Translations under genes and position numbers: made by a program
NCBI GenBank assembly: GCA_002189035.1
Contig: CM007990.1
Span: 3,658,001-3,722,000, forward strand
Length of the DNA stretch: 64,000 nt
From: Utricularia gibba
Taxonomy: Eukaryota > Streptophyta > Magnoliopsida > Lamiales > Lentibulariaceae
Reading direction: 5' to 3'
Shown here: positions 1 through 64,000 of the stretch, piece by piece
Layout of the letters: each line of letters begins with the position of its first letter
Numbering within the stretch: the first letter of the stretch is position 1
Notes under the pieces: model-generated
What the model was told of the DNA's origin: nothing
Databases searched by the model: none
The model's input: only the letters and a program-made list of their open reading frames with translations

Positions 1-977
1 AACAGATTTTTGAAATATAATAGGACAGAATCTTGACATTTTGATTTCAATGGATCAAGCTTATCAAGTTAGAGAGATTGCACAAAATATCATATGACAT
101 GATGTGGAACAATATGCATTGCTTTCAAGGTATATAAAGAATCGAAAAGGCAAAATGAGGTGACCTGTGTGTTACTTATTAATCATTTTGGCAAGGTTTA
201 TGACACTGGAGATGTTGGCACAATTGTAGAATCATTTCCCAATGAACAATTACTTTCAAGTAAGATTATAAACTGGGAATGAGGTTTTACTCTTATTGTT
301 AATTTTATTTTAGGAGAAATTGTAAAAGTTAGAAATGTATGCCATGAAAGGAGCATGTTTTTGAATGATAACGAATGTCATATTTGGGATGATTCATATT
401 GGTGAAGGAGATGGAGTTTAGTAAATTAGTTACTATATTGCAGTACTCCATGTGTTTCATTTCCTTTAATGTTATACGAATTAGCAGAAGCTCTACGATA
501 CTTCTAACATTTATGAGTCACATGATCAATACTGCTTACTAATGCAAGAAGATTGCAGTGGAATTGTATCTATTTTGGTGAATGTTTTGGCATGAGGTGT
601 TGTATCATGAAGCATGAAGATATTGATGTTTTTCTACTTGTCAAAACTAAAAGAATCAATAACCTTATGGAGTGTTTGATGTGCGCTCTATGTTAGATTG
701 ACTGCCAAAACATAATGATTTAGGTTTATTGAATTGTTTGCCAAAACATAACAAATTTTGTCACTTGGGATGACATTCATACCTAATTTTTTTTTCAAAT
801 TTCGGTTTTACTTAGCTAAGTTCTATGTTTACTAGTTCTTTTGTTGATTCATGCCAAGACTACAAATGTAGCTCGAGCGTTGCACAGAAGGAGACAAGAG
901 CAAACACCACAACAACTGTCTGAACACTAGACATATCAACCCCTATCTAGACATCAAACAGAGCTAGTCTTTCACAA
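1..977. other. No gene recognised; probable retroelement interior
   Basis: All frames are broken by stops and no protein family can be recognised. The stretch runs directly into a purine-rich tract and an LTR-like start at 978-990, so it is probably the decayed 3' interior of an LTR retrotransposon read on the + strand. This is inference from position only. Confidence 0.3.
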
Positions 978-1560
978 ACTAGGGGGATGTTGCACTCATC
1001 CCAAATGTAGGACACTGAGAGAGATTAAACTTTTGGAGATTATGTATTTTGGCTCTTTAGAGAGGGATACGATGCAGAAGAAGGAATCCAATGCTGAAAT
1101 ATCTAGTTGAGCATAATGCATTTTGACAAGATACACTTGAATTATGTATTGTTCATCATTGTTGTGCCTTGTTTGAGCAGAAGAAGGTATCATGACTTTG
1201 GGATATATATTGTTCATCATTGTTGTGACTTGTTTGAGCATAAGAAGATATCATGACTTTGGGATATATATTGCTCATCATTGTTGTGCCTTGTTTGAGC
1301 ATAAGAAGGTGTCATGACTTTGGGATATATATTGCTCATCATTGTTGTGCCTTATTTGACACTATGTAAGGATTAAAAGCCACAAGTTTGATAATAAACA
1401 CTATAAAGAACGGGACTAGATGTGATAAAAACCATGATAATAGGAATATAAGAGAAATAATAATTTGTATCTCAATATGCTAAAATCAAGCTATGCCATG
1501 CCACCCATCAAAAATTAAGTTACCTGAAGATTTTGGCAGTGGAAAGTCCATTTAAATCTC
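978..1560 (+). mobile_element. Probable 3' LTR start of an old LTR retrotransposon
   Basis: A polypurine-like tract (AACTAGGGGGA, ending at 987) is followed at once by TGTTGCACTC. That is the usual order of polypurine tract and LTR 5' end. No matching 5' LTR, primer site or target duplication is in view, and the far end near 1560 is a guess. The 61-bp tandem repeat at 1141-1362 lies inside it. Confidence 0.35.
1141..1362 (+). repeat. 61-bp minisatellite, about 3.6 copies
   Basis: The unit contains TTGTTCATCATTGTTGTGCC, then TTTGAGCA, then TCATGACTTTGGGATATAT. Equivalent positions fall at about 1150, 1211, 1272 and 1333, a period of 61 bp. Copies differ at a few bases, for example GTTCATC versus GCTCATC. 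The last copy is truncated at TTATTTGAC. Confidence 0.9.
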
Positions 1561-1562
1561 AT

Positions 1563-2997
1563 TTTATATTAAATAATATATGCCACTAATCATAGGCTAG
1601 ATAATTAATATCATGTGGTATGATATTTGGAATATATTGTTATATAAATCTTGAGTCATAGTCTAAAAAATAATATTATAATTTACTAAAAACGTTAGTT
1701 AGTTGTTCCTTAAACTTATTTTTTTGTCAATTAATGGATTGTTCGTCTTCAATATTTCAAAACAATTCTATTTTGGTAATATTTCATAAAATATTATCTA
1801 TTTTTAACTTTTCATAAAAAAATATTTAAATTATCGATATATGAATGTAATTATAAAAGTGTTTGGATTACGAATCATTATTTGAATAGCATATTGTGTG
1901 AAACACGTATAACTTTTTTAAAAAAATCTTATTAAACCATTATCCTAAACGAGTCATTATGCTAAAGGAGTAATTATTTAAAGTCCACGTTTCCATTAAA
2001 TGATCTTATTGTGGGCATCAGCATCCATCAGACTGCCCATGAATTCCTTGGGCCTGAATCATTTGATAGAGGGAAAATTAGTAATCTACCTATGTCAGAT
2101 ATATTTTCTTGGTAAAATACTTGAGTTTGGTATCATGTTTGTCATTTATCTATATATTTATAACTTTATAAAATACCTAAAGTTCAAAAATATAATTATT
2201 AATTGAATGATAATGATATGCTTATATACTTAATAAATATTATTTAAAACAATGGTGTAGGAGAGATGATGATAACAATTGATTATAAATCAAAAAATTT
2301 TAAATTTTGATAAAATAAATATAACTTTTAACTATATTATTAAAATATAAAATTCAATAAAGAATGAGTGTAGGAGATGATAAATCTTTTGAAACCAGTA
2401 GTTTACAATAAATATTTAATTTCCATTGAAAATATATTGGTCATGTAAATTTAAAGTATATTTAATTGAAGAATATATTTTAAATTTATATTTGGATAGT
2501 TTTCTTTGTTTTTTTCTTTTTAACTGCAAATTACGCAGAGTACATAGGACATGAATCTTTGATTATAGACTTCAATGATATCAAATATATTATTTAAATT
2601 ATTAATTCTTAATTGGATGATAATGATATCATTACATATTAAATAAATATTATTTAAATAAATTATACAAGAGCTCTAAAAGTGTTGAAATATTAAAATT
2701 TTGGAATATTTTACAAAATAAATGAATGTAAATCATTTGTTAATCAGAAATAAATTTAATATTTTTCAAATATATTTGTAATATATATTTAAATGTATCA
2801 ATTTCATATAAAGCAAATTTTAGTTTTTTGGAATGAATAAAATAAATATTTATATTATAGTATACAATATTTAAAATAAAAAGTAACATATATACATATT
2901 GTAAATTCAATTATTTAATTTATTTTTTAAAATTGAGATATTTTGACAATATGCATATACTGTTAAGGTACATTTCAAAAACTTTTGCAACTTCGAA
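1563..2997. other. AT-rich intergenic DNA, nothing recognised
   Basis: This is very AT-rich sequence with frequent stops in every frame. The short open stretch at 2000-2206 has no recognisable domain and is not supported as a gene. Confidence 0.7.
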
Positions 2998-3007
2998 GTA
3001 TTTTGCC

Positions 3008-3870
3008 GAGTCAATTGGGGAACTAGCCCTCTGCAAAAAAAAAAGTTTGCTGAATGTCCCTATCTAGAAATTCTTGGCTATTTAACCCTATTTTTTTGTA
3101 GTTATTAGCTAAATAGCTCAACTTTTAGTATAAATAAAAATAATTAATTATTGATTACGAAACATAATAATAGAAAATCAAATATACATTTTATATATAT
3201 TTATTTATTCATTAAATTTTATATAATTAATATATAGCTAAAAACATAAATTTAAAAATATAACATAATTAATTATTTAATAATATATACCTATAAATAT
3301 AATTATGTATTATGTAGTATAGTTCATTATTTATAAAATCTTCATTATGTTTATATATTTTATTAAATAATAAATTAATTGCTCTTATATTATTTATATA
3401 TGTTATATATTTCTTTAAATAATACATTAATTACAATTATACTACATTTACAAATATATTCATAACATTGATATATTTATGTAAAAAATTAATCAATTAC
3501 ACCTATATTATTTGTACATATTTATATTTATTTAAATAATGAATTAATTACATATATTAATATCTCCCTAAATAATTAATTATGTTATATTTTTAAAATT
3601 ATATAATTAAATATATATATATATATATATATATATTTTTAGCTATATATTAGTTATATAAAATTTAATGAATAAATAAATATATATAAAATGTATATTT
3701 GATTTTCTATTATTATTTTTCGTAATCAATAATTAATTATTTTTATTTATACTAAAAGTTGGGCTATTTAACTAATATCTACTAAAAATAGGGTTAAATA
3801 GCCAAGAATTTCCAAATAGGGCCATTCAGCAAACCTTTTTTTTGCAGAGGTCTAGTTCCCCAATTAACTC
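3008..3870. mobile_element. Long-TIR MITE, Mutator-like, with 10-bp target duplication
   Basis: The two ends are near-perfect inverted repeats of about 235 bp (left about 3008-3243, right about 3637-3870). They begin GAGTYAATTGGGGAACTAG. A direct repeat GTATTTTGCC flanks the element at 2998-3007 and 3871-3880. A 9-11 bp target duplication with long terminal inverted repeats is characteristic of Mutator-like elements. The loop is AT-rich, holds an (AT)n run at about 3611-3636 and has no coding capacity. The high identity of the arms suggests a fairly recent insertion or arm homogenisation. Confidence 0.85.
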
Positions 3871-3880
3871 GTATTTTGCC

Positions 3881-6780
3881 AATCCAATAACTCTGACACA
3901 CGTACAATACCAATTTAGCCCTTTGGTAGGCCTGGGTCTGTGGCAGTTCATTAGCCCTCCCCCTATCCTCTTAGACAGACGAGATGCCAGATGTGTGTGA
4001 TGTGATGATTGCATGTATACTTTTTAATTCTTTGACTTGATATCATAATGAATACAAAAATTACTATTCATGTAAATGATTAATACAAAAATAGTACTTG
4101 ATTGTTTCTCATTATGCTGAAATTATTATTTATTATCGAATTTTAATTTGTATCCACAATTTCACATCTTTCCACCACGCCAAACGCCCGTGGGTCGTAG
4201 CACAAGGAGTGCTTGGATACCGACCATGAGCATCCTTAACACCAACCAGTGATGAGGGTCGGGTCGGGTCGGGATAGGAACCACTTTACAGTCCCAAGCT
4301 GCCCCCAGCGGGTAAGGATGAACACTTGATCCATCATTAAAAAATCATTTAATTTATTTTAATCAATCAACATAAATTTTAAGAAGTTTATGCCACAAGT
4401 TATCATATCCAGGATTATATAATAAAGGATAAAGATGTATTTTGAATGTTCGACCTATGTAGTTGGAGTCTTTCAATTATATCAATTTATGTTATCCATT
4501 TACACACTAAATGAGTTTGATAAATAAAATAGTGTTTTTATAAATATTTATAGTTTATGTTGATTGATTATAGTAAATTCAATAATTAATTAATATGAAA
4601 TAAATTTTTAAAATAATAGGATATTCGTAACTACGTTTTTTTTTTTTTCAAATTTTCAAATTGATATATTTAAATTGAATTAAATATAATATATAAATAT
4701 ATGTGTAATTAAAAAAGGAACTTTAAGAAAATATATTGTAAAACTCGAGACAAAGAGAGATGGTGGAGAGAGAAAAGACAAGAGATAATGAAAAAGAAAA
4801 GATGCACCGGTGCGTATACAATTCAAAATAACCCTTCCATCACTCACTCCTCACATGTGTTGGTGCGGCAGAGTTTATCCCACGTCCAAGGAAGGGCGCG
4901 TACCACGCCATCATTCAAAAAGTTAGCCTACATATGTGCAACAAACTCCAAGGGGGAGACATTATTCAGCCACTCCCACTTACGCCATCTTTCTGAGTAT
5001 TATTCTTCATTGTTTAAAGCCAACAAGGATCACATGCATTCCTCATGATCATGGGAGAAACTTTAGACGCTTGATTCTGATGGATTTCTATTCTCTCCTG
5101 TAAGCAGTGAGCAGGAAGCAGCACCTCAATTAATAATGTTTTGATTATTCCTGGGATGAATTCCATCATGCCTTTCCCAACCACAGTAGATACAATTGCA
5201 AATATTGATAACATAACCATGTAAATTTTTTTAATGAATTTCTGTACCTACGTTATAATTATTTGCGTTTCGAATGCGGTGAAATAAAGAAACGTAAAGT
5301 GAGAAAGCGTGAGATTTCTCCCATCCCATGTTTGGATCAAATAAAGGCCAGTGGGTTGTTTTGGGTGGTCGTCTCACCTGGTACATGTCGTGTCATGGCC
5401 TGCTTTGCTTTGCTTTGCATAATGGGTTGTCGAATAAGAAACAATGGTAATATAATAGTATATTTGATTCCCACGTTTACCTCATTCCGGATCACGTTCT
5501 AAAAAAACAATATATTTTATGCTGCCTCTTCAAGACCACGCCCCACTTTCTTAACAATTCAACATAATGGGTGGTGACGTTTTCCGATTTTGGTTGTTAT
5601 TTAAAAATATACCCCTCCACAACACACAATTTAGAAATACACCCGCGACAGAAAAAAAAATTATTTCATAGCCAGTAAATTTTTTTAACAATTATAGTTA
5701 TTTTGACTTGATTTCTACAAATATTGACTTACATGAGCTACGTTTAACATATTTAAAACCAAATACATGATTGAAAATAATATAATTTTATTTTTGTAGT
5801 ATTTTAAAACTATGTCATAATTTAAGTACAAGTAAAAAGCAATATAAATACCTCTGTCTAATAGAGAATATAAAATTAACAAAATAATAGTACACGAGAC
5901 AGGCACCTTTCTAGCAACGAGGTTCTATTTCTAAATTAGGTGGTTGTGCCGTGGTCCATTTACAAATAACCCTGAATTCTGGGGCCCACTGTGGGAAATC
6001 TTCCGAGAGATGCGATCCATCCACCCCGTGGGTCGTGGTTGGTTGGTTGGTTGGTTGACTGGTGTAAGTAACACACAATGGGGCGATTTTTCAACAACAG
6101 GGGTGGGACCCATCATCCCATTGCAGCACCGGTTGTTTCGTGTACTACTCTTGTGTTTTTATTTTATTTTACTTTTTTTGTGCGCATATTAGTAAATAAA
6201 TACACCCTGGCTGCTGCCACGTAGGCCGAACCTTCTCACATTCACACTCAGACATACGTACACACACATGCTATATAAAAAGAAAAAGTTGTATTATTCA
6301 CGTAATTAAATATTGGCATGTTGCGCCGTACAACTAAGACGTGAAAGACCGTTGCTACCTTGTTGTGGATGACATGCTACCAGATTGAAGACAGGCGGCC
6401 CGGCTGGAATGTCCACGTGTCCCCTCCTGTCCGCTTCCGTCCCTAACGTTTGACGTTACTATTCCCCATGTGAACATATTATTTTGGGCATGTGCGGAAA
6501 TACCCGTCATCGGGTGCTCCCTTTCTTTTACTGATTTGATGTGAGAAAGAAGGCTTCCCTTTCTCCTCCTGTCGTTCACACACAGGCTACTTGTGTGGTG
6601 GGTACATACGTACTCCTTCGGACACATCTGCTACGGCGTTAGGAATTCTACTTTAGATATTTTGAAACTGGAATATGGTTTTAATCTTAAAATTAAAAAT
6701 AGGAACACAGTGTGGGCCCTATCCTGTTTTTTCAAGTACTTACTCGTGTTCCTGTTTGCTTGCTCATCAGTGAACTTGGC
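3881..6780. other. Intergenic DNA upstream of the UGT gene
   Basis: No coding exon is recognised. Simple repeats include GGGTC units near 4256-4272 and GGTT units near 6036-6055. Short open frames at 4788-5048, 5263-5502, 5944-6192 and 6355-6627 have no domain, splice or homology support. The last few hundred bases are less AT-rich and probably include the promoter of the gene at 6854. Confidence 0.6.
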
Positions 6781-6787
6781 CCTTGTC

Positions 6788-6797
6788 CTATTTATAC
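6788..6797 (+). promoter_or_regulatory. Probable TATA box of the UGT gene
   Basis: CTATTTATAC lies 57-66 bp before the ATG at 6854, in a less AT-rich stretch. It is a reasonable TATA box and would give a short leader. Confidence 0.5.
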
Positions 6798-6853
6798 ATC
6801 CCACGTTCTGCCAACTCTGCTCAGACAACTGATTCCATAAAAAAGGACCACAA

Positions 6854-8322
6854 ATGGGTTCCTTGGGCTACTACACCTATCCAGATGAAGTCGCGGTGCT
6901 GATGGCACCCTTTCCGCTTCACGGCCACCTCAACCAGCTCCTCCACCTCTCCCGTTTACTCGCCCTCAACGGCCTCACCGTTCACTTTGCCGCCCCGGCG
7001 TCCCACAACCGCCGCGCGCGCCGCAGGATCCATGGATGGGATCCCCTCTCCGTTTCCAACATCGTGTTTCACGATCTACCCCAACTGACGCTTCCCGAAA
7101 ACAGGGGCCTCCTAAACAGAGACGACTTCCCGCCGCAGCTTCATCATCTACTGAGAGCTTGTTCGTCTCTACGGCCGGCGTTTGCTCAGCTTCTGCAAGA
7201 TCTGTGTGGGGACAATCGGCGAGTTGTCATTATCAATGATTCTCTCATGGGATCCGTGGTTCAAGATTTTGTCGAGTTTGAAAATGCCGAAGCTTACACG
7301 TTTCACAGTGTTTCAGCTTTCACCATGTTCTTCTTTCTGTGGGAGAAGTCCGGCAGGCCTTTCGCCATCGACGAAGAAATTCTGGAAAATCTACCTTCCC
7401 TTGAAGGCTGCTTCACGCCGGAGTTCATTCAACTCATCAGGAATCAATACAAGTTCATTGATTTCAGTTCAGGGCGGATCTACAATACAGGGAGAATGAT
7501 TGAGCACAAATTCATCGATCTGCTGAAGAAGCCGGAGATCATCGGCAATCAGAAACAATGGGCTCTTGGGCCGTTCAATCCGGTGACCATCATCACTAAT
7601 TCCGATGAATCCTCGCGCCACAAATGCCTGAAGTGGTTAGACAAACAGGGAAAGCACTCTGTAATTCTCGTCTCCTTCGGGACCACAACATCACTTTCGA
7701 TCGATCAAGTAATGGAGCTCGCAATTGGGTTAGAAGGAAGTGGGACGAAGTTCGTGTGGGTACTCAGGGACGCCGACGGCGGCGGCTATTCTTCCGATGA
7801 AGGTAAAAAACTGATTTTTTTTTCACTTTTTCAAACCACGGTACGAAATTTAGCAACTGAATCCATGAAACAGGGACAGTTAAGTTACCAGTGGGGTACG
7901 AAGAAAGGAACAGAGACATGGGGATGATCGTAAGGGATTGGGCGCCCCAGTTGGAGATTCTAGGTCACCGTTCGATCGGAGGATTCATGAGTCACTGTGG
8001 CTGGAATTCTTGCATGGAGAGTATCTCCACTGGAGTCCCGATCGTGGCCTGGCCAATGCACTCCGACCAACCGAGAAACGCGGCGTTGATGGCCAGTGTG
8101 TTAAAAATCGGAGTAGTCGTCAGGGACTGGAAGTCGAGGAAGGAGGAGATTGTGAAGTCCTCGGAGATTTCAACGGCGGTGAGACGACTGATGATGGAGG
8201 TGGAAGGTGAAGAGATGAGGCAGAGGGCGGCGACGCTCCGGCGCACTGCCGTGGAGGCGGTGGCGGAGGGTGGAACATCGCAGGGGGAACTAGATTCATT
8301 CATTACGCATATTTTAAGGTAG
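6854..8322 (+). CDS. UDP-glycosyltransferase, zeatin O-glucosyltransferase type
   Basis: This is a GT1-family enzyme that transfers a sugar from a UDP-sugar to a small acceptor, probably in the cytosol. The closest family I recognise is zeatin O-glucosyltransferase, which stores cytokinins as O-glucosides. Two exons are inferred: 6854-7802 and 7874-8322 (465 residues; the family is near 460). The N-terminal PFPLHGHLNQLLHLS contains the catalytic His25, and NDSLMGS holds the candidate partner Asp. The 44-residue PSPG sugar-donor box runs from WAPQLEILGH to HSDQ in exon 2. Its final Gln favours UDP-glucose. The junction reads DEG-TVKLPVGYEER, matching family sequence. Without removing the 71-nt intron the frame closes just before the PSPG box. 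Acceptor specificity cannot be read from sequence. Confidence 0.9.
7803..7873 (+). other. 71-nt intron just before the PSPG box of the UGT
   Basis: The donor is GAAG|GTAAAA and the acceptor GAAACAG|GGACAG, with a T-rich interior. The phase-1 splice joins the two frames exactly and restores the family sequence (K-L-P-V-G-Y-E-E-R). Its length is not a multiple of three, so retention would truncate the protein. Most zeatin O-glucosyltransferase genes are intronless, which makes this position unusual. Confidence 0.75.
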
Positions 8323-11300
8323 ATTTGGATAGGAAATCGGTTATCCATATTTGGCAAGGCCCCTCCCTCGCCCATAAACAAACTCAAATTATTCTTACGG
8401 CATCTATGAATTCAATGATCAACCATTAGAATTTGGATCGTCGTATAGACTGCTCTTTCTACCACACTAAAAAATGATCTTTATTTGTTTGCTCTTGTTT
8501 CCCAAAATCATATTTATAAAATTGTTTTTTAATAAAATATTAATTTGATTTATATAATTTCTAAAAATAAAAAATATGTATATTTTTTCTTTTCCAAAAA
8601 GCGGTCTCCCGCATTTGATGATAAAAATGATTATGGAAAAACAGATTCGAGAGAGATGCTCAACCCTAGTTAATTCAATTTCTAATATTGTAAATTTCGA
8701 ATTTCACATTTTTTTTTCGATTTTCTCCAAATAAAATATTTTAAATTTGATCATTTACTCAAAATTTATTTGAAATTTCATTTTTTTTTTGTATAAAATC
8801 CGGAATCAAACATTAAATAAGACATTTTTTCTTGGATTTTAAATCCTGTTTAAGAAACCACAATATTGAATCTGTGAAATTGAGAGGGAAAGAAATGGCG
8901 AGATTAAGGCAATTAAATCCTGTTTAGGGTTCACCACAATATTTTAACCACAATATTAAATCCTGTTTAGGGTTCACCAAGCCGTCGCATATTCTTTGTG
9001 CATTCCCAATTTTTGTTATGCCTGGGAGGAGTTATGCCAGGATTGGCTCCAGCGCGGGATACAAAGCATGTATCGAAGATTTTGATTTGCTTGTATGCGT
9101 GGAATCGGAGCTCAACTACGAACTCTCGTCTATGTGCTTAGATGAGTGTGATGCTTGGAGCCCCCCTTTTTTGACTGTGGAATTGAAGGTGTGTTGGATA
9201 TCATTGAGTGGGTATTTGATTTCAGTGAAGTATTTTCCTGCGCAATTGCGTTTCGAGTCAGACTTCTATACGTTCATGTGCTCTGGGTTCTTTTTAAAAT
9301 GATTCTTGGTTTGAAAACGCTGGAAGATAGTAAGAGAATAGACGTTAATGGGTTAGGCATGAATTCTCGATTAGCCTTCTTTGGTTCAAACTTGGCACCA
9401 TAGTCAAGTGATTTGATAGTAAGTTCTGAGGCAGAAAAATTCCTGAATTATCTCACGTGTTTATATCGGTTCCCACTTTATTCTCTAATCAGCTACTCTA
9501 TGTAAAAGCTTATATGGATTAATATGGCGTTTAAGTTTTTATGTATGCAAACCTTTTCCTAGAACACCATAATCTGACTGCTTACCCCGGCCCCATGTCT
9601 CAAATACAGTATTTGGTGTGATAGAATCTGGTAGTGCCACATGCAAAATCCATTCAAAATGGCATTAATTGGATAACTTGGAGGTTTTATTTCCCTTTAA
9701 TGAAGCAGGATGATATGACTGGTACTCTTGGTGATTCTATGTAGAGTGAAACACTGCAAGGTCTGAAGGTGTAATTTGGAGGGAAGTTGCTATCTGAGCT
9801 TTAATAGGCCATGATTTTCAAGGATGCAGTACCCTTCCTTGAAATGCCATAATTAAATATATGCACTAAGGGGCCTTATTTGAGCTGTATCATACTTTTT
9901 GATTGTATAGCCTCCAACAGAGCATTCTGTGAGTTTGTATCTGATATTCAGAAGGTGCATTGCTCGCCTGCCTTAATCATCGTTCCTCACATATTCGATC
10001 TACACTGGCTTTGTCTTCAGGTAATGCATCTTTAATTTCACAATCTTCCCTTATGTAGCTATAATTATCAAGAAAATCTGTTCTCTTTGTGACTGTTTCG
10101 GAAATGTTATTTCCTGTTTATCTTCTCCTATCTTCCAGCACGTTTGTATGAGATTTGAAAACTTGTTCTTCATTTTGTTGTTAGGAGATGTGCTTATCAG
10201 TGAAGGCATTCCTGCATTGACTTACTTGAAAATTGATAGGATTCAGAGCTTGAGCCTCCTGCCTGTAATTTTTGTTATAATTGAGAAGTGTTTGGTTGAT
10301 GGGATTAATAACGATGACATAGAGGGATTAATTTTAAAAATAGTGTTTAGTTAGTAAAATATGGAAAGTTTGTGGCTTTACATAAACTCATATATATTAG
10401 AATAAAAAAAATCATGAAATTTTAAGTTTATTTAAACGCATAAATTAAATGTTTTATAATTTATAATCTTATTTTTAAATCTAAACAATCTTATCAATCA
10501 ATTATAATAGTGGCAGATCACTTGGGATGTAACCTTAGGCAAGTCGCTCCTATGGTGAACTGATAAAGAGTATTTGAGTGAATGGATGCCTAACTTCACA
10601 TGGGAATATAAAACCTTGAGGACTTAGCAGATGATATCCCCGAGTGGAAGTGAGTTTTGACAAGGAATTCCCCCTGAAACCGCAACCTTTGTTTCCTTTT
10701 GATGTTATCAGGGTTTCGGATCATCAACTTTGTTGTTGGCTTTTTCATGTCTGAGTTGGACCCGTCCGTCTTTGCAAGATGACCTGAGGCGGTGTCCAGC
10801 TGCTCGATGAATCCTAGAGAACTTCACACTCCCTGCATCTGCATTACAAGGAGCAAGATCAATGCGCATGGACTGGCTTCAAAAACTTAAGGTCATGATG
10901 GTTGGCGAGAGCATAATGTGATGTTGATGCTGTAGAGAAAAAAAAAAGAGCATGGGAGCATTTGTAATAACCATGTGCAGTAGCTAAAATCGCCTTCAAG
11001 TCTCCAGATGTCTATTCACTTAGGCGTATTTTTCAAGGGTGAAATCTTTGTAACAATGAAAACTATTTAAGAAAACTTCCAGAATACTATTTCAAGTGTC
11101 AAGCTTGTTGCTTACCTCAAAACTAAGTTTATGCAATGGAGGGTGCAATTGATCAATACTCATACCTCTCCAAAAATATATCTCAAGTTTCAAATCACGG
11201 GTATCATTGTTTTTTAGGTTAGATAATCATACATATACCATTATATTCAACCCAAATAACTTATTTTTTTATTAAATATTTACTATTTGATGATAATTGT

Positions 11301-12368
11301 CGATGCTGGTTAAAAGTTCAGTTGATGCTTTAATTTGTTTCTGAAAACTGATGAAACATGATAGGCGAAAGTGTGAATGATTTTATTCATTAATTGAAAT
11401 GATTCAGTAGAGTTTCTGGGAGGATACCGCATCAATTCTTGAAAATTTTATTGACAGAAATTTTGTTGTGATAAATTGAGAAGGTATCTTAATGCGACAT
11501 GATGGTTTTGTAGTTTTGTATCCTCCTAAAAAATATAAGGGTTAATTTTCTGTGGAGATTAAGCTTGAATTATGATAGGAATTTGATTCTGATCTAATTA
11601 AGTTATGGACATGATATGATGCAAATGTTATATATATCATTATACGAATTTTGATACCGATTTCGTTTGTTATGTTGTTACACAAAAATTTTGTGAAGCT
11701 ACAATTCACCTTATATATATTGATTATTGCAATAGCGTTCAAATTGGAAAGGGTACTTTGCAACATAATAATCACATTGAAGATGTTAATGACGCCTAGG
11801 ATAATTAAAAATATTATCTAGATAAAATATCCTAAAAGAATAGTGCTAAGACTAACGATCTATACGTGATTCAAGTTAAAAGAATTGAAATAAATAGTTA
11901 CACTGATAATGAAAGCTATTATATTTTCAATAATTCAATTTGTACTGTCAAATTTTTTTTAAAAATATTGAACTATATTATAAATATTCAGATGGGAAGA
12001 TGAGCAAAAATATCCTAACTATAATTCTATACATGAGTTCAAGCATGTAACATTGCAAAAAGTCTCGTTGTGTTGTTGATATAAAATAAGTGAAGAAAGT
12101 AGTGAGAAAAATTAGATTAGTATAAAAGATATAAATTTAATAGAAAATAGCAAAAAGTTGAAATATAAAATAGGTAAAAACAATAAACAAGGTTAATACA
12201 AAAATATATTTTGAAATGAAATAAAACTGATTATCAATTATATATTTAATTTGAATAAAATACATATTTTAAAAATAAAATATAAATATATATGTAAGTA
12301 AAAAAAGAAATTTGAAAGGAAGAGATAGAATAAACAAGAGAGATATAATACCATCTTTACCCATTTCT
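8323..12368. other. Intergenic stretch with one unexplained short ORF
   Basis: No gene is recognised. A 24-bp direct repeat (TTAAATCC through TTCACCA) occurs at 8913-8936 and 8956-8979. An open frame at 9018-9302 (94 codons, M-P-G-R-S-Y start) shows balanced composition, but no domain and no splice partner. The block at about 8990-11200 is less AT-rich than its surroundings and could be an untranslated transcript or an old gene relic. I cannot show either. Confidence 0.5.
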
Positions 12369-12435
12369 GGAAATGCTGATGTGGCATTTCCTTGCATAAA
12401 CTGTCTTAATAACAGATTAAAGCGGAGAAGACGCA

Positions 12436-13202
12436 AAGTTTGGCTCCATCGCCTCCGTAGATGTACTTATCTATTTTAGTTTCCAAAATAGATAAAGAAT
12501 TACTGAAATAGATGTAGTTTTTTTTTCTGGTTTTATAAATAAATGATGTTATTAAAATATTAAATTGTAATTATTTAATTATTTATTTTCTATGAATTTA
12601 AATGACAATAAATAATCTTATGAATTGATTATAACTGAATAATGCTTTAATATTTAATTAATTTAATAAAATTAAAGTTTTTTTTAACATTTAAAATATA
12701 TAAAATGATATGTTAACTTAGATATTTTTAAAATGATTTTATAATATAAAACAAGTGGTTGATATTAATATAATAAAGTTATGGTTAATAATGATATATA
12801 TAAATTGAAATGTTTTGTGTGAGTTTTAATGAAATCTTGAAGTTATTTATAGATAAAGTTTGAAGATATTTTTACTATAAAATTCAATTCAACCATTCAT
12901 TCTTCAATTACTTGTATTTAATCTGCCTTGGAGAAATCAGTAAGTTGCGATTCATGATATAAGCAGGAGAGAGCAATCTCATCCTTTTTGATTGGATCAT
13001 GAGACGCACCAGCGACTTTCCGGAGTTATTTAATTAATAATATTTAACAATAATTAGATACATTGTTTTTATAAAATTTCAAAACTCATTTATTAAAAAA
13101 ATAAATCAAAACTCAAACATCATCTATTTTACAAACCCTTTCTAAACATCATCTATTTTGGGAAACAAAAAATGAAAGTACATCTAAATAGGGAATTTGG
13201 TA
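12436..13202. mobile_element. Inverted-repeat MITE with 11-bp flanking repeat
   Basis: GAGAAGACGCA occurs perfectly at 12425-12435 and 13203-13213 and brackets an AT-rich segment with no coding capacity. Its ends are inverted copies: AGATGTACTT, then GTTTCC, then AAAATAGAT on the left is matched by the reverse complement of about 13130-13190. The TIRs are imperfect over about 60-80 bp. An 11-bp target duplication fits a Mutator-like MITE, although the outermost 20 bases pair poorly. It sits just upstream of, or inside, the start of the Harbinger ORF1. Confidence 0.6.
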
Positions 13203-13214
13203 GAGAAGACGCAC

Positions 13215-13961
13215 GCAAAAAATCGTCGCAATTCAGAGTGAAGGACGGCGTAAGAGAACATATGTGAAGTTTGAGTCAAGATTGTAGTAAATTCAGAGAT
13301 TGTATGGATAAAGTTATGGAAAAGGGAGAAAGTGGTTATAATGAGTACGATTTCAAGCAACAAGCATTGGAATTATATAAACGTGAAGAAAAGAAGTGTT
13401 AGGAAATCTTACGTTTAGAGCCGAAGTGGTTATCAATATATAAAATTATATTTTCTATTATTTATCTACTATTTTTATTATAGTATGAATGCATTTATAT
13501 TTTTTTTATATTTTTTTTGCTAGATTCCAAGATCATCGGATGAGGGTTTCACAATGGGATCAAATGATCTAGTGACTCCACCTTTACACACTTCTTCATG
13601 TGTTGAAAAAGTAGCAATACCTTTAAGAAAAAAGGCAGCTAAATGCAAATGAGAACAAAATGAAGTGATTGACTCTACTTATTTCAAGAAGAAAGCATTT
13701 GATAGATATATGAATAGTATCTCGGGCCTTTGTCAAGATATTCAGAAGAAGATTGATGCGATGTGGGCATTTAATCATATATATTATGAAGATGTGCTTG
13801 ATAGATTATTTGAAAAGTACGTAAGTAAGATGATCCCTGAACAAAGGATCATGCATCAAATGATCTTTCAAGGTCTTGCAAATGCAAAGTTGTTAACTAG
13901 AAATGAAGGTACATTGAATAAGAACGTGGACGATGAGTTTTTGGATCTTTCTGATGATTGA
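13215..13961 (+). pseudogene. Harbinger ORF1 relic, NAM-associated/Myb-like
   Basis: Around 13280-13440 the + strand reads DCMDKVMEKGESGYNEYDF and then ALELYKREEKK, followed by a stop and EILRLEPKWL. This is the signature of the plant NAM-associated domain found in ORF1 of PIF/Harbinger elements. A later piece (13665-13961) encodes a charged helical segment ending DDEFLDLSDD, matching the usual acidic C-terminus. In working elements ORF1 supplies DNA binding and nuclear import to the transposase. The frame is broken by a stop after YKREEKKC, an AT-rich gap, and loss of the N-terminus near the MITE boundary. Confidence 0.6.
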
Positions 13962-14272
13962 TAAGCTTTATGTAGCGTTTGGTGTTTGTCTTTTTTCCAT
14001 TTGAACTATGTATACATGATTCAGTATTTCATTATTTTAATTTTGTTTCTTTATTTTGTTGATAAATGCAAAAAAGGATTGGTACCAATACAAATGGTGC
14101 AAATTAAAAGGTTTAGTTGCAATATAAGTGATTGGCATAATTGAATCTGTTTTCTTATTTAAGATTCATGTATCAATATGATTTCCTTACTCAATTATTG
14201 CCATGAATCCATCATTTTCTAAACTTTTCTATTTTTTTTGCTGAGGATGACATAGATTATAAAGCAATTGTT

Positions 14273-14428
14273 CAAGAAGGATATAATTTCTTCTTCAATG
14301 ACTCAGATAAGGAGCCACAAGAACCTTTTCAACTACAACGTCCATGACAACAAGAAGGATATAATTTCTTCTTCAATGACTCAGATAAGGAGCCACAAGA
14401 ACCTTTTCAACTACAACGTCCATGACAA
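14273..14428 (+). repeat. Perfect 78-bp tandem duplication
   Basis: Two identical 78-bp units lie at 14273-14350 and 14351-14428, beginning CAAGAAGGATATAATTTC. The period equals 26 codons, so the reading frame is kept. The lack of divergence points to a recent event inside an otherwise decayed element. Confidence 0.9.
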
Positions 14429-14463
14429 CAAGTTGAACGTAATCGTGAATTAGGACATGAAAG

Positions 14464-15572
14464 ATTGGTCGCTGATTATTTTTGCAACAACCTCACTTAC
14501 ATAGATGAACAATTTCGTAGGAGATTTCGTATGAAACATTCTTTATTTGAAAGAATTGTTGAGACTATTAAATATTAAAATCCCTATTTTCAAGACAAGG
14601 TAGATTGCACAAGTCGCCTAAACTTAAGCCATTTACAAAAGTGCATGGCTACTATGCGTTTGTTAGCTTATGGTTCCAGTGCTGATAGTGTTGATGAATA
14701 TATTCGAATTGGAGAGGCAACATCCATCAAATGTATTCGTTATTTTGTTACAGCCATTTGCTCTTGTTTTTTCAGAACAGTATTTACGATCACCCACAAT
14801 AGAAGACTTGGAGTGTTTGCTTGCTTGGAGCGAGGCTAGGGGATTTCCTGGAATGCTTGGAAGTGTAGATTGCATGCATTGGGAGTGGAAAAATTGTCCT
14901 GTGACATGGCATGGTCAATTTAAATGTGGAGACCATCGTAAACCATCACTCATGTTAGAAGCGGTGGCATCTTATGATACATGGATATGACATGCATTTT
15001 TTGGAATGCCAGATGCAAATAATGATATCAATGTTTTATGTCATTCTCATTTACTAAATGAGTTACATAATGAGATTGCACCATGAGTTCAATTCACTGT
15101 CAATGGTAATAATTACGACATGAGATATTATTTGATTGACGGTATTTATCTGGAATGGGCTGTGTTTGTGAAATCTATTACACTACCACAAGGTCGAAAA
15201 GCTCATCGTTATGCTCAATTCTAAGAAAGTGCTAGAAAAGATATAGAGCATACTTTTGGGATACTACAAAGTCTGCTTGGAATACTAACATCTCTTGAGA
15301 AATCTTGGTATTGAAAAACTTTTGGAGATATTATGTATGCATGTATCATATTACATAATATGATTGTAGACGATGAATGTCATATCATTCCTGAAAATAA
15401 CACTATGGATGAAAATAGAAGATTTATGACTGTTGAACCACCGGAAATTTATAGAGATGTTGGGATTAATATGCAAAGCTATTTTGGTCGAATTGAGCAT
15501 TCATGTAATATTGGTATCCGTGGATGGCTAAAAAATGATTTAATTGAGCATATTTGGACAAATTTTAATTGA
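14464..15572 (+). pseudogene. Harbinger (ALP1/HARBI1-like) transposase relic
   Basis: This is a DDE transposase of the plant PIF/Harbinger superfamily. Recognisable pieces appear in order: an N-terminal region RRRFRMKHSLFERIVE, the first catalytic Asp in GSVDCMHWEWKNCP, VASYDTWI followed by HAFFGMPDANNDINVL, the second Asp in YYLIDGIYLEW, and the Glu region ARKDIEHTFGILQ. The C-terminal segment (15333-15572) is still open and ends IEHIWTNFN. At least five in-frame stops and one or more frameshifts (near 14640-14700) disable it. The element cannot make a full transposase. Confidence 0.85.
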
Positions 15573-15818
15573 TTTTTAGATTGTTTAGTAATTTTTTTTA
15601 TGATTTTGTAATTTTTTTTTATCAATTTCAATGTTTAAAATTGAAATATATTTTGAAATCTTTATTTTAATATTATTTTAGTATTAGGATTTCTGAAAAT
15701 CAATACAAACATAAAAAAACTTTAATAATGAAAACTCAATAACTCAATTTCTAAATGACATGTCAGTATTTCCAAATTTTTGTTTTTATTTTTGGCTAGG
15801 TAAAAACGGAGCTGCTGT

Positions 15819-15824
15819 CACGTG
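15819..15824 (+). promoter_or_regulatory. G-box (CACGTG) upstream of the 16142 gene
   Basis: CACGTG lies about 320 bp before the start codon at 16142, within TGTCACGTGTCC. G-boxes bind bZIP and bHLH factors in plant promoters. Function here is inferred from the motif only. Confidence 0.4.
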
Positions 15825-16141
15825 TCCTTTAGTTCGGCGCTGGTAGACGACTCTCGAGGCTCGGGCTTGGGTTTGTTCTCCGTTCTCGCTCCACACGGAG
15901 GCGGGTTTGTGTTTCTCTGCTGGCCCCTGCACGCTTTTTTTCTTTTGTGTACTCCGAATTTGTAGAACTGGGGTGTCAAGTTTACCGATACTCCCTAATG
16001 AAGTTGCGTTCTTGTATTTGGGAATGAGATTCTCGCGAATTTTATGTTGGAGAAGTGGGTAGTTCAGTACCGTGCATTGAAGTTCTGTTTTTGCCAAGAA
16101 GAAACCTGGTATCGTTGTTTCAGTGAGAATCGCAGGTAGAA

Positions 16142-16824
16142 ATGATGGAAGGTGAGTGGAATCAGAATTCGCTTGGCACAGAATTTGCATAAACACATTG
16201 CTTTCGCATAGCCCTGGCTCTTTTAGGTTTTATGAACAAAACCAAAAAGAAGAGTTTTTTTTTTTTTTGTGGAGATTATTTTAAGGCATGATTAGCTAAG
16301 CTACTATGCTTGCAGGCAAGAATGATGGAAGTTGCAGAGCTGCAGCTCCAGACGAATGCCCTTCTGTTACCAGTGAAGATATTAAAGGACCTGGGAATCG
16401 TATCATCTCTGGATCAAGCTACTCTATTGCAGATGTGAACATGGAAGCCTCTATATCTCCTGAGGATATAATCTGTGCTGGAGGTCTGGGAGCTACTGAC
16501 GACATCGGTAGCATCTTCCCAGTTGCCAGCGATTCAACTGATTTCGAGGCACGTCTTATTGAAGCTCAAGAATGTGAGCCTCTTGAGGATGCCACTGCTG
16601 GAACAGAACCTGGGAATGAGAGTTTAAACATGGGGGCTCCTGCTACTTGCGATGAAATGATCCGAGCTGGAGGATTCGGAGCTACGGATGATATCAATAG
16701 TTTCCTTCCAGTTGCAAGTGATTTCACTGATTTTGAGGCTCACCTTCGTGATGCTCAAGACTATGAAGATCCTGGCAAGGAAGTAAATCGGCATGGACTT
16801 GGTTGGGTCGAGGGAACCAAGTGA
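16142..16824 (+). CDS. Plant-specific protein with duplicated ATDDI..PVASD.TDFEA motif
   Basis: Two exons are inferred: 16142-16151 (ATG ATG GAA G) and 16316-16824, joined in phase 1 across a 164-nt GT-AG intron, giving 172 residues. An in-frame TGA at 16124 precedes the ATG. The protein carries two copies of one motif: ICAGGLGATDDIGSIFPVAS then DSTDFEARL at about residues 60-85, and IRAGGFGATDDINSFLPVAS then DFTDFEAHL at about 120-147. It ends in a GLGW box. I recall this arrangement from uncharacterised plant proteins but know no function. No signal peptide or membrane segment is visible, and it is acidic and probably soluble. It converges on RECA3, with 195 bp between the stop codons. Confidence 0.75.
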
Positions 16825-17019
16825 ATAGCTGCAGTTCTGGATCCTGCTATACAATGGATCATGTTTTTCCCCTCCCTGCAATTACAGGTAATCCAAAACA
16901 AGGTGTTGATGGAGGATGCAACAACAAACTTGTTTGCTTTGCAAGACTCCTAACAATTCCAGGGATCTTTTGATATTACAGTGTCTACAGACAATTCCAC
17001 CATGAAAGTTTTACACGGT

Positions 17020-19260
17020 TTACCTGTCAAACAAATGGCATCTCAGAGTTTTCACTATGCATTCCAAAATCTCTTTGTTTGCCGCAAGGTATGCTAAAAC
17101 ATCCTCCCTACTGTGGAAGACTTTTCCTTTTATGAAATAACGGCCTCCGTCATGAGCTATGACACCATGTTCACACGCCAAATCTAAGGTTTCTAGTTCC
17201 CTCAGAATTCCACTGCCGAACCCAATACTTAGCTCAGCTTTCGCCATGGAAGGTGCTAGTTTATTCTTAACTACCTGCACGCAGATCCCAAGACCAGCTG
17301 CCTGGACATGCAGAAATCATTCAGACACTAGGAAAAGCATGCATTTTCATCTTGATGATGCTCTCATGAATCTCACCTTGTCCGCTGTCTTGAGCAAACA
17401 CTTTCTGCTAATTCTCATTCGTATGGCAGCATGAAATTTAAGTGCATTACCGCCACAAGTTACTTCTGATTGCACAGAGCCTTCTACCGATTTCACGCTT
17501 CTTCTTATCTGAGACAGCGGAAGAATTTCTTCAGAGCACAAAAACGCAAATATGTTCGATTCCTACCATTAAGGTGCTAGTTTCGTAACCTGGTTGATGA
17601 AAAGAATAACTGTGCTGGAGTTGCACATTGAATAATGCAGCTTTCTTAATGCTTGGGTCATTATCTTGGATTGCAAATCCACTGAAGAGAAGCATTCCAG
17701 AGCATCAACGTCACGCTGAGGGATGAGAGCAGCAACCTGCAACGAATCGGAAAGATGACATCCTTGGCTCTCAAAGTTTTCTCGGATTTCATGCATAATC
17801 TCCTATCTACACAGGGACACCGCTGCATGAGAAATGTGCAAGCCCAATTCATTCTAAACACACTTCAGGACTTGTTTCTCCGCAGTGACACGTAAACAGG
17901 AAGTTTTTTGAGGCATACACTGTCAACAACAATCACAGAGATGGCTCCAGATTTTGTTAAGGTGTCAACCACACTCATCAGATTTTCGGCAGAATCAGGT
18001 TGTGAAACAAGCAGATTGTCTGTGTTGACACCGATGGATTCTGCGACAGACGGGTCCAGTGCATTCTCCACATCAAGATACGCACAATAACCTTTCCACA
18101 CAAAAAAAAAAAAAAAACACAGACGGGATGAATAACCACAAAAGAAAGCCCTATGCAGGCCACCGAAATACGCAGAGACTAACTTTTGGAAAAAAATCGC
18201 CCTTCGGAAAATGGCAGCTGTTCCAAGTATAACACTTTCAAATTACTAGATGGACCAGAGCGGCATATTCCATTACCCTCAGATATAACAAAAGCAAAAA
18301 GTGTTACTAACCACCAAGCTTCTGAGCTTCCCTGATAACATGCAACGCAAGCGTTGTCTTTCCTGACGCTTCCTGCCCATATATTTCAACCATCCTTCCC
18401 TGGTGAGACCATCAGAGTAACTCATAAATTCCCACGATTCCATGTATAGACAAGAAACATCCACAGAAAAAACAACAGAAAATCTCCATGTTAGAGAGCT
18501 ACAACCTCAAATCTTCCATTTCCTAATCTTCGTGTTGATTGTACCGATCGATCAAGAAATGCACAGATCCAACCAACATGTGATTTTTTAGGGATTATCT
18601 AGAATGGGATGGTTTTAGGAGGTTAACACAAGTGCCCATATCCCTTAGTTTCTCTACAGCATACTCGATGAGCAAGCTGGTCTCAAGAACATTTTCTACT
18701 CACATCTCCAAAATTCTAAAACATTATTTATCCGACAGAAAAATGAAAAACATGCTTTTGATAGAAACCAACCATGGGTAGCCCTCCGATCCCAAGTGCA
18801 AGGTCAAGTCTCAATGAACCAGTAGATATCACTGGAGCTCGTCTGGATCCAAAAAACCGATGCAGAGATATCATAGGTTCTTTACCACCAAATCCCCCAG
18901 AAAGGTTAGAAAGAGCGTTTCGCAAAGCAGCGCCTTTCTCAGTCGCCTTGGACTCATCCACAATATGATCATCATACTCTGAAGCATCAACTACGAAACA
19001 AAAACACAAAATCATATAAAGCAAACCATTCTGAGCAGCAAATACATTTCAGTTGAGCGGAATTCTACTAGTTGGAGTGGCAGCAAGAGTGCTCCGAGCC
19101 CTTCTCCAAGAAAATCCAGCCTGTCAAAAGGATGAAGCGAAACAGCGTCTCAAAAACCGAAAGAGACGGAGGAAGCGAAGGCGTATCTTAAAAACCGAAA
19201 GTGTACCTGCCACCTACATAGCATCAGGGACGAATTAACGGCCCTCGAAGAGGAATTCAT
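17020..19260 (-). CDS. RECA3: Mitochondrial RecA homologue (RECA3 type)
   Basis: This is a recombinase for homologous strand exchange in mitochondria. Plant RECA3 suppresses recombination between short repeats in mitochondrial DNA. Eight exons on the minus strand are inferred from GT-AG sites with consistent phase: 19260-19207, 19120-19069, 18990-18773, 18399-18312, 18091-17919, 17736-17590, 17508-17377 and 17301-17020. They encode 381 residues (Arabidopsis RECA3 is near 390). Exons 1-2 give an Arg/Ser-rich, acid-poor leader ([20 protein letters not shown]) typical of mitochondrial import. Walker A is GQEASGKTT, and Walker B lies in ISVIVVDS. The filament/DNA region includes [15 protein letters not shown], and the C-terminal part [24 protein letters not shown] and SIGVNTD match RECA3 rather than RECA1/2. 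An in-frame TGA lies upstream of the first ATG. Confidence 0.9.
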
Positions 19261-19696
19261 TCTGGAAACCCTCAAAATTCACTTGCAAGAATACCTATAG
19301 TTCAGTCCTCACCAATACCTTAGGGCAAGCTCCCGAAGAAACACCAAAGAATGGCGCCATTTTTCATGAAAACAAGCTCAAGGAGAAAGCCAAAAACCCC
19401 GCCTAACTCCGAAGTCACGGGCCGATTTTCCATGGAGCCGTACTATTCAGACTAAGCTCAAATCCTTCAGCCCAGTGGGACAAGCATTATACTTTCTTCG
19501 ATTTAAATGCATTTTCATAAGCCCATCAACGGGCACTATTCCAATCCGTCCGTTAACGAATCGGGCTAGGCCTCAATTTATAAGCACGGCCCAGGTCTAT
19601 TTTCCGAATGAGGCCCCACGCTAACCTGTATGCCCAGGCCTATTTAAAGGAGGAGGCTCTGTTTGATATAGGCCTGAAGCTTGCCAACTGTGCCGG

Positions 19697-19754
19697 TGGG
19701 CCCATTCATTAATGAGTTGGGCTGAAGGCCCAATAAGATTTCAGTTACGGCCCA
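19697..19754 (-). promoter_or_regulatory. Cluster of site II (TGGGCY) elements upstream of RECA3
   Basis: TGGGCC (19697-19702), TGGGCT (19718-19723), GGCCCA (19727-19732) and GGCCCA (19749-19754) lie 440-500 bp upstream of the RECA3 ATG. More GCCCA-type motifs lie between 19420 and 19640. Such TCP-bound elements are common in promoters of nuclear genes for mitochondrial and ribosomal proteins. The space is also the 3' flank of PAP16, so assignment to RECA3 is by orientation. Confidence 0.5.
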
Positions 19755-19902
19755 ATATCCATATACAGTGATGGCTACCCACCTTCGGTCCCTTTCCGGC
19801 CCGAAACTACGGAGCTCAGGTTTGGGTCCAGAGGTCCATTCGCCTGACCTAAGGTCATCCCAAATCCAATTCCCGATTAGGGCCAGCCATGACGTTTAGG
19901 GT

Positions 19903-21745
19903 TTAGGAACTCAAAATGACTTCACTGTGTGAAGTCCCATTTTCCATCGTTATCCATGTTTTCAAAGAGAATGGCCCCTCTTTGATCTCAAGGATTCTGC
20001 TTCCTCTAGCCCAGTTCCCGTATCCGCCGTAGCCGGTGTGCCGGGCAAAACAGAGCCACAGTTTGTTGAAGGGACAACACCAGTCCAAGCCGTGGTTATG
20101 CCCCACAAACACAGCCTATAAACCACATGAAAAAAGCTGTGATATGATCCCATTTTTTCGACTCAAAACACAATACTTTTAAGTTCGAATGAATGAATGG
20201 AAGGCCTTGCCTTGACAGATGATCTTTGCTCGAGAACCTGCATTATTCCCATTTCAGCTTGCTGAGCTGCGACCTGCTCAGCAAACATCGAGCCTACACA
20301 CTTCGGATTCCCATTGGAGTTCGGGGCTATGCGTTTGTATGACTCGGTTGGGATGTGCCAGAATACTATCTCAGGAACACTTGATAGGCATAAAGAAACT
20401 GCTTTAGTGTTAATTCATGCGTAACGAGGGCCAAAAATAGTTATTCTTCTCTTACCTTTTATTACCATTAAGACGTGCAGCTTCCAGCTGAAACCATTTC
20501 ACTTGAGCATGGGATATAACCTCTGGGTATGAACCGCCACCCGAATCAAGGAAATACATATAACATACAGGAAGTTGAGAATCTCCAGAGGAGATCTTGA
20601 GAACATAGTTGGAAACTCCAGGCCAAAGATCTTTTGGGCCTATTGATGAATATGATAATGCATTCTTCTCAATCTCACTTCTCATCAACTCCAGTCGTGT
20701 TGCACCTTGAAAGCTGCATTCTCTGTAACCTGAAAAAGAACAAGATAACGCAAAGTTATAATATCAACGGAAAGTATTGCCCTTTGTTATCCTTATTTAG
20801 ATAGTAGAAAAATTGACTGTGACCCCATGGTCCACAATCCATACCTGACGAAGAAGCATCTGTGGCTGGACAAGAAAGCGGGGGAAATCCGGTTTTGGAA
20901 AACCACTCCAGCGGCCATTCAAATGAAGCATCATCATGATTACCAAATACACTGCACCATGGAGTATCCCTTTCTCTAACAGGGGATATAGCCTGATCCC
21001 AATACAGGCTTGCATTAGCCACCATCATGTTGTTGGCCGTAATCACATCACCAAGGTAGACAACAAAATCTGTCAAACGAAACACCAAGCTTCTTCTACC
21101 ATCAAGTGTGCAATAAAAATCATGCGTCTCATCAAACAAAAAAAAAAAAAAAAAGAAGAAAGAAACAGACACAGTAGAAGAATTATTAGTCCGAAGACAA
21201 ATAATGCTGAATCGAAAATTGTAAAACCGAACACACATTGCTAGAAATCTTGACTCTAAAACAGACAGACTGTAACTTGCTCGAAACAAATGGTGACCGA
21301 AGGCACAGTGAATCGAAAGAATTTATACCTATGATCCACTAGTGAAACACTATTAGTAGCATGAAATCATACCCCATTTCTCGTCTCAACACAATTCTCT
21401 CAGGTCTCGACCCTAAAACAGATGGATTATAACTCGCTCGCAACAAAAGATAGGTCATAACTTGAATATAAGTGAATCAATCTGAAGCAGATATAGGCAA
21501 TCACCCGGTTGCTCTAAGTCGAGCACTGAAGACATTACCCTTCGCGAATTAAAATCCTGAAGTGGGCCCCACTCCGTCCAGGCGTCTTCTCCGAAGTGGA
21601 GGTCTGCGAAAAGTGCGATTTTGAAGGATTTGCCGGTTGGAAGCCGAATATTGCCCGGCGGCGCGACGGCGGCATCGAAACCGCAATTCCCGTACAATCG
21701 AACGGCTAGGATCAAAGAGATCAACCTCAAATGGCTACTCCACAT
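19903..21745 (-). CDS. PAP16: Purple acid phosphatase, PAP16 type (metallophosphoesterase)
   Basis: This is a calcineurin-like metallophosphatase that hydrolyses phosphomonoesters, probably secreted or vacuolar. The hydrophobic N-terminus ([18 protein letters not shown]) looks like a signal peptide. Five exons are inferred: 21745-21505, 21069-20845, 20729-20456, 20379-20211 and 20115-19903, giving 373 residues (Arabidopsis PAP16 is near 367). Metal-binding motifs appear in order: [30 protein letters not shown] and [12 protein letters not shown]. Further family blocks are [13 protein letters not shown] and [15 protein letters not shown]. The set matches the small PAP16/PAP14/PAP28 class. Exon phases agree at every junction. 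Intron 4 begins with GC rather than GT. The stop codon lies 642 bp upstream of the RECA3 start on the same strand. Confidence 0.92.
20116..20210 (-). other. GC-AG intron in PAP16
   Basis: Exon 4 ends TCTGTCAAG and the intron starts GCAAGG; the acceptor is TTTATAG|GCTGTG. The splice gives [14 protein letters not shown], exactly as in known PAP16 proteins. The nearest GT would delete Val-Lys. AG|GCAAG is the strong consensus of the rare GC-AG intron class, usually spliced by the normal U2 spliceosome. Confidence 0.8.
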
Positions 21746-23639
21746 CTCATTAAATCCACGTCTGAAATCTGTGGAAGCCTATAACTAACTATAATCGGAT
21801 TCCGGAGGCGCAGACGAGGATATAAGAGTATGATTGTCACATTCTGAGAGCACTTACTAACAAACTTAATAGTTTTATTCAATAATAATTTTTTTGGTGT
21901 TGGTTTACTATGTGCAGCTGCAGCATATTTCATATTCCAAATGGCAGTGATGCTCGTCAGACCCATGACAAGTCATACTCGTGTATGAAGAAAACAAGTT
22001 AAGCAGATATGGTATGTATTACAAGAGAGTGCATTGTTTTTTCATTGTGTGATAAAAATGACCATCACGTATATAAAATTTTTTTCTCAGTGTGCGAGAA
22101 AAAAATACCCGATGACCAATTTTTTCAATGATCCAACCGACATATGATGTGTTATATCAAACTCACAGATTCAAATGGATTGGATCTTTAAATCCATTCA
22201 CTATAGAAACAATTCACTTGTGAAGTTCTCAATATCATAAAAATTGTTGTGAAGCTAAATTTAAATATTTTTATATTTATTTGTATCCTAGTATCCAATA
22301 TGAATAAGATTGTTTTTATTTTTTTTAATACTATATCATCATTAAATACATGACATGTTAAAAAAGATACAAGAATTAAACTTAAATCTAAAATTAAATG
22401 ATTTAGAAATAAAATGTGAAGTATATGTAAAAGTAAAGTTGATTAATAAAACATATTATCCTATGATAAAAGAAAACATATACACGTATTTATTTGTTAA
22501 AATATAAAGGTGAAGCATTTGATAAATTTATAATATTTGAAATTCAGGTATAAAATGAAAAAAATTGAAGCCTTGTATTATTTGATCACTTGTGCAAAAT
22601 CATGACATAATATATGATAAGATTTTATCATATTCTCTAATTTCAATGAGGTAGCAGAAACAAAAAAATATAAGATTGAATAAAATGATAAATTCAATAC
22701 ACATTAGCTCTGTTGCTACTTATAACATATGATAGAAATCTATCCTAACTAAATATTATATTCAAAATAAAATTCCACACAAAAAAAACTAGGAGAACTT
22801 GATGTAAAATATAAAAATGTATATCTCTAAAATATTCGAAAGTGTGAGAATCTTTAGTAAAAATAATATTACTTGAATTTAATAAAAGAAAAATTGAATA
22901 TAATATTCACCGATAATAGTTCAAATTGAAAATAATTATTCATTAGAAAACATTTTTGTGATAGTGTTGCCACGTTCTTTCCCTTCAAATATTTTAAAAT
23001 TGCTAACATTAGCAATGTAATATTACAATGTTAGCAAACCAAGGTTCCCCGACAATAATTCAAATTGAAAATAATTCTTCATTAGAAAAAACTTTTGTGA
23101 TAGTGGCTAGGTTTTATCTTTTTCAAATATGTCTCTGATTTCAATGTTAAATTTTTTTAACAAGGATTCATCTTATAATTCTTAATTTGAAATTCTTCTT
23201 CTTCATTAGGTATTTTACCATGATTTATATAAAGTTCTATCATGTTTCCTAAGAGATAATACTTGAAAATTTCCAAAGTAAATATAACAATGAGATATTC
23301 TTTCTTCATCATACTATGATTTTTTAGACTTCATCTAATGTCTTGCATGTATAGAAAATAACATAATGCTTTTCATTAATCTCTTATCCTAATACTGTTC
23401 CTATAACATGGCAATGAGGATCACACATACTTTCAAAATCATATCTTTAGTTTGATGGTTGTATAAAAGAGGTACTCATCACAATTGTTACAAGAATTAT
23501 AAAAATTAAAATATGTATTAAGATGTCAAAGTCCACTAAGGGGTAGTGAAATTTTAGAAAAATTATGAATAAATTTGGCATCTAATAAGGACGGTTAATT
23601 TGACATCTAACCTTCTTCACAAAATCCCTTTGCTAAATG

Positions 23640-23770
23640 CTCTATTTTGAAATTATTGGTCAAATAATTCTATTTTATGTATGTATTAGTTAAATAGCCT
23701 GATTTTTATCATTAATAAAAAATAGTTAGTTTTTATTTACAAAAACAAAAATAATCAGCCAGCAATTTTT
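23640..23770 (+). repeat. Diverged fragment related to the 3008-3870 MITE
   Basis: ATTAGTTAAATAGCCTGATTTTTATCATTAATAAAAAATAG resembles the stretch ATTAGCTAAATAGCTC and following bases in the terminal repeat of the element at 3008-3870. The preceding GCTAAATGCTC words also fit. Only one arm is visible. Confidence 0.4.
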
Positions 23771-24679
23771 CATGTAGTAGAAAAAGAACATTAATTAGCA
23801 AAAAATCATTTCTATTTAAGAGCAAAAATAATAAATCTAATATAAAACATAGAAAAAAAACTTAGGTTTTGAAAGCCACAAAATGAAACCAGAGAAACCA
23901 AGCAATGAGAATAATGAAAAATGGCTGGAGAAAAGATAAATTGCATCAAAAAGAAGTTTACAGACAAGATACAAAGAGAAATAGCAACTATGAGATAAAG
24001 ATAAAGTGAGATACCAAGATGCTCACTAGCTTTTTTAGCCTCGTTTCTTTCCTCACTCTACTTACGCAAACAAGGCTCTATCATTGATGGCTATAGTATA
24101 GTATAGTATGAAATCATAATATTTTATAAATAAAACTTTATAGTATAGTATGACTATACTATAATTTTAATAATAAAACTTTGTCCATATGTTTGCACGT
24201 ATGATATTTTCATTTTATTGGGCATTTTTTTGAATCAAACAATATTGGAAATATGAATTTTTAAAACTTGAATAAATAAATTGTTTAATAATAACATTTT
24301 TGAAAAATAAATAAATACTTTCAAATTAATAGAATTGTTTTTAAGGTATAAAGATTTATAATTCAGAAAACCAAAACGATTATTTTTCAAAAATTTTGGA
24401 ATACTTATTTCAAAAGAAAATTTAAATTTTTCTAAAAATTTAATAAAATGTTTTCTAAATACTTATTTTAAATAAATAATATATTATTATTTTTCTTTAA
24501 TAATAACTAATTGTTTTTTTATAATGAATAATACTTAGTTAATAATTTTGATATTATGAATACATGTTTCACAAAAAAAAGATATGCTATGTAAATATTA
24601 TGATAAAACTTATGCATAATCCATTTTTATGAAAATGGTTATTGCATATTAACAAAATACAAGTTATAATATTTATAAT

Positions 24680-24698
24680 ACATATATATATATATAAT

Positions 24699-24745
<47 letters not shown>
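24680..24745. repeat. (AT)n microsatellite
   Basis: This is a run of alternating A and T about 65 bp long, with two short AA interruptions. Confidence 0.95.
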
Positions 24746-24752
<7 letters not shown>

Positions 24753-25975
24753 GTAATATTTATAGTTTTCTATATTCAATTATATACAGATCACACGATG
24801 AATATTTTTATAAAAAAGGTTTTTAATATTGGATAGTTTTCAAAATAACTATTCCTTGTTTACGACTGTAGGAGAGTCTAGAGTGATGGTGACACAATTC
24901 CAAATAAAAAAACATATCGCCTTTGTGCAACGACACAAAATATTCGATTCTTGATTGATTTTAAACTTCAAATATGAAAAAAGAATATTGATTTAATTTA
25001 CATATCGTTTTAATATATACCAAACCAGCTCTTGGATTTCATCTTTCACATCATCAAAACTCTCAAGAGTCAACTAAATCTACGTTTGGAAAACCTATGA
25101 ATCACTTTTAATATAAATATTGTTAAGTTAAAATCATAACAAAAATTATAATTTAAAAATCATATAATATTTCTATAATAGAAATAGTATATACAAATAT
25201 TTTTTAATTATAAAGTTATAAAATATAATTAATAATATATATGAATAAATATGTTATTTAATTATCAAAATCAATTCTGATTTTTTATATTCCAAATATG
25301 AATTCATTTTATAGTAATAATTATAAAAAAAATACTTTCAAATATATATCGATTCTAATTCTATTAAAATTTTCAATTCTATTAAAATCAATTTTAGAAT
25401 GATTTTTCTCAACATGGACTAAACGTTTCATGTTAGTGTGCCGAAAATGAAGTAAGGATGAATACTTCTTTAGCTTCAAAACTTAGAAGAACGTCACATA
25501 ATTACAATTTTAATTTAAATGAAAATATAGAGTTTTATTGTGTATGCACACCCACCCCTACAGGGTATATTATTAATTATGTGTATGCGTGTATTTGCAT
25601 TAAAAGAAATAAATAAAATAAACAATGCAGTGCGCTACGTCATCGATTGATTGGGGGTAATTGAACCGACGGCCGAGATCTGACCATCACCTACTCCAAC
25701 CCAACTCAACCCAGAAAAAGCAATATAAATAATATTATTTATTAAAATCATTATATTAATAATGTTATGCACCACTAGCAGTGACGCTTTCATATACACA
25801 ATGAGTGGCGCCATCAATGATGAAGTCTTCTCTAAGGCGCCTTAGGTAAGGCACCGTTCGTGATGGCGCATTAGATAAGGCACCATACATGATGGCGCTA
25901 TAGATCTGGTAAGCCCCTTACTTCTTCTTCTATATATATCACACATCTTAACAATTTTTTTCATTCATCTTCAAA

Positions 25976-26079
25976 GTTACTTTTACCACAAGACTCTCAA
26001 CATCTTTTCTTTTTCATTTTGCTCCTCTCTCACCTTCAGCCTTCCTGGAAATGGTGGTGAGGTTACTTTTACCACAAGA
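25976..26079. repeat. 18-bp direct repeat at the retroelement break point
   Basis: GTTACTTTTACCACAAGA occurs at 25976-25993 and 26062-26079. The second copy lies exactly where recognisable gag sequence begins, so the repeat may mark a deletion or template-switch junction. Confidence 0.75.
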
Positions 26080-27688
26080 AGCTTAGTAGCAATCTCCACC
26101 TTCTGTTCCTCAGCGTCTCCTTCCACCTCAACTTCACTTCTCTCATTGCTAAATTACTCTTAGGCTGGACTAATTCTCTTCTAGGTTTTTCTTTTCCGCT
26201 TCTTAATGTCATTGTTCTGATATTTTGTCCTCCCCCAGAGTTAGGATTCTGTTTGGCTTGCGACGGTAGGCTTCCTTTTAGCTTCAGTTCCCCAACCTCT
26301 GTTGCTAGCTGAGTAACTTGTATTTCCAGATTCTTGATAGTTTGTTGGTTCTTAGCTTGGTTCTTGATTGATTGGGTCATGAAAGTCTTCAAAATATCCT
26401 CCAATGAACTTCCAGAATTTCCTTCAGAATTATTCTTGTTTGGAGGTTGAAATTGCTGTTTCATCTGCTGGTTTGGCTTGCGAAATTGTGGAGCTTGATA
26501 AGAACCATGCTGTTGCTCCGGGAAATTTTTTTGAAATCCTTGCTGTCCAGTAGATAAACTCTCACCCTTGTAAGAATTTTCATTGTTACTCAATTTGAAA
26601 TTTAGATGATCTCTCCATCTAGGATTGTAGGTGTTCGAATAGGGATCATATTTCTTTCTTTGTGGCTCCAGATATCCCATAGCTTTCACATGCTCCTCCT
26701 TCATCAATTTGGGACATTTATCAGCAATGTGTCCCATTCTGTGGTAGTTCCCGCAAGGCATATTCTTAGCTTGGAATAAAAATAGTTCTTTCATCATCTC
26801 AGACATGGCAGCCACATTTTTCATCAGCTCACTTTCTGATGACTTTGGCTTGCTTTCTAGCTCATAAACCCTTCTGTTCAAGGCTTGTTTTATGATAATA
26901 TGTCTGGAGTACTCGGCCAACTCTTCAAGTAATGCAAGAGCTTTTGTGGGAGTCTTTTTCCTCAAAAACTCACCTGCTACAAAATCCACCATGGCTCTAT
27001 CTGTGCATAGAAAACCATCATAAAAATGCTTGACCTATGCATTGGTTTGAAATCCGTGGTGTGGACAGGAGCCTAGCAGGTGATTAAAACGCTCCCAATA
27101 TTCATGTAAAGATTCACCATTTGACTACTCAATATCACTGATCTTCTTCCTTATTCCTTCAGCCTTTGAAGCAGGGAAATATTTACTAAGAAATACTTTC
27201 TTCATTCCACTCCAATCTGTGATACTCCCAGGCTTCAAAGAGTTAAACCACGTTTTTGAACTTCCTTCCAGTGTGAATTGGAATGTCCTCAAACAGATGG
27301 TATCTTCAGTCATACCAGCACTCTTAAAAGAGGTGCAAACAACAGTCACGTTGTTAAGATGTTCATGTGGTTTTTCACCCACTTTCCCGTAATATTTGGG
27401 CAGAAAATTAATCATAGCTGGCTTTAATTCATCGGTTGTGTCATCAGAAAACCTTATACACAGCCCTCTGTACGTATGATCAGCTGCATCAAGTTCATTC
27501 AGAGTCTTCTCCTGTTCTGCCATGATAAAATTATCTTGAGTGACAGCAGGAAGGGTGCTCAACTTTGCTGCTTCTCTCGCTCTTGTGCGGTTCTTACTGA
27601 TAGCTCTCTTGATTTCTAGATAGAAAACAAGATCACCTGCACTAGAAGAACGCAAATGCATCAACTGAATCACAAAACAATTAAACAT
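26069..27688 (-). pseudogene. Ty3/gypsy gag relic
   Basis: Capsid-like protein of an Athila-type Ty3/gypsy element. The first part (27688-27125) contains LPKYYGKVGEKPHEHL, FTLEGSSKTWFNSL and VFLSKYFPASKAEGIRK, the classic retrotransposon gag domain. The second part (26992-26069) contains TPTKALALLEELAEYS, a zinc-knuckle region CGNYHRMGHIADKC and a Gln/Asn-rich tail. The knuckle should be C-x2-C-x4-H-x4-C, but the second Cys is Tyr. A stop lies in the 27124-26993 gap. The 3' end is lost at about 26062. Confidence 0.85.
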
Positions 27689-27692
27689 CGCT

Positions 27693-27709
27693 CCCCGGCA
27701 ACGACGCCA
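27693..27709 (-). other. Retrotransposon primer-binding site (tRNA-Asp type)
   Basis: On the minus strand TGGCGTCGTTGCCGGGG lies three bases after the LTR end. It matches the 3' end of plant tRNA-Asp (TGGCGCCGTTGCCGGGG) except for one base. Confidence 0.8.
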
Positions 27710-27712
27710 ATT

Positions 27713-28853
27713 TGATAAATGAAAAATTTGTGCAAGTCGTGAAATTGCAAATTTTTCCTATGAAATAAATTTAGAAACCTAATTCACATCGAGTCATACG
27801 AAAAATATGAGCATAGTAGACTAGGGTCGAACACAAGGAGCTAGGTACTTGCTATGTGAAGGTCAATGCAAGGAGTCAGTGTCACATTGGTAAATTGGTC
27901 TTAACTAGGACTAAGACAGAACTACAACAGAATACAATAAAGAAATGTAATAAGTTTTGGAGCTCGGGTGTTTATGCAATGAAATGGGTGATGCCTTGGG
28001 ACTACGAGGAGATGTATGTTTATCACTAAACAAGCTCACACAAACTATAAATCATACAACTAACACACAAAAATCTTGGTCTACCCGGATTCTTGTTTTC
28101 CCCCTATACTTTGATCTACCTCTAATTAGGGTTATAAGCTAGGTTTCACCACTTACCCCTTCTGGATCTATCCTGATTTGTTAAGGAAGTGGCATGACTT
28201 ATGACTTATTAGGTTTAAAGATTGATTAGCACATTTCTCCCCCTTTCATCCCAAGACACCCCCTAAGTGCTTAGCCACTCATGAGAAGGGAAAGGAAAAT
28301 ATTTTCATAGCATATGATAAACAACATTCTGGTTTCAAAGTTAAACAACAACAAACAATGCATAACAGAAATAGAAAAGACAAATTGTTCACGCAGTAAA
28401 TCTAAAACTAGTCTTAGCTAGGAACAATATGCATCAAGAATCAAAGTAAATCTTCAAAGAGAACTGATTCTTCAGGGTCGTTGTCCCCTTCCTTCTTCTA
28501 CCCAGAAAAATCTCCAGAAAACGTGTCGTGAGTCTCCAATGGTGGATATCTGCTTCTCTCTCCATCTTTTCTCCCTTTTTGTCCAAAATCTCTCTTTTTC
28601 TCCTCTTTTGATTTTGTGTGTACTCCTTTTCAGACTTTTGTCTCATACTGTGCCACCACACTGTTCATATTCAGCTCCTTGGGATTTGTATTGCGACCTG
28701 CACTGCATTGTACGATTTAGTCCCAACCAAGACTAAAATAACATAACTACAGTACTTAACGCAAAAATATAGAACTGGGCAATAAAATCTGATTTTTGTA
28801 GCACAATATGAGTAATTTTCATGCACTCCATCACTCAAAAATATGTGTTATCA
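27713..28853 (-). repeat. 5' LTR of the gypsy element, 1141 bp
   Basis: On the minus strand the LTR begins TGATAACACATATTTTTG and ends ATTTATCA, giving TGATAA...TTATCA inverted tips. It abuts the primer-binding site. The outer boundary is supported by the older gag copy resuming immediately at 28854. No second LTR is in the window. Confidence 0.75.
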
Positions 28854-30423
28854 CTCCACTTACTAGAATCAATTATTTGAAACTTGCTTCCTAATGATGT
28901 ACATAAACTATTCAACTAGTTCTTCAAATAAGGATAATAATTTCATGAGTGTTTTTTTTCAATAGCAGAATCGCCTATTGTTTGATCATTGAATAATAAA
29001 TCATCATAAAAATGTCTATTAGAAAGAGAGAAATACTTAATAAAAAATAATATCAATTATATCAATGATGCTTCCAAACTTCCAAGAATTAAATTAAATT
29101 TTTTCATTTCCTTCCACAGTGAATTGATATATCCTCAAACAAATAGCATCCTCCATTATATTAACACTTTTAAAGGATGTGTGAATACTTGTAACATTAT
29201 CTAAGTGTTGATGCAAATTCTCTCTCACCTTCTCTTAATATTTCAATAGAAAATTGATCATAGACGCATTCATTGCATCATATGAAAATCTAATACAAAG
29301 ATCTCTATAGGTATGATTAATTTCATCTAGCTCGTTCAAAATCTTTTTCTGTTTGACTATTCTAAAGTATGATTCATTTACAGTTAGGAGTTTCTTCAAC
29401 TTCGTCACTTCACTTGCTTTCTTCTTGTTTATCCTATTAGTTGTCTCAAGTTTTGAAATGAAATAAAGATCTACTAACCCACAAGAATGCAAATACATCA
29501 ACTAAAAATAAATAACAATCAAATTAACTAACACTATCAATAATTCAACAACAACTACGAAAATAAAATTAGATATAGATGATCATTTAAATTCTAATTC
29601 AAATAAGACTAATGTGGTGCTGTAAGATGCTAGGGGTAATATGTTCACTCAAATTCTTATCCTATCCCACCCAATGAATTGACTAACATAACATAATGCA
29701 AGACCCCTTGAGATATCTCGTTAAATTTTTGGTTTTAAGTTTTCTAAATATTATCGATCACCTTATACTTAAGTCTACAATCTCACAAAAGTCTACTTGA
29801 TCTTATTGATATTTATTTCAAAAACCTTACTTATTAACCTACATTTTAACTCTTTGGTCTATCTTTAAGTTACGTATTTTCCTTCTCTTGAATCTATATG
29901 GCTTTGTTAACAAAAGATTCACAAGCTCTCAATTGAATCTTAAATAAATGAGCACACTCAATTGAATCTATATGGCTTTTTTAAGACATCACTTTAATTT
30001 ATCCACTTATGTTAAATATAAATAATATGACTACACAAACCAACAATGAAAGCATTTTCATAGTCACAATTTTGAAAATAGACTGTAATCACAAATCATA
30101 AACAAAGTGAAATCATGAAAATGCAAACAATTTATTTTAATTTCACATCATTATTTCTAACTAAGAGTAATGTTCCAGAAATAGAGTTGAATGCTTCAAT
30201 TGGATTGAGATACCTTCGTTGTGTCATTCATTTTTCTCCTTTCTTTCCCCTCCTCTAGTTGTTGATGTTGGTCTATGAAAAAAATTCATTCCTCTTCCTT
30301 TTTTCTTCCTTTGGGTTTTATTCTTGTTTGCTCTTGTAGTAGCAATCATTTTTTGATTTTCTTGAAAGACCCTCCCCTCCACATGCCATATTTGTGCAAT
30401 CACACGAAAGCTCTTGCCTCTTT
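28854..30423 (-). mobile_element. Older Ty3/gypsy copy: degenerate gag and LTR
   Basis: On the minus strand, 29501-29235 encodes YFISKLETTNRINKKKASEV and ILNELDEINHTYRDLCIRFS. These align with the start of the younger gag (KTLNELDAADHTYRGLCIRF). The stretch 28854-29230 is a stop-riddled continuation of the same gene. From about 29540 upward, sequence resembles a diverged LTR of the same family. It is interrupted by the Harbinger element at 30424-35845 and may resume at 35846-36150. Confidence 0.65.
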
Positions 30424-30661
30424 ATGTGTGTTCTGCAAAAATTTTATAATTTACTTTTACTTTTGTAGAAATAATTTTTAAAAGTAGAAGTAAACTTAAC
30501 AAAAGCAAAAATAGATTGTAGTGTTCTGAACAAATTTTTACTTTTGAACTAAATTTATTATTATTGATAATATTCATTATCTTTAATTCATTATATTCAA
30601 AATAATGATTCATTAGATTATAATATTTAAAATACAAACAAAGTTGAAAACAACATAATTA

Positions 30662-32024
30662 TTATACTCTTACATGTCGAACTCTCCAAAGTTGATTACG
30701 AATTGCATCACGAATGGTTTCCATTGAATCACTTTGTGCAATGTCTTCATTTTCTTCGATTGGATCTTCATCAATTTCAGATAATGGATTTGGATCATTG
30801 TATTCACTCAGATCACACCCATCATCTTCTGCATTAACTTGCCGAAGAAAATTATGAATAGCCATAGTTGCAGCAACCAAACGCACTTGATGTCATAGCT
30901 TCAGGTTGCAAAGCATGTCATTCATAATGTGAAAATGTTTTTTCCACACACCAAATGATCTTTCAATGACTAAACATAGTGATGAATGTCTATGGTTGAA
31001 CAACTCTTTAGGCCGAGTATATCCACGTTTTGAGCGTTGAAATTCTGGTAAGTGGTAGCGCGTTCTACGATATGGTGTCATATAACCATTTGTGTTGGAA
31101 AAACCAGCATTAACTAAGTAATATTTTCCTTTGATCACAAAGTTCGACAAGTAAGATTGTATCAAATATTATCGTATGAAATGCTTGATTCAAAATGAAG
31201 TACCTAGTGGTGGATATATAAACTCATCTTCATCATTACGTAAACATTCTTTTAGCATCCTACTATCAGGTGTGATTCCTTCATATCCTGCAGCAACAAA
31301 AATGAACCGCATGTTGAAATCACAAACTGCCAAAATGTTTTGAGTAGGAACCCCTTTTCATCCGATGTAGTGCACTCTTTCTTCAATCGGAACACATGTT
31401 TTTATATGAGTTCCATCTATACCTCCATGACAACCTTCAAAAAATGGGAAATAACGAGGTTTGTTCCTAATATATGCGGGAACTTGTGTGTGATCTCTTC
31501 CTGGTTTTACCCAAATAGATGTCATGCGACAACATGCTTTGAGAACATTATGGAATGAATTGTTAATTGTGTCTGCTCCCCTGTGAAAAAATTCTTGTAA
31601 AGCATGATTTCCCATTCGTGTACCAACAGACTTCAAAAAAATTGCCACCTCTTCCTCTACTGTGATATGATGCCTCTTCTTGAGTCCAAATTCATCCAGC
31701 AATAATGCACAAAATTGATAGAATACCATTGGTTTCATATGAAGATCTTGATATGCTCGTATATCAGCTCCATTCAACATATTCAGTAATAAATCCCATC
31801 GTGAGACTGGACGATGATGGATTATTTTTTTTCCAAGTATTGATCGTGATACCTATGTATGGAGTTGAAGAAGTACCTTGCTCTAGAAAAGAGATCTAGT
31901 CTTTGAGTGTTTGCATTTCCGCTTCACTATCATCTTCATCCGTATCCTTTTCTTCTTTGTAGTGATCTGTGTCATGATCACTATCTCCATAAAATGCTTC
32001 AAATGGATTTGATGATGATGCCAT
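30662..32024 (-). pseudogene. Harbinger transposase relic, second copy
   Basis: A likely start codon at 32024 opens MASSSNPFEAFYGDSD, an acidic N-terminus with a stop at 31896. The main block (31780-31358) contains HHITVEEEVAIFLKSVGTRM and the first catalytic Asp in HGGIDGTHI. The next block (31165-30893) has YYLVNAGFSNTNGYMTPYR, where the second catalytic Asp is Asn. The Glu region SSLCLVIERSFGVWKKHF is intact. The last block (30886-30662) ends with the usual ATMAIHNFLR. Several stops separate the blocks. Domain order and spacing are otherwise well kept, so the element died relatively recently. Confidence 0.85.
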
Positions 32025-32124
32025 AAAACAAAAGAGAGTGCAGACAGATGGAATTCGTAGATGAAGACTTATGATATGGAGCACCTTTACATCCTTTTAT
32101 AGACATAAAAAAAAAATAGATACA

Positions 32125-32380
32125 ATGTGATTAAAAATAAATAAATTAATTAAAAAATCTACATATTATGTGATTGAAAATGAATGTAAAAATAAAAAAA
32201 TCTAGATATTATGTGGTTAACAATGAATGAAAAAAATCTATATATCATGTAGTTGAAAATGAATGTACAAATAAAAAAATTTAGATATTATGTGGTTAAC
32301 AATGAATGAAAAAAAATTTAGATATCATGTAGTTGAAAATGAATGTAGAAATAAAAAATCTAGATATTATGTGGTTAAAA
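32125..32380. repeat. 79-bp tandem repeat, about 3 copies
   Basis: Units contain AGATATTATGTGGTTAACAA and GTAGTTGAAAATGAATGTA. Equivalent positions at about 32205, 32284 and 32363 give a 79-bp period. It lies just upstream of the Harbinger transposase start, in its leader or promoter. Confidence 0.8.
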
Positions 32381-32640
32381 ATATAGATGTTCATGGGTCG
32401 GTTCTGGTTGAATGCTATTTCTCAAATGTTTACCAAAAAATATATTTTAATACATATGTTTTGATTAATGTATTAAAAAAATAAAAATCTATTAACACAT
32501 TAAATATTAGATCTAATGTTTTCCTAAAAATACATAAATCAATTCAAAATTAGGGTTTTAATTTCAAACCAAAATTAACTTTTATTCTTTCAGAAACCTC
32601 CATCGAGTTCCAATTCCAATGACAATCGTTGGTGAAATGA

Positions 32641-33445
32641 TTTGGATCGAGCGTACTTTTTTAATTTGAATATTTTTATTAGCATTCGATCCTTATGTAT
32701 ACTTTGGATCGAGTGCATATCAATTTTTTTAAAAAATCTTAATTAGCGTTCGACTCTTAGGTATACTTTGGATCAAGTGCATATTCATTTATTTTAAATC
32801 TTAATTAGTGTTCGACTCCTAGGAGCAATTTGGATCGTGTATACATGACAACCCAAACGGGCGTGGCTTATGCATAAACCACGCCCGTGTGCACACACAA
32901 CAACATGACAACCCACACGGGCATGGTTTACACGCCCGTGTGCCCTTGTCATCTATACACGATCCAAATTGCTCCTAAGGGTCGAACACTAAGGGTGTAG
33001 TCTGTGTGACTTATTTTTCAACTTATGACTTAAAGTAAAAGTAAACGTAAGTGTTTTACAGAATATCTCTACTTGTTCTAAAATTTAACTTCTACTTCTA
33101 TTTCTACTTATTCGTAACTTATTTCAATTTTAACTATTTCACCAACTTATCACATAAGTTGAAAAAATGTGACTTATTCAATAAGTAGGTTAATTAATTT
33201 AAAATAGACTGCTTCTACTTATTTTACATCTACTTGTACAATAACTTCTACTTATGAATTAAGTAGAAGTTATTGATTCAGTCACACAGACTACACCCTA
33301 ATTAAGATTTAAAATAAATGAATATGCACTTGATCCAAAGTATAACTAAAGGTCGAATGCTAATAAAAATATTATAATAAAAAATATGTACTTGATTCGA
33401 ATCATAACCAACTATCGAATGCTAATAAAATTAAAAATTAAGAAA
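32641..33445. repeat. Foldback palindrome built of about 63-bp subrepeats
   Basis: The left arm (about 32641-32930) has three to four units that start TTTGGATCGAGTGCATAT and contain TTAATTAGCGTTCGACTC. The right arm (about 32940-33445) is the inverted copy, interrupted by a 306-bp MITE. At the centre lie further short palindromes, with CGGGCGTGG and CCACGCCCG facing each other. Long inverted arms made of tandem subrepeats fit a foldback (FB) type element. No flanking target duplication was identified. Confidence 0.75.
32993..33298. mobile_element. 306-bp Tourist-like MITE with TAA target duplication
   Basis: Perfect terminal inverted repeats GGGTGTAGTCTGTGTGACT flank an AT-rich interior. TAA occurs at 32990-32992 and 33299-33301. 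The 3-bp TAA duplication and GGG start are diagnostic of Tourist/PIF-Harbinger MITEs. It interrupts the right arm of the foldback palindrome between TTCGACC.. and ..AATTAAG. Confidence 0.95.
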
Positions 33446-33788
33446 CTTTCATATTTATTATATGGTTTAATAAATAATATATTTACATTATATATATTTT
33501 AATAATCGTGGCTTGCATATTAGGTACTACGCCTCCTTTGAGTGCCATGCCGTATAATCGTGGCTTCTGGAGATTCATTCATGATCCCTCTTTAGGTACT
33601 ATATGATTATAAATGAAATAAGATTTTAAAATATATGTTTTATGTGGTTAACAGCTCCAACGTAAGTCAATATATTTCCATAAGTATTGTCTTTCAAATA
33701 CAAAAGAACAAGATAATGGGAAAGCTTGCAATGTTCTAATGGAAAATTAGCATACATTCTAATGAAGAAATGACATGTAATAGAAAAA

Positions 33789-35064
33789 CTAATCAAATCT
33801 ACTTCCTAAATCATTTTGATCTGAGCGAGCAACACCAGGTGAAAATGTAGAAGTGCTACCAGCGTTCCTGGAAGATGTATGCACAATCCAAGTGTAGCGG
33901 TCCTCATGATCATCAATTGAAAGAAAAATTTCCCTATTGCTCGGTCGATGAAACAAATCCAAAGCTCGAAGCCATAACTCACTTCCTTGAACAATATTTG
34001 GGGTAGTCTTCAACTCTTTTATACACTTTGCAATGGAGTATGTTTCCTTTTTGCTCGCAAACGCAGATACCATCTCAGATGCCTTCGCCCATCGCTTTGA
34101 AGCTTCATCTATACGATCACTATTTCTACGATGAGCCTTATGCTTCTTCTGAGTTGATGGTGGAATTGGAGGCATAGGGGTATCACTTAAAAAATCTGAT
34201 CCAATTAGTTCATCTGCTTATAAAGCATCTAATGATGAAGTGTTAGCTAGCCCATTATCTATTGAGTCAACACTTCCATCTTCCTCAACCCATCTTAAAC
34301 CTGCATTTGGTACATAGCGCTCCGGAGCATATCCAACCACAGAATCAAAAACCTTTTCCATCATTGAAGGCAGCCGTGGCGGTGTATCCTTAAAATCCTT
34401 AGCCTTTGAGTTTTCCTACCATGATACATCTTCATATTTAGAAACTATCAGTAATGTCATATAAAGAAGAAGAGATAATACAATACTCAATAAAACAATC
34501 AATAACACATCTTCATATTTAGAAATTATCAATAATGTCATATAAAGAAAAAAAGATAATACAATACTCAATAAAACAATCAATAATACATCATCATATT
34601 TAGAAAACTATGAATAATGAATTTTAAAGCACCAAATAAACATAACAAATCATTTCATTTTTAATAAATATACAAAAAAACTTAAATGCTAACCTCAATT
34701 CGAAGTTCCCAGCACTCCTCATCCATTTAATAGTCCAACCATCCTCATACTATCCTACACCTGTCATATTACTCAACCTCTTGTACAATGATCAATGCTC
34801 TCGAAAAGTATTCCATCTATTCATCAATTGCTTCATATCGAATTGGTAGCACAATTCATTGTTTAATCCTTTCAATAGATTATCCCATCCTTCCTTGTTG
34901 AATGATGTATTTCAAAAATTTCCTTTTTCAATCTCCTCTATGGCAAGTCAAAGGTAGATTTCCATACTACATAAATCCCAAGTGTATTTTTTAGTTGCAT
35001 GTTTCTTTTGAGTATTGACACTTGGTGCAGACTTGTTTTTCCCTTTATCACTTGTTACTTCCAT
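33789..35064 (-). pseudogene. Harbinger ORF1 relic (Myb/SANT-like), second copy
   Basis: On the minus strand from an ATG at 35064 the reading is KYTWDLCSMEIYLCLAIEEI and then, after a stop, FNKEGWDNLLKGLNNELCYQ. This is the Myb/SANT-like DNA-binding domain of Harbinger ORF1. The C-terminal block (34175-33789) has KRWAKASEMVSAFASKKETY and ALDLFHRPSNREIFLSI, matching the family's usual tail. Stops and frameshifts separate the parts. An 81-bp tandem repeat (34426-34620) interrupts the gene, perhaps in a former intron. Confidence 0.75.
34426..34620. repeat. 81-bp tandem repeat, about 2.4 copies
   Basis: Units begin ACATCTTCATATTTAGAAA at 34426, 34507 and 34588, a period of 81 bp. It lies within the ORF1 relic. 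Confidence 0.85.
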
Positions 35065-36389
35065 AAAAACTTGCAATAATAATACACAATAATTAATAGC
35101 ATGCTATAAATTTTCAGTGACAAAATAAAAATAGAAACAGATAGTTGAGGAACCGAGAATGTTGCAAAGAGAAATGAGATGGCAAAACAAGAGATAAGAA
35201 CTACAATTAATAGGGTCTATATTCAATGAAATGGTAGGGTTGAAAGCTTCCTGGAGAGGCATATCTCTACATCATAAATAAATATACATTAAAGTGCACT
35301 TTTTTCAATTGCTAAGGATCAATGAAAGGTAAACTACGGTTCACAGATCCAAGACAGTGCCTAACCTAATCACAGAGCATGTAGATGTAGACCAACCAAG
35401 CACAAAGGTGAAACAACAAACAGAAAAATGGATTAATTCCATTGAAAAAGCAGACATCAATTGAGCTCATTTTATGCAATGTACAAGGGTAAATTTTCTT
35501 CAAAGAATTCAACTAAAAATTCCTGAGTTACAAAATCGCCCCATTCTTTTGAATGCGATATGGAAAAATAAAAACAAGACTTTGAAAAACAGAAAAAAAT
35601 CACACCATAACGTAAGTAATAATTCTAAGAAAAAGCCCTTGATGTTGGCCGATGGATTTAGGGGAAGAATTTTTTACAAGCCCTTGAAAACCACACATAT
35701 TATGATTTCTGCAAAAGTTTTTTTTTATTATATAATTTTAAAAGTGTTTATAATAAAAGTACTTTTGAAAATAAGGGTGTTTGGAAAAAAATAACTTTTA
35801 ATCTATAAATAAAAGTTAAACATAAAAGTTTTACAAAACACACCCTTCTTTTTTTTTATTTTTCTCCATTGATGGTTGAGGTATACATGGATGCTTGAGT
35901 TGATCATATAAAAACATGATGATGTACTTGAAGAAAAATATCATTAAAAACCTGAGTGGATTTAATCAATCAGTACAAAATTAATAATATTAATAAAATT
36001 ACAAAGCATTGGAATTTATTTCAACAATATCTAATTTCATACCAAATTACACTCATGTATTATTGTTTTATAAAAGAGTTTTCCTTTGTAATGATCTACT
36101 AAAATTTTTGGAATAATCTATCAAATTTGTGATCATAAACACTTTTAGAATATCTGTTAATAGAGTTTGAAGACTGGGTTTTGCTTTGCTATTCATGTTC
36201 CATCAACAAGCTCATCCTCATCTTTACACCGATGATATCATTCAAGATTCTAACTCACTCTTGACACCCGCCATCGCATTCTGACACCTTCGACCTCTTA
36301 TTGTCTTCCGTGATTGTCGCCTACTCTTTTTTGAGTAATCAAGAAGATGAGAACCTTAAACGTGGTCACAATGCCCCTACCCACCTGCG

Positions 36390-37325
36390 TGGGCAAATTC
36401 CAATAGGCCGCTAAAGCCTACTCTCGTGTTCATTGTCGGGTATTTTGTAAGATCTGTTGACAAACAAATTGCTAGCACATAGATGATAATACTTACCGGC
36501 GTCCGAAAGCCATACTAATTCCACATCCTTGATCTGGTATGCTTCGTCTGAACTCAGGAACAAAAAATAACGTACACGGGAAACACAGTAACACATGACC
36601 AAGGCCTGCTTCATCTGAACAAGAAAGCTCTTGTTCATGATATACACTTTCCACAACAAAAATATTCTTCATGTATCTTGATACATGACAAGGATAATTT
36701 TGAATTGGGTTCGGATGAGCCGAACGGGTGGCAAAGTAAATAGATTCAGGGAGCTGAAGGGGGAGCAAGATCAAGTTCCTGCCTCATGATATTGTTCATC
36801 AGATGATATACCTTCATCTATGTCCTCTTCACATGCCTTTTTTTTTACATGCATCACTTGATTCTTTTACAGAATGGTTGAACTGCAGTCACTTGGTACC
36901 TTTCATAAACAATCATTTGAATCCGCAGCTCATCCATCACAGATCTGGATGGAGTTTCCCAATTGCTTCTGCTATTCCGCAGCACTAGATCTTCTTACCT
37001 TCCCCAGTAACTTCTCAAACTTCTCATTGAAATTCACAAGGTCGATCCGGTTTTGGTCGGACCAAAACAAATCAACCATCACTGTCAAGCGATTTTCTTT
37101 GAATAACTTGAGACTTTTTAAAGTTGTAGGCGGCCTATACAGTTGATCATTTTTCAGAGCAAAAAGGGGTAGTTTGACATTGCTATTGAAGTCTTTACGG
37201 CAGATGCCGTAGGAATTTGCAATAGATACTGTAGCATCATTAGCTACGTCAAAAGTAAAACAGCAACACGCCCACCCTCAAGACTAGTGACCGTCTGGTA
37301 CAAAAATCCAGACGTACTATCAAGC
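36390..37325 (-). pseudogene. Unidentified gene relic with intact-looking coding block
   Basis: On the minus strand an open block from about 37250 to 36999 reads NDATVSIANSYGICRKDF, then LPLFALKNDQLYRPPTT, then ENRLTVMVDLFWSDQNRIDL, then NEKFEKLLGK. It ends at a good donor (AAG|GTAAGA). Upstream, STSGFLYQTVTSLEGGRVAV continues it after an apparent 1-base deletion near 37245. Downstream, a possible 49-nt exon (QIKDVELVWLSDA) ends at GACGCCG|GTAAGT near 36500, and another may start at 36450. Composition is protein-like and quite unlike the transposon relics, but I do not recognise the family. With no start codon in the block and one frameshift, it is probably a fragment of a once-functional gene. 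Confidence 0.5.
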
Positions 37326-37329
37326 AATC

Positions 37330-38700
37330 TCCAAGATTTTTTTTTTAACCCCAAAATTAAAGATGACACGAGCTAGATCCAGATTCGTGTTAGTATGAAT
37401 TGGCCCACTGATTTGATTATGTACCTTAACCCTAACTCCAAATCATACTCAAGTGTCATCAGTTAACCCACATTTGTTTTTTTATATTTTGTAAACATCA
37501 CCTTAGAATGGGTTTTAATAAAATTTATGTATATTTGAAATTATTTTTTAAGAATAATTATTTTAAAATTGATTAATGTTTAGAATATCAAAAAATAAGA
37601 ATTGATTTTTATAAGTTAATAATATATTTATTTATATCATTTATAAGAATCACATTTCATTCATTTACAAATTAAAAAAAATCATATTTTATAAATCATT
37701 TATATTATAAAAATAGAATATAAATCTGTAAATTATATTTTGATTATTATATATGTTATATTACTACAAATAATTTATTTAAAGAATTGTAATGATTATA
37801 ATTAGTTATAAAAAGAATGAGTATAATTCTAAATTTAAGTAACTTTGTGAAAAAATTTTAGATTTTATTTCTACTTTTTTAAAATTATTTTAGAAAAGTA
37901 GAAATAATTGATAGAAATAGAAATACATTATAAATATTCTAGAAAACTGTAAAAATAAGATATAAAAATAAAAATAAAGTGCAAAAAAGAGAAATAAGAT
38001 AGTATTCAAAAATAAATTTTATAGTATAATTTTAAAATTACTTTTAATAAAATTATTTTTAGAATTGATAATATTCTAAAATAAAATTATTTTTATTTTT
38101 TAAAAAATTTAAATACCCTTCAAAAGTTTTTCAGAATAGTGTTGTAAATATCAGTATCCTATCAAAAATGATTATTGACACGGAATCTATCCTTTTATGT
38201 TTTTAAATGAATTATATTGACTCTTGAAAATCATTTCTTGCAAAAAAATTTCAGTATATGTTTAAAATGTCGAAGTTATTATAGAAATAAAAATTGATTT
38301 TATGAGTGAATTGATTTTTTAAACATTACTTATATATAATGATATTTTAAAAAACATATGTTTTGTGTAAAGTAGGTAACGCCCATAATAATGATATAAC
38401 ATATTTTTCCTCATTGGATTTATTTAAAATTTACACACAAAAAGCATGTAAATAAAAAAAAATAATTATGCATATATACTATTTAAATTATAAATTAGTA
38501 TTATTAATTTGATGCAACTAAAAATTAAAATTCTAAAAATATCAATGTAATTGTTTCAGAGATTGAAATCATTACCTATAAATAGTGTATCGCCTCAACT
38601 TGTTTGCCACTGTAGGAAAAATGGGTTAGTCATCCCTATTACATATAGTTGATGACACACCAGCACACTAAAATCTCTTTATTTAATTATATTTTTATTA
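37330..38700. other. AT-rich intergenic DNA, nothing recognised
   Basis: All frames are closed by frequent stops. It contains only AT-rich, low-complexity sequence up to the promoter of the gene at 38899. Confidence 0.7.
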
Positions 38701-38805
38701 GAGCAAGAAAATTCTGGATGTCGCTATCATGGTGACGTTGAAAATGCTCCTTAAGAAGCTTCCACGAAGCTCCCGTGGGGTCCGGCTGTACCGTGTTTTC
38801 TCGTG

Positions 38806-38813
38806 TATATAAA
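38806..38813 (+). promoter_or_regulatory. TATA box of the CML gene
   Basis: TATATAAA followed by GGCTCCCC lies about 90 bp before the ATG at 38899. A pyrimidine-rich leader with CTTCTCAAAATTC follows. The spacing suits a transcription start near 38840. Confidence 0.7.
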
Positions 38814-38898
38814 GGCTCCCCTGCTTGCTTTCTCCTACCCTCCAACTTCTCAAAATTCGCATTCTGCTCCTCGCTATTTTACTGCTACTACACTCGCG

Positions 38899-39504
38899 AT
38901 GAAGCTCACCCAAATTTTCACAACCAAGATCTTCAGATCTAAGAAGAAATCGGCGTCGCTGAACTCGCAGAATTCCTTCTGCTCCGCCTCCTCCGACGAC
39001 AGCGTCTCCACGCCGACGAGCGTGATCCCTAGGAATCACTGGAACGACGTCGTCGAAGGCGGCACTCGATTCGATCTTAATCACGTTTTCCACATGATTG
39101 ACGCTGATTGCGACGGCAAGATCCGCAAGGAGGAGCTCGGAGATATGCTGCGCCGAATCGGAGGCGAGAAGGTTAGCGCGGAGGAGATGGATCTGATGTT
39201 AAGCCAGGTGGATACCGACGGTGACGGTTGTATAAGTCTGGAGGAGTTCCGAGTGATGGAGGAGGCATTCGCGCCGCCGACTTGCGACCTAGAGGTGAGG
39301 TGCACTTTTGATTTCTTTGATTCCGATGGAGATGGTCGGATTACGGCAGAGGAGCTGTTCAAAGCGTTTAAAACCATCGGCAATTCGCGGTGCACGTTAG
39401 CGGATTGCCGGCGCATGATCAGAAGCGTCGACAGAAAATGCGAGGGGTTTGTCTGCTTCGACGACTTCAGTCGAATGATGGACCTGCGGACTTTGAGCAT
39501 CTAA
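38899..39504 (+). CDS. Calmodulin-like calcium sensor (CML35/36-like)
   Basis: A single-exon EF-hand protein of 201 residues that binds calcium and relays signals to partner proteins. The start MKLTQIFTTKIFRSKKKSAS is chosen because the upstream frame opens only with GTG and overlaps the TATA box. A Lys- and Ser-rich N-terminal extension of about 60 residues precedes the EF-hands, as in CML35 and CML36. EF-hand 1 is DADCDGKIRKEE, EF-hand 2 DTDGDGCISLEE and EF-hand 3 DSDGDGRITAEE, all with good calcium ligands. EF-hand 4 (DRKCEGFVCFDD) lacks the Asp at loop position 3 and probably binds weakly. No myristoylation site (Met-Gly) is present. The gene is less AT-rich than its surroundings. Confidence 0.93.
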   Translation: MKLTQIFTTKIFRSKKKSASLNSQNSFCSASSDDSVSTPTSVIPRNHWNDVVEGGTRFDLNHVFHMIDADCDGKIRKEELGDMLRRIGGEKVSAEEMDLMLSQVDTDGDGCISLEEFRVMEEAFAPPTCDLEVRCTFDFFDSDGDGRITAEELFKAFKTIGNSRCTLADCRRMIRSVDRKCEGFVCFDDFSRMMDLRTLSI

Positions 39505-41990
39505 TTGGTTGATGCTTGAAGTTTCACAAAACGAAAAAATGAAAAGTTACCAATATGGTGCTTCATCTAGTTCTCTTTGTGCCCTTTTTGTAATGTGTAA
39601 AGTGGAAAATGAATGATAAAAGGAAGCTATAAGTTACGTGATTAAGAACAATTAATGAGAAATCACTATACAAATTCCATTTTTGCCTTTTTCTTCTGAA
39701 ATCATGGAATTTTATGAGGTATGCGGGTTGATGACCACTTGTGTAATTAATTGCTGCTATTTCATTGACTACAAATAAAATAGTCAATGAAATAGGAACT
39801 TCCCTGCATAAAATATCCAATATCTAGTTTTAATATTATTTCTGTGGTTGAAATTTTTTCCTATAAAAAATATAATTTTTTAAATTTTTTAGGTAGATTT
39901 TTGTATTCTTGTAAAAAATTTGACATAGATTTTGATGATTTGGAAAACTCAAGAATTAAGTATAATACTCAGACAAAACAAGTATATTCATTATGAAAGT
40001 GATAGTTTGGTGTTTATTTTAAGATGGTAAATTTAGTGTTAACTATTGAAATCATGATAAACTCTAAAAAGGATTTAAATATTGAGAAAAAGTTCTTGAG
40101 TATTTGGATATTTGGTCATCTCCAAAAGACTAAAGAGGAAGTTGCACGAGTTATGAATAATCGGATGGTAATTGCTCAATTCACCCCTCCCTCAAATAAG
40201 ATCTACTCTTACATTGGAGATTCTTATACATATATATGCTGAGTTGTTGGGACAGTGGCATGTGCTGAAACTTAGACATGTGTTATGACCGCTGTAATAC
40301 TCAAATACTTTGTTGGATAGTTTCTATCAAGGACAATCTATGCTTGTATGAGTATCTCCTACATGGGTGTTCCTTTGCATAATATTTATTGATGATTTAT
40401 GATTACCATAATGGTTACTATATTATCAATAATAAAGAGACAAATAATAATGCAACTACAAAAACTCCAAAAATTTAAGTTCATTACATTGGTTCTTTTA
40501 GTTTAATACTGTAGAATAATTTATGAGATTTTCATACAAAAAAAAATATATAAGTGGGAAATGTAATTTGATTTTATTTTATTGTTTCAAAACATTATGA
40601 CCACAAATATTAGAAGGAGGTCATGTGAACATTGAATCAAGTAAGTGTGATGACTCATGAATTGAAAGTAGAACTTTAGGCAAACTAATTTTTTTCTTTC
40701 TCTTGACCTCTATCATATATTCATGTATTTTATAATTTTTATCCTCAATTGTAGTTCAACATTATAATACATACGAATTGAGATTATTCATTTTATTTAC
40801 AGATTATAAACATCATGATAATACACATTTTATTGTCATTTTGTATTATGAAAGTAACAATATTATTCATTAAATTGCATTAAACCACAACGAAAAGTGT
40901 CTTACGTGTACTTCTATGGTGACTGTTTTTAATAATGTGCTTCTCGTTCTCCAAATTGATGCAAACAACATACATGGTACAAGAATCAAATAGCCACTAG
41001 AGACATGGTATATTTTTGAGTATTTTGATGTATGTTTCCCTCTCCTATGGAGAATATGAACTACATTTATTATATTGCCCACATTTCAAATTTATAGTTT
41101 ATTTCATTACATTAAATAATAATTATCTGGATCAAACTAAGTTTATGTCATGTATAAAAAAGTGATATGTTACAAAGTATGAAATATGACAAGAATAAAA
41201 AAATAATCTAATAAAGTCGCAAATCATTTCAAATGAGATGCATGACATCCCAAAAGAAAAGAAAAAGATAAAATAAATGAGGAAAGGAAAGACGGACACA
41301 GGAAGATTTCTATTGAAAAGGGTCATGTCAACAGCATCCAAAATAAGGAGAAGAGATACTTTTAGAGGAAAAGAAAGAAGAAAGAAAAACAATAACTCTA
41401 GAGCATATTTTCAAACACGTAAATAAACTAGAAAAAGTTAACAAGGGAGAAGAACTTATGGAAGAGAAAACCTTCATTTTTTTGATGACCAATGAAACTG
41501 AATTACATTACTATTGAAATTTATAAATAGTAATGTATGAAACCAAGTTATCTCATTGTCATAGATCCAAGTAGCGGACTAAAACTCAAGAAAAAATTAG
41601 ATAATATTCACCTTCCAGCCTTTCAAGTTAAGTGCGAAACCTATTTTCAGAACTTTTCTCGTTGTAGCTCATCATGGTCCAACTATATGAGGTAATATCA
41701 ACACATTGATGAAATTCAACTTCATTGCACTATCGAGAAGGAAGCAACCACCTAACCAGATGATAAAAATTGAATCCAATTGATAAACGAAAAATTCTAT
41801 TATCATTGCTACAAAAATAAAATTCCATATTAAATAAATTTGTAAATTATAATCTTCATAAAATACAAATAGAACACTAATTAGAATTTTGGAATCGATC
41901 ATAAGAAGTACATGCTTGTTATATGTTTCTATAGATGCAAATTTGTAGAATAAATGGTACTTTTAGTTTAAGATCAGACTAACATTAATA
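39505..41990. other. AT-rich intergenic DNA, nothing recognised
   Basis: The 3' flank of the CML gene is followed by AT-rich DNA. The open frames at 40024-40242, 41132-41392 and 41672-41902 have low-complexity or hydrophobic composition and no domain. They are not supported as genes. Confidence 0.6.
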
Positions 41991-41999
41991 TACAAGACA

Positions 42000-42600
42000 A
42001 GGAATTTACAACGAATAACAATACAGAAGGTAAACATATTTGACTCTTGCATAAAGGGAAATGCGATGTCTCAGGGTATTCTCATGGTGTGGTAACAAAC
42101 TCCTAATTCTTTTATGCAATTTCATACTTTAATAACTTCAAACAGCCTAAGTCTACTCGGGTTGTTTGCTACATCTTTGGCAATAATACTCCCTAGTATC
42201 ACTATCTATTTCATATAAGTCTACCGATTTCTAAAATACATAGAACTAGATCTAATTAGTTCTATCGATTCTACCTGAGAGTAACACCTATTAGACTTAT
42301 CTCAACTATTTAGTTTACCTTTAAATTAAGGATTTAGGTTATGTAGTTGGTTTATCTACCTTTTTGGACTATCCCAAGTATAATAGTGCATACAACAATT
42401 TTGAAAAATTTCAATCAAAATAGACATTTACCCCACACCACCTTCGTTACTCTAAGACATCTCAAAGGTTTAGTCACTCATAATTGGTCCTCTAAACAAG
42501 CTTTCATCAAGATAAACTCAAAATGTCACACAACCATTGTAAGAGAAACAATAACAAAGATAAAGTGTTTAATAAGCAAAAACAAAGTAAAATAAGTTTC
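42000..42600 (-). repeat. Diverged gypsy LTR relic
   Basis: Words such as CTAAGACATCTCAAAGGTTTAGTCACTCAT parallel CCAAGACACCCCCTAAGTGCTTAGCCACTCAT in the LTR at 27713-28853, in the same orientation. Other parts align only loosely. Boundaries are approximate. Confidence 0.5.
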
Positions 42601-42639
42601 TGTTTTTTATTGCTATTTTTTATGGAAATAGGATCTTCT

Positions 42640-43120
42640 AATAATTCTTCCATAAAAAAAACCCTGATGGGGTACAAATCGGGTATAATCAGTTGATCTC
42701 TGAAAAGCTGCCAAAAATGATCCTGAAAGTATAACGCCAGACGACAGATTGATATCTGTCAGAAATCTAACAGGCATGATCATATGACACAGTCTGAAAA
42801 GCGGCCGAATTACGGCATAACAGGCAGCCGATATCTGAAAAACGAGATCGTATAGCAGGAGCAGAAAGCAACCGATATTTGCAAACACCAGAATTCGGTC
42901 AGAGTGAGCTCCTATAAATAGGAGGAATTATGATGAAAGGGGGGTTGGACTCAAAAGATTTCTTCAAGTTGTATTCTTCTTTTCGCGACCTCCATCTAGT
43001 GAAACTCTTTTCCGGCGAGCTCCGGCAGCTCCGTGGTTTTTCTGCTCTCTGGCGGTTTCCACGTAAAAAATCCTTGTTCACTCTTATTTTAATCGCACCA
43101 ACCGTGAAGAACATGACTAA
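42640..43120 (+). repeat. Copia-type LTR, probably solo
   Basis: The sequence contains a clear promoter (CCTATAAATAGGAGG, 42911-42925) and a downstream block CTCCGTGGTTTTTC...GGCGGTTTCCACGTAAA typical of plant Copia LTRs. A diverged copy lies at 51330-51790 in the opposite orientation, sharing GCCGAATTACGG, GCAGAAAGCA and GGCGGTTTC blocks. No primer site or polyprotein lies beside either copy. The 92-codon frame at 42930-43208 is LTR sequence, not a gene. Confidence 0.65.
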
Positions 43121-43389
43121 GTGCGGCATTCCCGACCGTGCCTATCACCTAAAATCGGCCTCTCACCGGATACCGATTTCACCCATAACAAACCCAAACA
43201 ACATATGACTATTAAAAAAACAAAATTCACCTAATCAAACTTGACTTTGTGTAATCCTATATCCCAATTTAACTGAGTACACCCTATCCTAGGTATGGTG
43301 TCATATATAAATCCTAATAATAACCTTATTTCAAGATAATACACAAAACACCCTTTGTATCAAACATTCTATTGCAATTGAAAAAATAA

Positions 43390-44000
43390 TGAGATTTCAT
43401 TTTAACATCTTTACACTTTCTGAATATTGTACGAAAGGATGTAAATATGGGACTTTGAGAAGCCATAGATCATCCCAAATATGAATAGGATTCCCCATAT
43501 TTATGAGCCATCGAAATCTCAATTCCAATAAAAGCCTACTTGTTAATACATTTCTCTAATTATAAGAAGGACATCTTTCCAAATCCAGTGTAACATAAAG
43601 AAGAATTCAAGAAGTAATTTGCATGCAGTACTTTACTCTATCGAAAATCAAGTTATAGCATAATGCGCAATTCTTAGATGGTAACCAAAGCTTTATTGAA
43701 GGATTCAAGATCTCGAAAGCTCATCTCCCCTACTCTCCTTCCTCCATCCCCTTCCCAAAAAAGATGTTTCTAAACTTGCTTCCAAAATACCAATGAATCA
43801 TTCTCTTAGCCCTATCATTCCAATAAAATTACTTGGAGTGTCAATGATGAATACACTCTTATAATCTCTCCTCAATTCTAAAAAGTATCTGAGCCTTAGA
43901 TGCACACACTAATGTTTGGGGCAAATGTATTTACTGAAGTTTCATGTGAAAGGAATATTCATGTATTCTGACAATAAAACCTAATGATAAATATCAATTC
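43390..44000 (-). pseudogene. L1-type LINE reverse transcriptase C-terminal relic
   Basis: On the minus strand one reads MIHWYFGSKFRNIF, then EMSFRDLESFNKALVTI, then FLNSSLCYTGFGK, then FRWLINMGNPIHIWDDLWLL. These follow the order of the region after the reverse transcriptase domain in plant L1 LINEs (FWWGS..., GFRDLESFNKALLAKQ, W.IGNG..I.IW.D.WL). Stops and frame changes separate every block. No endonuclease or catalytic YADD box is visible in the window. Confidence 0.7.
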
Positions 44001-47000
44001 CCTTTCTCACTATCAGATATGATTTATTGAGGTAAGTTGTTTCATAGGTCTCCAAAGAGTTCTTAATATGCCTCAATACACTCATATTCATTTAGAAGAA
44101 AATAAAGATATTGTTTGAAAAAGGTAGATGTGACATTCAAGGTGCTTTGTTTGACATTTAAACTTCAATATTTGCTCTATTTTCATAATCTAGATGAAAT
44201 AAGATGCTCAAAGCATCAAAGCACAAAATGAACAAAAAAGATGACGAAGTATCACCTTATTACAACCCTCATGTAGGCCAAATATGTCTTATTGGAACTC
44301 TATTTGTAATTACTGAAAATGAAACTAATTTTATCATGAGTAAGATCAACCTTAGTATGATAGTTGAAATGTCTTTCCTCTCAAAAAGTTACTATATAAA
44401 CTACTACTCTTCCTTTTGATATGTTTTATTGATATTCCATTTCAAAGAAAAAATGAGCATTTTGAGATGCCTTAATATATAATTTTTAGTTTGTGAACTA
44501 GCTAAGATAAGTTGGCTCCTTGGAAGTTTTAACATAAAACATTCATACTTTGATGGAACAGATATATCGCCACCATTGTATTGATAAGTAGAAGTTTTAG
44601 CTAATTTAATCTATTGGATGCAAATTTTCTTTAGATAATTTATCCACAATCTATTTCTGGGAAAACACATCCCTTGTGTGATATCTGGCTTTTGATATGC
44701 ATCCATTGTAGCTTTTGATCATTGATAACACCATTTTTATTATATTTTCATGTGTTTTTATGGGTGTTTTGTATGGTCAAATGTTCTATTGTGTGTTTAA
44801 TAATTTTCTTTTTTGTATTTAGTTATTTGGAATGTTTTATTATGAAAATAAGTTCAATTGACAATAATTAAGTTGAAAACTCTCATGTTTCTCTTTAGTA
44901 TGTGTTTAAATCTTCACGTAGTAAGAGTTAATACTGAAAGTACACTTTCCGTGTAGACAATGCAAAAGGGACATAAAATCTAAGAAAAAGAAATGACTTT
45001 CAGCTGAAAGTAGCCAACTTCTAAAAATATAAGATATAGGGCATATATTTCCCTTCTAAAACCCTATGGACAATATGGAGTATCCTTCTTTTGAGCGGAA
45101 AAAGAAAAGAGGAAGGAGGAGAGAGAAAAAAGCATACAAGAAGAGCCTAGTGAAAGGGAGAATGGTGGCTCTCTAATAATAGCTTCAACAATTTCCAGAT
45201 CTACGTTTCGAGACCATATTTACAACCCAAACTTTCAGTGCTTAATTGCAACCACCTGAGATTTTATATTTGTTCTTTGCTTTACTATTTCTAACTTCAA
45301 ATGTGTTCCTATATTTTTTATGTTGTTTCCTTGTAATTCTAGTGTTTAGATGCGGATGACAGATTTCTTGTAGATATTTTGTTAGTTTATGCACTCTTTT
45401 TCCTAACTTACGGTGTTGATAAGGATGAGTTTTATTCTAAGGACTCTCTTGAGTGACACAAGAGCTAAATCCTAGTGTAAATCCCGATCGAATCACTTTG
45501 CTTTTATGTTTTATGAGCATTCACGAGATTTTATGAGCTCTTTTAACCTTGCAACTAGTTCACGCCATTTACTATTATTTTATGTCTTATGCACGTAAGA
45601 ACTGAATTTTCATAAACCCCCTATTTTCAGTAAATATAAAGAACTTCAATAAATTACAGCCATTTTTTGTTGATTCGGTCCTGACTTGCCACGCTACATT
45701 GATTTTTATGATTCATGTAGAAGGGTAGTTAGATTAATAAATTCTTTTCGATGCATTGAACATGCTAGATCTTGATATTTAAAAAGATTTCTAACATTCA
45801 TCAACTACATATAACAATTCATTAATATTACTTGTGTTGCTTGAGTCCACATGATGTAATTTAGTAGCACCTTATTACCCAGTTAGGTAATTAAACTCAT
45901 GATTTATTTATTTATTTGTTACATTCATAACAAATAGAATACTACTTATTAGGATTACACCCATCGGTATGATCTTTTAATGGAGACTCCATTGCCTCTT
46001 CATACCCAAATCTGACACACAATTTGACTTTTTGTTGCTCTCCTCTCCTTTGAAGATTTACCAAAAAGAGAGTTCCCAAATTCATACTTGGAAAAAATAG
46101 ATTCTGGCTTTATCAATATGTGAATAGTTTTAGCTCATTGCCCCTAGCCATACAATGTAGCAATACTCGATTTATCACAATCCAACTTCCCCACTTCACA
46201 ATTTGTGAGATGATGCAATAGTCCATAAGAAGGTTCTCATAAGTTGCGGATGCTTTAATTGAAGAACTATTCATTGAATGAATCTCATATGCCATCACCT
46301 AGGGATGGTGAATGTGCAGAGCAATTCATTAATGAATATGTCTATAAGCACAGTCATATTCATCAATAGTCCCACAACTTTGGATATCCCTTAAGGGATG
46401 CATCAGCTAAAATAAAATCATCAATGAATTTGTCTATAAGATTCATCAACTAGTTTGAAAAGCTCATCAAAGGAAGATTACAAAATTGGATATAGAATGA
46501 GCATTTCACAAAAGTTGTTGAACCATGAAGATTTTCCTCTCAAAACCATTCAAGAATCAGCAATCCATGGTCATAAAACATAATGGTATAGCATTGAAAC
46601 TTCTAGTCATATTACACTTATGTTGAAAACATAAGTAGGAATCAATTAGTCTCAATAGCCTTGATTTTAGGTCCTTTCATAAATTGAGAGCTGGAAGCAT
46701 GAGATATATAAAATCCTCTAGATTCAATGATTTACAATAATAGACCTTGTCCACTAAATAATGACATGTATCTAATGGGTTAATTACTTGACTCCCCTTA
46801 GATAATTCAATGAGTAATAACATATATATATATATATATATTAAATATTTTAGTCATTTTCAGTTATAAAATTAAGGTATTTTGTAGTTAAATCAGGTGT
46901 TTTATGTGATATTTTAAATATTTTAATAATTTTAGTATTTTTAATACATTTATGCACAAATATGCACTAAATTAATAATATAATCCATCTTATATTATTT

Positions 47001-48890
47001 AATATTTACCAAAGTATTAGCAGAGTGTTATCGAGCAAATCATATTTAATTTATATACACAAAATTGATGAAACACAACATATGAGGAGAGAACATGATT
47101 AATTATTTCAATCACTTACGATCTATATGTTCAAGCTAAAAGTAGTATATAATAAAAAAAAATTGAGAATATTTTGAGTAATAAAAAGATGAAGATATAT
47201 TTTTTTGAATGCATTTGAGCCAAATAGAGAGAACTTCGTCCAAAGGGAGAAAAAAAAGATTCAAGAGGTAACTTTAATTAAAAGTTATTTCAAGTTAGAA
47301 ATATAGTTGGTGGAGAACCAAACTTGAAATTTACTAATATACGTATGAATGTTTATCTAGTTTTAATTCATGTTGTTATGTGTTTAATATAAATGGCTAT
47401 TAGAGTAGCAATTGAAATGGCTACCCTAATATAAATGGCCAGAATTTAGTTTGATGTCTTAGAGATAGAAGTGTTGTGTGTTAGATTAGAGTAGCAATTG
47501 AAATAAGAATGTGTTTGTGTATATGTTTTCAATATTTTAGCATAAATACTAGATAGATATCAAATTTCGAGGTATATTAAAAGATTGAGATATAGGCAAA
47601 TTTCATGGTGTAGAACATGAATAGAAATGATAGACCTAATTATAGTGTGGTCTACAAAATTTAAGGACATTAAAATCGAAAAATTATATAAATTGGTTCA
47701 AGTAGATCGAGGTTTTGTAGGATTAGAATAACGAAAATTTTGGAACCACAAACCGAGTAAACATATCCAAAACTCATGAGATATCTATATTTGAGTTTAG
47801 TAAATTAGATTTCATAGTTTGTTGTATCATTATTTAAAATTTTATATCTTGATATTTACAATCTGTTAATTTTATTTAACACTGAAAATCAATTGTAACA
47901 ATTAAAATCTATGAACTTTCACACTATAGGGATCCCATCTTATTGTTCAAACATCGAAACCCATTATATATCTCGTATTTTGTTTGTATTGCATGTGTAG
48001 TATAAATGATTGGGGGAAATTTATTTGATATAAAAAATTCATATTTCTAATGATTGGGGGAAATTTTCATTTGTCAATCAAGTTATTTTCTTTTTATTGT
48101 AATGAAACGGAGCCAAAAAGTGAAACTAAATTTGGACCAAAGTTAAAAAAGAAGGATATATTTAACAGAAAAAGAACTTCCATGGACTACAACTTTGTGC
48201 ACAATTATATAAAGGTAGAGAACTTAATGAAAATTACATAGCAAAGTGACTTTTTTTATATATCATATACACCTTCATATGTGAATTGTGGATAGAGTCT
48301 ATTATACACCTTAGTGGGTAGGGACTACTTTGTGCACAAGTATATAAGGGTATGAACACAATGAAACATGCAATTGAATCATTTGGACTATTGAAACCAT
48401 ATGAATATGAAGACAATTCATAACAAATTATTGCAAGAAATTAGTTTATTTAAGAAATATTCTAGATTGAGGTTACACGAAAAATTCGTTTTGTGATCAT
48501 CAAGAATTGTGTGAATAGAGAAATAATGATCTTAGAAAGTTATGTGTATTAGAGATATTATTTTGAAAAACAGTTTTTGAGATGCAATTGATAAACTAGT
48601 GTTATTTACTTATTCCATATATGACATGCTTAGAGCATGTGATACGGATTTGATAAATTAAAAATCCAAACCGTTGCATATTATTGGACTTTTTAAATCA
48701 AATAAAATTTATAAATCTCTAATAGACATTAATCAGCAATTCTATAAAATATGTATAACATTTCAAGGTTGAACAAAATCAGCATAGTGATTGTTATGAT
48801 AAAGTTTACCTTATAGTGAAAATTCAAGTTTTATACTCAGTTAAAATTAGACGAATTCAACAATAATTTTGAAAATAAAAATAAGGTTTT
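44000..48890. other. AT-rich intergenic DNA, no gene recognised
   Basis: No family can be recognised on either strand. An (AT)n run lies at about 46822-46841. The minus-strand frame at 46113-46298 is short and featureless. Decayed transposon sequence is likely but unproven. Confidence 0.6.
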
Positions 48891-49320
48891 AATTCTAATT
48901 CAGAGATCACAAATGGAATTTCTTAAGGTTCCATGAATAATATGATCACTTAAATTCTTATCCTAATCTATTCAAAACACTAACTAGCACAATAAAGCTC
49001 AAGTTTACATAACCTTCTTTTTTTGGATTTTTCGTTTTAGGTTTTGTAATTTTTCTAATCTACCTATATTTAGATCTATCAATTTGAAATGTATATAATA
49101 CTAAGTTTATGAGATCCTGTTGATTTCTATTCAAAAACCTTATTTACTAAACAATTATTAAATTTTTGATCTATCATTAGCTTACTTTTCTTGAGTTAGA
49201 TGCATTCATCTTTCCGCCTCCTAAATCTATCTGTGTTAGGTAAAAAAAAATATATAAACTTGAATAGATTGTGCTCAAGCCTTTCCCCCCTAAAGCATCA
49301 ACCTAATCTAATGACTAATA
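48890..49320 (-). repeat. Diverged gypsy LTR relic
   Basis: ATGATCACTTAAATTCTTATCCTAATCTATTC parallels ATGTTCACTCAAATTCTTATCCTATCCCACCC at about 29641. GATTTCTATTCAAAAACCTTATTTACTAAAC parallels ATATTTATTTCAAAAACCTTACTTATTAACC near 29808. It is therefore a further copy of the older gypsy LTR, in the same orientation. Confidence 0.6.
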
Positions 49321-51329
49321 TTAAAGATAAGTAAAATATATTCATAAAATGGAAATAAAAGTACATAAGGATAAGATTATGGAGTAATAATTTTTAGATA
49401 AAAGATAAACAAAAATGAATAATAAAAAAAATTCTTAAAATGTTAAATATTGAATTATATTTGCATAATTCTACCTCTAGATAATAATAATAATAATAAT
49501 AATAAAACTTTAAACTAGATCGAAAATTCTACTATTTTTCTCAGTTTCGTTCATCTGATTTCCCCCTCTATGCATGTGATTTGTTCGAAATTTTTCTCCT
49601 CTTCCTTCATAAATATGGCCTTGGGGTTAGTGGAAAAAATCTTTTCCATTTTTATCAATACTTTTTGTTGAATTTATACATTTTGCTATCATGTTTCCTA
49701 CTTTTTAGAAATTTCATTCTTTTCTTCCACAACTTATCATGTGGCCCCCTTCTGCTATGATAAATATCCATTTTGGCCTTATTCCGTGTCACATGTCATC
49801 GGTTTTTTATTAGAAATTTGATGGTGTCTTGACTCTTGATAAAAAAAAAGGCTTGTAGCAAAATAATCGATTATTTTTTCATTTATTTTATAAGCATAAA
49901 TAATATTAAAATTATCAAAACATTTAAAATCTAACTTAAAATACATAATATTATAACTAAACATGTTCATTTCGTATACTAAAATCGTCATTTGATTTAT
50001 GATATGTAGGTTTTTATGATTCACACACTTATAAAGCTACTTAACACCTTTCTGAAAAAATCATTGATGATGAGAATGCATTTTAGAATATTGTATGCAA
50101 CATTTTATTATATAAAATCAAAGGTATCCAAATGCAATTCTTTTTATTGTTTGCGTGAAGTTTTGTGCATAAATTTGCTACTTATTTTTTCGGAGGTTGT
50201 ACTGCCATGGTAGAAGAAAGAACATTTCTAGTTGACATTGCAAAAAGTTGGTAAAAATATTGATATATTGAATGATGAATTCCTTAGGTATTACATCAGT
50301 AGCTTATAAAATTTATTTTAGCATGTCTTGATTATCGAGGTTTCGTTTTAACTAGATCAAAACTATCGTCAATGGAATGATGAATAAATTATGGCAAAAA
50401 ATTTTCAATAATTCAAGGATAATCTTAAAATTGCTTGGTCATGTCTCTTTGTACTCAACATTTGAATGACATTGAAACATGTATAAGATGATTTTTTTCA
50501 TTAAAGAGGTAAGTTCACATGCATAATAATCTTTGAGTTTTGTCTAAAAAATATCCATAAAATGATATAGTTAATATAAAGTTCTGAAATTTTAACAATA
50601 TTTATGATAATGTTGAAATTTATTATTAAATGCATATGTGTTTTAAAGAATGATTTCATACAAACAAGAATATCAATTATTATAATAAAAGTTATACATT
50701 TGAATAGCTTTATTGAAATAATAAAATACAAAATATTACATTAATTATTATTAATTTTAGATTTGAATTATTCTTTTTTGTTCCTTCACAGTCATATTGG
50801 CAATAAGAAATAATGTGAATGAATATTTTGTATTTATGATAATTTAACAAGTGCACAGACACAATCAAAATAATAAATAAAAATCTACTTCACGGGGAAT
50901 TAATTATTTTTGAATTTTTTAAAAACATCTCAAAACAAACAACAAAAAAGATTTTGAAAACAATAGAAATAATGAGTTTGAATCAATGATCCACTATGTT
51001 AAAACTAGTATATGTATAAATCTTGAAATTGACCTATTTGTATAAGTTTTGGGAATATTATTCTAAAATATTATTACTCAATAAACATTATAGTGCCTTT
51101 TCTTATTTAATAGTACTATAGAATCAATCATGTCAGAAGAGCAATTTTACCTCTTGTAACAACTCATATTTTATTGATGCTATATTCTAATCTCTATACA
51201 TCATATCCTCATAGATAGGTTAGACCGTGTTGTGGTTAGGAATCGGTTAAGCTGAGGGAGACTGATTTCCGGGTTATTGGGGCCAAATCTCTTGGGGGTC
51301 GATTTAGGGTGTAAGGGTTTTATGGGTTG
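49321..51329. other. AT-rich intergenic DNA with an (AAT)n microsatellite
   Basis: No gene is recognised. An ATAATAATA run lies at 49481-49504. A pyrimidine-rich patch near 49550-49760 may extend the gypsy LTR relic. The less AT-rich stretch at 51240-51329 continues from the Copia LTR at 51330. Confidence 0.6.
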
Positions 51330-51790
51330 CAGTTCAGATAGGAAAAATTAAACTAGATATGGAGTTTTACGTAGAAACCGCCTGATAACGGAAAAACCAC
51401 GGAGTTGATGGGATTCGCCAAAAAATGGGATTCACTAACAAAAGAGAAGGAAAGAATACATGTAGAATATTGAGTGTTCAACCATTTCTTCTTCATATTT
51501 TCCATATTCATAGAAGAGGTCGAACCAATTGAATCCTGAATTATGCAAGTGTCGACTGCTTTCTGCACCTGTTAGTCGTACCTGTAATCCTGTTGATAGA
51601 TAATCATCGGCTGCTCTACCATTTCTGTAATTCGGCTACTTTTCAAACTATCAATATGGCTGCCGCTGTCCAGCCCTGACATTTATCGGTCTGTCTGTCA
51701 GCAACAGACCACTAGGTCAGATCAAAGACCTTTTCCCACCAATTCCAAGCGAGAGAAGCCGATTTTTTTGTCTCCTGGTTTATCGATTCT
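51330..51790 (-). repeat. Copia-type LTR, inverted relative of the 42640 copy
   Basis: Read on the minus strand it carries GAAAAGTAGCCGAATTAC, AGGTGCAGAAAGCAG, a TATGAATATGG promoter-like word, and CTCCGTGGTTTTTCCG...GGCGGTTTCTACGTAAA. These appear in the same order as in 42640-43120. Its AT content is lower than that of its flanks. No coding region of the element adjoins it. Confidence 0.6.
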
Positions 51791-52440
51791 TGGATATCTC
51801 TCCCTTCAGTTTCCACGTGACATTTACCAATTTCATTCCCATGAGACCGATTGTCCCTTAGTAACAATTTTCGATTGAACTCTTATCCTTATATACTTGA
51901 AGTCAATTTAAGATTCCTTATTCTATAATACAAAAATATATTGATAATGAAAATGTTAGAAAAAAAAATTATAGTTCAAATTAAATGTCGATAAACATGG
52001 TGAAATAGTCATACACACGAAACTGGTAATTAAGATTTCACTACAGATCTTTAGTGACAAGTGTTATATCTAATAGTTGAGAGAGTAGTGTATTTATAAG
52101 AAAAAAAATATGAATCTTATGTTTTGTTTTCTTGATTGGTTTGAATAATATCTTTTATCCAAATATTTTATCTAAATTTTCCAAGTGCATTATCAAATTT
52201 TTATCTTATCTATGAATTTTGGATCGAATCTTCATCTTTTAATTAAGTCTTGGGTTAGAATTCATACCTTATCAAACTCATAAATTATTAGGTTTTCATT
52301 TCCCTAAAAAGATGAAACTAATATAAAAAATGTTAAAAAATTTGTAAATAATAAGAATTTGTAAATACAAATGTTAAAAAATTTGTAAAAAATATTAGGT
52401 TTTGGTATATTATATAATTTATTGAAAAATCGTGTTGGAT
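51791..52440. other. AT-rich intergenic DNA, nothing recognised
   Basis: No coding or repeat structure is recognised apart from short repeats of AAATTTGTAAA near 52335-52390. Confidence 0.6.
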
Positions 52441-53510
52441 TGATGCCTAAAAAATATGTGAATGTGCTAGAAATGGTATGCATGTTTTTGAGAATTTGGG
52501 ATACCATAAAAAATACGAGTGCAAAAGTACATTTAAGGAGAAACACCTAGACTGTGTAGCAATGCTTTCAATAGATGCAACAAGCAATGCTCGGCCTTCA
52601 TAATGTGCTGTTGTAAAAGCCGATAGTTGTAGGTGCACGTGCACTTGAAGGAAGGTTCAAGTACTTCCATGTAACCTAATGTTTTAAAATTGATTTTGCT
52701 ATTGTTGTTGATATCATTTTACGTGTACACAACATTGTGTAGGTGCCTTAGATGGTACACACATATGGGTATACGAGTAATGGCACACAATACAACAAGA
52801 TATAGAAATCAAAATGGTTTTATTTCAATAAATATGTTGGGTGTGTTTGATGAAAACATGAAGTTTATATACATGCTTGTTGGTTGGGAGGAATCTATGG
52901 CTAATAGCCACGTTGTTAAATGATGCATTGTCAATGAAAGACGGATTTCACGTACATCCAGGTACAACTACGCTTACAGCATGTACCTATGTCTATGAAG
53001 ATTTGAATTAGACCTTTTCTAACACAGGAATGTACTATTTGTGCGATAATGAATACGCTAATAAGGAAGGATTCTTGATGCCATACCGAGGGTGCACTAT
53101 CATTTGAAGGATTGGGAATAAGGAAATCAGACTCCACAAAATACAAAAGAGTTATTCAACATGCGACATGCATATGAAAGGAACGTGATTGAACGAGTAT
53201 AGGAATTAATGAAGATGTGATGGGGTACAGTACAGACTACTAGCTACTATTTGGTATGCACGCAGAATTGGATCATATTAGCATGCAGCCTACTACACAA
53301 CCTCTTTAGGAAGTAAATGATTGTCGATGCCTTGGAGGATGAGGTGCTGTAGGATTACAGTATTGATAGTAATGAAAACACTAATGTGGAGGACGTGACA
53401 AGTACAATTGGCTTGAGTGATGAATGGAGTGGCTCGTAGGATGAGTAGGCTGATGGTATGTATCATGAGTGGGTTAAACATTGCAGATTCATAAGGCAGT
53501 GATTGCATGT
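52441..53510 (+). pseudogene. Harbinger transposase relic, third copy
   Basis: On the + strand the first Asp motif GALDGTHIWV (from 52742) is followed, after a 1-base frameshift, by RVMAHNTTRYRNQNGFISIN and GVFDENMKFIYMLVGWE. Then come YYLCDNEYANKEGFLMPYRG with the second Asp, KELFNMRHAYERNVIERV with the Glu, and a C-terminal GLSDEWS box. These are the ordered motifs of plant PIF/Harbinger transposase. At least eight stops or shifts are present. A matching SANT-like ORF1 lies on the opposite strand at 56287-57320. Confidence 0.8.
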
Positions 53511-54836
53511 TGTTTGCTTAGTGTCCAAACTGCTTACGCTATATTGCATCTTTCATGTTTTAGACAATCCATTAGTGTAAGATAGTTGATTCTCAATTTA
53601 ATATGGGGAGTTCGTTGTTATGGCATTGTACATATTTCGAGTGTGTTGCATGTATTTACTATCTATGCAACATGTGCTAGTCACGTGGTGGTATGTGTAG
53701 CTATGGTGATTGGAGCTAATGAAGCATAATGACTTGTGATGGACATATCCGGTGCTGTGTTTTTGGGGAGATGTGAGGGTGACTTACGCAAGTTCATATG
53801 AAAGCACCAGAATTCATAGCATGTGGTGCTTTAACGTGAAGGAGGTGTGAAGTACACACGCACCTAGTGGCACAATGCTCATATCATGCCCCACCCTGCT
53901 TTTGGTGCGGAGTGATGTGTGAAACACCGCACCTATGTGATCATTCGTATATGCTGCTCCATTGTCTATTAATTGTAGTTACAATTAATAACCATGGTGG
54001 TTTTTTAACTGCGACAATATTTAACTCTCTTTCAGCATGCTTTAATGATACCCAATACGCTATCTTTCCCTAGGCATTCCATTTATTGTACTTGTACATC
54101 TACTCTCCCAACAATAAAGACTCCGAAAACACTGTATTACGAAAACATTCCACACCTCTCACGTTGTGCTCTCATCATCCGTCACCCGGAAGAGTACATT
54201 GTAACTTGAGGTTAGCACTTGCTTTCCTTACAATCGACATCTGAACTTGTTGTCTTTTGTTGTTTTTGAGATATTGACGCGTGAAAAAATATGTGCATGA
54301 TTCACGATCCCAAAGGCATTTCACATGTAAGACAAATTACCAAACTTCAGACTTTGAACTACCAAAGAGGCTTTGCGATGAGCACCGAGCACTTTCAGTG
54401 TGGGTTGCGTCTGTCTTTGCTTTCATTCATGACGTAGATCCTTGCAGCATTACAAATCCATTTCTCGCACTTAACTCTATGATCTGTTGCACAGATACTG
54501 TCATTTATTTAGATATGTGAAGAGAAGAGCGTATCACTAGAGTTGCACGTCTTCTTTGCGTTGTCTGTGTGTGCAATGCAAGGGAAGTCCTCACTGTTTG
54601 CTATGTGGTAAACAGAGTGTCATACTAATAATTAATCTTAGTAGTTCATATGATAATTGGTGGACTAGTTTTGTTTAGGTGTGTCCACCGAGTACATCAA
54701 CTTGGCCCATTGTTCTTAGGCACTCGAAACACATCGAGGATCCCTCCAATAAGTACTTGTTGCACATGTTTTTTGAGTATAAGTGTGAAATCGCATGTTC
54801 GATTGTTTTTCTATATTAACGTAAGTTTGGAAGGTC
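53511..54836. other. Interior of a Harbinger-like region, no gene recognised
   Basis: It is less AT-rich than surrounding DNA. Short frames (53867-54073, 54281-54520, 54650-54898) carry Cys- and His-rich but unrecognisable peptides. It probably belongs to the same decayed element as the flanking transposase and ORF1 relics. Confidence 0.45.
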
Positions 54837-55920
54837 TTGCCACAACATGCAATCAAGAAATTTGTGGCCTTTTTCTCCTCCAAAAAAAAAATCTTTGAAT
54901 GCCATACTACCACCTTTCTAAATACACAACAAACCCAACATCTATGCTGTGGAACGTCTTGTTTCAGCCAACAACATGTGCCTGAGGATGCCACTAGAGG
55001 TGGGTTCAGTTCGAACCGGAACCGTAGTTTGAACCAAAACCGTCGGTTTCGGTTCCGATTCGGTTCCAGGAGATGGATGTCCTAGAAATGTGGTTTTGGA
55101 ACCGGAACCGAAGATTCGCTGGAACCGTTCAGTTCTGAACCAAAAACGTATGGTTCGGAACTGAACCCACCTCTAGATGCCACTGTAGATAGCGTCACTA
55201 ACAATGAAGTTGGCATGATGCACACTGACAAGCCGTCCAACCGATCGTGGCATGTGTCCATGTTAGATGAGCACAATGGAGGACCCATTCTAGTGAAGTA
55301 TATGGAACATGAGAATTGGATGGAAGAGAACTTAGAACTGTGGGTGCGTTTGTAATGGTATGAGTGTAGGTGGGTGTATGATAGACCATTTGCCGATGAC
55401 ACACACCCAAGAAAGTTACTAATATTTAACATCAATGGGAACATTGTGTACATGAGGGATGTCAAATGAGGGGCTCCAAGACCGAACATCGTCATCTACA
55501 ACAAAAACGGTACCACACCTTACACATTGTTTGACATTTTATAGTGCTTCCCCAACACGGGTTTCAATATTATTTAATGTTTAAAATAGATGTCATATTG
55601 CAGTGTATTTCTGACCCGAGGCAAGATAACTTATGTAGTTTTGCATGGAGCACTATAACATTGCCATCTGGTCTTCTAGAGATAGGTAAGCGTGTTTCGC
55701 ATAATTAATATCGTCACTACGTATGATAGTGTTGATAACTATAGGGCATCATCATTTGGCTACAAGGATCACATGATGCAGCCGAACTTGTGTTCCAATG
55801 GGATAGGTCCAAGACGTACGACACTCGGTATCTTATTCACGACAAAAAAACAATACTATGAAACTGAAGATGCTAAGTCAAGTTTAAGGCAAATATCATT
55901 GATTGAATACTTTGTTCATT
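54837..55920 (+). pseudogene. Unidentified broken ORF interrupted by a hAT MITE
   Basis: Before the MITE the frame QHVPEDAT is open from about 54837. After it, the same frame resumes with VDSVTNNEVGMMHTDKPSNR and runs through SWHVSMLDEHNGGPILVKYM and ENLELWVRL to a stop near 55353. Beyond that stop it continues as WYECRWVYDRPFADDTHPRK and LLIFNINGNIVYMRD. A later open block (55692-55922) may belong to it. KLLIF-x-IN-G weakly recalls the start of FCP1/HAD-like phosphatase domains (D-x-D/N-G), but with Asn in place of the first Asp. I cannot assign a function. Confidence 0.35.
54995..55175. mobile_element. 181-bp hAT-type MITE with perfect 8-bp target duplication
   Basis: Terminal inverted repeats are TAGAGGTGGGTTCAGTTC. 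GATGCCAC occurs at 54987-54994 and 55176-55183. The interior is a near-palindrome of GGTTCCGAACC-type words. The 8-bp duplication and TAGAGGTG tips are typical of hAT nonautonomous elements. Confidence 0.95.
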
Positions 55921-56286
55921 AATGACATACCGTACAAGTTGCTTGCCAACCCAATCAATATACATGCCCAAACTCACAAAATCTACTACATAATTGTTTG
56001 ATATTAACGTTCATATGCAGACCGAAAACAACATATTCCCCACATCCTACAAACACACCTCAACGAACAAGTGCTCCTTGTTGCCAGGGGTAAGATTAGG
56101 ACCTTCCTAGGGATATTGATCGATGCCATGGACATTCCAATATTTTTCGATCAACGCAGTTTTCAAAAAAATTGTAGGATGATGAAGCACACATCACCCG
56201 CTAAGAAGTTGGGAATTGATTAAACAACCCAAAAGTACACACAAACATTGTTGTCCACAAACAACAAAGTACACAAATCTAATGCT

Positions 56287-57320
56287 TCAAGGATTGGTAC
56301 AGAAAACGAGACTACATACAATTAGCTCCTTCTCATAATTAGTTAATGCAACAAAGTAATCCAGCTTTACTAGGTTCGAGGTGATCATTTCTGCAATGTT
56401 GAAGCATTGGAAGGTGGATAGTGGTAGGGGCATACCTCTCATAAACTCTACACCCATCCTCTGCTTCTCAACCAAGTTATGAGCTTGTTGTATCAGCTCT
56501 GCACAGGTTTTCACATTTAGCACCTTTATTTGGTGTAGAAACATCATGTGTCCATCAAGAGACCGTACATTTCTTGCAAGCTACCCACCCTCGTCAATGC
56601 TGTTGTTGGACTCAAAGTCATGCCTATCTAGTGTAACACAAACACCCTCTACACTATCAGGGAATGGGTCATTAGATGTGTCCATATAAGACAAATTAGT
56701 ATCATATCACATAAGTTCCAGATCGAGTGGATATTCTGATTGCATCGAAGATGTGTCCACATGCTCGGCCACATCTTCTGTGAATTTTTTCTTTCTAGTT
56801 GCACCTATGAAATTGATAGAATTATCCCCATTAGCCCGGTCATTCCCGAAGATCTCCCTCTAGTGTGTATAATACGGCTAGGACTTATGACTAATCACAC
56901 ACAACTTCGGAACATATTGCAGCAACCACACGATTGATACACGAATATAAATACTTTAAACACAAGAAAGGTGCACACTTGTTAAATCTCCTTACTGACA
57001 TCATTAGTGGCGTCCACCGTGTTGGTTGCTTCATTGAAATCAATGCCCGACCTAGTTAAGAAATCAACAAGCAAGTAGTATTCTCGTTTCCAAGTATGTA
57101 ACTTACTCAAGATATGTGAAACTGCGGATTTCGGTTTAAGGAAAAAGGTTCACAAACATTGAATGGATCACTTGGTGGTACACACCTTTAAAATCATTTT
57201 CGATCTTTCATCCATCTTTGACAATCTACTTCAGAGCACGGATGAGATACTTTTCCTCATCATGCTTCCAAGTTCGCTTGATTTTCTTACCAGAATCTAC
57301 ACGTGGGCTCACCATATCCA
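56287..57320 (-). pseudogene. Harbinger ORF1 relic (Myb/SANT-like), third copy
   Basis: On the minus strand from an ATG near 57320 the reading is MVSPRVDSGKKIKRTWKHDE, then EEKYLIRALK, a stop, then IVKDGWKIENDFKGVYHQVI, SAVSHILSKLHTWKREYYLL and FLTRSGIDFNEAT. This is the Myb/SANT-like domain family of plant PIF/Harbinger ORF1 (W..EEE..LI..L, G.K..N.F, K...WK..Y). The C-terminal part (56547-56287) has AHNLVEKQRMGVEFMRGMPL. Stops break it, and it converges on the transposase relic at 52441-53510. Confidence 0.65.
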
Positions 57321-57510
57321 TGAATGGAGAAAATAGGGAAGGAACAAGGGAGAAAAGGGGGATGAGATTGTTTATTTTCGGAGATAAAGGTGCTGGTCGG
57401 TGGGAATATGAGGAGAAGGAGGAGGGAAACCAAATTATTTTGCAAATTACATTTTTAATGAAGTAGGGTATATTAGTCATTTTATATCTATGAAAATGAC
57501 TTATATCCAC

Positions 57511-58965
57511 TAACCAAATAATGTATACCTACTAACCAAATAAGAATGACCTCCTAATGCAACGAAACATGTTTATATAAACTCAAATAAACTAAACTTA
57601 TGTTAAATCTCTACCCGCATACCAAATGCACCATTGGGGCATTGTTACATTTATGTGTGAACTTCAGGGAGGAAGTTGTGCCACAGTAAACTTTTGGAAC
57701 ATTTTAGCTCATGTGTAAATAGTTGGGGGCATTTCTACAGATTTCTCTATTGTTTTGTATGTGAATTCCTTTATGAATCCCTATGGGTGTATTTGATTAA
57801 TGATATCAAGTGGAATATATTGTTAAGTATATTAAAATCTTGCATTTGATAAATGAGATGAAATTTATCTAGAATTAGTATTAAAATTTGAAATTCTTAT
57901 TTTTTAAAATTAAACATCTCCTTTTAAGAAATAGATTTACTTATCCTAGATTTGATTTGGTGTTTTAGCACTAGCTCCTTTCCCCTTCTTCAAGTATCTC
58001 TATGATTCTTTGATTGAGTTTCTTCTGGAAAAAACAGAGAATTGTAATATATTGAAGACATTTTGACTCTTCAACCTAGAGTTTCTATCCAAAATTGGGG
58101 AGAAAGTGTTGGAAACAGCAAAGTGAGGTGGGGAGATAAAAAAGAACCATAACGTAGGGTTTTTTTGTTTAGTTTAAACTACAATATAGTTATAATTATA
58201 TTTTTCAAAAATAAAACATTCAAAATATATTTAATATCCTACTTATAATTTATTAACCAAACATATCTCATCCTATTCACAAATCCCTATCCCATTTACA
58301 TATTCCTTTTAAAACATTTCTTAGTATATTTAAATCCCATAACTAAACGCACCCTATAAGATTCTCTTAAATTTTAGCAATCCTAAATCTTCACCGAGGT
58401 AACATAAGTTTGAGTGTTGCTCATTTCAAAAGGTAAAGAAACCCACAAGAAGAAGCCGTCACCTTCCTTTCTGAGGGACGACCAAACTGCATTGTTTTGT
58501 GAAGTAGGATAATGCAACTCCCGCAGATGAATCTGTGAAAATGAACAACCAAGTAAGTTATCAAGAAACGCCAGGCGGCTGCCAATTATCCCACATACAA
58601 TTGGTTTGTGTATATACACATTATTTAAAAAGTCAGAAAAAAAAAAAGTAAACAATTGATGATGGATGCATTATTTCACATCCTTTTCACATTGTCCAAA
58701 CATCATTACGTTTCAATCTTGAATGTTCTTGGAGAAAAAAAAAATTCAATTCTTCTTTGTCTGGATGGCGATTTGTGAGTCTCGATCAAGCAAGCACCCC
58801 GCGGTTTGTGGTGCCTCTTCCACCGACAACTGAGGAAAATTGGTGTTGTGACACCAGAGGGCCCGCTCTTGTTTAATGAATGGATGATTAATGGCAACAT
58901 GTCACATAAATAAAACATCATACATACATTTGATGCTGCCCACTTAGGCATTAATGCTCCAAGAC
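57511..58965. other. Intergenic DNA, nothing recognised
   Basis: No gene is recognised. The minus-strand frames at 58383-58655 and 58706-59002 have no domain and no splice support. Confidence 0.55.
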
Positions 58966-59429
58966 AATGTATTAAGATATGGACGCACTTGAGTTGCTTC
59001 ATTTAATACCCATCTGTTACAACACTCAACGCCCATGGTTTGAGATGGTATGGGAATGACATGCCATCTGACTCAACCGTGTCACGACAATGTACAAATT
59101 ATAGTGGGGAAGAGTAGGTCTCATAAATCTTAGTCTCCCGATTGAATGAAATACGAACATTCGGTTGAATGATTGGAACTTGGCACTTAAAGGGGGCCAA
59201 TTTACATCACGGACAGTTCTAAATCTTATAATAAAACGGAGGTTGATCACACACCATGAATAATGGGCAATTTTACAATACATGCCATACTAACCACTGA
59301 ATTGTTTAATGTATTAAAATAAGGACGCACTTGAGTTTCTTCATTTAATACGCGTCTGTTACAACACTCAACGCCCCTGGTTTGAGATGGGATGGGAAGG
59401 GAATGACATGCCATCTGACTCAACCGTGT
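58966..59429 (+). repeat. Two direct repeats of about 120 bp, 342 bp apart
   Basis: 58966-59082 and 59308-59429 share AATGTATTAA...GGACGCACTTGAGT, CTGTTACAACACTCAACGCC and GACATGCCATCTGACTCAAC. They differ by a few substitutions and a 5-bp expansion (GGATGGGAAGGG). They could be ends of an unknown repeat or an old segmental duplication. Confidence 0.85.
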
Positions 59430-61430
59430 AGTGACTAGAAGACACCTTTCACAGCGCTGGAAATTTTGATCCAACAAGTTATTTACCTTGTGGTTTTAAC
59501 GGTTTCCGTTTCTAAGAAGAACCAGGGGTTGAACATGTGATCTCCTATCCTTCATCTTTCTGAAAACGCCTTGTAAAAATAATTTGTGATCCTACTCTTC
59601 ATTTTTTCTGAAAACGCGTTGTAAAAATAATTTTATTATCAAATACGTATGATTTTTATTTTAAAACAAAGATAAATTCAAAAATATTTCATATTTTTAT
59701 GATATTGTAAATCTTTATGAAAGTATTTATACAAATATCTTTTTCTTTTTCTTTTCTGTCTTCTTTGCCTACTTTCTTGTGAAGAAATTTGTGGGGTTTT
59801 GTTGCATAGGTTGTGAGTCTTCCCACTAAAAAGGAGAAGAAGAATCACTAGAAATCCAGATAGTAATCATATGTTTCTTCCTCAAATTGGTCTTCTTCTT
59901 TCACTCACCCAATTCAACAAATTTTTTTTTGGGTTCCTCAGCAACAAGGCACAAAATGATGAGGGCTATTTAGAAATATTAGTTTTTTAAAAATTAAATA
60001 TCCTAAATTGTTTAAAGAAGTGAATTGATTAAGTGGGAAGAGAGAATTGTTGTATTACTTACAAAAATTATATTTATTATACTTTTTAACTGACATTTTT
60101 TTTATTTTATTGAAATGGATGGATTTCTCAAGATAATACTTTCTATTTATATAATTAACTTTTGTTGGGCATCCTCCTCACAACTAGCTATTACCGCAAA
60201 TCTTCTCTCCCTGATGTAAGACTTACTACTGCTTCTGCCTCCTCTATTAATAATTAAGAATATGTAAGTTAAAAAAATAAAAGTGGATATTTTCTATAAC
60301 TCTAGTGTGGGTAGATATTTGTGAATGAATAAATGTATAATATATAGAATTCATAATGGGACCTTGGCGTTAAACGTCCCCACTATTTATTCAAGTATTA
60401 TGTTTAATCCCTATTAATATGATTAACTTATATTTTTAATGTATCGAATATATTTAATCATTAAATTTTGATGTAGAAAAAAATTAATTGAGAAAAATAT
60501 CCCTTGCTACTTAAATAAATAAGAAAAAAACAGAGAATATGTATTTTTCAAACTCGTCATTCATGGTGTGTACAATATCAGACAAAATATTGTACAATGG
60601 TTACAGTTATAGTAAATAGCATCTACTCACCCTCGGTCTTCAAACTCATCCTAGCTGCAACTAGAGTTGTGACCGGTTCGGTTCGAAATCGAACGATTTT
60701 TTCAAATCATTGATTTGGTATAAACTTCAGTTGCAATTTCAATTTGAAATCATATTTTTAAATCTTGAGCCATACTGCAAACAAGGAGTCCAAAATATCA
60801 AATTTATGAATCCATGGGTCTAAATCTGAACAAACACATTTCAATCAAGCCGGCAGTAAGAACTGTGGATCGGGAAACCGGGATGGGACCCACGGAGTCA
60901 TGATGATTTGGAAAATAAATGCATTAAATATAGTGAGCCCCACTGGGCTTCATGATCTCATTTCATCCGTCTTATAAATATTTTGGCATCGAACACCGAT
61001 CAACTGCACTCCTTAATTTGCTTGTCTCTGAATTAAGACCCCATTTGTATTTAATGGAACGGCTGCTGGCGTTGCTTTCTTTCCATAATTAATCAATCAT
61101 TTGTGCTTAATAAGTCAGCAATTAATATATTTGTGACATGGGCGGAGCCAATCGGTGTTGAATGATATCATCACAAAAATTGTACTGTAGATTACTAATG
61201 TTTTTAGAGATGAAAAATCGTGATTAAAAAATGGGAAAAAAAAATCTCTATTAAATTATTTGAAATATTTTTTTTTATAAGAAATCTATAGTGTTTTGTC
61301 GGTATATAGTTTTAACTAAAATAAATTAAATCAGTTCAAAATGATAGTGTTTGAATGATTGCATCGAGGAGTGCCCAACAGCAAGAGCTGGCAATGATAT
61401 GATATGATAAATTTGTTTTTCGCTACTCCA
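59430..61430. other. AT-rich intergenic DNA upstream of the BOP-like gene
   Basis: No gene is recognised. A hAT-MITE-like fragment lies at 60662-60730. A TATA-like CTTATAAATATT near 60969 lies 510 bp before the BOP-like ATG and could serve it if the leader is long. Confidence 0.55.
60662..60730 (+). repeat. Half of a hAT-type MITE related to 54995-55175
   Basis: TAGAGTTGTGACCGGTTCGG followed by TTCGAAATCGAACG resembles the left tip of the element at 54995-55175. No right end is found. Confidence 0.4.
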
Positions 61431-61483
61431 CAGTGGAAAGCTGCGAGGATCACTGTTGCTTTCTGATTGCTTCTTCTTCTCAA

Positions 61484-62912
61484 ATGGCCCAAGGCCCTTC
61501 CCAGGAGGACTCCCGCAGATCTCTGTCTGTGGATTACCTCGATCTGCTCATCAACGGCCAAGCGTTCTCCGATGTCACCTTCAGTTTAGAGGGTCGTTTC
61601 ATCTACGCGCACCGCTGCATCCTGGCGGCGCGTAGCCATTTTTTCCGCAAGTTTTTGTGCTCCCCGGATGCGCCTGCTGCCGGTGCGGTGATTCCGGTCA
61701 GCTACGTCAGATACGAGGCTTTCTTGTTGCTGCTTCAGTTTTTGTACTCTGGAGAGGTTCATACGGAGCTACTTCCAAGCTTCGGTGGGCATGATCATGT
61801 CTCCTCGGCCGTCGATCTCACTGTTGACACACTGGTTGCCGCTAGATCTTTTGGGGTTGACGAGCTTGCCTTCATCACCCAGGTTTTGCATTGATAATCC
61901 CAAATTTAATTAATCATTTTGTGATACTTCAAGCAAATCCTCCATCGTGTTCGATTAAGCTTCTTCAATTCATGAAATTTTTTAATAGAATTTGTGTCTT
62001 TTGGTTGATAAAGAGGCAACTTGCGGGCATGGTGGAAAAGGCTTCAGTGGAAGATGTGATCAAAGTTCTGCTAGCTTCAAGGAAACACGAGATGCAGCAA
62101 CTATGGATAACATGCTTCAATCTGGTAGCAAACTCCGGACTCCCATCAAATGAACTAGCAAAACATCTGCCTATCGAAGTCGTGTCGGAGATCAAAGACC
62201 TCCGTCTCAAATCGACTATCTCCGCCGCCCGGCGAGAGCTCCTCTACCTAGACAGCGCAGATGTCCAAGCACAGAAGGTTCGGCGGATGAGACGGGCCCT
62301 GAATTCATCGGATGTTGAGCTTGTTAAACTCATGGTAATGTCGTATTCTACAGCATTTGGAGGTAGGCTTAAGGACCATATTCATCTCTTGTGGGATTGC
62401 AGGTGATCGGGGAAGGGCTCAATCTCGATGAGGCGGCGGCGCTGCATTACGCCGTCGAGTATTGCAGCAGAGAAGTAGTAAAATCTCTACTCGAACTGGG
62501 CTTCGCCGATGTGAACTTCCCACTGGTGCTGACCGGGAAAACGCCACTTCACATCGCTGCCGAGATTGTCTCGCCGGACATGGTGGCGGTGCTTCTCGAC
62601 CACCACGCCGACCCCACTGTGAAATCCGTCGACGGTGCAACGCCGTTGGATATATTACAGAATTTGACTTCCGATATGATGTTCAAACTTCCCTCGCCCC
62701 GGGTGCCGCATGCTATGCCGAATAAGTTGCGGCTTTGTCTCGAGCTTGTGCAGTCGGCGACCATGGTGATCTCTAGAGAGCAAGGGAAGGGCAATGTGTA
62801 CGGCGCAATGGGAGCAACGGCTCCGGCCACCACCGGCTCTACAATATTTTACCTGAATCTCAAAGGCCAAAATGGGAAGGGGGAACAAGAGATCAATGCC
62901 AACAGTAAATGA
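61484..62912 (+). CDS. BLADE-ON-PETIOLE/NPR5-like BTB-ankyrin regulator
   Basis: Transcriptional co-regulator of the NPR1 family, BOP clade, which acts with TGA bZIP factors in lateral-organ boundary and leaf patterning. Three exons are inferred: 61484-61882, 62014-62334 and 62403-62912 (409 residues). BTB/POZ spans about residues 14-120 (LLINGQAFSDVTF, AHRCILAARSHFFRKF). A helical NPR1-like region follows (MVEKASVEDVIKVLLASRKH, GLPSNELAKHLPIEVV). Ankyrin repeats include GLNLDEAAALHYAVEYCSRE and GKTPLHIAAEIVSPDMVAVL. The tail keeps NKLRLCLELVQSATMVISRE and FYLNL. The C2HC zinc motif between BTB and ankyrin (CGERGCWHTHC in Arabidopsis BOP2) is absent, replaced by FGGHDHVSSAVDL. The protein is shorter than typical BOPs (about 470-490). 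ATG 61484 is chosen because the longer frame opens with GTG. Confidence 0.9.
62335..62402 (+). other. 68-nt second intron of the BOP-like gene
   Basis: The donor is CTCATG|GTAATG and the acceptor GATTGCAG|GTGATC, phase 0. Splicing gives KLMVIGEGLNLDE, matching KLMVMGEGLNLDE of BOP proteins. Retention would end the frame. BOP genes usually have only the first intron, equivalent to 61883-62013 here. Confidence 0.8.
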
Positions 62913-63644
62913 AATGGGACAAGAGATGAACGTTTTTCTCCTACTTATGTCATTCATTAATACTTTAATTAAGAATTTCATATACATAAATAATGCATCT
63001 TGAAATATGAAATAGAAATAAAAAAAAAAAGCTTTATATGGAAAAGTTTTGAAATATATTTTTACTTTTTTATAAATAAAATATTTTATGTGTATAATAC
63101 AACTTATTATTATTTTGTTATACAAGAATTGATTTTATAGTCAATAAACGTTAAAGATAAAATTAAATTATTCATGATTTTTTAATTATATTTTCTATTT
63201 TTCTCTCAAAATGAAGATTATGTTTAATCTTAATACAAACACGAGATAACTTTGAAGTAAAATACTTATTTGTCTCATAGAATAATTTTATTGATGGAGA
63301 AGATGCATTAAGAATAGTTTTTTTATTATAATCAAATTTTGTAAATAAAAATATTCCATCTTATCGTATTTTTAATATTTATTTGTAAAATTTGTTTTAT
63401 TTCTGTGATTACTATAAAAATAATATTAAAAATCTTATTTATATATAAAAAAAAGTTCCAAAACAATGCATTACATTTTATTATTCTTTTAAGTAGATTT
63501 TGAATAAAGTTTAAATGAAGAAAATAAAAAGTTTAATTCAATTTCTAATCAAGTAAACGACAAATAAATTTTGTTATTGATGTAAATATATATAAATTTA
63601 ATATATCTGACACTAAAAAATAAAGGGAGCTATTTTCAATTTTC
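62913..63644. other. AT-rich 3' flank, nothing recognised
   Basis: This stretch includes the probable 3' UTR of the BOP-like gene. No other structure was seen. Confidence 0.6.
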
Positions 63645-63929
63645 ATGAATCCTATTAAATGCGATGTAAGAGATGTGAACAGTAGTTTTGGCGTCATGGT
63701 GAGCTCGTGTTCTCTTCTTGTGTCTGAGCCAAGTATCGAAATTCAACATGGGATCATAACAATGTTAACTGCTAAACGAGAAGGTTGTACTTATTGCAGT
63801 CAGACCAATAACATTTCTGAGAATTGTAAGAGTAAAAATGCACCTATATGTGTGTTAATTACTCTCAGTCATTCCACAAATCAAAGACATGTTGGTCAGA
63901 AAGAGTATATTCAGCCAAATAATAATTGA
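63645..63929 (+). pseudogene. Copia gag zinc-knuckle relic
   Basis: The frame contains AKREGCTYCSQTNNISENCKSK. This matches the CCHC nucleic-acid-binding knuckle of Ty1/Copia gag (C-x2-C-x4-H-x4-C), except that the His is Asn. Upstream residues (SLLVSEPSIEIQHGIITML) fit the preceding gag region. The frame stops at 63927-63929 and the rest of any element lies beyond the window. The lost His and short frame indicate a relic. Confidence 0.5.
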
Positions 63930-64000
63930 GGAGAGTACTTGGACAAGCATAAAATGAGTAATAGTGACCTACATTGACATCTTTGGATGAATCCCAGGTC

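Follow-up and report, generated by a model that had tools for sequence, protein, structure and literature searches.

Introduction

BLADE-ON-PETIOLE (BOP) proteins, which regulate leaf patterning in plants, form one clade of the NPR1-like family. Members of this family share a nearly invariant zinc site; its motif, C-x4-C-x-H-x2-C (C2HC), is conserved in the whole family and does not define the BOP clade. The npr1-2 allele (C150Y), in which the first zinc cysteine of NPR1 is mutated, reportedly impairs the protein. C150, H300, and H334 are described as conserved in all compared NPR1-like proteins of wheat, sugarcane, and Arabidopsis, BOPs being included for C150, and the mutation of NPR1 C150 corresponds to npr1-2 (PMC6928982; PMC9317693). 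TGA3 contacts the ankyrin repeats of NPR1, and the NPR1 dimer links two TGA3 dimers (PMC9360754). BOP1/2 bind CUL3A (PMC5582868), and the tomato BOPs, which form condensates, keep the conserved BTB cysteines (PMC13252624). The genome of the bladderwort Utricularia gibba comprises ~82-100 Mb and has passed through at least three whole-genome duplications and heavy gene loss (PMC10663240); a literature search returned nothing specific on BOP genes in Utricularia. The following sections concentrate on one such gene, located in a stretch of 64,000 nucleotides of this genome (the window). The gene has lost the zinc motif and has evolved under purifying selection.

Gene structure and domain architecture

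The gene (window BOP) lies on the plus strand and encodes 409 amino acids in three exons, with no internal stop once both introns are spliced, as determined by splice-site and frame analysis and translation. Exon 1 (61484..61882) encodes the N-terminus and the BTB domain (residues 1-133) and is joined to exon 2 across the splice sites CAG/GTTTTG ... AAAG/AGGCAA. Intron 1 (61883..62013, 131 nt) occupies the same position in all BOP paralogues and in the NPR-like gene of this plant. Exon 2 (62014..62334, residues 134-240) carries the helical region, identified by translation and the Pfam family DUF3420, and exon 3 (62403..62912, residues 241-409 and stop) the ankyrin repeats, assigned by translation and Pfam, and a short C-terminal tail. 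The preliminary description of this locus had regarded the BTB domain, helical region, and ankyrin repeats as intact and in order, and the Pfam matches follow exactly this order: BTB at residues 24-95 (E 2.5e-15), DUF3420 at 176-226, and ankyrin repeats at 230-314. No Pfam match to the NPR1_like_C domain was obtained in the window BOP, whose C-terminus is short and BOP-like and ends ~50 residues past the conserved NKLRLCLELVQ segment. The tail (residues 371-409, 62793..62912, plus strand) is divergent in comparison with the paralogues and of low confidence in the predicted structure; the terminal SS-M/I-YHH motif, present in three paralogues, is missing from it. In a phmmer search against solved structures, NPR1 was the only relative matched across the BTB and ankyrin parts jointly, and in a tree in which NPR1 and the NPR-like gene of this plant served as outgroup, the BOP group, including the window BOP, stands apart from the NPR1-type proteins (100/100). 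The window gene thus belongs to the BOP (NPR5/6) clade, and its product is a BTB-ankyrin protein.

Intron 2 (62335..62402, plus strand, 68 nt, GTAATG...TTGCAG) does not occur in the BOP paralogues. If it is left unspliced, a stop is met ahead of the greater part of the ankyrin repeats, whereas excision brings the exons back exactly into frame; translation of the repeats therefore requires its splicing, a point absent from the preliminary description. Since exon 3 is under purifying selection (see below), splicing is the likelier reading, which makes this stretch a candidate intron gain. A search for its source elsewhere in the genome returned only the intron itself, which is flanked by the near-repeat GTAATG/GTGATC. 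Introns are reported to be fewer and shorter in U. gibba (PMC10574757). An apparent extra intron was also seen at a different position in the paralogue at C505:2.903 Mb, after ELRIQ (L023:1283-1377, approximate boundaries).

Absence of the zinc motif

The C-x4-C-x-H-x2-C motif is absent from the window BOP: three of its four ligands, the cysteines, have disappeared, a single histidine persists, and the segment is shorter by nine residues. Where the four BOP paralogues read DCGDRGCWHTHCSAAV, DCSDRGCWHTHCSSAV, DCSVRGCWHTHCSSAV, and DCNQRGCWHTHCSSAV, the window BOP has LPSFGGHDHVSSAVDL. Alignment with the four paralogues, the NPR-like gene, and NPR1 delimits a shortened former zinc loop at residues 91-112 (EVHTELLPSFGGHDHVSSAVDL; 61754..61819, plus strand). 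The histidine equivalent to NPR1 H157 is kept in this alignment, and no cysteine occurs between residues 59 and 167; which residue faces the first two lost cysteines depends on gap placement, the absence of cysteine there does not. The alignment and the open frame together confirm the original observation that the cysteine cluster is gone without a frameshift, and the coordinates first given for the gene are also correct.

An assembly or gene-model artefact, with sequencing errors or a missed exon concealing the motif, is very improbable. Several one-base homopolymer differences do break the frame in three paralogues of this assembly, but the sequence on either side of the loop aligns with no change of frame, the other two frames contain no zinc motif over the loop when this spot is translated, and the cysteines were replaced via several substitutions and a multiple-of-three deletion rather than by an indel pair. 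A paired sequencing frameshift or a hidden frame restoring the cysteines was rejected, as neither other frame holds the motif.

The loss goes beyond chance, as two comparisons indicate. Of 71 positions invariant across the four BOPs, the plant's own NPR-like gene, and the solved NPR1, the window BOP keeps 64, and the zinc cysteines make up three of the seven that have changed (p about 0.0006). Changes at paralogue-invariant positions are in excess in the loop (11 of 17) compared with the remainder of the protein (52 of 234; Fisher p 0.0004). The cysteine equivalent to NPR1 C82 is kept (C45), and C156 and C216 of NPR1 have no cysteine equivalent in any BOP of the U. gibba genome; the loss therefore touches zinc binding first and an NPR1-type redox switch only indirectly. 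The altered redox control proposed at the outset accordingly needs care, the lost cysteines being zinc ligands. The ankyrin histidines equivalent to NPR1 H300 and H334 are kept.

Canonical relatives, age, and genomic neighbourhood

The genome (100.09 Mb, 516 contigs) was covered by search and by stretches. The preliminary description had proposed looking for a second BOP gene with the motif; four further BOP genes were found (C402:351.6 kb, C505:1.927 Mb, C505:2.903 Mb, and C213:2.122 Mb), next to one NPR1-like gene, and all five carry C-x4-C-x-H-x2-C. Synteny marks the BOPs at C402 and C505:1.93 Mb as duplicates of each other. One-base homopolymer differences break the frame in three of these canonical paralogues (stretches L021, L022, and L024); they are likely assembly errors, although real lesions are also possible.

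With NPR outgroups included, the tree places the window BOP outside the group formed by the other four (support 80/72, with long-branch attraction possible). Its placement beside C505b or C213 alone was ~10 lnL units worse and was rejected. Pairwise dS between the window BOP and the other BOPs amounts to 1.7-2.3, which is close to saturation, compared with 0.66 between the C402 and C505 duplicates and 0.34 between the flanking glutaredoxin-like gene and its copy in a duplicated block. Given its position outside all four in the tree and a dS of about 2, the window BOP is not a young or recent duplicate.

No neighbours common to the window BOP and the other four BOP loci were found within ~10 kb of the paralogues. 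A sister duplicated block (C451:1.583-1.592 Mb) keeps the neighbours of both sides in inverted collinear order; the correspondence of window positions 38803-39504 and C2:3722001-3742000 with C451:1582800-1592799 includes calmodulin-like and glutaredoxin-like genes, among others. The BOP and ~25 kb surrounding it are missing from this block, and no BOP remnant was found there or in C304 beside the related glutaredoxin-like gene. The second copy may have been deleted, or the BOP may have moved later into the window block. Elsewhere in the window, minus-strand ORFs that look like the gag region of a retrotransposon, zinc knuckle included (26069-27688), and an ORF resembling a plant glycosyltransferase with a diverging end (6854-7927) were noticed by eye.

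Selective constraint along the coding region

Selection on the window branch was compared with that on the other branches by a codon model written for the analysis, using 374 gap-free codons; three paralogue frames were joined across the one-base homopolymer differences, with the affected codon masked in most cases. The w (dN/dS) of the window branch is 0.179 (profile about 0.12-0.27) versus 0.109 on the other branches, a marginal difference (LRT 3.7), and w=1 is rejected for the window branch (2dlnL 56.7). In tests of the single parts, uncorrected for multiple testing, exon 1 shows a w of 0.225 on the window branch versus 0.067 on the others (LRT 7.7), and the BTB core, a short segment, 0.235 versus 0.047 (LRT 6.2); for the BTB core alone, w=1 is barely rejected on the window branch (3.8). 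In exon 2, w is 0.147 on the other branches versus 0.078 on the window branch, and in the ankyrin part 0.056 versus 0.086. Neutrality is also rejected for exon 3, 3' of intron 2 (2dlnL 17.0), and for the ankyrin part (17.8). Constraint is thus relaxed approximately threefold in the BTB exon but is still tight in the helical region and the ankyrin repeats.

The preliminary description had left two readings, a paralogue with altered properties or one in early decay, and had named the branch dN/dS as a means of checking them. With a value of 0.18, far under 1 and indicating purifying selection, rejection of w=1 (2dlnL 56.7), and an open frame, early decay is not borne out; a BTB-altered paralogue stands, given four motif-bearing BOPs and the relaxed BTB exon. 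A decay in which the zinc loop, the C-terminal end, and the 68-nt insertion would be marks of a recently lost function is unlikely. The loop deletion, the missing terminal motif, the lack of a sister-block copy, and the 68-nt stretch, frame-breaking if unspliced, would fit such a loss; they are countered by 409 open codons, by w far under 1 even in exon 3 downstream of intron 2, and by the form of the 68-nt stretch itself, which starts with GT, ends with TTGCAG, and restores the frame exactly when excised. Of the marks of a decaying pseudogene (stops, frameshifts, neutral dN/dS) the gene shows none, having an open frame when spliced and a w of 0.18, although a very recent loss could be reconciled with these values. 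The window-branch dS of 1.26 is near saturation, so that w averages over a long time and a recent loss of function on up to about the last fifth of the branch would escape notice; by our own arithmetic, if w mixed old constraint with recent neutrality, the upper profile bound of ~0.27 would leave room for neutral evolution over no more than about that share.

Predicted structure

A single-sequence structure prediction was poor (pLDDT 40) and was set aside. AlphaFold, given the window BOP and an alignment in which the exons of its relatives were left unjoined, yielded a model with a pLDDT of 73 overall, high in the BTB domain and helices and about 57 in the former zinc loop. Foldseek ranked NPR1 first for this model, followed by SPOP/KBTBD-type BTB proteins. 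VIA-align also placed NPR1 first (Z 17-20), with an rmsd of 19 A over 305-325 residues, so that the placement of the domains relative to NPR1 is unreliable in this model. It does not resolve oligomeric states.

Possible role of a BOP without the zinc site

The reading that we favour, at roughly even credence, is that the window gene is an old, retained protein-coding BOP whose BTB domain lacks the zinc site, with altered assembly and a conserved partner-binding ankyrin region. SPOP-type and other BTB families outside the NPR family are not known to carry a C2HC zinc loop and fold without one, so that the BTB domain of the window BOP probably still folds. The zinc-stapled junction of the BTB domain with the following helices would be changed, and self-association, pairing with the four canonical BOPs, condensates, and use as a CUL3 adaptor may consequently be weaker or different. 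Binding of TGA- or ALOG-type transcription factors would be retained through the conserved ankyrin region. A protein of this kind might modulate the canonical BOPs, e.g. by titrating partners or by being separately wired, rather than replace them. Against an old, retained, BTB-altered BOP speaks that the 68-nt intron 2 could be a recent disabling insertion and that the C-terminal tail has lost its terminal motif as well. That the gene has a distinct, selectively maintained role, e.g. in dominantly modulating the assemblies formed by canonical BOPs within the bladderwort's highly reduced shoot, is a tentative and somewhat doubtful extension.

It is somewhat unlikely that the zinc site is simply dispensable, i.e. 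that the window protein works like the canonical BOPs and lost its cysteines near-neutrally in a redundant five-gene family. The presence of four other BOPs would relax the demand on each, non-NPR BTB domains need no zinc loop to fold, SPOP-type BTBs are among the structural matches of the model, and the overall w is only mildly higher than that of the other branches (LRT 3.7). Yet the three cysteines disappeared together, 11 of the 17 positions in the loop changed, and the site does not vary among the relatives compared; C150, whose mutation is npr1-2, is shared by every NPR1-like protein in the wheat and sugarcane studies (PMC6928982; PMC9317693).

With a BOP that lacks the zinc site under purifying selection, the contributions of this site (BTB stability, assembly, use of CUL3) could be told apart from the role of the ankyrin region, and the four canonical paralogues in the same plant would serve as controls. 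The window BOP is thereby an unusual form of a known protein, suited to probing the function of the zinc site.

Comparison with known systems

The closest described relatives are the proteins of the BOP1/BOP2 (NPR6/NPR5) clade, represented in this genome by the four paralogues, with which the window BOP shares the BTB domain, the helical region, the ankyrin repeats, the position of intron 1, and an identity of about 50-75% per exon piece. It differs from them in lacking the zinc cysteines and the terminal YHH, in a loop shorter by nine residues, in the extra 68-nt intron, and in a relaxed BTB. Arabidopsis NPR1 (PDB 7mk2, 7mk3, 7tac, 7tad, 9zjn) is the best full-length structural match and likewise has the ankyrin core and the C82 cysteine, whose equivalent the window BOP holds; identity is about 30%, however, and NPR1 retains the C2HC motif (C150, C155, H157, C160) and a longer C-terminal part that is missing here. 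With SPOP-type BTB/3-box CUL3 adaptors, the BTB domain and subsequent helices of the model can be aligned, but the overall architecture differs, and the resemblance is one of fold only.
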